Shown here piece by piece: positions 1 through 64,000 of a stretch of DNA of 64,000 nucleotides (position 1 is the stretch's first letter; each line of letters begins with the position of its first letter). Source of the stretch: Myxococcales bacterium (lineage in GTDB: Bacteria > Myxococcota_A > UBA9160 > UBA4427); NCBI GenBank assembly GCA_022563535.1, contig JADFNE010000003.1, positions 1 to 64,000 of the forward strand, read 5' to 3'. Below the pieces are notes generated by a model that searched no databases, was not told where the DNA came from, and saw only the letters and a list, made by a program, of their open reading frames with translations. The translations under genes and the position numbers were made by a program.

Positions 1-1
1 T

Positions 2-394
2 TCCCTGGACGGCAGCGCCCAGGGCTATATCGATCGATCCCAATACACGAAGGAGGAACTCGAGCGCGGCGCCACTTTTGCGTTGACGCTGCCGAGTGCC
101 TATATCGCGACCCATCCCGACCATGCGCGCGTGACCCGCGTTTTGCCCACGGGCCCCGAGTCGATCGAAATGCAGGTGGAGTGGTTGTTCCAGCCCGAGG
201 CGCTGGCGGACCCGAATTACGACATCTCGAACGTCACCGATTTCATCAAACAGGTACTGAGCGAGGACGGCGAGATCAGTGAGGTGAACCAAGCCGGAAT
301 GCACTCCGCACCGATGAAGCAGGGCGTGTTGATGCCCGAAGAATACGATGTAAAGACCTACCGAGACTGGCTGTTGGCCGCCCTGAAAGACTGA
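2..394 (+). CDS. Rieske-type ring-hydroxylating oxygenase, large subunit, C-terminal part (5' truncated by window edge)
   Basis: The reading frame is open from the first bases of the window and ends at a TGA at 392-394, so only about the last 130 residues are present. They match the end of the SRPBCC catalytic domain of ring-hydroxylating oxygenase alpha subunits: a VLPTGP strand, a W-L-F-QPEAL segment, a stretch in which an acidic residue precedes E-x-x-Q-x-G-M, and a final E-x-x-x-K-x-Y-x-x-W-L helix. These enzymes use a Rieske 2Fe-2S centre and mononuclear iron to oxidise aromatic or other hydrophobic substrates. The Rieske domain and the iron ligands would lie upstream and cannot be seen. 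An internal TTG at 83 could be mistaken for a start, but homology continues upstream of it. Substrate is unknown. Confidence 0.75.
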   Translation, partial: SLDGSAQGYIDRSQYTKEELERGATFALTLPSAYIATHPDHARVTRVLPTGPESIEMQVEWLFQPEALADPNYDISNVTDFIKQVLSEDGEISEVNQAGMHSAPMKQGVLMPEEYDVKTYRDWLLAALKD

Positions 395-1189
395 CCGAAT
401 AATGGGGTCTGACTCCTTGTTGGCGCTTGCGTGAGTCGGCGTAAGTGAAGGAAGTGGGGCGGTGATGCGATTCGCGCCCTTCTTGTGACCCGGCATACTG
501 GCTTCGGGGAGCTCATCACCGAAGAGAGCCCTGAACGGTCGGATCTCGAATGGCGAATTTTGCGGCGCTATCACGAGAGCGATGAAGACGCACATCGCTA
601 CGAGGCTTATATTGCTGACCAGGGTCCGAGCGCGCTCATCGTGGTCTCACCCAAACGAATCATCAGCTGGGATTTCAACTGAAGGCATCGATGAAATACG
701 ACCTCTACACACCGAACTTCGGATACTTCGGCGCAGCTGGACGGGCCAAGGAGGCCGGACTGCAGATAAATTCCCTGTATTTTCCTCGTAGATCAGGGAT
801 TTCGGTGCGGAGACGAGTTCGCACCATACTGCCTGCACCGCCATTCAGTCTGGTGTTGCAGAGACTTCGCGCGCGCATTCGGATACAGCCTGAGAAAACT
901 CCGCGATTCCGCGGGGTGTTGGCCATTAAGCCATGGCCAACCCGAACCGGAGACGGCGGGTTTCGCGCTCAAAAAGCACAGCGGCCCGCGTTTATCTCTG
1001 TTGCCAAGTTGGGCGGTTCGGGTTCGCTCTTGATTCGCCTCGGTGAAGGGCGCAACCCGGTGAGCAAGAAATAAGCTACACAGCACTCGCCTGCTGATCC
1101 GCGACGATGTCGAACTCACAATTCCCAACTCGCCACATCGCCAGCCGAAAAAATCAATTACCGGTTGTACCTCACCGTGTCAGCGGGAG
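395..1189. other. Gene-poor region between the oxygenase and groEL
   Basis: No convincing gene is seen in this ~800-base stretch. A GTG-started frame at 485-682 (65 codons) has no recognisable family, and longer frames around 690-1128 run through repeat sequence. The segment GGGGTCTGACTCC at about 403 looks like the core of REP-type palindromes. A degenerate dispersed repeat occupies about 768-850. Confidence 0.5.
768..850 (+). repeat. Dispersed degenerate repeat, copy A
   Basis: The segment begins AAATTCCCTGTATTTTCC and continues through a GATCAGGGA element and GAGACGAGTTCGC to a CACCGCCA tail. The same order of blocks occurs at 3631-3719. The two copies share most positions but differ by substitutions and short indels, as expected for old, non-coding repeats. 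It contains the inverted pair TTCCCTG / CAGGGA, so it may form a hairpin. Confidence 0.6.
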
Positions 1190-2845
<1,656 letters not shown>

Positions 2846-2856
2846 CTATTCCAAGT

Positions 2857-3144
2857 CTATTTCAAGACGCCGAGGACGTCGTCCTCACGCATGATCACGT
2901 GCTCGGTGCCATCGAGGGTCACCTCGGTACCCCCATACTGGCCGAAGAGCACGCGGTCCCCTTTTTTGACGTCGAGCTTCTGGAGCTTGCCGTTGTCGAG
3001 GATCTTTCCTTTGCCAACGGCGACAACTTCTCCCTCCTGCGGTTTCTCCTTGGCAGAATCGGGAATGATGATGCCCCCCTTGGTGGTCTCCTCCTCGTCG
3101 ATGCGCTTGACGAGGATCCGATCTTGAAGCGGACGAAGTTTCAT
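2857..3144 (-). CDS. groS: Co-chaperonin GroES
   Basis: Ten-kDa lid of the GroEL chamber; 95 residues, the usual size. It begins [14 protein letters not shown] and contains the mobile-loop segment [13 protein letters not shown] at about residues 17-29, then the V-G-x-G-K and YGGTEV blocks. The ATG at 3144 was chosen over upstream in-frame starts because it has an AGGAGGA ribosome site at ideal spacing and matches the family N-terminus. Upstream lies a ~730-base gene-free leader region rather than another gene, so the operon promoter should be there. Confidence 0.98.
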
Positions 3145-3876
3145 GGGCCCAGTTCCTCCTATTCTGTGGCGCCGGGAGCTTAGCCCGATTCCGGGTTGGC
3201 GCTGCGGGTCGAGAATCACGCCGCTCGGTTTTGGAAGCGGAAGCAATGATCTACAAGCATCGGATGGCTCCGTCTTCGTGCTCAGTATCCCTCCCGGGCA
3301 TTTTCCGGAGTGGGGTGTTCCCGGAGCCCGTCGTTCATCCACGGCCACACTGAATTACCAGTCAATTTCCTGTGAGTTCTCAATATCGGTACGACGCGGA
3401 ATTATTAGGCTCTTGCCTTCTCGATCTCCCTGTGCGCACTCACGATTCGTCCGCGGACCCGATCCGTCTCTGCCGCACCATCGCCGCAGCTTGAGGGCCG
3501 GTAGCGCCTCCAGGATTACCCTGCTCGTCGAAACGTATTCCCTGCTCCCAATCACAGGGAATTGGTCGCTACGGCCGTGGAAAGGCGTGGGAATTTCGGC
3601 TCTGGTTCCAGCAGGGGAGTCAGATATTGAAAAATTTCCCTGTATTTTCCCTATTGATCAGGGAAACACCCGCAGAGACGAGTTCGCTCCAGACTCCCCC
3701 CACCGCCACTATTTTTCAGCATCGCGTGTCCCCGTGAATCGTTGACGAGAACCTCGCCCTCGAAATAAAATCGTACTCAGCCCATCTCCGTTGGGGTTTG
3801 CTGATTGAGTTCGCTCGGCGAAACGCCGATTCTTCAATAGCGAATCACGCAGATCCGCCCTGGGAACTCGACACGG
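3145..3876. other. Gene-free region upstream of groES, with hairpins and repeats
   Basis: This stretch separates the divergent groESL operon and response-regulator gene. It must hold the promoters of both, but no clear -35/-10 pair or CIRCE operator was recognised. It contains a perfect 8-bp inverted pair ATTCCCTG (3537-3544) / CAGGGAAT (3555-3562) and a second one, TTTCCCTG (3635-3642) / CAGGGAAA (3659-3666), the latter within repeat copy B. Long open frames through it have no family resemblance. Confidence 0.55.
3631..3719 (+). repeat. Dispersed degenerate repeat, copy B
   Basis: Second copy of the element at 768-850: AAATTTCCCTGTATTTTCC, then GATCAGGGAAA, AGAGACGAGTTCGC and CACCGCCA in the same order and orientation. 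The TTTCCCTG / CAGGGAAA pair (3635-3642 and 3659-3666) gives an 8-bp stem with a 16-base loop. A related TTCCCTG hairpin lies 75 bases upstream, suggesting the element may be longer than the part that aligns. Confidence 0.6.
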
Positions 3877-4245
3877 ATGAAACCAAAAATCTTGGTCGTC
3901 GACGATGATGAGTCGAATCGCCTGTTGCTCTGCCTGACCCTCGAAGATCACGGTTTCGAGGCGATCGCAGCGAGTTCCTGCGACGAGGCCCTGGCACTGA
4001 TCGCTGACGCTTCGCCTCGGGCGGTACTCACCGATCACGGGTTGTCGGGCAAGGATGGAATCGACATCTGCTTGGCGATCAAGAACGACCCCGAACTGCA
4101 ATCGATTCCGGTGATCATCACATCCGGGCGCATTGACCCAGATATAATTGAAACCGCCATGGCGGCCGGAGCGGCAAACTGGATCGCCAAGCCCTTCACT
4201 GAAGAAGAGATCCTCTCGGCCCTGCGCGACGCCATCGGATCCTGA
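3877..4245 (+). CDS. Single-domain response regulator (CheY/Spo0F-like receiver)
   Basis: A 122-residue protein consisting only of a receiver domain. Acidic residues D9-D11, the phospho-acceptor D53 (in LTDHGLSG), T82/S83 and K105 (in AKPF) are all at the expected places, so phosphorylation should work. There is no output domain, so it acts by binding a partner, as CheY does for the flagellar motor or as relay proteins do. No histidine kinase gene adjoins it. It is convergent with metX, whose stop is 39 bases away. The partner and pathway are unknown. Confidence 0.9.
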   Translation: MKPKILVVDDDESNRLLLCLTLEDHGFEAIAASSCDEALALIADASPRAVLTDHGLSGKDGIDICLAIKNDPELQSIPVIITSGRIDPDIIETAMAAGAANWIAKPFTEEEILSALRDAIGS

Positions 4246-4284
4246 CATCGTTCGCCGCCCCCCGACTGCATTGGAGCGACCGGT

Positions 4285-5451
4285 CTACAGGTTGGAATGA
4301 TCCGATTCGAGGTGCCGTTTCACGGCACCGCCAACTCGCTCCAGGTCGATCAGAAAGGTGTCGTGGCCGAACGGTGCGTCGAGTTCGAGATACGTCACCG
4401 GACAGTCGATGTCCCTGAGATGGTCCGCCAATTCCCGTTGCTGCCAGACCGGAAACAGCAGGTCCGACTCCACCCCGATCACGAGAGCAGGCGCCCGCAC
4501 GCGATTTCCTGCCTGCGGGCTCCCGCTGTCGATCTCGCTGCCTTGCTCCGGCGCGGTCAGGTCGAACAGATCCATTGCCTTGGAAATATAGAGATAGGAA
4601 TTCGGGTCGTATTGCAGACAGAACTTGTCGCCCTGGTAGGCGAGATATTTTTCAACTTCGAAATCCTCGGCCAGGCTCGGAACAATGCCCTCTTCTACCC
4701 TGTTGCGACCGAATCGATCGAGCCATTCGGGGCCCGAACGATAGGTGATCGTGCCCATCTCGCGCGCCACCCGCAGTCCGCGGTGGGGAAAAGCCTCCCC
4801 GTAGTAGTTGCCCTCTCGCCAGTCGGGATCCGACATCACCGCTTGCCGCTGCACGAAGCGCATGGCGATCGATTGCGGATGGGAGCGCAGTGGAGCAGAA
4901 ATGCTGACGAGGCGGTCTACCCGGTCCGCGGCGATGGACGCCAGCATCAGCGATTGCATCCCGCCCAACGACGCTCCGACAGAAGCGTGAAGTCGGTCGA
5001 TCCCCAGCTGATCGATCAACAAGAGTTGTGCCCGCACCATGTCGCGCACGGTAATGATCGGAAAATCCAATGCATAGGGAACACCGGATCGCGGATCGGT
5101 CGAGGAAGGCCCGGTCGTTCCGTAGCAACCGCCCAGAATATTCGTGCAGATGACAAAGAATCGATCCGTATCGAGAGACAGCCCCGGGCCTATGAAGCGC
5201 TCCCACCAGCCGTCGTGTCCATTCTTGGGCTGGCTCTTGGCGTGGGAGGACGCCGAGAGACCGGTGTGCAGGAGAATCGCGTTGTCTCGCCGATCTGATA
5301 ACTCGCCCCAGGTCTCGTAGGCAATGTTGAGTTCGGGAAGAACCTTGCCCCACTCGCAGCGAAAGGTTTTTTGTGAGTGAAGGGTTTCGTATCCGGAAAC
5401 CACGCGCTCATAGGTCGGCTCGGGTCCCGCCGACGGAATGGGGTTCGACAT
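4285..5451 (-). CDS. metX: Homoserine O-acyltransferase (MetX-type alpha/beta hydrolase)
   Basis: Activates the hydroxyl of L-homoserine by acyl transfer from acyl-CoA, the first committed step of methionine synthesis. The 388-residue protein has the family signature GGCYGTTGPSS, a nucleophile elbow G-A-S-L-G-G, a C-terminal Asp in VESDLLFP and the catalytic His in FGHDTF. The ATG at 5451 fits the family N-terminus and has an AGAGG site upstream; an in-frame start at 5607 would add 52 residues with no similarity. The family includes acetyl- and succinyl-specific members and serine-acting relatives, and sequence alone does not settle which acyl donor or acceptor is used here. No metW follows it. 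Confidence 0.88.
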   Translation of the reverse strand: MSNPIPSAGPEPTYERVVSGYETLHSQKTFRCEWGKVLPELNIAYETWGELSDRRDNAILLHTGLSASSHAKSQPKNGHDGWWERFIGPGLSLDTDRFFVICTNILGGCYGTTGPSSTDPRSGVPYALDFPIITVRDMVRAQLLLIDQLGIDRLHASVGASLGGMQSLMLASIAADRVDRLVSISAPLRSHPQSIAMRFVQRQAVMSDPDWREGNYYGEAFPHRGLRVAREMGTITYRSGPEWLDRFGRNRVEEGIVPSLAEDFEVEKYLAYQGDKFCLQYDPNSYLYISKAMDLFDLTAPEQGSEIDSGSPQAGNRVRAPALVIGVESDLLFPVWQQRELADHLRDIDCPVTYLELDAPFGHDTFLIDLERVGGAVKRHLESDHSNL

Positions 5452-5569
5452 TGGACGTCCTCTCGATCTCTCGATTTCTTGCGATGGCTTGCCCGGGCGG
5501 GTCCGCCGGAGACGGTGCCGCTGGTGAATATACCACGCAAGGGAGAGCAGGAAATCCGCGTCGGGTCGA

Positions 5570-6229
5570 TCAGCGCCCCAAAAAGATCTCTCGAGCCGAT
5601 ACCGCATCCGCCTGGATGAATGAGAGAATCGTATGCAGGCCGACTCGCTTGTTCACCACCCGATGCTGGTAGATCGTATAGATCGACAAACCCGTCTGTT
5701 TGGCCAGCTTTGCGGGCTCGCGCTCTTTGGCGAGCTTTCGGATGCGCGCGGCGATCAACTTCGAACGAGCGTTCCGGGTCGACACATTGCTCGGCAACTT
5801 CTTGAAGTTGCTGTTCTTGATCAGCGCCTCTGGATCGAAATGGCCGTTGCGGATGACGCGCAGAAGCAACTTCAGACTGGGCAGATTTCCCGCCTTGAGG
5901 TTCTTGATGTCGTCGACGTGGGCGCCGGTCAGGGCGGAGGCTTCACCGCGAGTCTTGCCCTTGGATTCCTGGAGGATGCACTGAGCGATCTGGCGGATCT
6001 GGCGGCGGCTGGTCTGACTTCCGCGAGTCTTGGAATCACCACCCGGGGGCCTCCCGGGACCTCGTTTGGCGGCGATCTTCTTCGCCGGAGCCTTCTTCCT
6101 GGCTCCGGCCTTCTTCCGCGGAGATTTCACTGCAGAGGCCTTACGCGTTGAGGGGGTCTTGGCTTTTTTTGCTGTCTTTTTCGCCGCGTTCTTCGCTTTT
6201 TTTGCTGCCACTTTGACTCTTCCTGTCAT
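5570..6229 (-). CDS. Lysine/alanine-rich histone H1-like protein with AT-hook and C-terminal helical domain
   Basis: About 219 residues. Residues 1-60 are an almost continuous run of Lys, Ala and Arg, like bacterial histone H1 tails, followed by an AT-hook-type RGPGRPPGG. The C-terminal ~140 residues look like a helical DNA-binding region: it reads SRRQIRQIAQ, then a segment with DIKNLKAGN, and ends with a LAKQTGLSIYTIYQHR helix-turn-helix-like pattern. I infer a nucleoid or regulatory DNA-binding role. The start is uncertain: ATG at 6229 marks the beginning of the basic tail, while in-frame starts at 6316 and 6334 add 29-35 residues; none has a good ribosome site. The exact family is not recognised. 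Confidence 0.6.
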   Translation of the reverse strand: MTGRVKVAAKKAKNAAKKTAKKAKTPSTRKASAVKSPRKKAGARKKAPAKKIAAKRGPGRPPGGDSKTRGSQTSRRQIRQIAQCILQESKGKTRGEASALTGAHVDDIKNLKAGNLPSLKLLLRVIRNGHFDPEALIKNSNFKKLPSNVSTRNARSKLIAARIRKLAKEREPAKLAKQTGLSIYTIYQHRVVNKRVGLHTILSFIQADAVSAREIFLGR

Positions 6230-6503
6230 TTGCTTTTTGTGATCGACATATGCAGAACCCTCGAGGCTCGTGCCGATCGATTCACAGCCAGCAAGGGTCC
6301 GTCCATGTGTAGTCATTCGACTTTGTAGAATCAAGAGGACTTCGTCAGACTCAACTCGGTCAATCCGTTAGTGTGGCCTATCCCCCGCATCGCGGAGAAC
6401 GAATCACCGGAACAAGCCAACAATTTGTAGGAAATGAAATTTTGTCGTTACACGAAATTGAGTGAAGGTGGCTTCACTGACGGGCTCGACAGAAACTGGC
6501 GGG

Positions 6504-6965
6504 TCAGCGGCCCGCTTGCAACGCAATGACGAGTTTTCCATCGCGAAACTTTTCGGCTCCAATGATGACCATCTGACCTTTTCTGATTCGAAGGTCCGTC
6601 TGGACCAGCCCGCTAATCTCGATCGAGATCAGGGCCCCCGTCGCTTCGACGACGAGGGGTCTGATCCGAAGCCTGCGGCGCGTCGGAAGGTTCAGATCCC
6701 AGACTTGGTCGACAACGAGTTTCACTCGCCTCGTTTCCAGGACCCGAATGCCCTCGTAGCGGAACTGATGCTTCAACTCTGCGTGGAGACGCTCTGCACC
6801 CTTGTCGATCTTGCCGCGCTCAGTGGTCAAGCGGGCAACCAGCACTTCGAGTTCGAAGCCAGGGCCCGGGTCAGCCTGCACGGCCCCGGCCGCGAGACAT
6901 CCGATGGCCAGCGCCGCCACCACTCCCCGCAGCGCGGGAATTAGCGTGTCTAGACCCGTTGTCAC
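6504..6965 (-). CDS. Secreted protein of unknown function in the ECF sigma operon
   Basis: A 153-residue protein with an N-terminal hydrophobic segment (ALRGVVAALAIGCLAAGAVQA) that looks like a Sec signal peptide cleaved after AQA/ADP. The mature part is a basic, mainly beta-strand domain with no family I recognise. GTG at 6965 has GAGGA upstream. It follows the anti-sigma gene by 30 bases on the same strand, so it is probably the third gene of the sigma / anti-sigma operon and may be an envelope component governed by that sigma factor. Confidence 0.65.
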   Translation of the reverse strand: MTTGLDTLIPALRGVVAALAIGCLAAGAVQADPGPGFELEVLVARLTTERGKIDKGAERLHAELKHQFRYEGIRVLETRRVKLVVDQVWDLNLPTRRRLRIRPLVVEATGALISIEISGLVQTDLRIRKGQMVIIGAEKFRDGKLVIALQAGR

Positions 6966-6995
6966 CGTACTTCCTCGCCGATACTCGTACTGATT

Positions 6996-7565
6996 TTACG
7001 CACCTTCTTCTGGCGCCCCGTCTGAATCCATCAACCAGATGATGGTGACATTGTCGGAGTCTCTCGCCACTAGATAGGAGACCCCATTGGTCTTCAAGTA
7101 GCGCAGGGACCCACTCGCGGTTTGGGTTGCAATGTCGGTCTGGAGACTCGGCGTCCCGAGCTTCGACATCTCGTCTTCGCCGTCCAGCGAGATCACCGCG
7201 AGCACAAGCACAGCGACGGCGCCAGCAACCGCCAGTGGAGCCCAATTCCAATCGACCCAGGCCTTGGAGGATCGATACCCCGTGGACAAACCAGCTCGAA
7301 TGCCTCCGCGGTTCGATTCAATTTCCCTGTCGATCCCCGAAAGCGCCGGACCGATTTCCGACCAGGAATCGAGCGTCCGCTGAGAGGAGGTGTCGGCCGC
7401 ATCGACTTCTCGAATCCACTTCGACAAATCGACCAGTTCGGCGAGTTCCCGCCGCAGCTCCGGCGAACTGCGAAGCTTCTGCTCCATTCGCCAGCGTGCA
7501 AAGCGCGAGAGTTCACCGTCGCAATACGCGTGCAGCGAGAGCAATCGTTTTTCGTCCAACTTCAC
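6996..7565 (-). CDS. Membrane-anchored anti-sigma factor
   Basis: 189 residues. The N-terminal ~70 residues have the anti-sigma fold pattern L-x-A-Y-C-DGELS followed by helices with R-R-x-E and SPELRRELA; a single membrane span (WAPLAVAGAVAVLVLAVISL) follows near residue 110, leaving about 60 residues outside the membrane. The complete zinc motif H-x3-C-x2-C is not present, only the His/Cys pair in LHAYC. The GTG at 7565 overlaps the sigma stop by four bases (GTGA) and has GGAGGAA just upstream, showing translational coupling and fixing the start. It should sequester the sigma factor encoded immediately before it. Confidence 0.82.
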   Translation of the reverse strand: MKLDEKRLLSLHAYCDGELSRFARWRMEQKLRSSPELRRELAELVDLSKWIREVDAADTSSQRTLDSWSEIGPALSGIDREIESNRGGIRAGLSTGYRSSKAWVDWNWAPLAVAGAVAVLVLAVISLDGEDEMSKLGTPSLQTDIATQTASGSLRYLKTNGVSYLVARDSDNVTIIWLMDSDGAPEEGA

Positions 7566-8269
7566 GCTGTTTCCTCCGGACTCTGGTTGTCGTCGAACTC
7601 GAAGGGAGTCACCCCCTGTTCGCGCAAAACTTCGCGCAAGCGTTTGCGCGCGTGAAACAAGCGACTCATCACGGTGCCCTTCGGAATCTCGAGCAAGTCC
7701 GCAATTTCGCCGTATCGCAGTCCATCTACTTCGCGCATGACCAGCGTCTGTCGAATCGGTTCGGGCAACGTCTCGATCGCCTTTTGCAGTTGTTCGCGAA
7801 GTTCGCCGCGCTCCATTTCTTCTCCGGGTCCCCGGATCGATGAGGCGAGCGCAGGGGAATCCGACGCTCCGATGTCGGCGCCCAGGGTCCGCTCTTCCTC
7901 CCACTCGACATAACGCCCCGACTTGTCCGCGCGGCGCATGTCGAGACAATGGTTGTAGGTGAGTCGGTACATCCAGGTGCCAAAGGCCGAGCGACCTTCA
8001 AATTTGCGCAGGGCGCGATACGCCTTGATGAAGGCTTCCTGGACCGCGTCCTGGGCCCAGTCGGGGTCTCGCAACAGACGCAGGGCAAGCGCGTGGACCC
8101 GAGTCTCATGACGCTTGACCAGGATGCGAAACGCTTCGTGGTCGCCGTCCCTGGCTCGCAGGACGATCTCGTGGTCGCTGACTTCGTAGTCGCTTGACAG
8201 TCGCGCCGACAAATCCCTGTAGCCCCCCGCGTTCGTGGCCACTGTCGCAATTGTGGCTGCCGCTGTCAT
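7562..8269 (-). CDS. ECF-type RNA polymerase sigma factor (sigma-70 family)
   Basis: About 235 residues from ATG 8269 (an in-frame TTG at 8344 is also possible). Region 2 is clear: D-H-E-I-V-L-R-A-R-D-G-D then WAQDAVQEAFIKAYRAL and FGTWMYRLTYNHCLD. Region 4 has LPEPIRQTLVMREVDGL and the helix-turn-helix YGEIADLLEIPKGTVMSRL. Such factors redirect RNA polymerase to stress or envelope genes and are held by a cognate anti-sigma, encoded next with a four-base overlap. The signal and regulon are unknown. An acidic linker between regions 2 and 4 is longer than average. Confidence 0.92.
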   Translation of the reverse strand: MTAAATIATVATNAGGYRDLSARLSSDYEVSDHEIVLRARDGDHEAFRILVKRHETRVHALALRLLRDPDWAQDAVQEAFIKAYRALRKFEGRSAFGTWMYRLTYNHCLDMRRADKSGRYVEWEEERTLGADIGASDSPALASSIRGPGEEMERGELREQLQKAIETLPEPIRQTLVMREVDGLRYGEIADLLEIPKGTVMSRLFHARKRLREVLREQGVTPFEFDDNQSPEETA

Positions 8270-8377
8270 GGGATTCACCGCCTTCGACTCTGGTTCCCCG
8301 ATTGGACGCACGGGCTGGCCAAAGGATTCATTCCTCGGCGCCAAAAATCCAGTAAGTAATTGATTTAACTACACTTA

Positions 8378-9778
8378 TCATATAAAAGCTGCCAGCAGGG
8401 GATCCTGCTGGCCGCTCGTCTCGTAGTCCCAGCCCGAAACATCATCGAGCCGCGGCGCGCAGGTCGGGCACCAGTAGCCCGCACCGACCAGCAAGCGCGG
8501 ACTCGCCTGGAAGGAATGCCCGCGACCGCAAGTCCAATCGAGTCGCTGCCCAGGGCCTTCGAAAGCTCCGGCTTCGCAGCGACCGCCGCGCGACACCGCA
8601 AAGGCCTTCAGATCGGCGAGATCCATCGCTTCGGGTCGACCGACCGGTGGGGAGTCGGGCGGAGCCGACGCAACGCCCTTGAAGGACGGCCCGTCCCATC
8701 CCGGGATGTCTTCCCACGCTTGCTTCGAACCAAAGAACGCATTCAGATAGGAATCATTGCCCTGTTTTATCCATTTCAGGGGATCGGCCATGCGTTTCAT
8801 GTAGGCCTTGATGAGCGGCTTGGGACAGATCGATCCGCCGAGCTTCATCCAGCGCGGGAACGCGTCGCCGAGCTGCTTCAGGTGGTCCTCGAGACTGTCG
8901 CGAAAATGGCCGAGATAGCCGTTCAGCACGTCGCCGTCTTGATAGTAGCCACAGTGAAAGTTGCGCAGTGCAAACCAGTTGCGGTCGAAGATCGACTGAT
9001 AGTTGCCGAGCCCGAGCAGCGAGAATACCCGCTCCATGTATTCGAAGTAGGTCACGCGGCAACTCGGCCCGCCACTCATATTATAGACACGACACCAGAA
9101 CTCGTCGGGCGCGTCGATCGTCTGGACCAGGCCATAGCCCGCGTCGCGATTGGTGATCAGTTCGATGCGCTGGCCCAGTGGTTGGTGAAACAGAATCGGA
9201 TCGAGCAACGACAGTGTGTCGGGGATCGCAATATAGGTTTGGCGCAGACTCACCCAGTACTTGAGGCCGGATTCGATGACCGCGGTTTCCGCCTCCATCT
9301 TGGTCAGCGCGTAGTAGTCGTGCACGCTGGGCTTCTGGGGGTCGCCCACGTTGATCCATTCGTTCGGCGGCAAGCGATCGCCGTACTGCGCGACGGACGC
9401 CACGTAAACCAGTGGAATGTTCTCGACGCCACCCGGCTCTGCCTTGATCGCGTCGATGATGTTTTGGGTCCCGCCCACGTTGACCTTGCGCGCCATTTGT
9501 GGATTGCGATCTGCGGCCGGAGAAATCATCGCTGCGGGATGCAACACCACGTCAACCCCAGCCACCGCTCGCTTGACGTCCTCTGGATTGGTGAGGTCCC
9601 CCCAGACGATCTCCACGCCCTGCCTGCCGTCGTAGCGCCCAAAATTCTTCTTGTTGATCCTCGAGGGCCGAAGGATGAGACGGGTCTTCAGTCGATCGCT
9701 GCGGCGCAAGAGTTCCTGAAACGCCTCGCTGCCCATGGATCCGGACCCGCCGGTCAGCAAAATCGTACGCTTGGCCAT
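8378..9778 (-). CDS. NAD-dependent epimerase/dehydratase fused to a C-terminal zinc-ribbon
   Basis: 466 residues. The first ~300 are an extended short-chain dehydrogenase: GGSGSMG nucleotide-binding loop at 10-16, an acidic turn GDLTNPEDV, and the catalytic Y-Y-A-L-T-K. A middle region of about 100 residues is not recognised. The last ~70 residues hold a separate treble-clef/zinc-ribbon pattern: GGRC, then W-T-C-G-R-G-H-S-F, then Y-W-C-P-T-C. That pattern is known from small nucleic-acid- or protein-binding zinc domains and is not a normal part of epimerases. ATG at 9778 has GGAGAGGGAA upstream; an in-frame start at 9952 is less likely. Substrate is unknown. Confidence 0.82.
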   Translation of the reverse strand: MAKRTILLTGGSGSMGSEAFQELLRRSDRLKTRLILRPSRINKKNFGRYDGRQGVEIVWGDLTNPEDVKRAVAGVDVVLHPAAMISPAADRNPQMARKVNVGGTQNIIDAIKAEPGGVENIPLVYVASVAQYGDRLPPNEWINVGDPQKPSVHDYYALTKMEAETAVIESGLKYWVSLRQTYIAIPDTLSLLDPILFHQPLGQRIELITNRDAGYGLVQTIDAPDEFWCRVYNMSGGPSCRVTYFEYMERVFSLLGLGNYQSIFDRNWFALRNFHCGYYQDGDVLNGYLGHFRDSLEDHLKQLGDAFPRWMKLGGSICPKPLIKAYMKRMADPLKWIKQGNDSYLNAFFGSKQAWEDIPGWDGPSFKGVASAPPDSPPVGRPEAMDLADLKAFAVSRGGRCEAGAFEGPGQRLDWTCGRGHSFQASPRLLVGAGYWCPTCAPRLDDVSGWDYETSGQQDPLLAAFI

Positions 9779-10004
9779 ATTGATCTTCCCTCTCCTATTT
9801 CGTGCGAGAACTGCAGCGGCAGCACTGTAGCGCGGCGGACTGCCAAGCTGTTGTGGGGATGCGGGCTCCGGGAACATCGACTCCGGAGTCGTGCGTGCGC
9901 CCCGAGTGGCCAGCCCGCAAGGCTCACCCGGTAGCATGTGATTCGCTGGCACTCGGCAGTGCCTCTCGGCAATGCCTCTCTACGCGGTCCAGGGGACGAT
10001 CCGG

Positions 10005-10436
10005 CTAAGCGCCGCCGCCCATCAGTGCAATGTGTTCCAGGAACTGAGAAAAGCTGGCCGCGATCGGCTCGAGCTCTGCTTCGCCTGGCTTTTCGTCGGG
10101 AACCGAGTAAACCGCCGCACCATCGCTTTCCCGCAGATCGAAAACGTAGCTGCGACCCGAGCCGTCGCTTCCAAACGCAAAAAAGCCGGATAAGGAATCA
10201 TCGGCTCCGTACCCGGCTTGTTTATCGATCGCCTCTTCGAGGGGCCAGATTTCAAGGTATCCCGAATCGTAGGGGACGCTTCCTTTGGCTCCGTCCGTGG
10301 CCTGCATGAAGTGCAGGTATTTGACGGGAAGATTCTCCGGCGCTCGTTGGAGAAATTCGTTGACTACCGCTTCTCCGGCTGGCTGCATTGTTTCCAACCG
10401 GAACCGCGGATTCTCTAGGATTTTCTGAATGTTCAT
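10005..10436 (-). CDS. SMI1/KNR4 (SUKH) family protein
   Basis: 143 residues with the SUKH pattern: an early P-x-x-Y/F-L-x-F-M segment, a GYLEIWPLEEAI block and a FFAFGSDGSG strand-turn typical of the family. SUKH proteins include many toxin-immunity proteins as well as housekeeping members. ATG at 10436 has a perfect AAGGAGGAAT site. No polymorphic toxin gene adjoins it, so an immunity role is not supported locally; it could be an orphan. Confidence 0.75.
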   Translation of the reverse strand: MNIQKILENPRFRLETMQPAGEAVVNEFLQRAPENLPVKYLHFMQATDGAKGSVPYDSGYLEIWPLEEAIDKQAGYGADDSLSGFFAFGSDGSGRSYVFDLRESDGAAVYSVPDEKPGEAELEPIAASFSQFLEHIALMGGGA

Positions 10437-10611
10437 ATTCCTCCTTTTCCCCTCCTTGGCGAGGTGGCCTGAGTTGATGAAGGAAAAGCTATCGAGTTCG
10501 CAATACCGCCACAATAGTCGAGAACCCTAGACAGACCTGGGGGGGAACCCGCATCTCAGGAGGCGTCTCAGCCAGCCCGTGGCTCGGCCAATTTCCGGTG
10601 TGGGGACCCGG

Positions 10612-11178
10612 CTATGCTGGGGTTTCTGCCGCCCGGGACGCCGCTCCGGACGGGCTGTGATAGCGCTGGAATTCACGCACAAATGAGAGCGTTCTCGTAT
10701 CCGTAACGCGATCGAGATAGAGGATGCCATCGAGGTGATCGCACTCGTGCTGGACCACGGCGGCGGGAAAACCGTCGAAGCGCAGACGGATGGGGTCGCC
10801 GTTTCGATCGAGGGCCTCGAGCTCGACTTCGGCGATGCGCGAGACCATGCCGCGCAGGTCCGGAATGGATAGACATCCCTCGACGCCCTCGACCCGCCGT
10901 TCGGTCAGGAAATGAATGCGCGGGTTGATCACGACCGAGAGTGGCATCGACTCGGCGTCCGGATAGCGCGGGTTGTCCGCAACTTCCATTACCACGACCC
11001 GCTGAGAAACATGCACCTGGGGAGCTGCCAGCCCCGCTCCGTCGTATTCGCGCATGGTGTCGATCATGCTGTCGACGAATTCCTGGAAGGCCGGGGTCGC
11101 GATCTCAGCGGACGACACCTCCTTCGCCACCTCACGCAAGATCGGATGTCCCATCCTCGCGACTTTCAAAATTGCCAT
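10612..11178 (-). CDS. def: Peptide deformylase, copy 1
   Basis: Removes the formyl group from the N-terminal Met of new proteins. All three metal-site motifs are present: GAGLAAPQ, EGCLS and QHECDHLDG, giving one Cys and two His ligands. 188 residues; the C-terminal tail is Ser/Ala-rich. A second deformylase lies at 22137-22691 in the usual def-fmt arrangement, so this stand-alone copy is a paralogue with possibly different substrate range or conditions of use. It diverges from the SRP RNA/dnaX block. Confidence 0.95.
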   Translation of the reverse strand: MAILKVARMGHPILREVAKEVSSAEIATPAFQEFVDSMIDTMREYDGAGLAAPQVHVSQRVVVMEVADNPRYPDAESMPLSVVINPRIHFLTERRVEGVEGCLSIPDLRGMVSRIAEVELEALDRNGDPIRLRFDGFPAAVVQHECDHLDGILYLDRVTDTRTLSFVREFQRYHSPSGAASRAAETPA

Positions 11179-11311
11179 TCGCTTCTCCCTCTCAGAGCAC
11201 AGAGTTTAACGCCTCCCCGGCCGTCACAGGGCCTCGATTCACTCTCGCAGCCGAACACGGATGCGCCCTGCTGCGTTTGACCGTTCACGGCGCCACGTGT
11301 AGATTTGGGTG

Positions 11312-11446
11312 GCCTGTGGCGAGCACTGATCGCAGGGTCCCGTTCGAGTTAGAGCTTCGTGAACCCGGTCAGGTCCGGAAGGAAGCAGCCGCAATGGGGA
11401 TTTGACTGCGAGCGATCTGGCCCTGCGGTCTTCTCTCGCCACAGGC
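11312..11446 (+). ncRNA. ffs: Signal recognition particle RNA (4.5S type)
   Basis: The conserved Ffh-binding hairpin is present: GGTCAGGTCCGGAAGGAAGC at 11368-11387, with the GGAA tetraloop. The ends pair: GCCTGTGGCGAG (from 11312) is the reverse complement of CTCGCCACAGGC (ending 11446), which sets the limits at about 135 nt. It lies directly before dnaX, a common order in bacteria. Exact 5' and 3' ends are inferred from base pairing. Confidence 0.93.
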
Positions 11447-11478
11447 GAAACAGCGCCAGAGGCAAAAAGAGAACCCCC

Positions 11479-13215
11479 GTGAGCTATCAGGTCATCGCGC
11501 GCAAATGGAGACCCCAGAGCTTCGACGACGTCACGGGGCAATCCCACGTGACCACCCCTCTGCGCAACGCCATTCGCAGCAATCGGGTGCCCCACGCACT
11601 GTTGCTGGCAGGACCTCGCGGCGTCGGCAAGACCACCCTCGCGCGCATTCTGGCCCGCTGCCTCAACTGTGAAAAAGGGCCGACGGACGAGCCCTGCGGC
11701 ACCTGTCAGGGTTGCAAAGACATCCTCGATGGACGCTCGACCGACGTCCAGGAAATCGACGCCGCGAGCCGAACCGGTGTCGACGACATCCGAGAGATCA
11801 TCGAATCGATCCGTTACGCCCCCTCACCGGGAAAATATCGAATCTTCATCATCGACGAAGTTCACATGCTCTCGAAGCACGCATTCAATGCCCTGTTGAA
11901 GACCCTCGAAGAACCACCCCCGCGAAGTCTCTTCGTGTTTGCCACGACCAACCCCGAAGCCATCCCGTTTACCGTACTTTCGCGCTGCCAGCGCTACGAC
12001 CTGCGACGCATAGCCGCCCCGGAAATTGCCCGCTGCCTCGAGAACATCGCAAAAGCCGAAGGAATCACGATCTCGAAGCAGAACCTGCTCGCCCTGGCGC
12101 GAGAAGGAGACGGCTCCATGCGCGACGCCCAGACCCTGCTCGACCAGGTGATCTCGTACGGCGGCGATGTGGTCGATGACGAAACCGTCGGCCAGGTACT
12201 CGACCTCATCGACCGCAGGGTGCTGCTGGCAATTCTGCGGGCGTGCATCGAATCGGATCCCAGGGCCGCGCTCGAAGCTTGTGCGGCAGCCGAGATCAAG
12301 GGAAGTGACCCCAAGCGTCTCGGGGCCTCGCTCATCCAGCAGTTGCGCGATCTGGTCGTGCTCAGCATCTCGCCCGACGCCGCTACTGAACTCGTGGACG
12401 GCAGCGCGGAAGACATCGCGGAACTCATCGCACTGGCGGGACAGAGCGACACGATTCGCCTGCGCCGAATGTTTCGCATTTTGGTTGCCGAACAAGAAGA
12501 CCTCGCCTGGGCGCCCCAGCCATTTGCCGTTCTCGAAATGGCGGTGGTGCGCCTGGCGAGCTTGCCCGAAGGCGGCGACATCGCTCAGTTGATCGCCAGA
12601 CTCGACTCCCTCGAGCAAAATCTCGCCCGGAACCCTGGGGATGGGGGGAGCAATCCTGGCGGGGGTGACTCCGCGGTCGGACGTCCCGCAACAGGAGCCA
12701 GTGGCCCGCCTGCTGGGACCCGTTCGGATTCATCCGCGAAGTCATCCGCGAAGTCGAAGTCTCCGCCCCCTGAACCAGCAGCGGTCGCTCCCGTCGAAGC
12801 GCTCGCGACCCCCGAAGCTGTGCTCGATCGTTTGCGAGCGATCGCAAAGGAAAAAGATCCACCGCTGTTTCATTCCCTCGACCGGGTTGAACTCCTCTCG
12901 CGCAGTGAGACCCACCTGCATTTCGCGGCAAACGGTGACTTCTACTTCAAGCGACTCGAAGACCGCCGGCGCGACCTCGAAGCCCTGTGTCAGAGTTTCT
13001 TTGGCAAGAGCATGCGAATCGAGATCTCCCTGGGCGAGGCCGTCAACCGGGCAGAGGGAAAGACTGCGGCGGCGAACACATCTCGAGAGCAAGACAAACA
13101 ACGACGCCAGGCCGCCCTCAACCACCCTTCTATCAATTTGGTGCTCAAGGAAGTCCGGGGTGAGATCATCGAAATTCGGGCGCTAAACGGATCGAACGGG
13201 AGTTCCTCCCCATGA
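11479..13215 (+). CDS. dnaX: DNA polymerase III tau (gamma) subunit
   Basis: ATPase subunit of the clamp-loader complex, organising the replisome. 578 residues from GTG 11479. Walker A GPRGVGKT at 45-52, zinc-site cysteines C64, C73, C76 and C79 as in E. coli, and DEVH at 126-129. Residues beyond ~390 form a Gly/Pro/Ser-rich linker and a short C-terminal domain, so tau is shorter than the enterobacterial protein. No A-rich slippery sequence for gamma production was seen. It overlaps ybaB by four bases (ATGA), indicating coupled translation. Confidence 0.95.
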   Translation: MSYQVIARKWRPQSFDDVTGQSHVTTPLRNAIRSNRVPHALLLAGPRGVGKTTLARILARCLNCEKGPTDEPCGTCQGCKDILDGRSTDVQEIDAASRTGVDDIREIIESIRYAPSPGKYRIFIIDEVHMLSKHAFNALLKTLEEPPPRSLFVFATTNPEAIPFTVLSRCQRYDLRRIAAPEIARCLENIAKAEGITISKQNLLALAREGDGSMRDAQTLLDQVISYGGDVVDDETVGQVLDLIDRRVLLAILRACIESDPRAALEACAAAEIKGSDPKRLGASLIQQLRDLVVLSISPDAATELVDGSAEDIAELIALAGQSDTIRLRRMFRILVAEQEDLAWAPQPFAVLEMAVVRLASLPEGGDIAQLIARLDSLEQNLARNPGDGGSNPGGGDSAVGRPATGASGPPAGTRSDSSAKSSAKSKSPPPEPAAVAPVEALATPEAVLDRLRAIAKEKDPPLFHSLDRVELLSRSETHLHFAANGDFYFKRLEDRRRDLEALCQSFFGKSMRIEISLGEAVNRAEGKTAAANTSREQDKQRRQAALNHPSINLVLKEVRGEIIEIRALNGSNGSSSP

Positions 13216-13544
13216 ATCCACCCGACATGAAGAAGATGCTGGAACAAGCGCAGGCAATGCAGAACAAGATGAGCAAGCTGCAAGCCGAGCTCGCCAAAAT
13301 GCGCTTCGAGGCATCCGCCGGCGGCGGCATGGTCAAAGCGGTGGCGAGCGGCGACCTCAAGATTGTCGAAATTCGCATCGAAGACAGCATCTTTGCCAGC
13401 GGTGATCGCGCCCTGGTCCAGGACCTCGCCGCGGCGGCGGTCAACGCAGCTCTCGCGAACGCGCAGCGGCATGCTCAAGAACAGGTGCAGAGGTTTTCGT
13501 TCAACGGTCTCAGCATGCTGAATCCCAACGGCGACGGGCCATAG
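13212..13544 (+). CDS. ybaB: YbaB/EbfC nucleoid-associated protein
   Basis: 110-residue member of the YbaB/EbfC family of dimeric DNA-binding proteins. Typical features are the Met-rich amphipathic N-terminal helix (MKKMLEQAQAMQNKM), the GGGMVKAVASGD strand and a C-terminal alanine-rich helix. It sits between dnaX (four-base overlap) and recR (next start two bases after its stop), the standard dnaX-ybaB-recR operon. Confidence 0.95.
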   Translation: MNPPDMKKMLEQAQAMQNKMSKLQAELAKMRFEASAGGGMVKAVASGDLKIVEIRIEDSIFASGDRALVQDLAAAAVNAALANAQRHAQEQVQRFSFNGLSMLNPNGDGP

Positions 13545-13546
13545 AC

Positions 13547-14146
13547 ATGGCCGGCTCCCCCGCAATGACAAGGCTCGTCGAGAGCCTGAAGCGCCTGCCT
13601 GGAATTGGCGAGAAGTCCGCCACCCGACTGACCTTCTTTCTCTTGAGCGCACCCGATCATTTCGCCGCCGAAATCGCCGACGCCCTGGTTCGCCTCAAAC
13701 GCGAAACCGTCTTGTGCGAAGGCTGTTACGACCTGACGGATCGAACACCTTGTCGGCTGTGCGCAGATGACCAACGCGACGACAGCGTGATCTGCGTCGT
13801 CGAGGAACCCAGGGATCTGCTGGCGATCGAAGCCAGCGGTCAATTCCGCGGGCGCTATCACGTATTGGGCGGCGCACTTTCACCACTCGACGGGGTTGGG
13901 CCAGAGCATCTGCGCATCACTGAACTCGAGCGGCGAGTTCGCGGCGGGGGTGTGCGCGAAGTGATCTTTGCCACCAACCCCAACGCAGAAGGGGAAGCGA
14001 CCGCGGAGTTCATCGCCGAGAGGATCCGGGGAGCGGGGATCTCTCTGACTAGAATCGCCTGCGGGATGCCGCTGGGAGGTGATCTCGAATATGCCGACCA
14101 CGTGACCGTCGCCAAATCCATCGAGAACCGCCTCAAGATCAACTAG
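13547..14146 (+). CDS. recR: Recombination mediator RecR
   Basis: 199 residues, normal length. Acts with RecF/RecO to load RecA at gaps. The N-terminal helix-hairpin-helix (LKRLPGIGEKSATR), a four-cysteine zinc site (CEGCYDLT ... CRLC) and the Toprim domain (CVVEEPRDLLAIE, then TNPNAEGEATA) are all complete. It is the last gene of the dnaX operon. Confidence 0.97.
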   Translation: MAGSPAMTRLVESLKRLPGIGEKSATRLTFFLLSAPDHFAAEIADALVRLKRETVLCEGCYDLTDRTPCRLCADDQRDDSVICVVEEPRDLLAIEASGQFRGRYHVLGGALSPLDGVGPEHLRITELERRVRGGGVREVIFATNPNAEGEATAEFIAERIRGAGISLTRIACGMPLGGDLEYADHVTVAKSIENRLKIN

Positions 14147-14309
14147 CCAGCAGCTCGAATCCTCCAGTCCCACCAATTTTGAGAATTGCGGACTAAAGCC
14201 TGCACGCCGGAGAGCCGATTCACGTTCGTGATGTCGGGTTGCTCATTTGCATCCCGGTCGTTAGCTTTTATATTGTTCTCCTTTCTATTCCAGTTGGTTA
14301 CAGAGGCGG

Positions 14310-14804
14310 ATGCCGATGTTCGACACCCAGCTCGTGCTACTCGATGAAGATCACACGCGCATCCTGACGGTGTGTGAACGACTCGTACGCGATGCAAATG
14401 CCAAAGGCATCTACATCGTGGACAAGAACGGCCAGTTGATCTGCGAGGCCGGCGAACTCCAGAACGTGGACAGCACCAGCCTCGCGTCGCTCACCGCGGG
14501 TTGCATTGCCGCTACCGGGGGCCTGGCCAAGATCGTCGGCGAGGAAGAGTTCCCGACCCATTTTCACCAGGGCTCCCGCGACAATCTGCACATTACGTTG
14601 GTCGGCGAACGGATGATCCTGATGGTCATTTTTGACGATCGGAGTTCGCTTGGGCTCGTGCGATTGCGCGCAAAGAAGGCGGGAAGCGAGTTGGCCCGCA
14701 TTTTCGAAGAGGTAAAAAAGAAATCAGAACTTCCGGGAGCGCAGGGCAACAGTCCCTTCGCCGAAATTACCGACGACGATATCGACAACCTTTTCTCGGA
14801 CTGA
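14310..14804 (+). CDS. Roadblock/LC7 domain protein (MglB-like)
   Basis: 164 residues. The roadblock fold is seen in the pattern ILTVCERLVRDANAKGIYIVD, a GELQNVDSTSLASLTAG helix and the ITLVGERMILMVIFD strands. MglB-type proteins are GTPase-activating partners of MglA; the MglA-like GTPase follows 11 bases later. The C-terminal ~35 residues are charged and probably flexible. ATG at 14310 or 14316 is possible. In myxobacteria this pair sets cell polarity and motility; whether it does so here is inference. Confidence 0.88.
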   Translation: MPMFDTQLVLLDEDHTRILTVCERLVRDANAKGIYIVDKNGQLICEAGELQNVDSTSLASLTAGCIAATGGLAKIVGEEEFPTHFHQGSRDNLHITLVGERMILMVIFDDRSSLGLVRLRAKKAGSELARIFEEVKKKSELPGAQGNSPFAEITDDDIDNLFSD

Positions 14805-14815
14805 TCTAACAAAAA

Positions 14816-15409
14816 ATGTCGTTCATCAACTACTCGTCGCGCGAAATCAACTGCAAGATCGTCTACTACGGTCCCGGACTGTGTGGAAAGACGACGAATC
14901 TTCAGTACATCTACGCGAAGACCAATCCCGAAGTGAAGGGCAAGATGATCTCGCTCGCGACGGAAACCGAGCGGACACTGTTCTTCGACTTCCTGCCTCT
15001 GGCACTCGGACAAATTCGCGGCTTCAAGACACGCTTCCATCTCTACACGGTGCCGGGACAGGTGTTCTACGACGCCAGTCGCAAGCTGATCTTGAAGGGT
15101 GTGGACGGCGTCGTCTTCGTCGCCGACAGCCAGATCGAGCGCATGGAAGCCAACGTCGAAAGCCTCGACAATTTGCGCATCAATCTGAAAGAACAGGGCT
15201 ACGAACTCGACAAGGTCCCGTACATCATCCAGTTCAACAAACGAGATCTGCCGAACGCCGCTCCGCTAGACGAGCTGAACCGCCTGCTCAATGCCCAGGG
15301 AGCGCCGAGCATCGAAGCTTGCGCCACCGTCGGGACGGGTGTGTTCGAGACCCTCAAGGCCGTCGCCAAGGATGTCTTGACCGATCTCAAAAGACTCGGC
15401 TCAGCCTGA
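14816..15409 (+). CDS. mglA: MglA-like small Ras-type GTPase
   Basis: 197 residues. P-loop GPGLCGKTT at 19-27, the switch segment [13 protein letters not shown] (which replaces the Ras DxxGQ as in MglA), and NKRD for guanine recognition. MglA proteins act as nucleotide-dependent polarity switches for motility in myxobacteria and relatives. The preceding MglB-like gene supports a GTPase/GAP pair. The position after dnaX-recR is not an obvious functional link. Confidence 0.92.
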
Positions 15410-15437
15410 TCCCAGTCCTCGGGACTTGCCATCTCCG

Positions 15438-15734
15438 TTAGACGTCTGGACCGTTCCGTAGTGGAGCATCGTGTTCTCCGAGGAAGGTGTTTCCCGCCAG
15501 ACACCACACCGCATCGCCGACGAATCCGTCCGGCTTGACCGTCAAATCCACCATCAGATACCAGCGGCTCGGTGGGTCGCCGACGTCCACGCAATCCCCC
15601 GTAAGGCGGCCCTGGAAGTCCTGTCGGCCCGCGTAGCGCGTGCCGTGGATGGGTCCGCCTCCATCGCACTCGGCGATTTGATCCGCGTACTCGGCTTCGA
15701 AGCCCTGCTTCCCGTCGAGTGTATGCTGACTCAT
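15438..15734 (-). CDS. Hypothetical protein, 98 residues
   Basis: A short frame from ATG 15734 with GGAGC upstream. Composition is mainly beta: it has IHGTRYAGRQDFQGRLTGD and then RWYLMVDLTVKPDGF and a W-C-L-A-G-N-T segment. No family is recognised and there is no signal peptide. It is convergent with mglA. Coding is plausible from the ribosome site and from the absence of any other explanation, but not certain. Confidence 0.45.
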   Translation of the reverse strand: MSQHTLDGKQGFEAEYADQIAECDGGGPIHGTRYAGRQDFQGRLTGDCVDVGDPPSRWYLMVDLTVKPDGFVGDAVWCLAGNTFLGEHDAPLRNGPDV

Positions 15735-15951
15735 GATGCTCCGGGTCCGCGCCCCGACGTGGAACGCCATCGCGGGCGCACCGACTCAATTTCCTGGGGT
15801 CGCAACCCATGATACTGGAGTCCGCATCCGTTTCTCAGCAGCCCGCCGATTTCGGTAAGCTGGCCCTGTCGCATCCCCGACCGGCGTCGAGTTTCAGACT
15901 TTCAGTGGAACGGCCCGACGCCGTCGCGAAGGAGAGCGCGAAGGAGAGTTT

Positions 15952-17073
15952 GTGGGACGCAAGAATCCTCTACACACCAAGTTATGCGATCAACTCGGCA
16001 TCGAGTATCCGATCGTGGCCTTCACCCACTGCAAGGACGTCGCTGCGGCCGTCATCAATGCGGGAGCGTTTGCCGTGCTGGGTCAGACTCAATCCACGCC
16101 GGACGAAATCGATGCGAACATCCGCTGGATGCGCGAGAAGATCGGCGACAAACCCTTTGGCGTCGATCTCGTTTTTCCGGCATCGGTTCCGGCATCGGAC
16201 AACATCGATCAGCTGCGCGCGGATATTCCAAAAGAACAGTTCGACTTCGTCGAAGACATGAAGAAGCGCCACAACATTCCCAAGTGGCGCAACACCCCGG
16301 TGGATTGGAACCTGGGCTGGCTCAACAAAGAGACTCCGCAGAAGCAGCTCGAAGTCGTACTCGAAAACCGCGTGCCGGTGTTGGCATCGGGGCTCGGCAA
16401 TCCGGACTTCGTGCTCAAGCGGGCCCATGAACAAGGCGTGCTGGTCTGGGGCCTGGTGGGCAAGCCACGTCAGGCCAAGGCCGAGATCGACGCAGGGGTC
16501 GACGCCGTCATCGCCCAGGGCTACGACGCCGCCGGACACACGGGCAAGATCGGGACCTTTTCCATCGTGCCGCAGGTGGTGGAGATTGCGCGAGAAAGTG
16601 GCACTCCGGTGATCGCAGGCGGTGGCGTCACCACCGGTCGTCATCTCGCGGGAGCGCTCGCACTCGGCGCCGACGGGGTCTGGACCGGAACCGTCTGGCT
16701 CGCGAGCCGGGAGTCGGACGTCAACATGACGATCAAAGAGAAGCTGCTCGCGGCCAAGGCCACCGACACCGAGCACAGCAACTGCGTTTCCGGCTTTACC
16801 ATGCGCACGCTGCGCAGCGAATGGCACAAAGAATGGGCCAGTCCACAAGCGCCAAAGCCGGCCCCCGCGCCCTACCAGATCCTGTTGTTCGCAGACATCA
16901 AAGCCTCCGCGATGGATCACAACCTCGAGAACTTCATGACCGAGGCGGCGGGCCAGGGTGTCGATTTCATCACCACCATGCTGCCCTCCCGACAGATCGT
17001 GATGGACATGGCCGAGGAAGCCTACGAAATTTTCGACGATCTCTGCGGCGACGACGATGAGGACGACGACTGA
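15952..17073 (+). CDS. Nitronate monooxygenase-type FMN flavoprotein (NPD/2-NPD-like)
   Basis: 373 residues from GTG 15952 with AAGGAGAG upstream. TIM-barrel FMN enzyme of the nitronate monooxygenase / enoyl-reductase-like group: PIVAFTHCKDVAAAVINAG at the N-terminus, then VDAVIAQGYDAAGHTGKIG and the phosphate-binding GTPVIAGGGVTTGRH and ALGADGVWTGT. These enzymes oxidise alkyl nitronates or act on related substrates. An acidic tail (EDDD) ends the protein. The true substrate is unknown. The following hydrolase is 86 bases away on the same strand. Confidence 0.82.
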   Translation: MGRKNPLHTKLCDQLGIEYPIVAFTHCKDVAAAVINAGAFAVLGQTQSTPDEIDANIRWMREKIGDKPFGVDLVFPASVPASDNIDQLRADIPKEQFDFVEDMKKRHNIPKWRNTPVDWNLGWLNKETPQKQLEVVLENRVPVLASGLGNPDFVLKRAHEQGVLVWGLVGKPRQAKAEIDAGVDAVIAQGYDAAGHTGKIGTFSIVPQVVEIARESGTPVIAGGGVTTGRHLAGALALGADGVWTGTVWLASRESDVNMTIKEKLLAAKATDTEHSNCVSGFTMRTLRSEWHKEWASPQAPKPAPAPYQILLFADIKASAMDHNLENFMTEAAGQGVDFITTMLPSRQIVMDMAEEAYEIFDDLCGDDDEDDD

Positions 17074-17159
17074 GCCGGCACGGAGAGGCGTCTGGCGAGG
17101 TGATTCACCCGCCCCACACAAGTGCTGCAGCAACCTTCGTGGGCGCTAAACTCGCCCCA

Positions 17160-17981
17160 ATGCCAATCGCCGAAATCAAGAATCGCAAGATCGAATACGA
17201 GATCCACGGACCCGACGCCGAGGTGCAAGCCAAACCGCTGTTGCTGATCAACGGGATGGGGGGCTCGAGTCACGGTTGGCTGCCGTTGCAGGTCCCCGAA
17301 TATTCAAAGTCACGTCGCACTGTGCTGATCAACCATCGGGGTGTGATGGGAAGTGAGGATCCCGGTGGGTCCTTCACCACCGCAGATCTCGCGGACGATA
17401 TCGCGCTGCTACTCGATGCATTGAAAATCGAGACTGCCGACGTGCTCGGCAGTTTCATGGGGGGCATGGCGGCTCAGGAACTGGCCCTGCGTCATCCCGA
17501 CCGAGTGAATCATCTGGCACTACTCGGCACTTATGCGCGTCCAGATGCCAAGCGCCGACTGATACTCGAAGACTGGGCGAATCTCGCCCGCGCCAAGATC
17601 AGCCAGGAGATCTTGATGCGCACCCGGCTGGCCTGGACCCTCGAAGACCGAACCCTCGAACAGACCGATTTGATCGAAGGCATGCTGAAGTTCTTTGAAG
17701 CGGAGGGTTCCCCGGTTTCACACGATTTGTTCGTGCGCCAGTGCGAAGCGTGCCTCAACCACGACACCTTCGACCGCCTGAGAGAGATCCAACACCCGAC
17801 CCTGGTCATCTGCGGCCGACGAGACCGACTGACACCGCCGACGCTTCACCGGGAACTCGCCGACCACATTCCCAACGCACGGCTAGTGGTCCTGCAGTAC
17901 GGCGCGCATCTCGTGATGATGGAATCGGCGGAACGCTTCAACCAGGTGATATTGCAGTTCCTCGACCTGCGAGAGCACTGA
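17160..17981 (+). CDS. Alpha/beta hydrolase-fold protein with Phe in place of the nucleophile
   Basis: 273 residues from ATG 17160 (an in-frame GTG at 17100 would add 20). The fold is clear: LLLINGMGGSSHGW oxyanion region, a DDIALLLDAL helix, and a C-terminal ICGRRDRLTPP Asp and GAHLVMME His. At the nucleophile elbow the sequence reads VLGSFMGGMA, where relatives read V-L-G-x-S-x-G-G: the position that should be Ser is Phe, and a Ser sits one residue earlier. Either the enzyme is a non-hydrolytic member of the fold or the elbow is rearranged. The acid and base are kept, so it is not simply decayed. Confidence 0.85.
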   Translation: MPIAEIKNRKIEYEIHGPDAEVQAKPLLLINGMGGSSHGWLPLQVPEYSKSRRTVLINHRGVMGSEDPGGSFTTADLADDIALLLDALKIETADVLGSFMGGMAAQELALRHPDRVNHLALLGTYARPDAKRRLILEDWANLARAKISQEILMRTRLAWTLEDRTLEQTDLIEGMLKFFEAEGSPVSHDLFVRQCEACLNHDTFDRLREIQHPTLVICGRRDRLTPPTLHRELADHIPNARLVVLQYGAHLVMMESAERFNQVILQFLDLREH

Positions 17982-17997
17982 TCCGAGAGAACTGACC

Positions 17998-18621
17998 CTA
18001 GCTGGGCTCGTTCGGATTGTTGATCCGGAAACCACTCTGTGCGCCGCTGGTCTCGAAATCCACGGTAATCCCGTCCGCGCGCGATGCACTCATGCGGTCG
18101 ATCACCAGGGTGATGCCGTTGGACTCGACGCAAAAATCCTGGGCGTTGATCGGCCCGACGTTCAGCTCGTACTGAAACTGCTTGTTGATCGCCAGACGAA
18201 TACCCTGATCATCTCCACAGGGCGCGTCAGCCAAAACGTCTCGCGCGCGGTCGGTAATTTCAATCTTTGGTTCGGCCACCTCGGGAAGCTCGATTCCGAG
18301 GCTCTCGTAGAGTTCTCCAGTGCCAGCCATTTCGAGAATGATGTCGCACCCCCCCACGAACTCTCCGTTGATGTAGAGCTGGGGCACGGTCGGCCACTGG
18401 GTGTATTCCTTGATCCCGCTGCGGATCTCCGGACGCGCGAGCACATCCACCGTCTCGTACTCGTCCAACACGTCGCCGAGGATGCCGACAACTTTGGCGG
18501 AGAAACCGCACTGGGGCATCGCCGGTGTGCCCTTCATGAAGAGCACGACTGGGTTGCTCTTTACGAGGTTCGCGATTTCGTTTTGAATCGGGTCTTCGTG
18601 AACCTGATTTTCGTCAACCAT
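17998..18621 (-). CDS. Monothiol glutaredoxin (CGFS) fused to a degenerate A-type Fe-S scaffold domain
   Basis: 207 residues. Residues 10-115 are a Grx4-type monothiol glutaredoxin with C38-G-F-S, WPTVPQLYING and GGCDI, a class that binds and transfers 2Fe-2S clusters with glutathione. Residues ~118-207 follow the IscA/HesB fold (IEITDRARDVL, GIRLAI, ITLVIDR, and SGFRINNPN at the end). The three conserved cluster cysteines of A-type carriers are missing: the final C-G-C-G-x-S-F is SGAQSGF. A role in Fe-S protein assembly is likely, but the second domain cannot bind a cluster in the usual way. Confidence 0.9.
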   Translation of the reverse strand: MVDENQVHEDPIQNEIANLVKSNPVVLFMKGTPAMPQCGFSAKVVGILGDVLDEYETVDVLARPEIRSGIKEYTQWPTVPQLYINGEFVGGCDIILEMAGTGELYESLGIELPEVAEPKIEITDRARDVLADAPCGDDQGIRLAINKQFQYELNVGPINAQDFCVESNGITLVIDRMSASRADGITVDFETSGAQSGFRINNPNEPS

Positions 18622-18700
18622 AGAAGGACTCCGGATGGGCGCGGTGTGCGCGGTTGGTCAGTATATCGGCAGAACGCCCATACGGCGAACTTGCGTCCGC

Positions 18701-19435
18701 TCAGCCGTTGGACGAGCTAGCCGTTCGGAACGACAGCGCCGCTACACTTTCCTTCAATACTGGATCCGCCGCAACGGCACGGCGCAGTTGCAGTGCAGAG
18801 AGTGCCCGCGGCCCGCCGACGACGATGACGTTCTCGTACTCGTCGACTCCGATTCGGAGCACACCCGGGAACAGTTCGCGCATGGAACGCGTGATCTCCG
18901 CGGCCTCGTCGAGGGTATTGCTCACCAGTAATCCCCCCGGCGCGAGCCGGGCGCGAGCGAGTTCGTGTCCGGGCGCGGGAAGCCAACCGGGTTTGTGCAC
19001 GCTGCGCCCAACCCCGACAAAGACATCCTCCAGAATCAGATCGAAGCGGCGGTCATCTTCGCGCAAAAAATCCAGGGCGTCCGCGACCACGAGATCCAGA
19101 CCCAACGAATCGAGATCGAAATGTTCCCGAGCGGCATCAATTACGTCCTGGAACAGTTCGACGCCGACAATGTGCGCCTCGGGGGCAATGGCTCGCACCA
19201 CTCGCGCAGCGCTGCCACCCGCCACCCCCAAAATCAGAATTTCCCTGCGGCGCTGGGGCGGAAGGGCCAGAACAGGAGCGGCGATCGCATCCCAGACCGA
19301 ACCGGTCACCAGGCTTCCGGGCTGATACCAGCTCGCAAATGTCCCCTCGACCTTGAGCGCCAGGCCATTCCCGCTTTTTCGGACTTCGACGCGAGGACGC
19401 CGCTCGCGCACCGGTCGACGACGACGCGCACTCAT
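18701..19435 (-). CDS. Spermidine synthase-like methyltransferase-fold protein
   Basis: 244 residues from ATG 19435, after a very basic leader (MSARRRRPVRERR). The Rossmann motif is ILGVAGGSAARVVRAI, followed by VGVELFQDVIDAA and VVADALDFL, the pattern of polyamine-synthase and related enzymes that use (decarboxylated) S-adenosylmethionine. The gatekeeper loop of true spermidine synthases is not clearly conserved (EDVFVGVGR), so aminopropyl transfer is uncertain. It lies back-to-back with priA, 48 bases between starts. Confidence 0.7.
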   Translation of the reverse strand: MSARRRRPVRERRPRVEVRKSGNGLALKVEGTFASWYQPGSLVTGSVWDAIAAPVLALPPQRRREILILGVAGGSAARVVRAIAPEAHIVGVELFQDVIDAAREHFDLDSLGLDLVVADALDFLREDDRRFDLILEDVFVGVGRSVHKPGWLPAPGHELARARLAPGGLLVSNTLDEAAEITRSMRELFPGVLRIGVDEYENVIVVGGPRALSALQLRRAVAADPVLKESVAALSFRTASSSNG

Positions 19436-19483
19436 TTTGCCGTCCCGGCTTTCGCACCGCGAAAGCCCGCATACACTTGACCG

Positions 19484-22009
19484 ATGACCGAATCGCTCTT
19501 TGCCGCGCCCAGCCGGGGCCTCGTTCGCGTGGCGCTCCCCGTTCCCATCGACTCCCTCTTCGACTATCGCGTGCCCGAAACCATGGCCGCAAGCGCTTTG
19601 CCCGGACATCGGGTCCAGGTCTCTTTTGGCGGCCGCCCACTGGTCGGCCTGATTTGCGAGCGCTTACCCGAGAGTGCCCGCGAAGCCCCCGAACGTGTGG
19701 GCGAACTCGCAAGTCTCGACAAGGTGATCGACTCGGCTCCCGTAGTGTCCGGGAAAATGATGCGCATGCTACGCGATGCCGCCGCCGAGATCCTCTGTCC
19801 GATCGGAATTGCTTTGGCTGCGGCCCTGCCCAGAGGATCCGCGCCCCGCATCGAGCGCCTGTTCGCGCTGAGTCCCCGAGGCGAGCAGGCGCTGCGCACG
19901 GGCGCCGTCGAGGGCTTCGCCCGCAAGGTGCTTTCGCTGCTCGTCAATGGGCCGGCAACGCCCTCGAGCCTGGCGCGCAAAGTTCCCCAGGCGCAGGCCA
20001 TGCTCCACACCCTCGAACGCGATGGACTCTTGATGCGTATCCAGCAAGAGCGCGGACCCAGCGCCAAAGCGCGCACCGAGCGCACGGCATCCATCACCCC
20101 GGGAATCGATCTCAATTCGGTTTGCAGTGGCGAGTTGGCCCGGGCACCCAAACAGGCAGAACTCCTGCGGCGAATCGCGCGAGACGCTAGGGTGCCCGTT
20201 GCCAAGTTGCGGGCAGATCGACCCCAGAACGCAAACCTGTTGCGCGCCCTGGAAAAGCGCGGGTTCGTCACCCTCGGCGCACAGGCAGCTCCACGAAACG
20301 TGCTCGGCCCGCCGGTCGAGCGAGATCGACCCCTCGACCTCACCCCCGAACAGGACGCAGCCCTGGCAAAGATCGCAGGCGCGGTGCGCGAGGGGAAGAA
20401 CGACACGTTCCTGCTGCACGGCGTGACCGGGAGCGGCAAGACCGAAGTTTATCTGCGTGCGGTTCACGAAGTGTTGGAACGGGGGAGACAGGCGCTGTTG
20501 TTGGTGCCCGAAATCACCCTGACGCATCAGCTCGTGGCGCGTTTGCGCGCGCGCTTCGGGGACAATCTGGCCGTACTCCACAGTGGACTCAACCAGGGCG
20601 AACGACTCGAGCAGTGGCAACGACTCCGGGCCGGGGACACCCCGATCGCAGTGGGTGCCCGCAGCGCGCTATTTGCGCCCCTCGACAATCTGGGTCTGAT
20701 CGTGATCGACGAAGAACACGATTCCGCCTACAAGAACGACGAAGGCTTTCGCTACCGGGCGCACGATCTCGCGCGGCGTCTGGCAAAGTCTGCGGGCTGC
20801 CCGCTCGTCCTCGGCTCCGCCACCCCCGGTCTCGAAACCCGATACGCAGCACAAACTGGAGAAATCGAACGCCTCGAGTTGGCGGAGCGGATCGGCCGTC
20901 TCGGGCTTCCCAGTGTCGAGATTGTCGATCTAGTGCGCGAACGAGAAGTCGCCACGGTGGGAAAGCGCTCCTGCCTGACTGCACCCTTGCGGCGGGCAAT
21001 CAGCGAAACCCTCGCGGACAACGGGCAGATCATTCTGTTCCTCAATCGACGAGGGTTTTCGACGCAGATCTACTGTTTCGAGTGTGGCTTCGCCGAGCGC
21101 TGCCCCCACTGCGAGGTGGCGCTGGTGTTTCACGCGGCACAAGAACGGCTGCGCTGTCACTACTGCGACTACGGAAAGCCCCCGTCCGAAAAATGCGGAG
21201 GCTGCGGCCAGCCGGGTAGCGCGCTGCTCGGGATCGGCACCGAACGCCTCGAAGAAGAGACCCGCACGCTGTACCCGAACGCGCGCATCGCGCGACTCGA
21301 CCGCGATACGACCCAGCGCCGGGGAGCCACCGCCGAGATCCTGGCGGGCCTCGGCAGTGGTGAGATCGACATCTTGATCGGAACCCAGATGGTCGCCAAG
21401 GGTCACGACTTCCCCGGTGTACGCCTGGTCGGCGTGATCGCAGCGGACATGGGATTGCACATGCCCGACTTTCGAGCCGCCGAGCGAACCTTTCAACTCC
21501 TCACCCAGGTTTCCGGTCGCGCCGGTCGAGCCAAGCTGGCGGGTCGCGTCATCCTGCAGACCTTCGTTCCCGATCACTATGCGATCGCTCCGGTCACCAA
21601 CCACGACTACGAATCGTTCTACGCAACCGAACTCGAGTTCCGTCGCGCCCTCAGCTACCCCCCGTTCGGTCGCGTGACCCAGGTCATCATTTCCGGTCGG
21701 GACGAAGCCAAGACCTTGCAGGCCGCCCAGAAGCTTGCTTCCGGGGTGGGTGCGACCCCCGCGAAAAACTGGAACCCGGACCCGAAAGCGCAGATCAGTA
21801 TTGTGAACCGCGCACCGAGCTACGAAGTTCTGGGACCCGCACCCGCACCGTTATCTCGCCTGCGCGACCGCTACCGCTTTCAGATCCTGATCAAGGGAAG
21901 CGACATCGAACGCGTCCAGGCAGCCTCTACGCGTCTGGCGACCGCGCTGACCCGGTTGCCCCGGGACCTGCGCGCTACGCTGGACGTGGCTCCCGTGAGC
22001 ATGCTATAA
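19484..22009 (+). CDS. priA: Primosomal protein N' (replication restart helicase PriA)
   Basis: 841 residues. Restarts replication at stalled forks: 3' DNA-binding domain at the N-terminus, Walker A GVTGSGKTEVY near residue 312, DEEH near 408, and a cysteine-rich zinc-binding insert near 530-570 (CFECGFAERCPHC, CHYCDYG, C-x-x-C). The helicase C-terminal motifs GTQMVAKGHDFPGV and QVSGRAGRA are present. Length is slightly above the E. coli protein. Followed after 127 bases by def. Confidence 0.97.
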   Translation: MTESLFAAPSRGLVRVALPVPIDSLFDYRVPETMAASALPGHRVQVSFGGRPLVGLICERLPESAREAPERVGELASLDKVIDSAPVVSGKMMRMLRDAAAEILCPIGIALAAALPRGSAPRIERLFALSPRGEQALRTGAVEGFARKVLSLLVNGPATPSSLARKVPQAQAMLHTLERDGLLMRIQQERGPSAKARTERTASITPGIDLNSVCSGELARAPKQAELLRRIARDARVPVAKLRADRPQNANLLRALEKRGFVTLGAQAAPRNVLGPPVERDRPLDLTPEQDAALAKIAGAVREGKNDTFLLHGVTGSGKTEVYLRAVHEVLERGRQALLLVPEITLTHQLVARLRARFGDNLAVLHSGLNQGERLEQWQRLRAGDTPIAVGARSALFAPLDNLGLIVIDEEHDSAYKNDEGFRYRAHDLARRLAKSAGCPLVLGSATPGLETRYAAQTGEIERLELAERIGRLGLPSVEIVDLVREREVATVGKRSCLTAPLRRAISETLADNGQIILFLNRRGFSTQIYCFECGFAERCPHCEVALVFHAAQERLRCHYCDYGKPPSEKCGGCGQPGSALLGIGTERLEEETRTLYPNARIARLDRDTTQRRGATAEILAGLGSGEIDILIGTQMVAKGHDFPGVRLVGVIAADMGLHMPDFRAAERTFQLLTQVSGRAGRAKLAGRVILQTFVPDHYAIAPVTNHDYESFYATELEFRRALSYPPFGRVTQVIISGRDEAKTLQAAQKLASGVGATPAKNWNPDPKAQISIVNRAPSYEVLGPAPAPLSRLRDRYRFQILIKGSDIERVQAASTRLATALTRLPRDLRATLDVAPVSML

Positions 22010-22136
22010 ACCGGCGAATACCCCGCAAAGACAGGGACTTAGCGATTCTCATCGCGAAGCGTTTCCACTCTGGGGACGAAAACTTCTCAAGGTCGAGTTC
22101 GAGACCCATTGCCCAAGAAAGCTGCGAAGAGGCGAG

Positions 22137-22691
22137 ATGGCACTACTCGAGGTTCTCCAATTTCCCGATCCCCGGCTCAAGCTCAAGTCGGAACGCATTG
22201 AAGAAGTCACCGACGGGCTGCGTCAGCTCGCGGAAGACATGTGTGAAGTGATGTACGACGAGCCGGGCATCGGTTTGGCCGCACCTCAGGTCGGCCACAA
22301 CGTGAGGCTGATCGTCGTCGATACCGAATGGGGCGAAGAGGGTGAAGAGCGTAACCCGACCGTGATGGTCAACCCCAAGATCAGCGAGCCGGAGGGCAAG
22401 CTCGTCTGGGAAGAAGGGTGTCTCTCGGTGCCGGACTTTGTTGCAGACGTCACCCGGGCCGAACGCATCCTGGTCAGCGGTACCACGCTAGATGGCGAAC
22501 CCATTGAAATCCGCGCTGAGGGGTTGCGGAGTGTCTGTTTTCAACACGAGGTCGATCATCTCGACGGCATCCTCTTCATCGATCGCCTGAGTCGACTCAA
22601 GCGCGGACTGTACGTCAAGCGCCGCAAGAAGCAGATCGCGTTGGAAGAAGACGACGATGAACCCATCGACACCCGGGCAAGTCGACTCTAG
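22137..22691 (+). CDS. def: Peptide deformylase, copy 2 (def-fmt operon)
   Basis: 184 residues with GIGLAAPQ, EGCLS and QHEVDHLDG. Here the second motif has E-V where copy 1 has E-C between the histidines, the usual variant. It heads the def-fmt-rsmB run. The C-terminus is a basic then acidic tail (KRRKKQIALEEDDDE), probably flexible. Compared with the copy at 10612-11178 it is the likely housekeeping enzyme, judging from its neighbours. Confidence 0.96.
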   Translation: MALLEVLQFPDPRLKLKSERIEEVTDGLRQLAEDMCEVMYDEPGIGLAAPQVGHNVRLIVVDTEWGEEGEERNPTVMVNPKISEPEGKLVWEEGCLSVPDFVADVTRAERILVSGTTLDGEPIEIRAEGLRSVCFQHEVDHLDGILFIDRLSRLKRGLYVKRRKKQIALEEDDDEPIDTRASRL

Positions 22692-22739
22692 ACCCGTTGA
22701 CCTACAAGCACATAGACACATTACACATAGGCGCGCAGC

Positions 22740-23696
22740 ATGCGAATCATATTTTTCGGAACGCCCGAAATCGCGTTGCCAAGTTTCGAGCGATTGATCG
22801 CCGGGCCCTTCGACGTCGTCGGCGCGGTGAGCCAGCCCGACCGACGCCGGGGTCGCGGGCGAAGCTTGTCGCCGTCACCCGTATCAGAGCTTGCACTCGA
22901 AGCCGGCATTCCGCTGTTGCGGCCCGAAAAGGTCGCTGAGACTCGCGATGCATTGGCCGCCCTCACACCCGACGTCGGCGTCGTGATTGCGTTTGGTCAA
23001 TTCATCCCCGAACAAATCCGCGAGCTTCCGAAACAGGGCTTTCTGATCAACGCCCACGCGAGTCTGCTGCCGAAGTATCGGGGCGCCGCGCCCATCAACC
23101 ACGCGATCCTCGCTGGGGAGAAGACCACCGGGATCAGTGTGATGCGCGTGGACCGAGAGATGGACGCCGGCCCGGTCGCCCTCCGCCGAGAGGTCGAAAT
23201 TGGCGAGAACGAAACCGCAGGAGAGCTGACCGACCGCATGGCGCAGCTCGCCGCCGAGGCACTCGAAGCAGCGCTCGAGCAGATCGACACCGGATCCCTC
23301 CACTGGACCGAACAAGACCACGATCGGGCGAGTTTTGCGGGAAAGCTCACGCGCGAAATGGCCGAGATCAATTGGTCGGACTCGGCGGAAGCGATCACCC
23401 GTCGGGTTCGTGCGTTTGCACCAAAGCCCGGCGCCTTTACCCATCTCGATGGAGAAATCCTGCGCATACTCGCGGGACAGAGCGTGCCCGGAGACATCGC
23501 GGCGACCCCTGGGACCGTAGACATTGAAGCTGGCACGCACCTGCGAGTGGCCACTGGACAGGGTTGGTTCTTGCCGACCCGGATTCAGCGCGCCGGTGGC
23601 AAGGAGATGCCCGTCGATGCCTTCTTGCGCGGCCGAAACATCGCCACCGGTGCGCGCTTCGGCGCAGAGCCCAAGTTGGATGCTGTCGATGGCTGA
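22740..23696 (+). CDS. fmt: Methionyl-tRNA formyltransferase
   Basis: 318 residues. Formylates initiator Met-tRNA. N-terminal formyltransferase domain begins MRIIFFGTPEIALPSF, with the signature HASLLPKYRGAAPI near residue 105 including the catalytic His and the following Asp region; the C-terminal OB-like domain follows from ~205. Its stop lies 8 bases inside rsmB. Confidence 0.97.
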   Translation: MRIIFFGTPEIALPSFERLIAGPFDVVGAVSQPDRRRGRGRSLSPSPVSELALEAGIPLLRPEKVAETRDALAALTPDVGVVIAFGQFIPEQIRELPKQGFLINAHASLLPKYRGAAPINHAILAGEKTTGISVMRVDREMDAGPVALRREVEIGENETAGELTDRMAQLAAEALEAALEQIDTGSLHWTEQDHDRASFAGKLTREMAEINWSDSAEAITRRVRAFAPKPGAFTHLDGEILRILAGQSVPGDIAATPGTVDIEAGTHLRVATGQGWFLPTRIQRAGGKEMPVDAFLRGRNIATGARFGAEPKLDAVDG

Positions 23697-25170
23697 CTCA
23701 ACGGGGAAGGTGGGGGGCCCCAACCAACGACGCACGCGCAAAGGACGCGGACGCCCCGCACCGAAACCGGTGGACGAAGCGGAGAAGAACTCCGCCCCGA
23801 CGCTGACCCGGTTGCTCGCCACCCGGGTGCTCGAACGCGTGGAGCGCAGTCAGGCTTACGCCGATATCGCCCTGCACCACGCCCTGTCTCGCAGTCCCCT
23901 GTCTGGCGTCGACCGTGCCCTCACCACCGAACTCGTCTACGGAACCCTGCGCTGGCGCGGTCGCCTCGACTACTTCCTGTCCCAGATGCTCAACCAGGAA
24001 CTCGCGACCCTCGATCCACTGCTTGCGACAATCTTGCGACTGGGCGCGTATCAGCTGCTCTTCAGCGATCGCATCCCAGCCAGCGCGGCGGTCGATCAAG
24101 CGGTTCGCTGCACCCGAGCCGTCGGCAATACCCGGGCCACGGGTCTGGTGAACGCGGTACTGCGCCGGCTGTCGAGAGAGTGGCAGACCATTGTTCCGCC
24201 GCGACTCGAGGAAGACCCGATTGCCCATCTCGTCCACGCACTTTCGATGCCCGAATGGATGGCCAAGCGCTTGCTCGACATTTACGGAGCCGAAGGAGCG
24301 GCCGCGTTCGCCAGGGCCTGCAATCAACCGCCGCAAATTACGGTGCGGGCCAATCGAACGCGAATCGATCGAGACACGCTGCTGAAAACCTTGCAGGAAA
24401 CCGCGCCCAAGGCTCGCGCTGGCCAATACGCCCCGGATGCAATTCAGCTCGGTCACATTGGCGATCTCGGTCGCGACCCCGCATTTCGCCAGGGGCTCTA
24501 CAGCGTGCAGGACGAAGCATCTCAGCTCGTGATCGAAATGCTCGATCCGCAGCCCGGAGAGTTCATCCTCGACACTTGCGCCGCGCCCGGAAGCAAGACC
24601 ACTGGAATCGGCGAACGCATGGAGGGTCGGGGCAGCGTGCTCGGACTCGACCGGAATGCGCAACGCCTCAAGTTGCTGGAGCAAACGATCCGGCGACTCG
24701 AGCTGTCGGGGATCCACACCTTGAAGCGAGACGCGACGCTGCCGCTGACCGACCTCAAGATTCCCGGCAGAGAAGACAACCAGGACTTGCCCCGGTTCGA
24801 CCGCATTCTGGTAGACGCGCCCTGCTCTGGTCTCGGTTCGCTGCGCCGCAACCCCGATGCGCGCTGGCGGGTGCGCGAAGCAGACCCCGGGCGCCTCGCC
24901 GAAGTGCAGCAGGCTCTCTTGATTCGAGCGGCGGCCGTGTTGAGGCGCGGGGGCACGCTCGTTTACAGCACCTGCACCATTCTTCCCGAAGAGAATGAAG
25001 ATCAGGTGAGCCGCTTCCTCGAACAGAATCCAAATTTCCGCCAGCTGCCGGCCTCCGAATTGCCAGTGGGCCTGGCCAGCGTCGTCGATGAGAAGGGATC
25101 CCTTCGCCTGACACCCCATGAACACGGCACCGACGGTTTCTTTGCCGCTCGACTGGAACGAATCGAATAG
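23689..25170 (+). CDS. rsmB: 16S rRNA (cytosine-967-C5) methyltransferase RsmB
   Basis: 493 residues from ATG 23689, overlapping fmt by 8 bases. An N-terminal NusB-like RNA-binding domain (residues ~40-180) follows a basic leader; the methyltransferase domain has [11 protein letters not shown] near 294, the catalytic DAPCSGLG near 375 and YSTCT near 425, the latter two supplying the two cysteines. Genes def, fmt and rsmB form the familiar translation-maturation operon. Confidence 0.95.
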
Positions 25171-25258
25171 AGCGCTAGACGACAGCTGTATATTCTCGGC
25201 TGCGATCCGCCTGCGCGACTTGGCAAGCGCACAGAAGGCGTCATACTCAGCCGCCAGT

Positions 25259-25335
<77 letters not shown>

Positions 25336-25926
25336 GCTTTCACCACACCTTCAGATCACCTTTCTCAACACCCTGCACAACACCCTTCACAACACCCTTC
25401 ACAACACCGACTACCGACTCAGTCTTTTCCACCCCACATCCAGCTCGCTTGCGCCCAAATTGCATCAGGCCTTTCTTGTTGGGGCATCTCTCAAAGCCAG
25501 TTTTTGTCGCATTCGAGTGTCGATCGCGCTCCGTATCCATCCCGATCTTGCCTGCACAATTTGAATCAAGAGGCATCAGTTGCACATATACGGCAAGACG
25601 CGTAGCAAGTCTGGCGCGCAGTCAACCGGCAACTCGAGAGTTTGCGCCTCGGAATACTTGAACAAGCAAGACTCATGGCTGCGACGTACGCGCAGCAACA
25701 TGGCAATGGCCCGCAAGTCGCCAGCACTTTTACACGCCAGTGGCTTGCGCATCAGACGCGCTCACAAGTCCGTTGACAGCGATCAAAGCGAATGCGACGA
25801 TGACCTGCGAAGTCACTGGGCGCCAAAGCTCACGACTCAACGGTTCACTGCGTTTAGCGCGGATGACGCTACACAACGCTGTTCATCGATAAAATGTTCT
25901 GATTCTCCGATAGGTAAACCAAACTC
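25336..25926. other. Gene-free region after tRNA-Pro
   Basis: No gene is supported here. Frames are short and lack family resemblance. A 12-bp tandem repeat lies close to the tRNA, and base composition from ~25430 on is more AT-rich than the surrounding genes. It may contain the promoter of the gene at 25927. tRNA 3' ends are common integration sites, but no integrase or duplicated tRNA end was found. Confidence 0.5.
25366..25408 (+). repeat. 12-bp tandem repeat, 3.6 copies
   Basis: Unit CAACACCCTTCA repeated head to tail; the first copy has one change (CCCTGCA) and the last is cut short at CAACACC. It lies 30 bases after the tRNA-Pro 3' end. Confidence 0.85.
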
Positions 25927-26181
25927 ATGACGTTCGAAGAAATCGCCTGGGATTTCGTAGAAGTATTCGATGACCTCGAACCCGAGCAGATCAACGAAGT
26001 ACTGGTCAAAAACATTCCCTTGGAGAGACTCGAGTTCTTCAACGAGTACGCCCAGGAGTTTGCCAAGGACGCCGACATCGGAGACGACGCGAGCAAGCGT
26101 CTCGCAAACCTGATGCTGATCGGTTACCTGCTGCGGGTGCTCGAAGAGCGCTTGCTCCCCGACCCGTCCAATCTCGGGTAA
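25927..26181 (+). CDS. Small hypothetical acidic helical protein
   Basis: 84 residues, acidic and entirely helical in appearance (MTFEEIAWDFVEVFDDLEPEQ, a LERLEFFNEYAQEFAKD helix, then LANLMLIGYLLRVLEERLL). No family is recognised. ATG at 25927; its stop is 4 bases before ridA, so the two are likely co-transcribed. Coding is supported by strong codon-position bias and this tight spacing. Confidence 0.65.
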   Translation: MTFEEIAWDFVEVFDDLEPEQINEVLVKNIPLERLEFFNEYAQEFAKDADIGDDASKRLANLMLIGYLLRVLEERLLPDPSNLG

Positions 26182-26185
26182 CCCC

Positions 26186-26587
26186 ATGCCCAACTCCACG
26201 CGCGCTGGAACCGAAGTTCGGACTCCGAAGGCCCCGGAACCCGTAGGTCCCTACTCCCAAGCCATCGCGTCCGACGGCTTGCTCCTGCTTTCTGGTCAAA
26301 TCCCCCTCGACCCGGTAACGGGAGCCCTCGTCGAGGGTGAAATTGAAGCGCAGACTCGACAGGTACTGGACAATCTCGCGGCTGTGCTCGAAGCGGGCGG
26401 CTCGTCCATGGACCGCGTGCTGAAGACGACGGTCTACCTGGTCGACTTGTCCTTCTTTCCAAGGGTGAACGCGGTCTATGCCGAGTATTTTTCTGCGGAC
26501 CCCGCTCCGGCCCGAGCCACCGTGCAGGTTGCCGCCCTGCCCCTCGGCGCCCAGGTCGAGATCGACGCCATCGCCCGCTGCGACTAG
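26186..26587 (+). CDS. ridA: RidA-family enamine/imine deaminase
   Basis: 133 residues, full length. Rid proteins hydrolyse reactive 2-aminoacrylate and similar enamines. Signature features are GPYSQAI at the N-terminus, LSGQIPLDP, and the catalytic Arg in PARATVQVAALP with the final VEIDAIA strand. It follows the small acidic protein gene by four bases. A leader of ~15 residues precedes the fold. Confidence 0.93.
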   Translation: MPNSTRAGTEVRTPKAPEPVGPYSQAIASDGLLLLSGQIPLDPVTGALVEGEIEAQTRQVLDNLAAVLEAGGSSMDRVLKTTVYLVDLSFFPRVNAVYAEYFSADPAPARATVQVAALPLGAQVEIDAIARCD

Positions 26588-26611
26588 CAGCCAGGACTTC
26601 CGGCCGACTTC

Positions 26612-27244
26612 CTAATCGAGTTCGCGCTCGACTTCCGACTCGACGTCCTCGCTTCTGTAGCGATTGACGAGCAGCGGCAAGTTGATGCCGTTGATCACGG
26701 TGTGGGCGACAACCGGAGCGAGCAGATTGCCCGTCGCGCTATAGAGCGCGCCCAAGGCAAATCCAACAATCACTGCGAATCCCGTCCACGGCAAGAATTC
26801 TCGCCGCGGAACGAAGTGGACGATGCCAAACAACAGACTCGCCATGACAAACCCCACCCTGGGCTGGAGCGCACCGCGAAAGAACATCTCTTCCGCGAAT
26901 CCGCTCGCAAACGCCAGCAGCAGGCAATCGGGGGTCGAGATCGGCCCCAGCGCCCGGGCCATGGAGCGCGCGAGATTTTCGCCCCACACAGTGAAGCGAG
27001 TCAGCAGACTCGACAGCAGGACAATGCCGATTCCCAGCGCGACCCCAATGCCCAGATCCCGGACCCAGTGCACCCCGCTGGCCCCTGCGGAGGGCGAAGC
27101 GAAGAAGATCGGCTCCCCGTGCAGGCCAACTCGCCAGAGCACGGCGACGACTCCCATGACGCCGTAGAACAGCAATCCGGTGCGAACGAAGTTTGGGCCG
27201 GGGGGACCCGCCAGGGGGTCCTCCGCTTCCTTCTCAGACTCCAC
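26612..27244 (-). CDS. CPBP-family intramembrane metalloprotease
   Basis: About 210 residues with several membrane spans. The conserved motifs are EEMFFRG (E-E-x-x-x-R), FGIVHF and HTVINGIN, which supply the catalytic glutamates and metal-binding histidines of the CAAX protease/bacteriocin-processing (CPBP, Abi) family. GTG 27244 was chosen because it lies just before the first hydrophobic segment and has GAGGACG upstream; the frame stays open to 27691 but the extra sequence is unlike membrane-protease leaders. Substrate unknown. Confidence 0.78.
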   Translation of the reverse strand: MESEKEAEDPLAGPPGPNFVRTGLLFYGVMGVVAVLWRVGLHGEPIFFASPSAGASGVHWVRDLGIGVALGIGIVLLSSLLTRFTVWGENLARSMARALGPISTPDCLLLAFASGFAEEMFFRGALQPRVGFVMASLLFGIVHFVPRREFLPWTGFAVIVGFALGALYSATGNLLAPVVAHTVINGINLPLLVNRYRSEDVESEVERELD

Positions 27245-27632
27245 GAAAACGTCCTCGTTGCCCAATTCCCACCGGGAAGTTAGAGTTGGGGCGTCGGCCG
27301 ACGGTTTCCTTGGAGAGCGTTGGCCGCTGCTTTTGATGAACGAATTGATCCAGACTGCGCGGGACCGTAGCGAATTTGGGGCTGCGGCCGTCAATCCGCG
27401 GCCTGCGGCGACAACCCTGAGTGAGAATTTTCGACGATACCCGGTTCGCCAGCAAGCACGGCAGGTTTTAGTTTTAGCTGCCATCTGCCAAAGGAACTCT
27501 GCACAGGACACTGGGCCCGATTTCGAGCGCAAACCGAGATCACCGGCAAACGAGTCGCCCATATTGAGGCAGAGAACGACTGCGTAGGGCCAGGCCACCA
27601 AATCTGACCTACAGCACCCGAGAGGCGCCACA

Positions 27633-28112
27633 ATGGACGAAAAAGTCCCGATGACACCGAAGGGGTTCGCACTCCTCAAAGAAGAGCTCAATCAACTCAA
27701 GACGGTCGAGCGTCCGGCAAACATTCGCGACATCGAGCTGGCCCTCGAACACGGCGACCTGTCCGAAAACGCTGAGTATCACGCCGCCAAAGAAAAGCAG
27801 GGGCACCTCGCGGGTCGCATCGACTACGTGGAAGACAAGGTGGCCCGGGCGCAGGTGATCGATACGAGTTCGGGAGAACTCGACCGAGTGCGGTTTGGCA
27901 TGACTGTCTTGCTCTCGGATTCGGAGAGCGGGGAAGAAACCAGTTACACGATCGTTGGCGAGGACGAATCCGACGCGTCGAAGGGGCTTCTTTCGATCAC
28001 TTCACCAGTGGCCCGAGCGCTCATGGGCAAGGAAATCAACGACGAAATCACGGTGCGGGTCCCAAAGGGAACTCGGGTGTTCGAGGTACTTGAAATCCGG
28101 ATCGACTCTTGA
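27633..28112 (+). CDS. greA: Transcription elongation factor GreA
   Basis: 159 residues. Restarts backtracked RNA polymerase by stimulating transcript cleavage. N-terminal coiled coil with the acidic tip DIELALEHGDLSENAEY and a C-terminal FKBP-like domain (SPVARALMGKEINDEITVRVP). Length is normal. Confidence 0.97.
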   Translation: MDEKVPMTPKGFALLKEELNQLKTVERPANIRDIELALEHGDLSENAEYHAAKEKQGHLAGRIDYVEDKVARAQVIDTSSGELDRVRFGMTVLLSDSESGEETSYTIVGEDESDASKGLLSITSPVARALMGKEINDEITVRVPKGTRVFEVLEIRIDS

Positions 28113-28169
28113 TCCGGCGATGTTGATTTTCCCGACGCACCCCCTACCCTAGCGCGGCCCTGATACCAT

Positions 28170-28245
28170 TCCCCGGTAGCTCAGTTGGTAGAGCAGGCGG
28201 CTGTTAACCGCCCTGTCGTAGGTTCAAGTCCTACCCGGGGAGCCA
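28170..28245 (+). tRNA. tRNA-Asn (anticodon GTT)
   Basis: 76-nt cloverleaf with encoded CCA. Acceptor TCCCCGG pairs with CCGGGGA; D-arm GCTC-AGTTGGTA-GAGC; anticodon stem GGCGG/CCGCC encloses CTGTTAA, anticodon GTT; T-arm GTAGG-TTCAAGT-CCTAC; discriminator G, then CCA. Confidence 0.96.
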
Positions 28246-28346
28246 TCTTCCTCAGCCGTGCGGTCGCGCCCTGCGAGGCCGACTCCGCGGCTGTTTTCAT
28301 TAGCGCAAAGCCCCAGCGCGAAGCGCGAAGAAGATGAGAGGGCGCA

Positions 28347-29009
28347 TTGACCGAACACGAAGTCAAGCGAGCCATTCTCGAAGTATGCAAGACGATGGTG
28401 ACGTCGGGCCTGGTCGAAGGCACGGCAGGCAACGTCTCCGCCCGCTTGCCGGACGGTAATATCGTGATGACGCCCGCTTCGGTTCCCTATGAATCAATGG
28501 GCGTGGACGATCTCGTAGTCTGTAGCGAAGACGGCGACGTGCTCCCGGGCCAGGGTTCTCCCACCACCGAAAAGGCCCTGCACCTCGCCTGTCTGAGACG
28601 GCATCGTGACATCGGCGCAGTGGTGCATTCTCATCCGACGTTCTGTTCGATGTTCGCAATCACCCACCAAACGATTCCCTGCGCGATCGAAGAGTTCAGC
28701 GCCTACGTCGGAGGCGAAGTTCGCGTCACCGAATATCAGCTGACGGGAACAACCGAACTTGGAGAAGAAGCGGCTCCACACCTGGACGACCGCGGAGCGG
28801 TCTTGATTGCCAACCACGGCCTGCTCAGCGTAGGCAAGCACCCAATGGATGCACTCAAGATTTCTCTATTGGTTGAACGCACCGCGCAAATTGTTTGGGG
28901 AGCGAGGGTGCTGGGAGAAGTCGTTCCCCTGCCCGACGCTTCGATCGAGAAGTTTGCTCCGTACTATAAGTTGATGGGGCGAATATCGGACTCTGTGAAA
29001 CAGAGTTAG
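28347..29009 (+). CDS. Class II aldolase/adducin family protein
   Basis: 220 residues. Zinc aldolase fold: EGTAGNVSAR substrate loop, catalytic E75 in TTEKALH, the metal ligands H94 and H96 in VVHSHPTF, and a later NHG histidine (ANHGLLSVG). The group includes L-fuculose-phosphate and rhamnulose-phosphate aldolases and methylthioribulose-phosphate dehydratase. Start is TTG 28347 with GAGAGG upstream. No adjacent sugar-pathway gene identifies the substrate. Confidence 0.85.
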   Translation: MTEHEVKRAILEVCKTMVTSGLVEGTAGNVSARLPDGNIVMTPASVPYESMGVDDLVVCSEDGDVLPGQGSPTTEKALHLACLRRHRDIGAVVHSHPTFCSMFAITHQTIPCAIEEFSAYVGGEVRVTEYQLTGTTELGEEAAPHLDDRGAVLIANHGLLSVGKHPMDALKISLLVERTAQIVWGARVLGEVVPLPDASIEKFAPYYKLMGRISDSVKQS

Positions 29010-29195
29010 GCGTAGCGATCGATTTCGAACGAAGAACATTCCCACAGTCTATCGATGCGCAGCGGATCGGGAGTCGATGTGGGGTTCCGAGATTGCAGCT
29101 GCACGCCTCATGTCGCACTCAATCCCCTCGAAGGATCGGACGATTGAATGGTAGGACGTACCTGCTGTGCGATTCTGGAACAAGGACAATCCAAC

Positions 29196-29492
29196 ATGAC
29201 CCAGGTCGTATTTCCCGAGGCACCGAACGTCCGCTACGAAGCGGAATCTGATAGCCAGGCACTGATCTGTCTAGACCCGGAGGCCGAAACCTTCTCGGCT
29301 GATCTCGTCGCCGAGATCCTCAATGAGTCTTACTCGGGCTGTAGTGTGAGCCTGGCCGCAAGCGATGCTCTCACACAGGGATCACTCGTGATATGCCGGG
29401 TAGGCACCCTCGCCCCGCTGCGAGCGGAAGTCGTCTGGTGTCGCGCTGCCGAGAATGATCAGATCGAGGCCGGTCTCCGCTACATCGATTAG
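29196..29492 (+). CDS. PilZ-like domain protein
   Basis: 98 residues from ATG 29196 (AAGGA upstream; an in-frame start at 29148 adds 16). It resembles a short PilZ domain: EILNESYSGCSVSLA in place of the D/N-x-S-x-x-G motif, followed by V-I-C-R-V-G, LRAEVVWCRAA and a final GLRYID strand. The N-terminal RxxxR c-di-GMP motif is not present, so binding of the dinucleotide is doubtful. Confidence 0.62.
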   Translation: MTQVVFPEAPNVRYEAESDSQALICLDPEAETFSADLVAEILNESYSGCSVSLAASDALTQGSLVICRVGTLAPLRAEVVWCRAAENDQIEAGLRYID

Positions 29493-29616
29493 TTCCAACT
29501 CGGCATTCAGCAAACTTCCGCACAGAATCGACGGTTGGTGAACGTTGCGGGGCGCCGGTTGCAACTTGTATAACTCCCCACGTACGCGGCGCAGTCAACA
29601 GCGCGGGGAGCTTGCA

Positions 29617-30399
29617 ATGATTCTCGAGGGAAAGACGGTCGTCGTTTGTGGCGTGGGTCCAGGGCTCGGGCGGGAGGTGGCCAAGGCGGCCCTGCGCGAT
29701 GGCGCAAACGTTGTGATCGGTGCCCGCAACGTACCCAAGCTCGAGGGAATTGCGAAAGAACTCGATCCAAGCGGGAAGCGGGTTGCTGCCATCGCGGTCG
29801 ACATCAACGACGGCGAACGTTGCACCTCCTTTCTCGATGAAGCGGCCACACGCTTCGGCGGCGTGGATGCCGTGGTGCAGGTGGCCGCGTTCGACACGCA
29901 GTTCGGCACCCTCGCGACGACCAGCGAGGAAGATTGGCAAACTTGTCTCAATGCCAACGTAATCGGCACCATGAGGATCGCCAAGGCCGCGTTGCCCCAC
30001 CTCAAGAGTCGCGGTGGAGGCTCGTTTGTTTTGGTGGGCTCGCAGTCCATGTGGGTATCTCCGCCGATGCCACAGATCGCCTACGCATCTTCGAAGGGGG
30101 CGCTGGTCTCTTCGATGTATCACCTCGCAGAGGAACTCGGACCGGACAAGATTCGCGTCAACATGGTGATTCCCACTTGGATGTGGGGTCCCCCGGTCGA
30201 GAGCTACGTCAAGTGGCAGGCGAACGAGCGGAAGGTGAGCGAACAGGAGATCATTGATGAGATTACTGCCGACATGCCGCTGGGAGAAATTCCAAAGGAC
30301 GATGACGTGGCCGAAGCGATCATTTTCTTTTGTTCCGATCGCGCCCGCATGATCACCGGCGAAACACTGCTCGTGAACGCAGGGCAGTTCATGCGCTAG
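29617..30399 (+). CDS. Short-chain dehydrogenase/reductase
   Basis: 260 residues. Classical SDR: nucleotide loop GVGPGLG near residue 12, the strand ending in VQVAAF in place of NNAG, catalytic S (VGSQSM) and Y-A-S-S-K, and a C-terminal MITGETLLVNAGQFM. The start ATG at 29617 has GGGGAG upstream. NAD(H) or NADP(H) choice and the substrate are not determined. The N-x-A-G motif is atypical (VAAF). Confidence 0.9.
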   Translation: MILEGKTVVVCGVGPGLGREVAKAALRDGANVVIGARNVPKLEGIAKELDPSGKRVAAIAVDINDGERCTSFLDEAATRFGGVDAVVQVAAFDTQFGTLATTSEEDWQTCLNANVIGTMRIAKAALPHLKSRGGGSFVLVGSQSMWVSPPMPQIAYASSKGALVSSMYHLAEELGPDKIRVNMVIPTWMWGPPVESYVKWQANERKVSEQEIIDEITADMPLGEIPKDDDVAEAIIFFCSDRARMITGETLLVNAGQFMR

Positions 30400-30450
30400 C
30401 CCCCCCGCTGAAAAACTCCCGTCGATTCAATAATCGCAGTCTAATGAGTA

Positions 30451-30476
30451 AATCCCCGGCTTCTGATTCGGGGATT
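30451..30476. terminator. Intergenic hairpin after the SDR gene
   Basis: AATCCCCG at 30451-30458 is perfectly complementary to CGGGGATT at 30469-30476, with a 10-base loop. There is no U-run after it on either strand, so this is a stem-loop that may end or stabilise the SDR transcript rather than a standard intrinsic terminator. Confidence 0.4.
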
Positions 30477-30634
30477 CCCCTGAGTAGGTTCACGCCCAGA
30501 CCCTGGCGTCGAGTTCATAATGGATACTCAATTGAGTCGCCGAGACATCCGAAGACACAGACAGAATCCTTGAACGATCTCGTCCAAATCACTGCGGCGC
30601 CTGCGCGGCAGATGGGTGGCTGTCAGGAACGTTA

Positions 30635-31273
30635 GTGTCAAACCTACTCGAGCAACTGCGCAAGGCCAGTTCGATCCCATCACCACCTGGTGTAGCGCTC
30701 GAGATCCTCAACCTCAATCAAGGCGACGACATCGACATCGATGAGCTCGCCGAAGTAGTGACCCGCGACCCGGCAATCGTCGCGAAGCTGCTTCGCATGG
30801 CCAATTCGGCTAACTTTGGCCGGCCGGGACAGGTGTCCGACATCCGACAAGCGATCATGACCCTTGGCTTGCGCAGTGTCAATCTGCTGGCCTTGTCTTT
30901 CTCACTCGCCTCGTACTCCAAGGGTGAAGGCGGCGGACGATTCGACTACCAGCGGTATTGGACTTCGACCGCCGTCATCACAACGGCTTCGAGTATTCTG
31001 GCGAAAGAACATCTCTCTCGGTTCAAAGACGAGGTCTTCCTGGCGAGCATTCTATGTGACTTCGGACAACTCATCCTGGCAGAGGCCGCAACGAAAAAAT
31101 ATCGCCCAGTCCTGCAACGCAAGGCAAAGTCGAGCGCGCCTCTCCACGAAATCGAGCGGGAAATTCTGGACACAGATCACGCAGAAATCGGTAGCGAGCT
31201 GTTGGGCGAGTGGGGATTGCCGACGCTGATCTGCAATGCCGTCCAACATCACCACGCTCCGCACAAGGCTTGA
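30635..31273 (+). CDS. HDOD-domain protein, N-terminal part of a frame-split HDOD-GGDEF gene
   Basis: 212 residues from GTG 30635 with AGGAA upstream. HDOD output-type domain: SSIPSPPGVALEILNL, TRDPAIVAKLLRMANSANF, RQAIMTLGLRSVN and FLASILCDFGQLIL. It stops at TGA 31271-31273, immediately after HHHAPHKA, before the last helices that HDOD domains normally have. Those helices continue in the frame one base back (LITDDDARALAQVLQVASMVADLYTG). The intact ancestor was therefore a single HDOD-GGDEF protein of about 500 residues. Decay, an assembly error or programmed frameshifting could explain it. Confidence 0.85.
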   Translation: MSNLLEQLRKASSIPSPPGVALEILNLNQGDDIDIDELAEVVTRDPAIVAKLLRMANSANFGRPGQVSDIRQAIMTLGLRSVNLLALSFSLASYSKGEGGGRFDYQRYWTSTAVITTASSILAKEHLSRFKDEVFLASILCDFGQLILAEAATKKYRPVLQRKAKSSAPLHEIEREILDTDHAEIGSELLGEWGLPTLICNAVQHHHAPHKA

Positions 31274-32133
31274 TCACCGATGACGATGCCCGAGCTCTGG
31301 CGCAGGTGCTCCAGGTTGCCTCGATGGTTGCCGACCTCTATACCGGGACAGACATGGCCACCAGTCTCGAGGCGCTGCAAAGCGCCGCAAGCGAGTACTT
31401 CGGCATGGACTCGAACGCGTGCCAGGAGTTGCTCGAATCCACCGAAGCAAACATGGCCGAAATCGGGGAGATGCTGGGACTCGAATGCGACGACCCCGGG
31501 GAGATCGCCGCGATACGGGTTCGAGCCACCGAGTATCTGGTCAAGCAGAGCATTGCTCTCCACCAACAGATCGAAGCAGTTTCCGCCGACTCCGCCGAAC
31601 TCAAAAAGCGCAACGTCGCCCTCGAGGAACGCGCCACGACAGATGCCCTCACCGGCCTTCGCAACCGTGGATACTTCGACGAGTGGATCGAGAGTGAACG
31701 AGAACGCGCTGGCCAGACGGGTCACCCGTTGGGATTGTTGCTGCTCGACATCGATCACTTCAAAAGTGTCAACGACGACCATGGGCATCCCTGCGGCGAC
31801 GACCTGCTACGAGCCATTTCGGCGGCAATCCAGCAGGCGGCCGGGAACGGCAATATTGTCTGTCGATACGGCGGCGAGGAGATCGCGATCATCGCCCCCG
31901 AAACCGACTACAGCGAACTTGCGATCCTTGCGGAGAAGTTGCGAGAAGCGGTGGCCGCGACCTCGGTGACCCACGACAACAAACCCGTGCAGCGCACGGT
32001 CTCGATCGGCGGATACGCGAATCCCCCGGGCCAGTCACTCCCCGAATCTCTCTGCATGATGAAACTCGCCGACGAACAGCTCTATCGCGCAAAGTCTGAA
32101 GGCCGCGATCGGATCTTCATCAAGGGCGAGTAG
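31210..32133 (+). CDS. Diguanylate cyclase (GGDEF), C-terminal part of the frame-split gene
   Basis: The open frame is 307 residues; the meaningful part begins at about 31265 where it continues the HDOD helices. A middle helical region of ~110 residues is followed by a coiled-coil linker and a GGDEF domain: TDALTGLRNRGYFDEW, LDIDHFKSVNDDHGH, GGEE (active A-site variant) and a SIGGYA strand. It should make cyclic di-GMP. No RxxD inhibitory site precedes GGEE at the usual place. Its sequence shows no decay, which argues against an old pseudogene. It overlaps the HDOD frame by 64 bases. Confidence 0.85.
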   Translation: MGIADADLQCRPTSPRSAQGLITDDDARALAQVLQVASMVADLYTGTDMATSLEALQSAASEYFGMDSNACQELLESTEANMAEIGEMLGLECDDPGEIAAIRVRATEYLVKQSIALHQQIEAVSADSAELKKRNVALEERATTDALTGLRNRGYFDEWIESERERAGQTGHPLGLLLLDIDHFKSVNDDHGHPCGDDLLRAISAAIQQAAGNGNIVCRYGGEEIAIIAPETDYSELAILAEKLREAVAATSVTHDNKPVQRTVSIGGYANPPGQSLPESLCMMKLADEQLYRAKSEGRDRIFIKGE

Positions 32134-32142
32134 ACCACAGTC

Positions 32143-32487
32143 TCAAACCTGCGGGTTGCGGCGCTTCATGTTGATGACGTCTGCGAGATCGACCCACACC
32201 TGCTCACCCTCGATACGAACCGCGAAGCATGGGATCGGCCAACCGTCGGCATCTCCGGGTTTGAACCCCGTGCGCACGTCAAAGTCCCAACCGTGCGCAC
32301 TGCACACGATTACACTGCCGGTGAGCTGGCCGTCGCTCAGCGGAAAATCGCGATGCGGGCAACGATTTTCCATGGCGTAGATCTCACTGTCTACGCGAAA
32401 CAACCCGACGTCCAGGGATCCCACGCGAACACACAGTCCACGCCCGGTCGGAATGTCTTTGCGCAGTGCGACACGTTCGTAGGCCAT
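32143..32487 (-). CDS. Rieske 2Fe-2S ferredoxin
   Basis: 114 residues. The Rieske cluster motifs are C43-P-H45 (MENRCPHRDFPLSDG) and C62-S-A-H65 (VCSAHGWDFD), with 16 residues between the pairs. This size is typical of ferredoxin partners of Rieske oxygenases or of small NirD-like proteins. ATG at 32487 fits the domain start; no strong ribosome site is seen. No oxygenase adjoins it. Its partner is unknown. Confidence 0.88.
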   Translation of the reverse strand: MAYERVALRKDIPTGRGLCVRVGSLDVGLFRVDSEIYAMENRCPHRDFPLSDGQLTGSVIVCSAHGWDFDVRTGFKPGDADGWPIPCFAVRIEGEQVWVDLADVINMKRRNPQV

Positions 32488-32616
32488 GGATTTTCGCGGG
32501 GCGCGACGCTCCTTCACAGTACGGCCCGGGGCAGCGCGCGCGATAGTAGCCCATCGCTTCCCGGGTCCGATCCATCCCGACGCAGTACTCGTTCGATTCG
32601 ATAAGCTCAGCTCCCC

Positions 32617-33234
32617 ATGGAGATGCTTCTCATTCGACACGGATTGCCGATCCATACCGTCAACCCCGACGGCAAGCCCGCGGATCCCCCGCTCTCGGAG
32701 GCCGGTCACGAACAGGCGCGTCTGGTTGCGGAGTGGCTGCGAGAAGAACCCATCCAGCGCATCTATTCGAGCCCGCTGCGTCGCGCTCGCGAGACCGCCT
32801 TCCCGTTGGCCCAACAGCTGGGACTCGAAATCGAAATCGAAGCGCGGATCCGTGAATTCGACGCCGAGGCCAGCGAGTACATCCCGTTGGAAGAACTCAA
32901 GCGAACCGATCCCGAGCGCTGGAGGGAATTCATTGCCGGTGGATACACGTCAGGGCTCGACTTTGATGCATTTGCTGCAGAGGTCGTTGCCGGACTGCAG
33001 CACCTGATCGATCAGAACCCGGGCCGGCGCATCGCAGTCTTTTGCCATGGCGGGGTCATCAACTCCTGGGCCACGTACGTTCTCGGAATTGCGCCAACGC
33101 TCTTTCTGGATGCTGCGTACACCAGCGTCAGCCGCTTTGTGGCCGCGAGCACTGGCCAGCGAAGCATTGCCAGTCTGAACGAAGCGGCACACCTTCGTCC
33201 GATTCAACTTCGCCCAAAATCTCTGGGGCGCTAG
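32617..33234 (+). CDS. Histidine phosphatase family protein (phosphoglycerate mutase-like)
   Basis: 205 residues. Catalytic RHG at residues 7-9 (LLIRHGLP), the SSPLRRARETA segment and a second His in FCHGGVI, the standard branch-1 histidine phosphatase set. Substrate may be a sugar phosphate, phosphoprotein or nucleotide; nothing here decides. Its stop overlaps the end of the convergent selenoprotein gene by four bases (CTAG). Confidence 0.9.
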   Translation: MEMLLIRHGLPIHTVNPDGKPADPPLSEAGHEQARLVAEWLREEPIQRIYSSPLRRARETAFPLAQQLGLEIEIEARIREFDAEASEYIPLEELKRTDPERWREFIAGGYTSGLDFDAFAAEVVAGLQHLIDQNPGRRIAVFCHGGVINSWATYVLGIAPTLFLDAAYTSVSRFVAASTGQRSIASLNEAAHLRPIQLRPKSLGR

Positions 33235-33953
33235 GGGGAAAAGTCGAGCAGCACCGGCGGCGACTCCGTGTCTTGATTCGAGTCGAACAACGCCAATGCG
33301 GCTTCGATGACGGCTCGCTGCTTTGCCGGCTGGTCCGGGGAATCCAGGGGATACCCGTGTCGGAAGGGCACCCACAGCGCGCGCGGGGGTCGGACCTTTT
33401 TGGCAACCTCCTTGAGCAACACGATCGTCACGCTCGAGATTCCCTGTCGTTCGCATTCCGCCGCTACCAGGCTCACGGCCTGGTTGCACATCGGTCAGAC
33501 TGGCACCAGCAGTGCCAGGTCGACGCCGTCCGCAACGAGCATGGACACGGCCTCTGGAGCCGTCTGACGGGTCAATCGAGCCGGCGCCGTGATCGCACCC
33601 ATGAACGAGAGGTGCCGGGCGTTGAGGGACCCAATGCGGCCCGCAGCGCACAACTCCCGCAGGCGGTCCAAGGGAAACGCGAGGTTTGCATCGCGCTCGA
33701 GCCCCTCGTGATCGAAGGAATCACTGCGATGGGTATTGATCAGACTTTTCAGGTCGATGTCATTCGGGATTGTGCGAAAACTCGAATCCCCACCGCGGAT
33801 TCCGTCGTCGAAGGGTGGTTGATCCGGCGTTGCAAAGCCGGCGCTCGAAATCAGTGCCAATCGACTCTCGGAAACGGGCTTGCGAATCGGAACGAATGGA
33901 ATGGGATCGATCTTGCGCCACGGATAAGCGCGCAAAAACATCCTGATACCCAT
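33231..33953 (-). CDS. GrdB/PrdB-family selenoprotein with in-frame UGA (UxxC)
   Basis: 240 residues when the UGA at 33495-33497 is read as selenocysteine. Read as a stop, it gives two fragments of 152 and 86 residues in the same frame. The sequence around it is LLVPV-U-PMCNQAV, the UxxC redox motif of selenoprotein B of glycine/betaine/sarcosine and D-proline reductases. The following residues (VRPPRALWVPFRHGYPL) match the conserved C-terminal block of that family, showing selection on both sides of the codon. A hairpin 11 nt after the UGA fits a bacterial SECIS. No other glycine- or proline-reductase subunits are nearby, so the reductase complex role is not supported and the function is open. 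Start ATG 33953 is tentative. Confidence 0.85.
33467..33483 (-). promoter_or_regulatory. Putative bacterial SECIS hairpin in the PrdB-like gene
   Basis: In the mRNA sense CCAGGC-CGTGA-GCCTGG: a 6-bp stem and 5-nt loop beginning 11 nt after the UGA, so the loop starts at +17. One more A-U pair and, past one mismatch, two further pairs can extend the stem. This placement is typical of bacterial SECIS elements recognised by SelB. Confidence 0.75.
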
Positions 33954-34115
33954 GGAAAATTCTTTGTAATCGCCCGTGGTCCCGTCCTCCGCCTCCTATC
34001 ATGACAAGAAACCGGCAGCACCGCAGCCCGGGCGCTCGCTACGCCAGGCGCGGGAAATGAAATCGGTGGATCGGTCCGGTCCGCGCAACCTCAATGCTCA
34101 AAAGGCTAAACGAAC

Positions 34116-34146
34116 CGGACTCGACCCCCCGTCAAGAAAGAGTCCG
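34116..34146. terminator. Hairpin downstream of flagellin 1 (REP-like or terminator)
   Basis: CGGACTC at 34116-34122 pairs with GAGTCCG at 34140-34146 (17-base loop). It follows the flagellin stop by 5 bases on the minus strand. There is no clear U-run. The GGGTCNGACTC core resembles the block near 403, so it may be a REP element acting as a transcript end. Confidence 0.4.
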
Positions 34147-34151
34147 ACCCT

Positions 34152-34976
34152 CTACTGCAGCAACGAGAGTGCTGTCTGGGTCGAGACGTTGGCTTGCGCC
34201 AGAATCGAGATGCCCGCTTGCTGAAGAACCTGGTTCTTCGTCAACTCGGCGGTCTCCGAGGCAAAGTCCACGTCTCGAATGCGCGATTCGGCTGCAGTCG
34301 TGTTCTCGATCGCGACGGCGAGGGATCGAATCGTCGATTCCAGGCGGTTCTGCACAGTACCGAAGGTGGCTCGAAGACTGGCGACGGTACCCACCGCGCT
34401 GTCGAGTACGGCAAGGGCATTCTGTGCACCCGAAATGGTCGTCAACGCAACAGAATTCGCGACTCCAATGCCCGAAGCCGTGGCGTCCACGCTGCTGATC
34501 GTAATACGGTCGCCACTGGTATTTTGTGAGCCGATCTGAAAGGTGATCGCAGAAACGCCGTCCAGGATCGCGGTCCCGTTGAACTGAGAGACCGCGGCAA
34601 TGCGCGAGATCTCGTCCCGGAGCCCCTGGAATTCGTCGTTGACCGTGCCGCGCTCGGAAGATCCGAGCGTTCCATTGGCGGACTGGATGGCCAGTTCGCG
34701 CATGCGAATCAGCAGGCCACTGGTTTCGTTGAGCGCCCCTTCAGCGATCTGCAACAGCGAGATCGCGTCGTTCGCGTTTCGCTGAGCCTGCCCCAGGCTG
34801 CGGATCTCCGCGCGAAAGCTCTCGGAAATAGCGAGGCCGGCCGCGTCGTCTGCCGCTCGGGTAATCCGTAAACCCGACGAGAGACGCTGGAGTGATTTTG
34901 CCAGTCGATCGGTTGTAATGACCAGATTGCGCTGGGCATTGATCGACGAAATGTTGTTATTGACTCGAAGTCCCAT
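34152..34976 (-). CDS. fliC: Flagellin 1
   Basis: 274 residues. The conserved filament-forming ends are complete: MGLRVNNNISSINAQRNL with SLQRLSSGLRI-type helix at the N-terminus, and ENTTAAESRIRDVDFASETAEL with the final ASTQ-type tail at the C-terminus. The central variable domain is very short, so this is a minimal D0-D1 flagellin with no large surface domain. GGGGAGGACAC upstream of ATG 34976 is a good ribosome site. A sigma-54-type promoter lies 94 bases upstream. It is a close relative of flagellin 2 (47429-48253), equal in length. Confidence 0.96.
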   Translation of the reverse strand: MGLRVNNNISSINAQRNLVITTDRLAKSLQRLSSGLRITRAADDAAGLAISESFRAEIRSLGQAQRNANDAISLLQIAEGALNETSGLLIRMRELAIQSANGTLGSSERGTVNDEFQGLRDEISRIAAVSQFNGTAILDGVSAITFQIGSQNTSGDRITISSVDATASGIGVANSVALTTISGAQNALAVLDSAVGTVASLRATFGTVQNRLESTIRSLAVAIENTTAAESRIRDVDFASETAELTKNQVLQQAGISILAQANVSTQTALSLLQ

Positions 34977-35069
34977 GCCAGTGTCCTCCCCTGCGATCCG
35001 CTTTCCTGCGGAGTCAACAATGTCACGCGCCTCGAACTAGACGAGTGCGCGATCACCATGGGGACATTT

Positions 35070-35084
35070 GCAAGTGCGATGCCA
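35070..35084 (-). promoter_or_regulatory. Sigma-54-type promoter of flagellin 1
   Basis: On the minus strand the sequence is TGGCAT-CGCAC-TTGC, with GG and GC ten bases apart as required for a -24/-12 element. Transcription would start near 35058, giving a leader of about 80 nt. The same element stands before flagellin 2. Confidence 0.75.
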
Positions 35085-35320
35085 TCCGTGAGTCACCAAT
35101 CATTCTGAACGTTTACCAGGGTGGCTGCTTGCGTATCGCGCACTGCAGTTCGCCCGCAGCCGAGATAGACATACGAGAAGTCGTGATTGTTTTTTGGACG
35201 CGGTCGGTGGGGGGGGGTCGAATCGGCACGTTTTGAATTTCGCGCTGAATGATCGTTTCCAAACTGAAACCAGCAACTCGGAATTGACTTCCGACCGGGG
35301 ATCTCCCCAAGTCGATTCGC

Positions 35321-36352
35321 TCAATCAGGGCCGGGGGCCAGGGACATCTCGACCAGGATCTCGCCTAGGCGCCCCGAAAAAATGTCTGCTGCCCTGTGTC
35401 CGAGATGGATACCGTCAGGCGGCCTGAACGCGTCCAGGCGCGGATAGTCCTGATAATGGAGCATGCCTGCGTTGGTCGCCGCCGCGAGCTTGTCCCAGGT
35501 ATTCTCGCGCTTCCACCACCGCTCTTCGTGTTCGAGGACAAACAGCGCGGCGGGAAGATGCACGAAAATGACCTGTCCACCTCGGTCGTGAATTTGATCG
35601 ACCCACTGCCCCACTTTGCGCAAGCGCCTCGCGAGTTCAGACGGGTTGAACATCTTTGGCCTGGTGGTGGCGTACAAGTTGGCGTTGGCCCGATTGTGCA
35701 ACTCGAGGTTCGGGATTTTCAGGTAGTCCCCGTAGCGGAACCGTTCGTCCGAAATGAATGCGTTGTATCCGGGCCGCAGTAACCGACCGGCGCCCCAGGC
35801 CTTGTACACCCGTTCCGAGGAAAGATCTGGCAACCGGGTTACAAAGCTGCGCTGGAACATCATCGATAATTGTTGTTCGATGCGCCTCCCCAGCGACAAA
35901 TTCTCGAAAACGCGAAAATGTTCATCGAGCATATGGTCGATGTTGGGGGTGTTCGCGAAGAACAGCACGGGGTAGACCTCACAGAGCACGGTTCCGCGAA
36001 ACTTCGGATCGTTGGCCAGGTTTTCGAGCACCGGAAGCGTTGGACCGCGAACCACGGCCAGCTGCACGACGGGATGCCATCCAGTAGCCCGGGCAAATGC
36101 ATCCTGTTGGATGTCCATCTGCATGCGTGAAGATCCAACCAGAACCACGGATTCGGCGCCGTGCACATTGGCCCGATGACGAGCGAGGGCCCACAAGCCG
36201 ACATCGTCGGTGACTGCGGGGATGAAATCGTGGCCTCTCCAAAATGCCTCCCAAGAACCGATGCACGCCACAACGATCGCGAAGGCCAGCATCCAACTCG
36301 CGGGCCAGAGCGACCGCGGGGTCGACTCAGAACTGGAAATAGATGAATGCAC
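35321..36352 (-). CDS. SGNH/AlgJ-like O-acetyltransferase partner protein
   Basis: 343 residues. One N-terminal membrane span (WMLAFAIVVACIGSWEAFW) then a periplasmic domain with GSSRM (block I serine) and, near the C-terminus, PPDGIHLGH (D-x-x-H), the SGNH/GDSL catalytic set. Such proteins pair with MBOAT acyltransferases to acetylate extracytoplasmic glycans. The MBOAT gene lies directly upstream with 26 bases of overlap. The target polymer is not identified. Confidence 0.8.
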   Translation of the reverse strand: MHSSISSSESTPRSLWPASWMLAFAIVVACIGSWEAFWRGHDFIPAVTDDVGLWALARHRANVHGAESVVLVGSSRMQMDIQQDAFARATGWHPVVQLAVVRGPTLPVLENLANDPKFRGTVLCEVYPVLFFANTPNIDHMLDEHFRVFENLSLGRRIEQQLSMMFQRSFVTRLPDLSSERVYKAWGAGRLLRPGYNAFISDERFRYGDYLKIPNLELHNRANANLYATTRPKMFNPSELARRLRKVGQWVDQIHDRGGQVIFVHLPAALFVLEHEERWWKRENTWDKLAAATNAGMLHYQDYPRLDAFRPPDGIHLGHRAADIFSGRLGEILVEMSLAPGPD

Positions 36353-37742
36353 GGTTGTCTCCGGGAACGGCGAACAAACACAAGATGGGAAACGCGAGTA
36401 TGGGACCCTTCACGAGGGCGGGAAGCCGCGCGAAAGCCTGTTCGAGATCCGTATCGCGCAGCGCGTGCTGAAACAGCAGCATGACGCCTACCACCGACAA
36501 GACCGTCGTGATCTGCTCGGGCGCAAGCTGCCGGCTGGGAAGGCCCCCCAGCATGGTGCTCACGAGACTCATCGCGCCCGAAAGGGTCTCTGCGCGAAAG
36601 AACACCCAGCTCAGCGTCACGAGCAGGAAGGTCGCCACGGCGGCGGCGAAACGAACCGGTACCAGCCGCATCATTCGGAGTTCGCCCAACAGAGACTTCA
36701 GCGCCCGCTCGAGAATCAAAAAGAAACCGTGCAGTCCGCCCCACAAAACGAAGTTCCACGACGCCCCGTGCCACAGACCTCCCAGCAACATCGTTGCGCC
36801 CAAGTTGAAGTAGGTTCGGGCACTGCCCCGACGATTTCCGCCCAGGGAGATGTAGAGGTAGTCACGCAGCCAGGTCGAAAGTGAAATGTGCCAGCGTCGC
36901 CAGAAATCCGAGAAGCCGACCGCGGCATAGGGACTGCGGAAATTCTCGGGCAGGATGAACCCGAGGCAGAGCGCCGCGCCGATGGCACAGGAGGAGTAGC
37001 CGCCGAAGTCGAAGAAGATCTGGCCGGCAAACGCGAGGGCGCCGATCCAGGCATCGAGTGTCCCCGCCGCCTGGGGTGCAGCAAAAACTTCGTCGGCTAC
37101 CGGTGCGAGCAGGGTGTCGGACAACACGACCTTCTCGAAGATGCCGAAGTTCATCAACGCGAGCCCCCAGCCGAATTGACGCACGTCGGCCTGAACAGGT
37201 GAAGCGAGCTGGAAGATAAAGTCCTTTGCCCGCACGATCGGTCCGGCCACGAGTTGGGGAAAGAAGGTGACGAAGAGCGCAAAGTCCACCAGGGAATCCG
37301 CGGGACGAAGATCACGGCGGTAAATTGAAATCGTGTACGAAAGTGTTTGAAAGGTATAGAACGATATACCCAGGGGCAGAATGATGCCGGGGGCAGCCGG
37401 GTGGAAATCGAAACCCATCTGCTGCACGAGCCAGACGAAATTTTCGAGTGCGAAACTCGCGTACTTGAAAAATCCGAGCAGACCGAGATTGACGGCGAGA
37501 CTGACCATCAGCAGGCGCCGCCGCACGCGGGTATCCTCGGCGTCGTGAAGCCGGCGACCGACAACCCAGTCGACGACGGTAGAGATCCACAACAAGAGGA
37601 CGAAGGGTGGGTTCCAGGCCGCGTAGAAGAGATAGCTCGCGGCGACCAGATTGAACTTCTTGACCGTCCAGGGCAATGGCAGCCGGTGGAGTAGCAGGGC
37701 GATGGCGAAGAAGACGAGAAAGCTGAATGAGTTAAAGAGCAT
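36327..37742 (-). CDS. MBOAT O-acyltransferase (AlgI family)
   Basis: 471 residues with about 11 membrane spans. The family features are FFKYASF, LPLGISFYTFQTLSY, a FFPQLVAGPI block, FRRWHISLSTW-type RRWH and the catalytic His in LGGLWHGASWNF. Such enzymes carry acyl groups across the inner membrane for alginate, cellulose or other surface glycans. Coupling to the SGNH gene downstream is shown by the 26-base overlap. Confidence 0.92.
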   Translation of the reverse strand: MLFNSFSFLVFFAIALLLHRLPLPWTVKKFNLVAASYLFYAAWNPPFVLLLWISTVVDWVVGRRLHDAEDTRVRRRLLMVSLAVNLGLLGFFKYASFALENFVWLVQQMGFDFHPAAPGIILPLGISFYTFQTLSYTISIYRRDLRPADSLVDFALFVTFFPQLVAGPIVRAKDFIFQLASPVQADVRQFGWGLALMNFGIFEKVVLSDTLLAPVADEVFAAPQAAGTLDAWIGALAFAGQIFFDFGGYSSCAIGAALCLGFILPENFRSPYAAVGFSDFWRRWHISLSTWLRDYLYISLGGNRRGSARTYFNLGATMLLGGLWHGASWNFVLWGGLHGFFLILERALKSLLGELRMMRLVPVRFAAAVATFLLVTLSWVFFRAETLSGAMSLVSTMLGGLPSRQLAPEQITTVLSVVGVMLLFQHALRDTDLEQAFARLPALVKGPILAFPILCLFAVPGDNRAFIYFQF

Positions 37743-37845
37743 TTCCCCGCATTCTGCTGGAGGTCTCGGCCAATCCTATTGCAACGAACGCGCTGGTGAC
37801 GAACAATCTCGACGGTGTTGGATCAGGGTCTCCGTTCTTGCGCAA

Positions 37846-40800
37846 TCAGCGGACTGCGCGCGAGCTGCCGATCGAAACGACTTCGGCCCGGTCGCCATCC
37901 GAATCGGTTGGATCAGCTCGACCCGCTGCCTTCCGCGCCAACTTCTTCAGGTCTTCGAGAATGATGTAGCCGCACGGCACGAGGAAGAGCGTCACCACCG
38001 TGGCAAACGCCACCCCAAAGGCGAGCGATATCGCCATCGGAATGAGAAATTGGGCGGACACGCTTCTTTCTAGCAGCAAGGGGGTCAAGCCGACAAAGGT
38101 CGTAAGCGATGTCAGCACGATGGGCCGGAAGCGAGCCACCCCCGCATCCTTCACCGCGGTGGCCAGAGACAGGCCGAGTTCGCGTCGCGTATTGATGTAG
38201 TGGACCAGGACCAGGCTTGCATTGACCACCACTCCAGCCAGGGCCACGACCCCAAATACCGACATCATGCTCAGACCTTTGCCCATCAAGACATGACCGC
38301 CTATGGCGCCGACCAACCCGAACGGGATGACGGCCATGATGATCAGCGGCTGTGAATAGGAACGCAGCGGAATGGCCAGCAGCGCGTAGATCAGCACCAG
38401 GGCCAATCCGAAGTCGCGCATCAGGCCGGTGAGCACTTTCGATTGTTCGCGCTGCTCCCCCTGGAGTTCGTATTGCAGCCCGGGATGAGCCGCGAGCAGC
38501 TGATCCATGAAGCCCGTCTGCAGGTCGTTCATGATCTCATTCGAATTTGCAATCGATCGGTCGACATCGGCGTTGACGTTGACGACGCGCATGCGATTCG
38601 AGCGCCAGATCGAGGCGTAGCCGGTCCCGTGCTCAGCTCGGGCCACCCGATCGAACGGAACTTCGTCGCCGTCGGGCGTGCGAATACGCATCCCTGCGAG
38701 GTCGCTCAACGAACGGCGCTCGCTCTCGGGATAGCGGACCATCACGCGCAGCTCATCGCGACCGCGCTGAATGCGCTGGACCTCAGCACCGTAAAATGCA
38801 TGGCGCACCTGTCGCCCCAGATCCTGCAAGCTCAAGCCCAGAAGCTCGGCCGAGGGGAGGATCGACAGCCTGATCTCTTCCTTTCCGCCGCGGAACGAAT
38901 CGCGGATCTCAATCACCCCTGGGTATTGCTCGAGTCTGTGCTTCAACTCGTCTGCGGCCAGGCGCAGATCGTCCACGTTCGCGGACTGCAAGCGAATCGC
39001 CACGGGATCACCCGCATCGAACAGCGATGCGGAGAATGTCAACTCGACTGCGTCTGGAATTCTGGGCGTCGAATTGCGCCAGCGTCTTTCGATCTCGGTC
39101 GCATCGATCGGCCGGGATTCCGAACTCTGGAGCTCGATGCTCACCTCACCCATATGACTCGCACCCGATGACCGACGCCCCCTGCCCCCGCCGTGTCGAC
39201 TCGCTGCCATGGGATGCGCGCCCACTGAAGCAAGGATGTGTTTGATGACGGGTTCGGTTGCGTCGGGAAACTCCTGGGCGAGTTCTACTCGCAGCAATTC
39301 TGCCGATGCCTCGAGTTGAGCGATCGCCTCCGCCGTCGACTCCACCGGCACACCGACAGGCATTTCGAGACTCGCCGTCACATAGTCGGCTTCGACGACC
39401 GGCATGAAAGAGGTGGGAAGGAATCCGCTCCTGAGGATCGCGTACGTCCACAAGAGCAACATCACGCCGATGGCCAGGGTCGTGTATCGCCATTCGATCG
39501 CCCGATCCAGCAGCGGGCGGTACCCCTGCCGGGCCAGTCGGGTCAGCGACCCGGACATGTATTTCTGAACGCTCTTGAAGCGCCGCTGCAATGGGCCCAT
39601 GTCGGTGGGTTCTGTTTGAGGCCTCGAACGACCGAGATGAGCGGGCAGGATCAGCTGACTCTCGATCACCGAAAAGATCAGACAGAACACGACGACCTTG
39701 CCGATGTCTGAAAAGATCTGTCCCATCACGCCGTCTGCCACAATCAACGGCAGGAAAGCGGCGACCGTAGTCAGGACGCCAAAAATTACGGGGATCGAAA
39801 CTTCGCGGGTACCCGCGATTGCGGATTCGAGAGGATCTTCGGCGCGCTCCTGATGGGAGTGCACGTTCTCCCCTACGACGATTGCATCGTCGACGAGCAA
39901 CCCCAACACCATGATGAACGCAAACAGCGAAATGACGTTGATCGACACTCCGCTTATGGGAAACAGAGCCAAGGCGCCTAGAAAGGAAAGCGGCACGCCG
40001 ACGCTGACCCAGAAGGCGAGTCGCAGGCGCAAGAAAAGTGCCAGCAACAAGAAGACGAGCACAAAGCCCTGCAGCCCGTTTCGCGTCAGGATATCGAGCC
40101 GGTCGCGCAGACTGGTCGAACGGTCGTGCCACACGGTGAGTTCGATGCCTTCCGGCAACCAGGCACGGGTGGTATCCGCGTAGCTGCGAACCTTTTGAAC
40201 CAAATCCAGAACTCGTTGACTACCGATGCGATACACCTGGATCATCACGGCCGGCTTGCCATCGAAACGCGCGTAGCGGATGTCTTCTTCGAAGCCATCG
40301 ATCACCGTCGCAACTTCACCCAGCAGCAAACGCGTTCCATCTTCACCGGTTCGGATCACGACCTTCTCGAAGTCCCGCCCGGTATACGCCTGTCCCTGGC
40401 TGCGCAGCAAGATCTCGCCCTTGCTGGTCTTGAGCGCACCGCCGGGCAGATCGATCGACGAACGACGCACCGCGCGAACGACCTCGTCGAAGCTCAGCTG
40501 ATAGCGGCGCAGATTGACCTCGGACACCTCGATCGAAATCTCGTAGGCTCGCGCATTGCTGAGATCGACCTGGGTGATTCCGTCGATCGCGGCAATCTCG
40601 TCCCGGACCCGCTGGCCGATCACCTTCAGGGTTCGTTCTTCAGTGTCCCCTGCAAGTGCGACTTGAATCGTCATCCTGCGCAACTCGTACTGCGCCACAA
40701 TCGGGGTCTCGGTCTCGACCGGAAAGTTGTCGATGGCGTCGATCGCGTTCTTGATTTCGCTCTGCGCTCGGGCTTTGGAATAACCCTCGATCAACTCCGC

Positions 40801-41079
40801 CGAAACCGTGCACGCTCCCTCTGCGGCCAGGGATCTGATCAGTTCAATTCCGTTGATTCCTTGAATTGCCTCTTCGATCCGAATGCAGACACCGCTTTCC
40901 ACCTCCTCCGGCGCCGCACCGAGGTAGGGAACGGTGATCTGAATGATGTCGATCTCTATGTCTGGGAATGATTTCTGTTCGATGCTGGGAAAGGAAGCCA
41001 GGCCGATCACGATCAGCGCGAACATCAACAAGTTGGCGGCCACGTGATTGCGGGCGAACCAGGTGATGATGCCGTTCAC
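37846..41079 (-). CDS. RND efflux transporter, inner-membrane pump subunit
   Basis: 1077 residues from GTG 41079; the start overlaps the upstream fusion-protein stop by four bases (GTGA). Twelve-span RND architecture with two large periplasmic loops. The N-terminus begins WFARNHVAANLLM, LLVDDAIVVGENV carries the proton-relay aspartates, and LAGVVVNASLVLVHY is the matching segment of the second half. It uses the proton gradient to expel hydrophobic compounds through an outer-membrane channel. No TolC-type gene is nearby. Confidence 0.93.
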   Translation of the reverse strand: MNGIITWFARNHVAANLLMFALIVIGLASFPSIEQKSFPDIEIDIIQITVPYLGAAPEEVESGVCIRIEEAIQGINGIELIRSLAAEGACTVSAELIEGYSKARAQSEIKNAIDAIDNFPVETETPIVAQYELRRMTIQVALAGDTEERTLKVIGQRVRDEIAAIDGITQVDLSNARAYEISIEVSEVNLRRYQLSFDEVVRAVRRSSIDLPGGALKTSKGEILLRSQGQAYTGRDFEKVVIRTGEDGTRLLLGEVATVIDGFEEDIRYARFDGKPAVMIQVYRIGSQRVLDLVQKVRSYADTTRAWLPEGIELTVWHDRSTSLRDRLDILTRNGLQGFVLVFLLLALFLRLRLAFWVSVGVPLSFLGALALFPISGVSINVISLFAFIMVLGLLVDDAIVVGENVHSHQERAEDPLESAIAGTREVSIPVIFGVLTTVAAFLPLIVADGVMGQIFSDIGKVVVFCLIFSVIESQLILPAHLGRSRPQTEPTDMGPLQRRFKSVQKYMSGSLTRLARQGYRPLLDRAIEWRYTTLAIGVMLLLWTYAILRSGFLPTSFMPVVEADYVTASLEMPVGVPVESTAEAIAQLEASAELLRVELAQEFPDATEPVIKHILASVGAHPMAASRHGGGRGRRSSGASHMGEVSIELQSSESRPIDATEIERRWRNSTPRIPDAVELTFSASLFDAGDPVAIRLQSANVDDLRLAADELKHRLEQYPGVIEIRDSFRGGKEEIRLSILPSAELLGLSLQDLGRQVRHAFYGAEVQRIQRGRDELRVMVRYPESERRSLSDLAGMRIRTPDGDEVPFDRVARAEHGTGYASIWRSNRMRVVNVNADVDRSIANSNEIMNDLQTGFMDQLLAAHPGLQYELQGEQREQSKVLTGLMRDFGLALVLIYALLAIPLRSYSQPLIIMAVIPFGLVGAIGGHVLMGKGLSMMSVFGVVALAGVVVNASLVLVHYINTRRELGLSLATAVKDAGVARFRPIVLTSLTTFVGLTPLLLERSVSAQFLIPMAISLAFGVAFATVVTLFLVPCGYIILEDLKKLARKAAGRADPTDSDGDRAEVVSIGSSRAVR

Positions 41080-42281
41080 CGGTTCAATCTCGCGGCTGCG
41101 ACATCCGTTTGTTCGTCGGCAACCCGCACTCGCATTCCATCTACCACGGACTGGATCAGCGAGACGCAGACCAGCTCGCCGTCCCGCAAGCCGGAACCGA
41201 CGATCGCAACATCGCGTTCCCAGCGCAGCACTTCGACCGTGCGATAGCGCATGCGAAGGTCGGGAGATACCACGAGCACCCGATCGCCACCCCGGAATGC
41301 GCGACGTGGCACGAGCATGACCTCGGAAACGGTACGCCCCATGATCTGGGCCTCGACGAACAGGCCGACTGCAAGAGGCGCCGCGGAAGATTCGTCGTCG
41401 GACATCATCCGGTATGGATCGTCGACCTGTGCGACGACGTGAATCATTCGACTCTTTGCGTCGATTTCTCCTTCGGTCCGCACCACTCGGCCACTCCACT
41501 CGCGTTCTTTGCCCGCAAAGCGAGCGCTCAGTCGAACCAGCGGACCCTGATCGTCAGTTTGAAAATGCAAAGGGAGATCCAGATATTGAAGCTCAGCATC
41601 TGAAATCGGTAGCCGCACTTCGGCGAAGTCCACCGCGTAGATCTTGGCGAGGAGATCCCCTCGACTCACGAACTGGCCGACGTCGACTTCTTCGCTACGC
41701 ACGCGCCCCGCGTAGGGCGCCACGATGGTCGTTCGCTCCAAGTCGCGCTCGGCCTGAAGCAAACGCGCCCGAGACTCGCGCAGGGCGGCGCCGGCAACCA
41801 CTTCTCGGTTGACGGCGTCGTCGTAGGCGGCATCGCTGGCGACACTGCTCCTGGCCAATCGCTGCTGGCGCTTGAGTTCCTTGTTCGCGCGAGCGTGCTC
41901 GCTCTTGCCCCGGGCCACTGCGGCCAATGCCATCTCGAGATTCACCTCGTAGTCGGACGGATCGACGCGCAAAAGCGCTTCACCCTCTTCGAAAAATCCC
42001 CCGGAGACGAGGGACGGCGAGACCCAGACCACGGCACCCGAGACCTGGGGAATCAAATTGCTCTCGCTGCGCGGCGCGACACTGCCATAGGCCTGCACCA
42101 CGTACTGCCAGGACTGGGAACGCATTTCTTGAACGCGCACGACGGGAGGTTCGAAGACAGGTGCGCTGGTTTGCGGCTCGCTCTTGAAACTGATCGCGAG
42201 AACGATCCCGGCAACGCCGAATAGCACCAAAATTCCCGGTAGGACGTTCTTCGCGATGCGCCTGCTCGATTCGGGATTCAT
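41076..42281 (-). CDS. RND efflux periplasmic adaptor (membrane fusion protein)
   Basis: 401 residues of the HlyD/AcrA family. An N-terminal anchor span (VLPGILVLFGVAGIVLA), a barrel-sandwich half with PQVSGAVVWVSP, a helical hairpin (RANKELKRQQRLARSS), the second barrel half TTIVAPYAGRV, and a C-terminal beta-barrel and membrane-proximal domain. It is the first gene of the pump operon. The AT-rich, gene-free stretch upstream should hold the promoter; no regulator adjoins. Confidence 0.92.
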   Translation of the reverse strand: MNPESSRRIAKNVLPGILVLFGVAGIVLAISFKSEPQTSAPVFEPPVVRVQEMRSQSWQYVVQAYGSVAPRSESNLIPQVSGAVVWVSPSLVSGGFFEEGEALLRVDPSDYEVNLEMALAAVARGKSEHARANKELKRQQRLARSSVASDAAYDDAVNREVVAGAALRESRARLLQAERDLERTTIVAPYAGRVRSEEVDVGQFVSRGDLLAKIYAVDFAEVRLPISDAELQYLDLPLHFQTDDQGPLVRLSARFAGKEREWSGRVVRTEGEIDAKSRMIHVVAQVDDPYRMMSDDESSAAPLAVGLFVEAQIMGRTVSEVMLVPRRAFRGGDRVLVVSPDLRMRYRTVEVLRWERDVAIVGSGLRDGELVCVSLIQSVVDGMRVRVADEQTDVAAARLNR

Positions 42282-42334
42282 ATTTCTTGCTTTTACTTCT
42301 TATTTTTTGTTGCTCCGGATCGACTGAAACTGAA

Positions 42335-42365
42335 AAGCCCGTTCTTCAGGTTGAAGAACGGGCTT
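42335..42365 (-). terminator. Intrinsic terminator of the cold-shock gene
   Basis: A perfect 14-bp stem (AAGCCCGTTCTTCA / TGAAGAACGGGCTT) with a 3-base loop, beginning 21 bases after the stop. In the minus-strand direction it is followed by TTCAGTTTCAG; together with the stem end this gives TTTT, a modest U-run. The strength comes from the GC-rich lower stem. Confidence 0.8.
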
Positions 42366-42386
42366 CATCAAAACCGGCTTTGTGAT

Positions 42387-42590
42387 CTAAACCAGTCGAA
42401 CGCTCTGCGCTTCGGGACCCTTTTGTCCTTCGGCTGCTTCAAATTCGACTTGCTGGCCATCTTCGAGATTCCGAAAACCATCCCCGATGATGCTCGAGAA
42501 ATGCACGAAGAGGTCTTTGCCGCCTTCGTCCGGAGTAATGAAGCCGTAGCCTTTTTGTTCACTGAACCACTTAACGGTGCCCTTAGCCAA
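42387..42590 (-). CDS. Cold-shock protein (CspA family)
   Basis: 67 residues, the standard size. RNA-binding motifs KGYGFI (RNP1) and DLFVHF (RNP2) and the start MAKGTVKWF are intact; it acts as an RNA chaperone and may not be limited to cold. The start codon is TTG at 42590 with AAGGAG nine bases upstream. It is followed by a strong terminator, so it is a single-gene transcript. Confidence 0.96.
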
Positions 42591-42984
42591 TCTACTTTCT
42601 CCTTGCGTCGTTCCGAATCTTTCGTCGTCTTAAAAGCGTCGTTCGCCGTCTTAAGTCGTCGTAAGTCTTCTTTTACATATTCACACATTACCCATGTCGC
42701 GCACGATTATGCGCTGCCATGTGTAGGCAATAATGTAGTCGGAATTGCACGTTGGAGGGGAAATACTTTCTCCCGTGATCAGAATAGTCGGCGGCGGAGT
42801 AATCTGAATTCGTCACCCCCGCGTCAAATCAATTGGTCAGGCACCCGGCGAAACACCGCTGAGAGAGCCTATAGCCCACAAATCGAGCCAGCTCCCCCAC
42901 GGGGCGTCGTCATCCGACCATATGTGACGGATCTGTGTGTCAAAACATCGGCGCCCGTTCCGAAACGCGAGCCTTCCTCTCAGA
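42591..42984. other. Leader region of the cold-shock gene, with direct repeats
   Basis: No gene is seen. On the minus strand this is the csp promoter and 5' leader; csp leaders are often long and structured. Two near-direct repeats TTAAGACG(G/A)CGAA lie at 42619-42633 and 42639-42654 (minus sense), 40-60 bases before the start codon. Cold-box identity was not verified. Confidence 0.45.
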
Positions 42985-43425
42985 TCAGATTTCGATCAGA
43001 AGATGGCGACTCAGATCTCCCATGAGTTCTGGAATGATCACGCGCTCGGAAAAACGCCAGCGTCCGTCGACTCGATCGAACTTGTCGTGGTAGCGACCGG
43101 CGATGATGGCTTGCAATGGAAAGTCCTCGAGGGCCTGGAAAACCGTGAAGTAGGACCGAGCGGTCGCAGTGTCCGACGCTTCGTCGACCTCGACGACGAT
43201 GTTCGTGGTCACGTGCTTGGTTCGGGGCGTGCCGTCTTCGTACAGGCGGGTCGACCTGGTGTAGGCCTCGAGCGCCGCATCGCGCCCTCCGGGCCCGGGA
43301 GGGATCCCCGGCGAAGTGATCACGGCGTGCTCGAACAGATCGGCCAGGGCTTCGAAGTTTCCTAGATCGATCTGCTCCGCGTAGTGGTAGAGAAGTTTTT
43401 CAATTTCGACCTGATGTTCATGCAT
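42985..43425 (-). CDS. SnoaL/NTF2-like domain protein
   Basis: 146 residues with the cone-shaped NTF2-like pattern: an N-terminal helix pair (EIEKLLYHYAEQIDLGNFEAL), a strand containing KHVTTNIVVEVD and the final GRWRFSERVIIPEL. Related proteins are ring-hydroxylating-dioxygenase beta-like, ketosteroid-isomerase-like or scytalone-dehydratase-like. No catalytic assignment is possible from sequence. Stands alone. Confidence 0.72.
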   Translation of the reverse strand: MHEHQVEIEKLLYHYAEQIDLGNFEALADLFEHAVITSPGIPPGPGGRDAALEAYTRSTRLYEDGTPRTKHVTTNIVVEVDEASDTATARSYFTVFQALEDFPLQAIIAGRYHDKFDRVDGRWRFSERVIIPELMGDLSRHLLIEI

Positions 43426-43514
43426 CCCCAGCGCCCCCCGTCGATTTCCCGATCGACTCTCATTGGCATGCTGCGGATACTACCGTCCGGACTCTCGGCT
43501 GAACACGGCTTCAA

Positions 43515-44813
43515 TCAAGCGATGAGATTGACGAGCAGACCGAGATTCTGGTAGCGATTGATGGCGAGCAGGGAGACGCGTTCTACGAGGTTGTCCGGTT
43601 GGGTGAGAAACTTGCCCCCCTGGTCGAGCAGGTTTCGGCTCACCCGCTCGGTGGTGGTTGCCAGCCCGGCGGGACCGATAAACAAAGCACTCGCCCGGGC
43701 GAAGCGGCCATCGGTGAGCGCTTCGGCCAGTTCGTCGCTGTCGATCGATAGTTCGCCGTCGCCATCGCGCTCAATCCCGATCGATTCCAGGCTGATCACG
43801 AAGGGCGACACCGCGGCAGCGAGTTCGAGAGCGTAAGTCGTAGTCGCTTCGCTCGGCAGCGCGAGGGCAAAACTCAATGCGTCGTTGTAGGCAGTGATGA
43901 AGGTTTCCAGATCCTCTTCGATCTCGCTGGTATTGGGTTCGATGCTGACAGTCACCGCCTCGCCACCCGTCGTTGCCGAGAGCACCAGTTCGATTCTTTC
44001 GTCGTACAGGGTGATGGTGTTGGTCTGGGAAGTCACAGAGAAACCCGAATCCAGATTATAGATGGCGTCCTGAGCGCTGACCTGGAGCCCACCGGTGCCC
44101 GCGTCCGTATCCACCGAGACCGTCTCCTCGAGGTTGATGCCGGATAGAATGCTGCCACTCAGGGTGAACTCGGAATCCGTTCCGGTCGAGTGCGCAATGA
44201 GTTGCAATGACGACTCACCGGTCGTGCTGTCGCTCACGACTTCGGCGTAGATGCCGCTGCTGTTGGCCCCATTGAACTCGTCCGCAATCTTCCCGAGGAC
44301 GTCGTAGTTGGTGTCGGAAGCATCGACGGTGATCGAAAACGAAAACGTCGTCCCCTCCACGGTCAACGAAAAGGCTTCGGTTCCGTCCGTGAAACTATCC
44401 CCCGCATCGCTCAAATCGTCGGAGACGACTTTTTGCGCCTGGGCGAGCTGCTCGACTTCGATCCCGAAAGTAAAGGGCGAAGTGAGGCGCTCCGCGGTAC
44501 CCGACACCGCACTCGAACTGGAAACGACGACTTCACGTTGGTCGAACACCGACTCCCCGTAATTGCGCGAGAACAGGGTTCGAGCGGCTCGTTCGAGAGT
44601 TTGGGCCCGGTCCTGAATTCCCTGGTGAATGAACACGCGATCGCTGGTCGAGTAGCGGCTGTAGATCAGCGAACCCTGCTGTTTGATGAACTGCGAGGCG
44701 AGCGTACCCGCGACCGATGTTCCCTGGCCAAAGGCTGTGGTCGCGGTGGTATACGAAGTCGCCGATCTGACGAGCGCAGTAGCTGGATCGATCTGATAGA
44801 GACTCGCAGTCAT
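43515..44813 (-). CDS. FliD-like flagellar filament cap / hook-associated protein
   Basis: 432 residues from ATG 44813 (GGAGAAAG upstream). FliD traits are the helical N-terminus, a Ser/Thr-rich first half with the IEVEQLAQAQKVVSDDL segment, repeated beta regions (TTFSFSITVD, NTITLYDERI) and a C-terminal helix with FITAYNDAL and ISLESIGIERDGDGELSID, as in the D0-D1 domains of filament caps. It is near both flagellin genes. Divergence is high, so exact identity (FliD or another hook-associated protein) is uncertain. No sigma-54-type element was found upstream. Confidence 0.72.
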   Translation of the reverse strand: MTASLYQIDPATALVRSATSYTTATTAFGQGTSVAGTLASQFIKQQGSLIYSRYSTSDRVFIHQGIQDRAQTLERAARTLFSRNYGESVFDQREVVVSSSSAVSGTAERLTSPFTFGIEVEQLAQAQKVVSDDLSDAGDSFTDGTEAFSLTVEGTTFSFSITVDASDTNYDVLGKIADEFNGANSSGIYAEVVSDSTTGESSLQLIAHSTGTDSEFTLSGSILSGINLEETVSVDTDAGTGGLQVSAQDAIYNLDSGFSVTSQTNTITLYDERIELVLSATTGGEAVTVSIEPNTSEIEEDLETFITAYNDALSFALALPSEATTTYALELAAAVSPFVISLESIGIERDGDGELSIDSDELAEALTDGRFARASALFIGPAGLATTTERVSRNLLDQGGKFLTQPDNLVERVSLLAINRYQNLGLLVNLIA

Positions 44814-45236
44814 GGCTTTCTCCACCCGTGAAACCCGGTCACGCGATTCGTGTCAACGCACGAGCCGTCGCGGTGTTGCATCCGAGCAGATCCCCACTTA
44901 ATGACGGTGACACGTTTCATATTGCAACTTTCAGATTGAACGATCGTGGTTTTCACAACCCATCGGCCCACCGCGCACACCTGTGGAGTTCAAAATGAAA
45001 TGCAAAACGTGTTTGGTGACCCAGCAGGGATTTCTAGATCTATACCCTGAGAAGTGTCTCCGAGTAAATCACGAGAAACTTCATCGGGCGTAATTTCGAT
45101 GTCCTTCGATTCTCGTTCTTCTTGCGTGCGTTTCCATGACGACGAGTGTGATCGAGGTTCAAGCCGCACCGAGGGCTTGCCGAATTTTAGGAGCAGGGAT
45201 CTGGCCATCGTATTTTCGAGGCTTGATGAGGGGAAA
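44814..45236. other. Divergent intergenic region between the FliD-like gene and the coiled-coil gene
   Basis: About 420 bases with no supported gene. Frames that read through it from 45054 lack similarity. No sigma-54 -24/-12 pair was found in either direction, so the two genes use other promoters or are read through. Confidence 0.45.
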
Positions 45237-47003
45237 ATGACTTCGTCTGACGACGAAAATGATCGCCCGGGCGGCGAAAACGAAGAGCTGCGCGCAGAGA
45301 TCGAAGGCCTGCAAGCGGCGCTTGCGGTGGCGCGCGAAACGGTAGAAGAACTTCGTTCTTCCGGTTTGCTTGCACGTGCCCACGGTGATGCGCTGCGCGT
45401 CGACCTCGAATTGCGTGAAGACGAAATTACGGCCCTGCGCGGTGACCATCGTGCTGCCCTGGCCCGAGTGAGTCTCGTCGAAGCCGAACTCGCCGAAGCA
45501 CAGAGCACGATCGAAACGACCCTCGCGACCCTTGCTGGCCGCGATCGTGAAATGTCTTCGCGAGATGCCCATGTTGCGATCGCCGAACGCGGGATCGAAG
45601 ACCGCGACCAGCAGTTGGCCATATTCTGTAAAGAGCTCGATCGATCGAACGAACAGCTCTCCTTGCTCGAAGGCGAAGTCCAGACTCAGCGCGCGATGCT
45701 CGAGAGCTCGCGACAGGCGATCGTCCTGCGCGACGATCGCATCGCCTTCCTGCAGGAAACACTCCGCAGCCTGGAACAGATCGCCAGTGGTGCGGTTGGA
45801 GCAGAAGCCCTGCCCCACCCCCAAGTAGCGAGTATCCCCGCCCTGCAGCCCTCGATGGTTCCCGCTCCGGCAACCGCTGCAGCGCCTGCCCAGACTCTCC
45901 AGGCCGACCCGGCTGCCGTCGAAGTCGCTCTCCCTGATGGGGCGCCGGGCGCAGCCGAACCCGTTGCCGAAGAGCCGATCGCGGAACCCGCCGCGGAAAC
46001 CCCGACTACGACAGTCGACGCCGCAACCGAGAGCGCGCCCCCGGCCGCGAGCCCGGAACCGGCATCCGCAACGGAAGAAGAAGAAACACAACTCTACTTC
46101 AAGGACGTACCCCCGCTGATCCCGCCCATGCTTCGCTACTGGCGAGACACCGAGATCGAACGAGAACACCCGGATGAAGCCATCAATTCGGTGGACACGC
46201 TCTTCTACAAATGGATCGAGGATTGCTGCAAGGCGCGCCCGGACGACACGATTCAAATCTGGAGCCTCGGCGGAGGCGATACCCAGATCGAAGTAAGGGT
46301 CGCGGCACTGCTCAAAGAAAAGCAGGTCGGGAACTACATGTTTCACATACTCGACAGCCAGCCCAAGAAACTCAAGAAACAGCGCACCATGCTCGTCAAT
46401 GGGCTCGAACTGGGAGAAAAGTTCGACACCCTCGACGGCGATCTCGAGAACTGGCCTGCAGACGCAGCCTGCGACTTCGTGATCGCGGACGGATCGATCA
46501 GCTCGGCCAAGGATCCCGATGCGCTGCTCGACAGGATTCAGGCGAGCTGCGAGGCCGGAGCGATCTTCTTGATGACGGATCGGATCGGAACCGCAACGGC
46601 TCTGCCCCAGGCCGCCCTTGACGCGATTGGCGGAATCTTCGGGGCACTCAGCGAGAAGCAGCGAAAGAACAAGCTCGAAGGCGCGTTCGAAGAAGAATTC
46701 GTCGACCGCCGGGAATCACAGGACGCTTCGACGACCCAACGTATCGTCGCACTGCTCGAGGACCGCTTCGATTTCGAAGTCAAACTCACCGCGGGAAACC
46801 TGATCGAATCCCTCGCCGGCCCCGAGTTTGGCCCGAACTTCAAAGTCAAGGAACTCGAACATCGCAAGATCTTTGATCAACTTGCGACTCTCGACCGTGA
46901 GCTCATGTCAAGCGAGAATCTGGAAGCACGGTTCCTGGTCGCGGTACTCCGCAAGGGCAACGTGAGTGCACCCCTTCTGCTCGGTTGCTCCAAGCCCGAT
47001 TAG
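45237..47003 (+). CDS. Coiled-coil protein with a C-terminal methyltransferase-like domain
   Basis: 588 residues from ATG 45237 (GAGGGG upstream). Residues ~10-180 form a long acidic coiled coil; ~180-280 are a Pro/Ala/Glu-rich linker (for example AEPVAEEPIAEPAAE); ~300-588 are a globular domain with IWSLGGGDTQIEVRVAALL, an acidic strand FHILDSQ and DFVIADGSIS, the order of motifs in SAM-dependent methyltransferases. The exact family is unknown. It lies between the cap and flagellin 2, so modification or assembly of the flagellum is a reasonable inference, not shown. Confidence 0.62.
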   Translation: MTSSDDENDRPGGENEELRAEIEGLQAALAVARETVEELRSSGLLARAHGDALRVDLELREDEITALRGDHRAALARVSLVEAELAEAQSTIETTLATLAGRDREMSSRDAHVAIAERGIEDRDQQLAIFCKELDRSNEQLSLLEGEVQTQRAMLESSRQAIVLRDDRIAFLQETLRSLEQIASGAVGAEALPHPQVASIPALQPSMVPAPATAAAPAQTLQADPAAVEVALPDGAPGAAEPVAEEPIAEPAAETPTTTVDAATESAPPAASPEPASATEEEETQLYFKDVPPLIPPMLRYWRDTEIEREHPDEAINSVDTLFYKWIEDCCKARPDDTIQIWSLGGGDTQIEVRVAALLKEKQVGNYMFHILDSQPKKLKKQRTMLVNGLELGEKFDTLDGDLENWPADAACDFVIADGSISSAKDPDALLDRIQASCEAGAIFLMTDRIGTATALPQAALDAIGGIFGALSEKQRKNKLEGAFEEEFVDRRESQDASTTQRIVALLEDRFDFEVKLTAGNLIESLAGPEFGPNFKVKELEHRKIFDQLATLDRELMSSENLEARFLVAVLRKGNVSAPLLLGCSKPD

Positions 47004-47222
47004 CCCGTCGCTTTCCCGGGCATTGCGAGGCCAGGCCCCAAACGTTTCAAAGCGACGTTTCAATCTGCAATCGCGTTTCATCCCGAAACACTTTTTCGTG
47101 CTTCTCGCAGTGGAAGTTCATTCTCACCCGGCATCTGCGGGGACTCTCCCATTCCGGATGTTTCCGATGCGAGCTGCACGTTCTCGATGGTGAAAACCCG
47201 AACCATTTCGCTCGAGAATGAA

Positions 47223-47240
47223 TTGGCATCCTCTTTGCTT
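47223..47240 (+). promoter_or_regulatory. Sigma-54-type promoter of flagellin 2
   Basis: TTGGCATCCTCTTTGCTT contains GG and GC ten bases apart, matching the -24/-12 consensus TGGCAc-N5-TTGC. A start near 47250 leaves a leader of about 180 nt. The rest of 47004-47428 contains no gene. Confidence 0.75.
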
Positions 47241-47428
47241 TAGAGAATGTCAGCCGCTTCGGAGGTCCGGAATGGCTGACTAACAGGACTAGCTCGGGGC
47301 AGGTCTCGGGTTCGTCATTTAAACAAACGCGAAAACTTACGCGGTGAGTCTGGAAGGGTGCACACCGCGACTACGTCCTGCCACGGAAGTGCGGGGCGGA
47401 AGACCAATCGCATGGAGGGTCAAACGGT

Positions 47429-48253
47429 ATGGGACTTCGAGTCAACACCAACATTGGTTCAATCAACGCGCAGAGGAACCTGGCGGATACTACGCAGCGA
47501 CTGCAGAAGTCGCTGCAACGGTTGTCTTCCGGTCTGCGAATCACCCGTGCAGCGGATGATGCTGCGGGCCTTGCGATCTCCGAGAGTTTTCGCGCTGAGA
47601 TCCGTGGGCTCGCCCAGGCGTCTCGCAACGCAAACGACGGTATCTCGCTGCTGCAGATCGCTGAAGGCGCACTCAACGAAACGAGTAACCTGCTCATTCG
47701 CATGCGCGAACTCGCGATTCAGTCGGCCAATGGCACCCTGGGTAGTAGCGAGCGCTCCACGATTGAGAGCGAGTTTCGGGACCTTGCATCAGAAATCACC
47801 CGCATCGCCACGGTGACCAAGTTCAACGGGACCTCTTTGTTGAACAACACCTCGGCGATCACATTCCAGATCGGAAGTGAAGGAACGAGTAGCGATACGA
47901 TTTCGGTGAGTGGGGTGGAGGCGACGGCGTCGGCGATTGGCATCGGCTCCACCGTCAGTGTGTCGTCGGCCACCGGAGCGACGGATGCGATCGACACCAT
48001 CGACAGTGCAATTTCGACCGTCGCCTCATTGCGCGCGAGTTTCGGTTCGGTGCAGAATCGGCTCGAGTCGACGATTCGATCACTCGCAGTAGCGCTCGAA
48101 AACACAGCGGCGGCCGAGTCACAGATTCGCGACGTGGATTTCGCCTCGGAAACGGCCGAATTGACCCGCAACCAAGTGTTGCAACAGGCGGGGGTCTCGA
48201 TTCTCGGGCAGGCCAACATCTCGACCCAGTCGGCGCTGCAGTTACTGAGCTAA
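47429..48253 (+). CDS. fliC: Flagellin 2
   Basis: 274 residues, equal in length to flagellin 1 and nearly identical to it in both terminal helical regions (MGLRVNTNIGSINAQRNL; IRDVDFASETAELTRNQVL), with most differences in the short central part. GGAGGG upstream of ATG 47429. A sigma-54-type promoter lies ~190 bases upstream and a terminator follows the gene. Two paralogous flagellins may share one filament or be used differently. Confidence 0.96.
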   Translation: MGLRVNTNIGSINAQRNLADTTQRLQKSLQRLSSGLRITRAADDAAGLAISESFRAEIRGLAQASRNANDGISLLQIAEGALNETSNLLIRMRELAIQSANGTLGSSERSTIESEFRDLASEITRIATVTKFNGTSLLNNTSAITFQIGSEGTSSDTISVSGVEATASAIGIGSTVSVSSATGATDAIDTIDSAISTVASLRASFGSVQNRLESTIRSLAVALENTAAAESQIRDVDFASETAELTRNQVLQQAGVSILGQANISTQSALQLLS

Positions 48254-48285
48254 GTCCGTCGCGAACTACCGTGAAAGACCGAATT

Positions 48286-48315
48286 CGCCCCCGTCCCCAA
48301 TCTGGGTCGGGGGCG
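48286..48315 (+). terminator. Intrinsic terminator after flagellin 2
   Basis: CGCCCCCG (48286-48293) and CGGGGGCG (48308-48315) form an 8-bp GC stem, with further weak pairing inside the loop, followed by TTTCGGCC. It lies 33 bases after the flagellin stop. Confidence 0.7.
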
Positions 48316-48494
48316 TTTCGGCCTTAGCTTTCCCCCCCATTTTGCCGATACCCCAGGGGAGAAGTCCTGACTGGTCTCCCCAGGGCGAGCACCGAGTTCT
48401 ATAATGCGCGCACCGAATTAGACAATTGACTGGCCGATACGGCTCGATTTCCCGTCCAGATCCCAGCTTTGATTTTGATAAGGAACGTACGCAG

Positions 48495-49961
48495 ATGCGG
48501 AACAAAAAGGCAGATTCCTACCTTCGCGAATGGAAGCAGAACGAACAGTGTGCGGAGGCAATGCTTCCGTTGGTCGGGAATCTCTACCGCGAACACGGCG
48601 TCATCATCACCTGCTACGGCAACTCGCTGGTGAATCGCGGCCCGGTGGAAATCATGAACTTCCACCAGACGGCCAGCCAGATTGAGGGCAGCGAAATCAA
48701 GACGACCGATTCGCTGCCACTGCTGCAAGCAATTTGTGCGATGGACCTGGCGCCAGCGCGGATCGACATCGGCAACCTCCTTACCCACATGCGAAATACG
48801 GGCGGAGTAAAGAGCGCGGCCGAGTTCGTCGGCAATGAACTTTCCGAGGTCGACACCGGTCGCAAACCCCTGCTCGATAAACCCAAAGACGTTGTGCTCT
48901 ACGGATTTGGCCGCATCGGTCGTCTGGTCGCGCGTATTCTGGTCGGCAAGACCGGTGGCGGAGAAAGTTTGCGACTCGCCGCCATCGTGGTGCGCAAAGG
49001 CTCTGAGGACGATCTCGAAAAGCGTGCCAGCTTGCTGCGAAGAGATTCCGTACACGGCGATTTTCGGGGCAGTGTGCTGCTCGACAAATCCGAGAACGCA
49101 TTGGTCGTCAACGGCAACTTGATCCACATCATCTACTCCGACGCACCGGAGAGCGTGGACTACAACAAGTACGGAATCGACGAAGCGCTGCTGGTCGACA
49201 ACACGGGGAAATGGACGACCCGCGAAGGTCTGGAGCGACATCTCAAGGCCCCTGGAATTTCGTCTGTGTTGCTCACCGCCCCCGGCAAGGACGACATCCC
49301 GAACATCGTCTACGGCGTCAATCACAAGGGCATCTGTCAGATGGGCCCTGTGCTCTCCGCGGCCAGCTGCACAACCAATGCCATCGTGCCCATCCTCAGC
49401 GTCATCCACAAGGCGTATGGGATCGATCACGGACACATCGAATCGTGCCACTCCTTCACCAATGACCAGAACTTGATCGACAACTATCACCCCACGGCGA
49501 GGCGCGGACGCAGTGCCGTCCTCAACATGGTCATTACCTCGACCGGCGCCGCGAAGGCCATCGGCAAGGCTATTCCCGAGCTCAAAGGAAAGTTGAGTGG
49601 AAATGCCGTCCGCGTCCCCACGCCCAACGTATCCCTCGCGATCCTCAAACTCGACCTCGACACCGAAGTCTCCGTCGAGGAACTCAACGCCCACCTGCTC
49701 AAGAATTCCCTCGAAGGCGATCTGGTAAACCAGATCGACTACACCAACTCGGACGAGGTCGTCTCCAGCGATTTTGTCGGAAGCCGCTACGCCGCCATCG
49801 TCGACTCCAAGAGCACAATCTGCATGGGCAAAAGCTGCGTACTCTACGTCTGGTACGACAACGAGTTCGGCTACAGCCGCCAGGTCGTACGCATCCTGGA
49901 AGAACTGGCCGGACTCGGATTGCAGACGTTCCCAAAGGCAAAGAACGGGGCGGCGGCTTAG
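48495..49961 (+). CDS. gap: Glyceraldehyde-3-phosphate dehydrogenase, long form
   Basis: 488 residues from ATG 48495 (AAGGAA upstream). An N-terminal extension of ~130 residues (YLREWKQNEQCAEAMLPLVG) precedes a normal GAPDH: GFGRIGRLVARIL nucleotide loop, LLRRDSVHG, catalytic Cys in SAASCTTNAI, HSFTNDQNLIDN and YVWYDNEFGYS. This extended class is known in proteobacteria such as Pseudomonas and may favour NADP or gluconeogenic use; cofactor is not proven. It stands alone between the flagellin and transposase genes. Confidence 0.93.
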   Translation: MRNKKADSYLREWKQNEQCAEAMLPLVGNLYREHGVIITCYGNSLVNRGPVEIMNFHQTASQIEGSEIKTTDSLPLLQAICAMDLAPARIDIGNLLTHMRNTGGVKSAAEFVGNELSEVDTGRKPLLDKPKDVVLYGFGRIGRLVARILVGKTGGGESLRLAAIVVRKGSEDDLEKRASLLRRDSVHGDFRGSVLLDKSENALVVNGNLIHIIYSDAPESVDYNKYGIDEALLVDNTGKWTTREGLERHLKAPGISSVLLTAPGKDDIPNIVYGVNHKGICQMGPVLSAASCTTNAIVPILSVIHKAYGIDHGHIESCHSFTNDQNLIDNYHPTARRGRSAVLNMVITSTGAAKAIGKAIPELKGKLSGNAVRVPTPNVSLAILKLDLDTEVSVEELNAHLLKNSLEGDLVNQIDYTNSDEVVSSDFVGSRYAAIVDSKSTICMGKSCVLYVWYDNEFGYSRQVVRILEELAGLGLQTFPKAKNGAAA

Positions 49962-50013
49962 GGGGTTGGCGGGGGTTTGGTCGCGAGGGCGTTTGCTTGC
50001 GAGGCTTTGGGAA

Positions 50014-50138
50014 TGAGGCTCGGGGGTCTTGCTCTACTGAGCTTGTTGCCATTTGGGCAATGAGGGGAAGGGTAGTTGAGGGGTGGTGGGTTGGTGCGGG
50101 GTGTGGCGGTGGCGCGGACAGTGGGTGAATAAAAGTTC
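50014..50138 (+). repeat. Left imperfect inverted repeat flanking the REP-type transposase
   Basis: A ~125-base G-rich segment whose reverse complement recurs at 50951-51075. Shared blocks include GAGGCTCGG, GGGTCTTGC, TACTG, TGTTGCCA and TGGGC, in the same order. It contains a small palindrome TTGCC-ATTTG-GGCAA at 50046-50060, like a REP hairpin. Confidence 0.7.
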
Positions 50139-50218
50139 GCGAACTGTAGCTGTGTTTATTTTATATATCTGACGCATTATTAGGTTGATAAGGGCTATGA
50201 TTCTGCTATTGTTAAGAC

Positions 50219-50953
50219 ATGGCAGTAATCAAGCAGCTCGAACTCGCTGACTATGTCTTGCAGAAGCGCATGAGCTCTGGACATGGTGGGCCGCGCAAAG
50301 GGGCTGGGGCCAAGCGGGTTGGGCTGGGGCAGGTGCCTCATCGACAGCGAATTGGATTTCAGAAACTCACTCCCGCCCATGTGACGTTGCGTGTTGTAAA
50401 GGGGCTCTCGAACCTTCGGCGACGATCGCTCGTGATGGAAGTGCGGAAGACCTTTGCCCAGGGGTGTGAGCGCGGCGACTTTCGGTTGGTTGAGTATTCC
50501 ATCCAGCACAATCACCTTCACCTTCACCTTCACCTTCACCTTCACATAATCGTTGAGGCTGAGTCTCAGGATGCTCTCTCCCGGGGCATGAAGTCGATTG
50601 CGGCTCGGTTTGCACTGGCTGTGAATCGTGTCTTTAAGCGAACCGGTCAGGTGATCGCAGGCCGTTATCACGTTCAGCTTCTCACTTCGCCACAGCAGGT
50701 GCGCAACGCGCTTCGTTACGTGCTTCTCAATATTCGGAAGCACTTCAAGCAGCGGAACGGTCATGCGCCGCCGGTGAATATCGATGAAGCATCTTCGGGC
50801 AGCCAGTTCGACGGTTGGCGCGCAAGCTCCGAAAGCTTGCGCGTGAAGGTATTCAGCCAGGAAGATGTAGGAGTCGCCAAGGCAGCGAGCTGGCTCCTCA
50901 GCAAAGGCTGGCGCAAACGCGGCCTAATCGACCTCTCCGCAACACCTGGCTAA
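50219..50953 (+). CDS. REP-associated tyrosine transposase (RAYT, Y1/IS200-like) with repeat expansion in the HUH motif
   Basis: 244 residues. Single-strand transposase of the Y1 HUH family: an N-terminal GGPRKGAGAK region, RRRSLVMEVRKTF, the metal-binding HUH segment, and the catalytic Tyr in NALRYVLLNIRKHF. The HUH segment, which in relatives reads HNHLH-hydrophobic, is here HNHLHLHLHLHLHIIVEA because of five CACCTT units. Whether metal binding survives is uncertain. It sits inside ~125-base inverted repeats. RAYTs are usually domesticated, moving REP elements rather than themselves. Confidence 0.85.
   Translation: MAVIKQLELADYVLQKRMSSGHGGPRKGAGAKRVGLGQVPHRQRIGFQKLTPAHVTLRVVKGLSNLRRRSLVMEVRKTFAQGCERGDFRLVEYSIQHNHLHLHLHLHLHIIVEAESQDALSRGMKSIAARFALAVNRVFKRTGQVIAGRYHVQLLTSPQQVRNALRYVLLNIRKHFKQRNGHAPPVNIDEASSGSQFDGWRASSESLRVKVFSQEDVGVAKAASWLLSKGWRKRGLIDLSATPG
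50513..50545 (+). repeat. CACCTT hexanucleotide tandem repeat in the transposase HUH motif
   Basis: Five perfect CACCTT units (50513-50542) plus CAC, encoding alternating His and Leu. Unit loss or gain leaves the frame intact but changes the number of His residues between the flanking Asn and the IIVEA strand. Confidence 0.95.
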
Positions 50954-51075
50954 GAACTCTCCCCCACCCAGTCCCCTCGCCGACGCCCACCCCGTCCGCA
51001 CTACCAAACCGGCCCTTTTCCCTAACCGCCCATCTGGCAACATGCCCAGTACGGCAAGACCCGCCGAGCCTCCTC
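50951..51075 (-). repeat. Right imperfect inverted repeat flanking the REP-type transposase
   Basis: Reverse complement of the left repeat at 50014-50138, with substitutions and small indels. It starts right at the transposase stop. Together the two bound a ~1.06 kb unit that could be, or have been, one mobile unit. Confidence 0.7.
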
Positions 51076-51126
51076 CTTCAAGCCCCGTAAAAGGTGGAAA
51101 CTGAAGATCAACTCACACCGAAACCG

Positions 51127-51864
51127 TCAAAGCGATTTCGAGAAGAGTGCCAAGGTGCGGGACCAAGCGTCGTTGGCCGAAGCTTCGTGATAGGAATCAC
51201 GTTGGTCGCAATTGAAGCCGTGATCCGCGTCTGAATAGACCACGACTTCGTGACTGCCGCCGGTCTGCTCGAGAGCGTCGCGTATGGCGTCGACCTGATC
51301 CGAGGGAATCATGGTGTCTTTGCCGCCGAAGTAGCAGATCAATTGTCCTTGAATCTTGCCGCTGCGAGAAACGGTGGACGGACCCCCGCCGAGACCCGTC
51401 GGCGCCGCGATGCCGCCGCCATAATAAGCGGCGGCGGCCTTGATGTCCGTTTCGCATGCAGTGAGGTAGGTCATGTGCCCGCCGATACAAAATCCAATGG
51501 CGCCGATGCTCTCCCCCTTGACGAAGGAAGTGCCTCGCAGGAAGTCGATCGCGGCGCGGGCGTCTTCGATCATCGAGTCGGCCTGGAGTTGCTCGAGATG
51601 CCCCATGCCCTCGTTCATGCCGGCTTCGTCGTAGGCCAGTTCGATGCCGGGGCCGGTGCGGTGAAAGTAGTCTGGGGCCAGGGCGACGTAGCCCTCTTGG
51701 GCAATGCGTTCGGTGATCTGGCGGATGTGTCCGTTGATGCCGAAGATCTCCATGAAGACCAACACGCCAGGCAGGGTTTTGTCGCCTTGGGGACGTGCCA
51801 GGTAGCCCCCCATGGTGCCGCCGCTGCTCAGGAGAATTTCGACTGTCGATGTTTCGAGTGCCAT
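51127..51864 (-). CDS. Dienelactone hydrolase family protein
   Basis: 245 residues from ATG 51864 (GGAGGAAA upstream). Alpha/beta hydrolase with a cysteine nucleophile in GFCIGGHM, an Asp in the GGKDTMIPSDQ segment and His in SDADHGF. Classical members open dienelactone in chlorocatechol breakdown, but many act on other esters or lactones. It diverges from the thioredoxin-like selenoprotein gene, with 64 bases between starts. Confidence 0.9.
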   Translation of the reverse strand: MALETSTVEILLSSGGTMGGYLARPQGDKTLPGVLVFMEIFGINGHIRQITERIAQEGYVALAPDYFHRTGPGIELAYDEAGMNEGMGHLEQLQADSMIEDARAAIDFLRGTSFVKGESIGAIGFCIGGHMTYLTACETDIKAAAAYYGGGIAAPTGLGGGPSTVSRSGKIQGQLICYFGGKDTMIPSDQVDAIRDALEQTGGSHEVVVYSDADHGFNCDQRDSYHEASANDAWSRTLALFSKSL

Positions 51865-51928
51865 GGATTTCCTCCGGTTTGGGGCTCCGACTCTAACCCA
51901 AGCGAACTCCCCGTGATATGCTCGACCC

Positions 51929-52984
51929 ATGATCATTCCGTCCCTCGAGATTCCCAAGGCAGACTTCGAAGCCCAGACCGGCTGGTCGCTCAAGCCAGAG
52001 GGCGCCTGCAAAGGCGATCGCTGTGTACCGCTTCAGGCGATCGATTCCGCTGCGCACACCGTCGACGTGCGGATATTGAGCGAGACCCTGGGCATGCCCA
52101 TCGTGCACGATGAAGCGCACGGTCTCTACGCGGTCGGCCCCGAGTCGGGTGGCCCCCTGTTGACGAGCGCCGCGTGTCCAGAAATTGTTCTGCCCGACCT
52201 CGACGGAAACGATTTTTCAATTTCTTCCCTGCGCGGGCGCAAGGTCGTGATCGTCAGCTGGGCGTCGTGGTGAGGCTGCAAAGCTGACCTGCCCGGGTGG
52301 CAGGCTCTCGCAGAAGAACTCCGGCCCAAAGGCGTGGAGATCGTAACGGTTGCGATGGATACCCAAGGTGCCGCCGTGGCCCGCGAATGGATCGAACTCG
52401 CAAAGCCGAGCCATCCCTCGCTGATCGACTCGGCCCACGTATTGGGCGAAAAACTCGGCTTCGTGAACGTACCCATGTCCGCCTGGGTCGACGAGCGGGG
52501 TATGTTGGTGCGGCTTGGCGATGCTGCGTTTACCCGGGAAAGTCCGATTCGCACGATGAAAATTACCGACGACATCCCCCCGCACTTGCAAGAAGTATTG
52601 CGCGAGGCCCAGAAAATCCAGACCGACCACGAGACCTACCTGGCTGCCTTGCGCGATTGGGCTGAGAAGGGTGTGAACAGCCAGTTTGCCTGGTCCCCGG
52701 CCGAGGTCGTCGAGCGCTCGGGGCCGCGCAATATGGATGCGGCTCGCGCGGCGGCCTGCTTTGAACTCGGCCAGCACTTGTACCGTGGAGGCAATGAGCG
52801 GGATGCGATCCAGCACTGGCGCGAAGCGCATCGCCTGGTTCCCGGCAACTGGACCTACAAGCGTCAGGCCTGGTCGATCGCGGACCCCGCCCAAGGCCCC
52901 ACCGAGGATTATGAGGGCAGTTGGCTCGACGATGTCAAAGCCCAGGGTGGTGGCGAGGCCTACTACCCAACCTTCAAGCCTTGA
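51929..52984 (+). CDS. Thioredoxin-like selenoprotein with in-frame UGA (UxC)
   Basis: 351 residues if the UGA at 52271-52273 is selenocysteine. As a stop it would give a 114-residue fragment and leave a conserved 3' half in the same frame with no proper start. The context is VIVSWASW-U-GCKADLPGW, the position of the redox cysteine in TlpA/redoxin-like proteins (W-A-S-W-C-G-C). The later cis-Pro strand (NVPMSAWVDERGML) and a C-terminal TPR-like helical region are present. The N-terminal ~85 residues contain another Cys pair (GACKGDRCVPL). A SECIS-like hairpin starts 14 nt after the UGA. Likely a thiol-dependent redox enzyme; substrate unknown. Confidence 0.88.
52288..52304 (+). promoter_or_regulatory. 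Putative bacterial SECIS hairpin in the thioredoxin-like gene
   Basis: CCTGCC-CGGGT-GGCAGG forms a 6-bp stem with a 5-nt loop. The stem begins 14 nt after the UGA and the loop at +20, within the usual window. The geometry matches the hairpin in the PrdB-like gene, and both loops begin CG. Confidence 0.75.
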
Positions 52985-53021
52985 CGTCTAAAACTGAACC
53001 GTAGCTCCGAGCGCTCGGACT

Positions 53022-53807
53022 TCAGTCCGGTTCGCTGAGCTTCATCACCGTAATGGCTCCGCCCTGCGGGTCGATGACGACGGAAAAGCGACCGGCTGCG
53101 ATATCGATCGGGTCCATGTCGACGACGCCTCCCAACTTGATCGCCTTTTCGATGGTCTCGTCGCAGTCGAAAACCGAGATGTAGGGCATCCAGTGAGGCG
53201 ACAGGCCTCCCCATTCTTCCGTCATTTCGATCACGCCGCCGTTTGCTCGGCCTTGATTGAAAATTTCGTAGTAAACCGAACCGTCTTCATCGGATCGGCG
53301 AAACTCCCAATCGAACAAGTCCCCGTAAAAGCGAAGCGATTCTTCGGGGGTCGGGGTGACGAGTTCGTTCCAACAAAGCGACGTGGGATTGTTCACCTGC
53401 GCCGCACCAATGTGTTCGCCGGGCTGCCAGAGCGAAACCCGCGCGCCCACAGGATCGATCAGGGTCGCCATGCGTCCGGCGTCCATGACTTGCATCGGTG
53501 GCAGCTCGATGGTCGCACCCAGGAATTCGGCTTCGTCCGTGGTGGCGTCGACATCATCGACGTTGATGTAACTTGACCAGACAGCGGGCATTCCGCTGTT
53601 GCGGAGATCGACCGGCATTTGCGACATGCCCGCTACGGAGTGACCCGCAAACTGAAACTCTACATAGATTCCGCTTTGATCGTCCGGAGTATCGACCATG
53701 TCCCAATCGAACAACTCACTGTAGAAGTTGCGACTTGCTCGCAGATCCGGTGTCATGATGTCGATCCAAGAGAACTGGCCGTTGGTAAAGCGGGTAAAGC
53801 TCGTCAT
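53022..53807 (-). CDS. Two-domain VOC (glyoxalase/bleomycin-resistance-like) protein
   Basis: 261 residues from ATG 53807 (GGAGG upstream). Two tandem VOC modules, each with the beta-alpha-beta-beta-beta pattern: the first starts SWIDIMTPDLRASRNFYSELFDW, the second SLCWNELVTPTPEESLRFYGDLFDW. Metal ligands are not fully clear. Some relatives bind antibiotics or modify lactones; no function is claimed. Confidence 0.85.
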   Translation of the reverse strand: MTSFTRFTNGQFSWIDIMTPDLRASRNFYSELFDWDMVDTPDDQSGIYVEFQFAGHSVAGMSQMPVDLRNSGMPAVWSSYINVDDVDATTDEAEFLGATIELPPMQVMDAGRMATLIDPVGARVSLWQPGEHIGAAQVNNPTSLCWNELVTPTPEESLRFYGDLFDWEFRRSDEDGSVYYEIFNQGRANGGVIEMTEEWGGLSPHWMPYISVFDCDETIEKAIKLGGVVDMDPIDIAAGRFSVVIDPQGGAITVMKLSEPD

Positions 53808-54022
53808 GGGGGCCCTCCTTTTTCGGATCATTTACAGATCCTGTTACGATTGTAGACCCGCAGCGTCGCAAGCTGTGTAAACAATATTCGATGATTTTCG
53901 GTGCTTTTGGGTGCTAGACGCTTCTTGTGCTCGACGGAGGCGAAATCGCTACACCCTTTTGAGATTTTTCGCGCAACAGCAGTTTCAGAGATCGGGCTGT
54001 AACGATCCGAGGAGAAGTTTGG

Positions 54023-55201
54023 ATGATCTGGGGGTCAGGAATCTCGCTGCAGTCCGATAGCCAGGCGGCCGTGAGCGAGGCGAGCGAAGCGATTCGACGC
54101 GAACTCGCTTCGCAACCGGCGGATTTGGTGGTGATTTTCGTGTCCGGTTCACACGCCGAACGCGCGAGCGAGGTGGCGTGCATGGTTGCGGCCGAGTTCC
54201 CAACTGCGCTGTTGTTTGGTTGTACCGCCGCGAGCGTTATTGGGGCGGGCAGGGAGATGGAAGAAGGTGCTGCGGTAGCCCTGGCGGCGGCACGGCTGCC
54301 GGATGTCTCACTCTCGCCTTTTGCCATCTCGGGTCCAGAACTGCACGCGTTGGGCAGCGACACCGACGCGTGGCGCGCGCGGGTAGGTGTTGAGAACTGC
54401 AACGACCCGGGTCTGCTTCTGCTTGGCGATCCCTATTCCGGAGACGCCGAAGCGATCCTGCGCGGAATCGCGCACAGCTATCCCCAGAGCGTACAAGTCG
54501 GGGGACTCGCAAGCGGCGGCGGTCAGCCTGGAGAAAATCAACTCATCCTGGGCGAAAAGGTCTATCGCGATGGTTTCATTGGCATTGCGATGAGCGGAAA
54601 TGTCGTGCTCGAATCGGTCGTGTCCCAGGGCTGTCGCGCTGTGGGTCCGCCCATGTTCGTTACGGCTTTCCGGGGAAACCAGATTCTCGAACTCGACGGT
54701 CGCCGACCGATCGACGTCCTCGAAGAAATTGCCGCCGAAGGACCCGAAGCCGACATCCCACTGTTCCGGGGCTCGCTGTTCATCGGAATTCAGATGGACC
54801 ACAACAAGGTTACGGTCGAGGCCGGCGATTTTCTGGTGCGAAATCTGCTGGGCGCCGATCCCGTGAACGGTGGGCTTTCGATCGGTGCCGAACTCGTTGA
54901 AAACCAGGTAGTGCAATTTCACCTGCGCGACGGTGAGTCGGCTTCGAATGAACTCGATGAAAGACTCTCGAAGTACGCCAAGGAACGACCTGCGGTCAGC
55001 GGCTCGTTACTGTTTTCGTGTATGGGTCGCGGCCGCGGAATGTACGGCGTCGCCAATCACGACAGCGATGCCCTGCGTCGGCATCTCGGGGAGATCCCGG
55101 TGGCGGGATTTTTCGGTAATGGAGAAATCGGTCCGATTGCGGGGAAACCCTATCTCCACGGCTACACGAGTGCCTTTGGGTTCTTTCGCTCGCGAAATTA
55201 G
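54023..55201 (+). CDS. FIST-domain sensory/signal protein
   Basis: 392 residues, with GAGGAGAAG upstream of ATG 54023. FIST N domain (LLFGCTAASVIGAGREMEEG) followed by a FIST C domain (LLFSCMGRGRGMYG, VAGFFGNGEIGPIAG), a pair thought to bind small ligands such as amino acids. It has no transmitter domain of its own. Its last four bases overlap the convergent formate dehydrogenase gene. Confidence 0.9.
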   Translation: MIWGSGISLQSDSQAAVSEASEAIRRELASQPADLVVIFVSGSHAERASEVACMVAAEFPTALLFGCTAASVIGAGREMEEGAAVALAAARLPDVSLSPFAISGPELHALGSDTDAWRARVGVENCNDPGLLLLGDPYSGDAEAILRGIAHSYPQSVQVGGLASGGGQPGENQLILGEKVYRDGFIGIAMSGNVVLESVVSQGCRAVGPPMFVTAFRGNQILELDGRRPIDVLEEIAAEGPEADIPLFRGSLFIGIQMDHNKVTVEAGDFLVRNLLGADPVNGGLSIGAELVENQVVQFHLRDGESASNELDERLSKYAKERPAVSGSLLFSCMGRGRGMYGVANHDSDALRRHLGEIPVAGFFGNGEIGPIAGKPYLHGYTSAFGFFRSRN

Positions 55202-58035
55202 TCTTCGCTCGCGAGCGCGATCTCGACCGCACAAAATTTGAACTCGGGAATCTTCCCGTCCGGATCGACTTTGTCCGTCGTCAAGATGTTGGCAGCGGCT
55301 TCGCGATAGTGGAAGGGAATGAAGATCGAGCCGGGTTGCGTCGACGTTTCGACACGTGTCTCGAGGCGAATCGCTCCCCGCCTCGAACGCACTTCGACCC
55401 AATCCCCAGGGCCAATTTCCCGCTGCTTCGCGTCGGTCGGATGGATCGATACGAAAGCATCGGGTTCGATGGCGTCCAGGGCCTTCGAGCGGCGGGTCAT
55501 GACGCCGGTGTGCCAGTGTTCCAGCACCCTGCCGGTGACGAGAATCAGGGGATATTCGTGATCGGGCAATTCGTCGGCCCCAGTGTGCTCGGCCGCGACG
55601 AACCGTGCGCGCCCATCCTCGGTGGGGAATCCGTCGCCGAACATCACCACGGTTCCGTCGGAGGTCTCGGGGTTGGGGCAGGGATAGAGCTTGCCCGTCG
55701 CGCCGAGGTTGTGATGGGCGAGACCCTGGTAGTTCTTGGTCAGTGAAACGAACTCGTCGAAAATTTCTGCCGGGCTTTCATAGTCCATTGGGTAGTTCAT
55801 GCGCGTGGAAAGATCGCAGATGATTTGCCAGTCGGTTCGGGCTTCGCCCGGTGGGCTGAGAACGGGGTTGCCGAGCTGAACTCGACGGTCGGTGTTGGTA
55901 AAGCTGCCGGATTTTTCGAGTGCGCTCGACGCGGGCAAGATGACGTCGGCAAACTCTGCGGTCTCGGTGAAGAAGATGTCCTGGACCACGAGGAAGTCGA
56001 GGTTGCCTAGACTTTCCCGGACGTGGTTGGTATTGGGATCACTCAAAAACGGGTTTTCGCCGAGGATGTACATCCCGCGAACGCTTCCACTGTGAGCCGC
56101 TTCGATGATCTCGGTCGTGGTCAAACCGGGCTTGGGGTCGAGTGGGATGTTCCAGGCCGCTTCGAAGTGCGCGCGTACTTCGGGAGAAGATACCGGTTGG
56201 TAATCGGGGTAGCTCATCGGGATGAGTCCAGCGTCCGATGCGCCCTGGACGTTGTTCTGTCCGCGCAGTGGATGCAGGCCGGTGCCGGGGCGTCCGATAT
56301 TGCCGGTCATCAAGCACAGCGAAATGAGGCAGCGGCAGTTGTCGGTGCCGTGCACGTGCTGGCTCATCCCCATGCCCCAAAAGGTGATCGCGGCCCGGGC
56401 GCGGCCGTATTCCCTCGAGACTTCCCGAATGGTTTCCGCGTCAATCCCGCAGATCCCGGCCACGAGCTCCGGGGTATAGGATTCAACCGTCTTGGCGACC
56501 GTGTCGAACTCTCGGGTGTGCTGTTCGATGTAGTCGCGATCGAGCAGGTCTTCGGCGATTACGACGTGCATCATGGCGTTGAAGAACGCGACATCGCTAC
56601 CCGGCCGAATCTGGCAGAAGCGCCAGGCGTGATCGGCGATCGGAATGTCGAGGGGGTTGACCACGAGTAGCTTGGTCCCCTTGGCCGCGGCGTCCTTGAA
56701 GAAGGTCGCGGCCACGGGATGGTTCGCGGTCGGATTGCAGCCGGCGACGATTGCAAAGTCTGAATTTTCGACATCGCCGAAGGTCGTCGTGACTGCGGCG
56801 GAGCCAATCATCTGGATCAGCGCAGTCACCGAAGACGCGTGACACAGCCGGGTGCAATGGTCGACGTTGTTGGTGCCAAAGGCCGTGCGCACCAGCTTTT
56901 GGAAAAGATACGCTTCCTCGTTGCTGCATTTGGCCGAACCGAAGCCCGCCAAGGCACCACTCCCGTAGTTCTTGCGGATATCGAGCAAACGCTCTGCCGC
57001 GAGATCGAGAGCCTCATCCCAAGTCGCCTCGCGAAATGCGGGCATCACATCGTTCATGTTCACCAGGCCGCCGGGCTTGCGCCGCCGCCGTTTCGAACTC
57101 TGAACCTCGCTCGAAAGTGGCCGCTTTGGATAGTCGATGCGAATTAGCGGAGTGGTAAGCCGATCTGCATGGGACGTGTAGTCGAAGCCATAGCGGCCCT
57201 TTACGCAGAGCCGACCGTGGCTGCCCGGGCTTTCGCGACCCTCGGCAAAGCGGATACGGTTCTTCTGTGGGTTGGCGTGATAACGAATCGCGCAGCCCAC
57301 CCCGCAGTAGGGACAAACGGAATCCACCTTGGCCAGTGCTTCTAGCGGTTTGCGCTTCGTCTTGGTCTCGACTGCAGGTTCTGCGTGCTGTTCGCTGTCC
57401 AGCTTGTCGACAAGGGCTCCGGTGGGACACGCTGCGGCACATTCGCCGCAGCTCACACAACTCGAGGTTCCCATCGGTTGATCGAAGTCAAAGCTGATCC
57501 GGGCCTCATAGCCCTTTCCGGTGCGTCCCATCACGTCGTTGTGTTGCACTTCGTTGCAAGCGCGAATGCAGCGATCACAGAGAATGCAGGCCTGGTGGTC
57601 GACGGCGATGACCGGGGAGGAATCATCCTGCGGTCGCATCGCTCCGTCGGCGGTAGTTCGTTCAGCACCTTGCTCTCGCGCGAGCGCGAACAGGGCGTCA
57701 TCGCCGGTTGAGTCTTCCCGGGCCGAACGTTCGGGTTGTTCGGCGAGCAGCATTCCGGTCAAGCCGCGACGGCAGCGCTCGATCTTTTCGCTGTCGGTAT
57801 GGACGACCATGCCCGCCTGGGCTTCTCGCACACAGGACGCCGTCATCACCCGTTCGCCCTCGACCTGAACGACACACATCCGGCAGACCCCAACGGGTCG
57901 CAGCTTCGGGTCGTGGCAGAGAGTCGGGATGGAGTGTCCCGCTTGTAGCGCGGCGTCCCAGAGCGAGGTTCCCTGGACAACCTCGACGGGTTCACCGTTG
58001 ATCGTCAGTGTGATGTTTTGTTCAGAGGGAGTCAC
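55198..58035 (-). CDS. fdsA: NAD-dependent formate dehydrogenase, molybdenum subunit (FdsA/FdhA-like)
   Basis: 945 residues. An N-terminal NuoG-like 2Fe-2S domain (C40, C51, C54, C68), two 4Fe-4S sites (ACILCDRCIRAC, CVSCGECAAACP), then the molybdopterin part beginning with VCPYCGVGC. The active-site residue is Cys in CTRLCHASSV near residue 400, so this is a Cys enzyme, not a Sec one, in a genome that seems to encode Sec. It starts four bases inside the NuoF-like subunit gene stop (ATGA-type coupling) and works with it to oxidise formate with NAD. mobA is nearby for the cofactor. Confidence 0.92.
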   Translation of the reverse strand: MTPSEQNITLTINGEPVEVVQGTSLWDAALQAGHSIPTLCHDPKLRPVGVCRMCVVQVEGERVMTASCVREAQAGMVVHTDSEKIERCRRGLTGMLLAEQPERSAREDSTGDDALFALAREQGAERTTADGAMRPQDDSSPVIAVDHQACILCDRCIRACNEVQHNDVMGRTGKGYEARISFDFDQPMGTSSCVSCGECAAACPTGALVDKLDSEQHAEPAVETKTKRKPLEALAKVDSVCPYCGVGCAIRYHANPQKNRIRFAEGRESPGSHGRLCVKGRYGFDYTSHADRLTTPLIRIDYPKRPLSSEVQSSKRRRRKPGGLVNMNDVMPAFREATWDEALDLAAERLLDIRKNYGSGALAGFGSAKCSNEEAYLFQKLVRTAFGTNNVDHCTRLCHASSVTALIQMIGSAAVTTTFGDVENSDFAIVAGCNPTANHPVAATFFKDAAAKGTKLLVVNPLDIPIADHAWRFCQIRPGSDVAFFNAMMHVVIAEDLLDRDYIEQHTREFDTVAKTVESYTPELVAGICGIDAETIREVSREYGRARAAITFWGMGMSQHVHGTDNCRCLISLCLMTGNIGRPGTGLHPLRGQNNVQGASDAGLIPMSYPDYQPVSSPEVRAHFEAAWNIPLDPKPGLTTTEIIEAAHSGSVRGMYILGENPFLSDPNTNHVRESLGNLDFLVVQDIFFTETAEFADVILPASSALEKSGSFTNTDRRVQLGNPVLSPPGEARTDWQIICDLSTRMNYPMDYESPAEIFDEFVSLTKNYQGLAHHNLGATGKLYPCPNPETSDGTVVMFGDGFPTEDGRARFVAAEHTGADELPDHEYPLILVTGRVLEHWHTGVMTRRSKALDAIEPDAFVSIHPTDAKQREIGPGDWVEVRSRRGAIRLETRVETSTQPGSIFIPFHYREAAANILTTDKVDPDGKIPEFKFCAVEIALASED

Positions 58036-59603
58036 GATGGTTTGTGCCCCGCGGCCAGCGAGCTGGGAAAGTTCTCCAACACACTTGAAATGGAGTTTAG
58101 AGCGGCTTGTCCGAGTCCGCAGATCGAGGTCTCTTGCAAGATCTCGTGCAGTGCCGGAATGCTGGCCAGCGCCGTTTCATCGCCGATCTGAATCAGCTTC
58201 ACGGCCTTTTCGGTTCCGATCCGGCACGGCACACACTTGCCGCAGGATTCGTTGCGGAAGAAGGCGGTCAAGTTGCCCGCGAGTTCGACGAGATCACGTC
58301 CCTCTCGAATCGCGATGACCGCCCCAGATCCCAGCGCGCTCCCCACCTCTCTGAGCGCCTCAAAGGTCATCGGGATGTCGATGTGCTCTGCGGAGAGAAA
58401 CCCGGTGCTGGCTCCGCCGGGTTGGAAGGCCAGGAGTTCGTCTCCGTCCGCCATGCCACCGGCGAGGTCGACCAACTCGCGCAGGGTCGTTCCGACGTCA
58501 ACCTCGAATACCCCCGGCTGCGCCACGTCACCGCTGATCGAAAAGAACTTGAGGTCGGCACGCCCGGTCTCGATTACATGCGGAACCAACGCGAAGGTTT
58601 CGACGTTGTTGATCAGAGTCGGTTTCCCGTGCAGCCCTTCGACACCGGGGTAGGGGGGCTTGTTGCGCGGTTCACCGCGACGACCTTCGAGCGCTTCGAG
58701 CAGGGCGGTCTCCTCACCCAGGATGTATCCGCCCGGTGAAACGAAGACCTGGATGTCAAAATCGAACCCGCTTCCGAAGATGTTCTCGCCCAAGGCGCCA
58801 AGACGTCGCGCTTCGTCGAGTGCCTGGCGCACCCTGCCGAGTTCGGGTTCGTATTCGTGGCGGATATAGATCCACGCCTCGTGGCTGTCGATTGCAAGGC
58901 CGGCGAGCACCATGCCTTCGATCACCAGGTGGGGCACGTCGTGCAGCAGGACCCGGTCTTTGAACGTCCCGGGCTCGCTCTCGTCCGCATTGCAGATGAC
59001 ATAGCGGGGCGTTGCGGGCTGGTCTGCAACCAACCCCCACTTTCGGCCCGTGGGAAATCCCGCACCGCCCATCCCCCGGAGATCGGACTGGCTGAGGGTT
59101 TCGATGAGTTGGCTCGAAGCATCTGGCGCGGCGAGGGTTCTGCGCAGCAGATCGTAGGGTGGGTTGGCGTCGGTACCGGCATATGGATCGCATCGCCAGG
59201 TCGCAGTCGATGCAGGTTCTGCCTGCGACTCGATGGACTCGTGGGCGAGTGCTTCCAGCGCCTGGGACGCATTCATGGGAACGTCGTCGACGCTGCAGGC
59301 CGGCGCGTTGTCGCAACGACCGAGGCAGGAGACGGCTTCGAATTCCACGTCGCCCCGCGCTGCGCAGCGCGACCGCAGTGATTCGAGGGCATCGGCGCCT
59401 CCTCGCATATAACATGCGAGATCGCGGCAAACGGCGACGCGGTGGGGAGCCGGCTCGCTTCGACGCAGATGGGGATAGAACGAGCAAAGTTCCTCGACCT
59501 TGGCGCGGGGAATCCGACGGGTTTGACAAAACTCTTCCAGCGTGGCTTCCGGAAGGAAGCCGCGTTCTGCCTGAAGCTCGATTAGCTCTTGGAGAAGATT
59601 CAT
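58032..59603 (-). CDS. fdsB: NAD-dependent formate dehydrogenase, FMN/Fe-S subunit (FdsB, NuoE-NuoF fusion)
   Basis: 523 residues from ATG 59603. The N-terminal ~120 residues are a thioredoxin-like 2Fe-2S domain (CRDLACYMRGG, then CLGRCDNAPAC); the rest is NuoF-like with the FMN/NAD loops (GMGGAGFPTGRKWG, ADESEPGTFKDR) and the 4Fe-4S site ESCGKCVPCRIG. It passes electrons from the molybdenum subunit to NAD. A separate fdsG is not adjacent; its function may be covered by the N-terminal domain. No fdsC/fdhD gene was found in the window. Confidence 0.9.
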   Translation of the reverse strand: MNLLQELIELQAERGFLPEATLEEFCQTRRIPRAKVEELCSFYPHLRRSEPAPHRVAVCRDLACYMRGGADALESLRSRCAARGDVEFEAVSCLGRCDNAPACSVDDVPMNASQALEALAHESIESQAEPASTATWRCDPYAGTDANPPYDLLRRTLAAPDASSQLIETLSQSDLRGMGGAGFPTGRKWGLVADQPATPRYVICNADESEPGTFKDRVLLHDVPHLVIEGMVLAGLAIDSHEAWIYIRHEYEPELGRVRQALDEARRLGALGENIFGSGFDFDIQVFVSPGGYILGEETALLEALEGRRGEPRNKPPYPGVEGLHGKPTLINNVETFALVPHVIETGRADLKFFSISGDVAQPGVFEVDVGTTLRELVDLAGGMADGDELLAFQPGGASTGFLSAEHIDIPMTFEALREVGSALGSGAVIAIREGRDLVELAGNLTAFFRNESCGKCVPCRIGTEKAVKLIQIGDETALASIPALHEILQETSICGLGQAALNSISSVLENFPSSLAAGHKPS

Positions 59604-59678
59604 GGAAGTGAGGACTCTATCGTCAGGAAATGAGAATGGATCGGGACCAGACCCTAGCATCAAAGTTCAGGGGATACG

Positions 59679-60236
59679 TCAGAATCTGTACTGTGCACCG
59701 AGGCCGATCGTCGTGTGTTCGCGCTTACTAATTCTCCCAGTGGTTCCGACATAGGCCACTGTGATCCCGACCGAAATCTCGGGCGAAAGATAGTAGTCGA
59801 ACCCCCCGCCGATGTGCGCACTGAGGCCGACGTTGTTTTCTTTGCCCCCGCTCGGCGGCTTGAAATGGAAGCGTGTAACCCCGATCCCGATCAAGACAAA
59901 CGGCTGAAACCGCAGGGTCGTAAGGTATCCCTTGAAATTGGCGTTGAAGGCCAGAATGCTGATGTCGCCTTCTTCTTTGGAGTTGAGGTGCTTCAAATAC
60001 TCGCACGAACCCTCGATCGCGACGTTGGCATAGAACCGGTTACCCCCGGTCAAAATGAAACCGACTCCGGTCTTGAACCCTTTTCCGTCGTTGTACTTTT
60101 TGAAGGACTCCTCTGCCAAATCCAGGCCGAGGCCAACGTAGTATCCCGTTTTGGGGACCTCAAACGCGGTTGCAACGCTTGGATTGAGCGCGAGAAACAC
60201 AACTCCGGCGATTAGCGAGAAGGCCTGCTTGTTCAA
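59679..60236 (-). CDS. Outer-membrane beta-barrel protein
   Basis: About 185 residues from TTG 60236. A signal peptide (NKQAFSLIAGVVFLALNPSVATA) precedes alternating beta-strands (TGYYVGLGLDL, FKGYLTTLRFQPFVLIGIGV, FDYYLSPEISVGITVAYVG) and a final Tyr-x-Phe end (QYRF), the outer-membrane insertion signal. The start is chosen because it places the signal peptide at the N-terminus; the frame continues upstream to 60329. Ligand or role is unknown. It lies between the formate dehydrogenase and mobA genes. Confidence 0.75.
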   Translation of the reverse strand: MNKQAFSLIAGVVFLALNPSVATAFEVPKTGYYVGLGLDLAEESFKKYNDGKGFKTGVGFILTGGNRFYANVAIEGSCEYLKHLNSKEEGDISILAFNANFKGYLTTLRFQPFVLIGIGVTRFHFKPPSGGKENNVGLSAHIGGGFDYYLSPEISVGITVAYVGTTGRISKREHTTIGLGAQYRF

Positions 60237-60332
60237 TGTAAATCCCAATTGATCTGCTGATTTGTGGGGGGGAGGTGCCCACCGGATACGTGCTGGGCAT
60301 ATGCTCGCTGACTCTGGCGCAATTGACAAGAT

Positions 60333-60941
60333 TCAGCGTTCGGGTTCGTATCCCGCCAACTCGAGGGCTTCGCGGTATCGCTCCGGGGTGTTGCAGTCGC
60401 GAAAGCTCAGCAACTCGGGGTCGTGGATCCTGACTTCGTCTTCACTGAGCGCACTCACCCCCGGCAGCTCTAAAATTGCGCGCGGGCGCCGCTCTCCGGC
60501 CGCCAGCATCACTTCTAGTTCGGGGACCAGGGATTTCGAGTAGACCGCGCAGGTTGGAACGTAGTGGCCGCCGATCGTCGGAATTACAGCGCGCAGACCC
60601 TTTGCAAGATCGAACAGACCACGTATGAGCTTGTCCTGAAGTAGGGGAAGGTCACACGAAACAACGAACGCACGTTCGGCGGGGATGGCGCGCAGCCCGG
60701 CGGTCAATCCTGCCAAGGGGCCTAGCCCTTCGGCGGGGTCCCGGGCCACTTGAAGTCCCAGCTTCTGGTTGGGTGGAATTTCCTGTCCCTGTCGCGCGAC
60801 GAGCCAGACTTCATCCACGCACGGCGCGACGATGCCGACGATTCGTTCGAGCAGCGTTACACCACCGAAGGGCAGGCTGGCTTTGTCGCGGCCCATCCGT
60901 TCTGAAAAGCCGCCGCAGAGGACGAGTGCTGCCTGGGACAT
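60333..60941 (-). CDS. mobA: Molybdenum cofactor guanylyltransferase MobA
   Basis: 202 residues. Adds GMP to Mo-molybdopterin to make the guanine-dinucleotide cofactor. LVLCGGFSERMGRDKASLPF is the nucleotide-binding start, SCDLPLL the Mg-binding Asp, and PTIGGHYVPTCAVY the substrate loop. Its closeness to a bis-MGD formate dehydrogenase makes functional sense. An OMP gene lies between them. Confidence 0.93.
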   Translation of the reverse strand: MSQAALVLCGGFSERMGRDKASLPFGGVTLLERIVGIVAPCVDEVWLVARQGQEIPPNQKLGLQVARDPAEGLGPLAGLTAGLRAIPAERAFVVSCDLPLLQDKLIRGLFDLAKGLRAVIPTIGGHYVPTCAVYSKSLVPELEVMLAAGERRPRAILELPGVSALSEDEVRIHDPELLSFRDCNTPERYREALELAGYEPER

Positions 60942-61027
60942 GCGATGACTTTAGCGGATTGGCAGAATTGTGATCTCTCGAGCGGCGGGTTAAGCATTGC
61001 GAGGACAGGTTGGAGGGTGGACTTGGA

Positions 61028-61285
61028 ATGGGGGCTGTCGTGGCGAACGATGGTAAAAAGACTGAAGGCCGCACAGCAGACGGCTCGCAATCCGAACGCG
61101 AGGTGGGATTGTGCTTCACGTGTCGCTACGCGCGTCGGCTCACCAGCGCGAAGGGCAGTGGTTTCTACCGCTGTGAGAAAGCAGCTGAAGACGATTCCCT
61201 GGTGGCGTATCCGCCGCTGCCCGTCACCCGCTGTCGCGCCTATTCGAAATCAGCAGCGAACACCCAGACCACAGCCCCGGACTGA
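61028..61285 (+). CDS. Small cysteine-rich protein
   Basis: 85 residues from ATG 61028 (GGAGGG upstream). A single conserved-looking block: CFTCRYARRLTSAKGSGFYRC, then DDSLVAYPPLPVTRCRAY. Four cysteines (C-x2-C and two singles) could bind zinc or iron. It resembles a small widespread family of unknown function. Its stop is 19 bases from the convergent P450 end. Confidence 0.6.
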   Translation: MGAVVANDGKKTEGRTADGSQSEREVGLCFTCRYARRLTSAKGSGFYRCEKAAEDDSLVAYPPLPVTRCRAYSKSAANTQTTAPD

Positions 61286-61304
61286 ACCCATGCCAGGATC
61301 CGGT

Positions 61305-62507
61305 TCAAGACTTGGGCGCGAACCGCACCTGCATCTCTTCAAGACCGGCGATGAAGTTTGAGGGTCGAAGCTCGAGCTTGGCCCCCTCTGCCAGTTCGAG
61401 GTCGGGCAGCCGGGGCAAGACTTCCTCAAAGAACAACCGAAGCTCGAGCCTGGCCAGACTCGAGCCCAGGCAGAAGTGTTTGCCGTACCCGCCAAAGGCG
61501 ACATGCTCGTTCGGCACGCGCTCGATGTCGAAGCGATCCGGATCCGCGAACACCCGCTCGTCACGATTGGCCGAGTGGTAGAGCAGCAACACTTTGTCGC
61601 CTTTGCGAATGTTCTGACCGCGGAGTTCTACGTCCCGGGTCGCTGTGCGATTCATGTTCTTGATGGGGCTGACCCAGCGCAGCATCTCCTCAACGGCGGT
61701 CGGGATCTTCGACGGATCGTCGAGCAGCATCTGGCGCTGATCGGGATGTTGCATCAATGCGAGCATGCCCCCGGTGATCACGTGCCGGGTTGTTTCGTCG
61801 CCGCCAACCAGGATCAAAAGGCTTTCGTGGATCAGTGCTTCTTCATCGAGGCTCTCGCCTTCGATTTCCGAGTTGACCAGCAGCCCGATCAAATCGTCGA
61901 TCTCCGGGTCGGCGCGACGCTTGGCGATGACGTCGAGGGTATACGCGGCGTACTCGCTGCCGGCCTGGACGGCGAGCCTCAGGGCATCCGGCCCGGCAGT
62001 AGCCGAAGTGGCGCCGAGCATCTCGTCGCTCCATCGCAACAGGCGATCGCGATCTTCGGGCAGCACCCCCAACATGTCCCCGATCACGATCATCGGCAGG
62101 GGTGCGGCGAGGTCGCGCACAAAGTCGCACTCACCGCGCGCGGCGACGTGATCGACCAACTCGTTGCAGATCTTTCGGATCTTGGGCTCGTGATCCTCCA
62201 CCCGTCGCGGGGTAAAGCCGCGATTGACGATGGCGCGTCGCAGGCGGTGAGCGGGGTCGTCCATGTTGATCATCGAGGGGACCCACGAAGCGCTTTCTGG
62301 GCGCGAACCCTCAGCCGAACAGAAGGTCTCGGAATCTTTTGAAATCGAGAGAATATCTTCGTGCAGGGTGACGCCCCAGACCTTGGCTTCCTCGTCATAG
62401 TAGACGGGCGCATGCTCGCGCATCCAGCGGTACGACTCGATAGGATCGCCGCCATAGAAATTGCCGTCGAGTAAACGGATCTCGGGTCGTGTTGGGTGGT
62501 TCGGCAG
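61305..62507 (-). CDS. Cytochrome P450
   Basis: About 400 residues if translated from CTG 62507. The I-helix motif LILVGGDETTRH, the K-helix ExxR (EEMLRW) and the heme-binding Cys in FGGYGKHFCLGSSLARLE are complete. The first ATG, at 62423, would remove 28 residues that resemble the P450 N-terminus (GGDPIESYRWMREHAPVYY), and between it and the upstream stop there is no ATG, GTG or TTG. CTG at 62507 has GGGGAG seven bases upstream. It is a class-I bacterial enzyme needing ferredoxin; substrate unknown. The MFS gene is 38 bases upstream on the same strand. Confidence 0.88.
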   Translation of the reverse strand: MPNHPTRPEIRLLDGNFYGGDPIESYRWMREHAPVYYDEEAKVWGVTLHEDILSISKDSETFCSAEGSRPESASWVPSMINMDDPAHRLRRAIVNRGFTPRRVEDHEPKIRKICNELVDHVAARGECDFVRDLAAPLPMIVIGDMLGVLPEDRDRLLRWSDEMLGATSATAGPDALRLAVQAGSEYAAYTLDVIAKRRADPEIDDLIGLLVNSEIEGESLDEEALIHESLLILVGGDETTRHVITGGMLALMQHPDQRQMLLDDPSKIPTAVEEMLRWVSPIKNMNRTATRDVELRGQNIRKGDKVLLLYHSANRDERVFADPDRFDIERVPNEHVAFGGYGKHFCLGSSLARLELRLFFEEVLPRLPDLELAEGAKLELRPSNFIAGLEEMQVRFAPKS

Positions 62508-62545
62508 TGGTTCTCTCCCCGGCCCCTAGCCCCAGCTCAGGGTCA

Positions 62546-63766
62546 TCACGAATTTGCTGCAGGTCTGGAGTCGACCCAACCAGTTTGCCCGATTCTTTGA
62601 ATCCAGACCAGCGTAGAACAAGCCGCGACGATCGCCCCCACCACAAACGCCAGCACGTGGTACACCCCGACGAACCCCTGACTGGGCGCCACAATCTCGA
62701 CGACCGCGACCGCACTCGCACCAATTCCAAACGTCAACGTAAACTTGAGCCCGTAGGCTGTGGACCTCCAGCGCTCCGGCGTCAATTGAGCAAACAAGCT
62801 GTTCTCGATCGGCTGCATGCCCAGCGCGAAGAAGGCAAACAGCGCCGCTGCCGCGAACAGCGCGTACTCGGACGAGTACGGGATCAAGAGGACCGCCGGT
62901 AGACTCGCAGCGTGAAACAGCAGGTAGGAGGTCGGCAAGGGGAAACGGTCTGCGATCCGGCCGCCGATGTATTGCCCTCCGATCCCTGCACACATGGCGA
63001 GCGAAGTAGCGAAGCCAAAATTCAGAAAATGGATGCGTTCGGAAAATAGGGCCGGTTGGGCCACCGAGTTGGCTCGGTAGCTGAAACCCGCGAGCAGCGC
63101 GGCTGCGCAGAGGATCACGAAACTCGCGATGAGCAGGCGAGGTACTGGGGCACCGGTGTGTACGGCTTCTTGTTGCGCCCCCGGTGGGGGTTCTTCGAAG
63201 CGCAGGGCTCCGGTGGCGAGTGCGACCATCAGGATTCCAATGCCCGTCACGACGAAGGTCGTTTGGCTTCCGAATGTCAATGCGAGATAGCCCGTGACGG
63301 CCGGACCGAGCACGATCCCGATGTTTCCAAAAATACCGTTGATGCCCAGTGCGGTGCCCCGCGCCGAGATGCTTCGCGATATCAGACCCATTCCGGCGGG
63401 GTGGTATGTGCTGGCGCCGAGTCCCGCAAATGCCAGACACACGACGATTGGCCAACCCGGTGTTACGAAGCCCGCCGCGAACATCGCGCCCCCTGAAAGC
63501 AACAACCCGGTTGTCACGAGCACCCGGCCGCCAAAGCGGTCGGCCAGGTAGCCGGCGGGAAGGGCTCCAAAGCCGAGCAGCATGTACCCGATCAGGCTCC
63601 AGCCGAGGACTTCTTCGATCGGGAGACCGATTTCTACCGCAAACACCACGGCAAGGGTGGGGTACGCAAGTTCGACGTAGTGGGTGAGGGCATGCGCCGC
63701 ACCGGTGAAGGCGAGCACTCTTTTTTCGTTTGCGTCAAAGCGGGATAGGGAAGCGGTTGCTGCCAT
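62546..63766 (-). CDS. Major facilitator superfamily transporter
   Basis: 406 residues with about 12 membrane spans. MFS signature GYLADRFGGRVLV (motif A) after span 2, a weaker copy GGRIADRF later, and FAGLGASTYHPAGMG in the fourth span, a pattern typical of fosmidomycin-resistance-like proteins. It is 38 bases upstream of the P450 gene on the same strand, so transport of the P450 substrate or product is possible. Confidence 0.88.
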   Translation of the reverse strand: MAATASLSRFDANEKRVLAFTGAAHALTHYVELAYPTLAVVFAVEIGLPIEEVLGWSLIGYMLLGFGALPAGYLADRFGGRVLVTTGLLLSGGAMFAAGFVTPGWPIVVCLAFAGLGASTYHPAGMGLISRSISARGTALGINGIFGNIGIVLGPAVTGYLALTFGSQTTFVVTGIGILMVALATGALRFEEPPPGAQQEAVHTGAPVPRLLIASFVILCAAALLAGFSYRANSVAQPALFSERIHFLNFGFATSLAMCAGIGGQYIGGRIADRFPLPTSYLLFHAASLPAVLLIPYSSEYALFAAAALFAFFALGMQPIENSLFAQLTPERWRSTAYGLKFTLTFGIGASAVAVVEIVAPSQGFVGVYHVLAFVVGAIVAACSTLVWIQRIGQTGWVDSRPAANS

Positions 63767-63831
63767 TGGGAGCGTTTAGCCGACTAAATCCTTCAATTCA
63801 AGCGCTCGCACTCGCCAGCCACGAATCCCCA

Positions 63832-64000
63832 TCAGCCGCCACCACGCACCTTCAGGGGAAGTTCGACGCCTTCCTCGAGGTGGCCCTTGCCGGGCACAAA
63901 GTTGGCTTCGATGCGAATCCCATCGGGATCCTCGAACAGCACGGAGTAGTAACCCGGCGCAAACCTGCCGTCTTCTGGTGGATGAACGATCTTGGCTCCG
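63832..64000 (-). CDS. VOC/glyoxalase-family protein, C-terminal part (5' truncated by window edge)
   Basis: Open to the window edge; the last ~55 residues read GYYSVLFEDPDGIRIEANFVPG, the final strand of a VOC module with its metal-binding Glu. It ends at TGA 63832-63834 and points towards the MFS transporter gene. Full length and function cannot be judged. Confidence 0.7.
   Translation of the reverse strand, partial: GAKIVHPPEDGRFAPGYYSVLFEDPDGIRIEANFVPGKGHLEEGVELPLKVRGGG

Follow-up and report, generated by a model that had tools for sequence, protein, structure and literature searches.

A UGA-containing gene of a Myxococcales bacterium is predicted to encode a selenoprotein that belongs to a known family, WAxxUGC (NF041054)

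The stretch of Myxococcales DNA analysed here, 64,000 nucleotides from the start of contig JADFNE010000003.1 (assembly GCA_022563535.1) and referred to below as the window, carries on its forward strand, at 51929-52984, a complete gene of 351 residues that would encode a selenoprotein of the NCBIfam family NF041054 (WAxxUGC_long). The reading frame extends from an ATG at 51929 to a TGA stop at 52982-52984, and its sole internal stop is a TGA at 52271-52273 (residue 115), after which it continues for 236 sense codons. This TGA takes the N-terminal position of a U-G-C motif, in the context KVVIVSWASW-U-GCKADLPGWQ, and the motif ends in Cys117 (52277-52279), which is invariant in the family alignment. 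The first-pass annotation of this DNA had placed a UGA at the N-terminal redox position of SWASW-*-GCKADLP with an open frame beyond it, and both the motif and the frame were found as written. Gene callers that do not support selenocysteine (Sec) would cut the gene to 114 residues.

The encoded protein begins with an alpha/beta domain (51929-52168, forward strand) that holds C27 and C32 (codons 52007-52009 and 52022-52024) as a C-x4-C pair on a beta hairpin, with strands at residues 25-28 and 31-33 in an AlphaFold2 model. The model, built on 60 family sequences, has a pLDDT of 93.7 and a pTM of 0.90, and it puts residue 115 directly before a long helix (116-134). No variation was seen among the 60 aligned members at C27, C32, residue 115, C117, D167 or H170. 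The central part (52172-52540, forward strand, about residues 82-204) is a thioredoxin-fold domain of the AhpC-TSA/Redoxin, ResA-like type, with matches to Pfam PF08534 (Redoxin, 1.5e-13) and PF00578 (AhpC-TSA, 5.3e-13) within residues 82-202. The best solved structure in a Foldseek search was ResA (2f9s), with a TM-score of 0.77 over the target and 0.32 over the query, so that the central domain alone is covered; these matches agree with the UxC thioredoxin-like fold that had been proposed earlier. The remainder (52580-52981, forward strand, about residues 218-351) is modelled as an all-helical extension, weakly TPR-like around residues 274-307, and the Pfam TPR_2 profile reaches 22.8 bits in this part, under its cut-off of 27.

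Read through the TGA, the protein scores 555.2 bits in an NCBIfam profile search with NF041054, 'ResA-like WAxxUGC motif-containing protein', an equivalog model with a cut-off of 300, and residues 1-350 align with positions 1-353 of a profile of 354, which amounts to the full length. The motif that characterizes the family is present as WASW-TGA-GC, with Sec or Cys in the UGA column of relatives, and the ResA model NF002854 gives 50.8 bits, below its cut-off of 170. Selenoproteins with a UGC motif have been known since 2008, when the Global Ocean Sampling survey of Zhang and Gladyshev listed a 'Prx-like (UGC-containing)' class in PF00578 (PMC2398784); a review of 2022 lists the class again (PMC9312934), and one of 2026 (PMC13188914) names a 'UGC-containing TlpA disulfide reductase family protein'. 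The window protein likewise has a UGC motif within a PF00578 domain, the feature by which the 2008 class is defined. The UGC-containing selenoproteins of the literature, MDE0950781.1 and MBL6689828.1 among them, are likely the same family as NF041054, the comparison being one of motif and domain only, and among the accessible papers our literature search found none that prints 'NF041054' or 'WAxxUGC'. The first-pass annotation had raised the possibility of a new selenoprotein family, an idea favoured by the fact that no solved structure among the matches listed covers the whole architecture (best query-normalised TM 0.38) and that the function of the family is not established. However, the equivalog score over the whole length, together with the place of the UGC-containing class in the 2008 survey and in both reviews, makes a new family highly improbable. 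The N-terminal cysteine pair and the C-terminal helical extension had been correctly recognized, but the pair is not unusual, as its invariance shows, and the extension is not the mark of a new family, since it is part of the NF041054 profile. Judged by its sequence, the window protein is very probably a genuine selenoprotein, and it is an ordinary member of a curated, already named family.

To see which residue other members of the family have at the UGA position, relatives were drawn from two sources, 379 genomes of the phylum and the GTDB contig collection. Of 101 distinct family members, 85 have TGA as the codon for residue 115 and 16 have TGC or TGT; no other codon occurs, leaving Sec or Cys as the only residues in this column of the alignment. 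Sec forms are found in Myxococcota, Chloroflexota, Thermomicrobiota, Binatota and Actinomycetota, among others, and the Cys forms include those of Frankia, Pseudomonadota and Verrucomicrobiota. The best tree needs six changes between Sec and Cys, four of them forced by well-supported branches. The closest relative of the window gene, a gene from the same genus (L055), is 77% identical to it, and third-position differences between the two dominate on both sides of the TGA. Upstream dN is 0.13 with dS saturated, and downstream dN is 0.18 and dS 1.92; these values and the excess of third-position differences indicate that the sequence evolves as protein-coding both before and after the TGA.

The machinery for Sec incorporation is present in the genome from which the window comes (147 contigs, 97.9% complete). 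Family searches found selA (540 bits), selB (283 bits, in a frame of 684 aa), selD (336 bits) and selC, the gene for tRNA-Sec (73 bits, anticodon tca, that is UCA), all above their cut-offs, so that each of the four genes whose presence had been proposed as a check was recovered. One alternative is that the TGA is a real stop, in which case the locus would hold a pseudogene or two adjacent genes, one of 114 aa and one of about 216 aa starting from a GTG at 52334. It is true that the frame is cut here under table 11 and that the downstream half has a GTG of its own, but such a split would fall within the catalytic motif, purifying selection persists past the TGA, and the Cys relatives read straight through a position at which 85 family members from several phyla have the same TGA at the same codon. 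The presence of Sec machinery also speaks against a real stop, to which we would give a negligible chance.

Fourteen nucleotides past the TGA begins a hairpin (52288-52304, forward strand), present just as it had been described, with a 6-bp stem (C-CTGCC at 52288-52293 paired with GGCAG-G at 52299-52304) and a 5-nt loop (CGGGT in the DNA, 52294-52298), the distance from UGA to loop being 20 nt. The bSECIS model, as given in the 2026 review, calls for a loop of 3-9 nt, a stem of 4-16 bp, a G at loop position 1 or 2, a spacing of 16-37 nt and an MFE of -7.5 kcal/mol or lower (PMC13188914); the window hairpin, with its CGGGU loop and an MFE of -10.4 kcal/mol, lies within all of these limits. A 50-nt segment folded alone was no better than its own shuffles (z 0.22); the case for the hairpin comes from comparison between genes. 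Scored as intact when all six base pairs and a G within the first two loop positions are present, the hairpin is intact in 83 of the 85 Sec genes versus 2 of the 16 Cys genes (Fisher p about 3e-13, with relatedness ignored); a sign test that controls for relatedness had only four usable contrasts on well-supported branches, three in the expected direction and one neutral (p 0.25), and is thus underpowered. Elsewhere in these Sec genes, a hairpin of this kind in matching codon phase turns up at 0.23% of positions, compared with 83 of 85 at the UGA. Counting the T of the TGA as 0, the pair 17-33 has changed from C-G to U-A in all six rows with an A at 33, a compensatory change seen in three or more distinct lineages; the pair 18-32 is U-A in three rows. 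When the 3' strand is shifted by 1 to 3 bases, pairing falls from 99.6% to 25-71%. This comparative evidence shows a hairpin that behaves as a bacterial SECIS element would for the SelB/tRNA-Sec system of the genome.

The stem spans the codons of L-P-x-W-Q. All 85 Sec genes use CTG or TTG for its Leu, two codons that account for 45% of Leu codons in the remainder of these genes. In Cys genes LRLWS, GPIWA, LNLWQ and similar sequences stand in place of LP[V/G]WQ, which suggests that it is the RNA, rather than the protein, that maintains the motif. The comparison of Sec and Cys genes is in this sense a natural experiment: with Cys in place, hairpin and LP[V/G]WQ decay together, and part of the apparent conservation of the protein therefore looks like RNA constraint. 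An error in sequencing or assembly could in principle have changed a Cys codon into TGA, a single base away from the TGC or TGT that Cys relatives have in this column. Such an error is very unlikely because independent assemblies from several phyla, L055 among them, have TGA at this site too, and the hairpin is intact here but mostly missing from Cys genes; we give it no better a chance than a real stop. A pseudogene or split gene, a sequencing error and a new family were each considered and rejected, and none of the refuting conditions set out in the first-pass annotation (a lack of Sec genes, an unrelated residue in homologues, a TGA that resequencing would remove) is thought to hold for this gene on the present evidence. 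Our preferred reading is that the UGA at 52271-52273 specifies Sec in a selenoprotein of the WAxxUGC (NF041054) family, which we regard as very probable; the first-pass annotation had also proposed Sec here, and the TGA/Cys column, the Sec machinery and the SECIS-like hairpin all support it.

The window protein has no N-terminal hydrophobic segment, and for that reason it is probably cytosolic and soluble. Its activity is most likely that of a general thiol-disulfide reductase or peroxidase. The selenolate of Sec115 could be the attacking nucleophile on a disulfide, a peroxide or another oxidised substrate, and Cys117 would resolve the intermediate by forming a Sec-Cys bond that spans a single residue. 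The invariant C27/C32 pair could pass electrons to or from this bond, and the helical C-terminal part would offer a possible docking surface. A four-thiol relay of this sort, with any assignment of its substrate, is a tentative proposal that we think somewhat doubtful. Slightly less probable still is the complete scheme, in which a cytosolic redox relay with four centres (running from the C27/C32 disulfide to the Sec115-Cys117 bond and including a helical domain for docking) would carry out a reaction not assigned to any selenoenzyme, and LPxWQ would be set by the SECIS hairpin in the RNA rather than by protein function.

Across lineages, no gene family was common to the neighbourhoods save for widespread SDR and P450 genes and synteny among close kin, and no pathway could therefore be inferred. 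Within the genus, synteny with L055 covers the divergent dienelactone hydrolase gene and part of the putative formate dehydrogenase region. This region lies at 55198-59663 on the reverse strand of the window, where two large ORFs resemble, by eye and from their translation only, subunits of NAD-dependent formate dehydrogenase; the frame of the alpha subunit has no internal TGA, and it would therefore be the Cys and not the Sec form.

Other loci related to Sec were noted in the window and in the rest of the genome, which appears to make several selenoproteins. A second UGA gene of the window (33234-33995, reverse strand, TGA at 33497-33495) is probably the one that had been counted first in the earlier annotation; it resembles PrdB/GrdB reductases, with a UPMC (UxxC) motif, a score of 114 bits with NCBIfam PrdB (under the cut-off of 300) and of 34 bits with Pfam GRDB (over 22). 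A PrdB class with UxxC is among those listed in the 2008 survey (PMC2398784). On contig C49 (18249-19118, minus strand) there is a paralogue of the window protein with an in-frame TGA (L003), which forms with its relatives (L033-L047) a separate, well-supported clade on the tree. This clade retains the UGC motif and the two N-terminal cysteines, and most of its members have TGA and an intact hairpin; the five members scanned with NF041054 gave mostly 262-280 bits, a little below the cut-off of 300, with one at 304, and the clade is a divergent sub-family that may escape automatic annotation. The selD gene (L022, contig C15:56143-57069) has one in-frame TGA, and SelD may itself be a selenoprotein. 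The selB gene (L005, contig C31) directly follows serS on the same strand, and its long frame overlaps the end of that of serS. SerRS charges tRNA-Sec, and the pairing of selB with serS may be functional.

Among known systems, the window protein shares with ResA, TlpA, StoA and CcmG the central thioredoxin fold, the WASW motif and the cis-Pro. Unlike them, it has U-x-C, one residue shorter, instead of C-x-x-C, it is without the N-terminal hydrophobic anchor, and it has extra domains at both the N- and C-termini. With the published UGC-containing Prx-like/TlpA selenoproteins, it has in common the UGC motif and the AhpC-TSA domain PF00578; the accessible descriptions of that class make no mention that we found of N- and C-terminal extensions. 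The closest correspondence is with NF041054, which the window protein matches over its full length, in the WAxxUGC motif and the Sec position, and in the N-terminal Cys pair and the C-terminal extension, with nothing of note to set the two apart.
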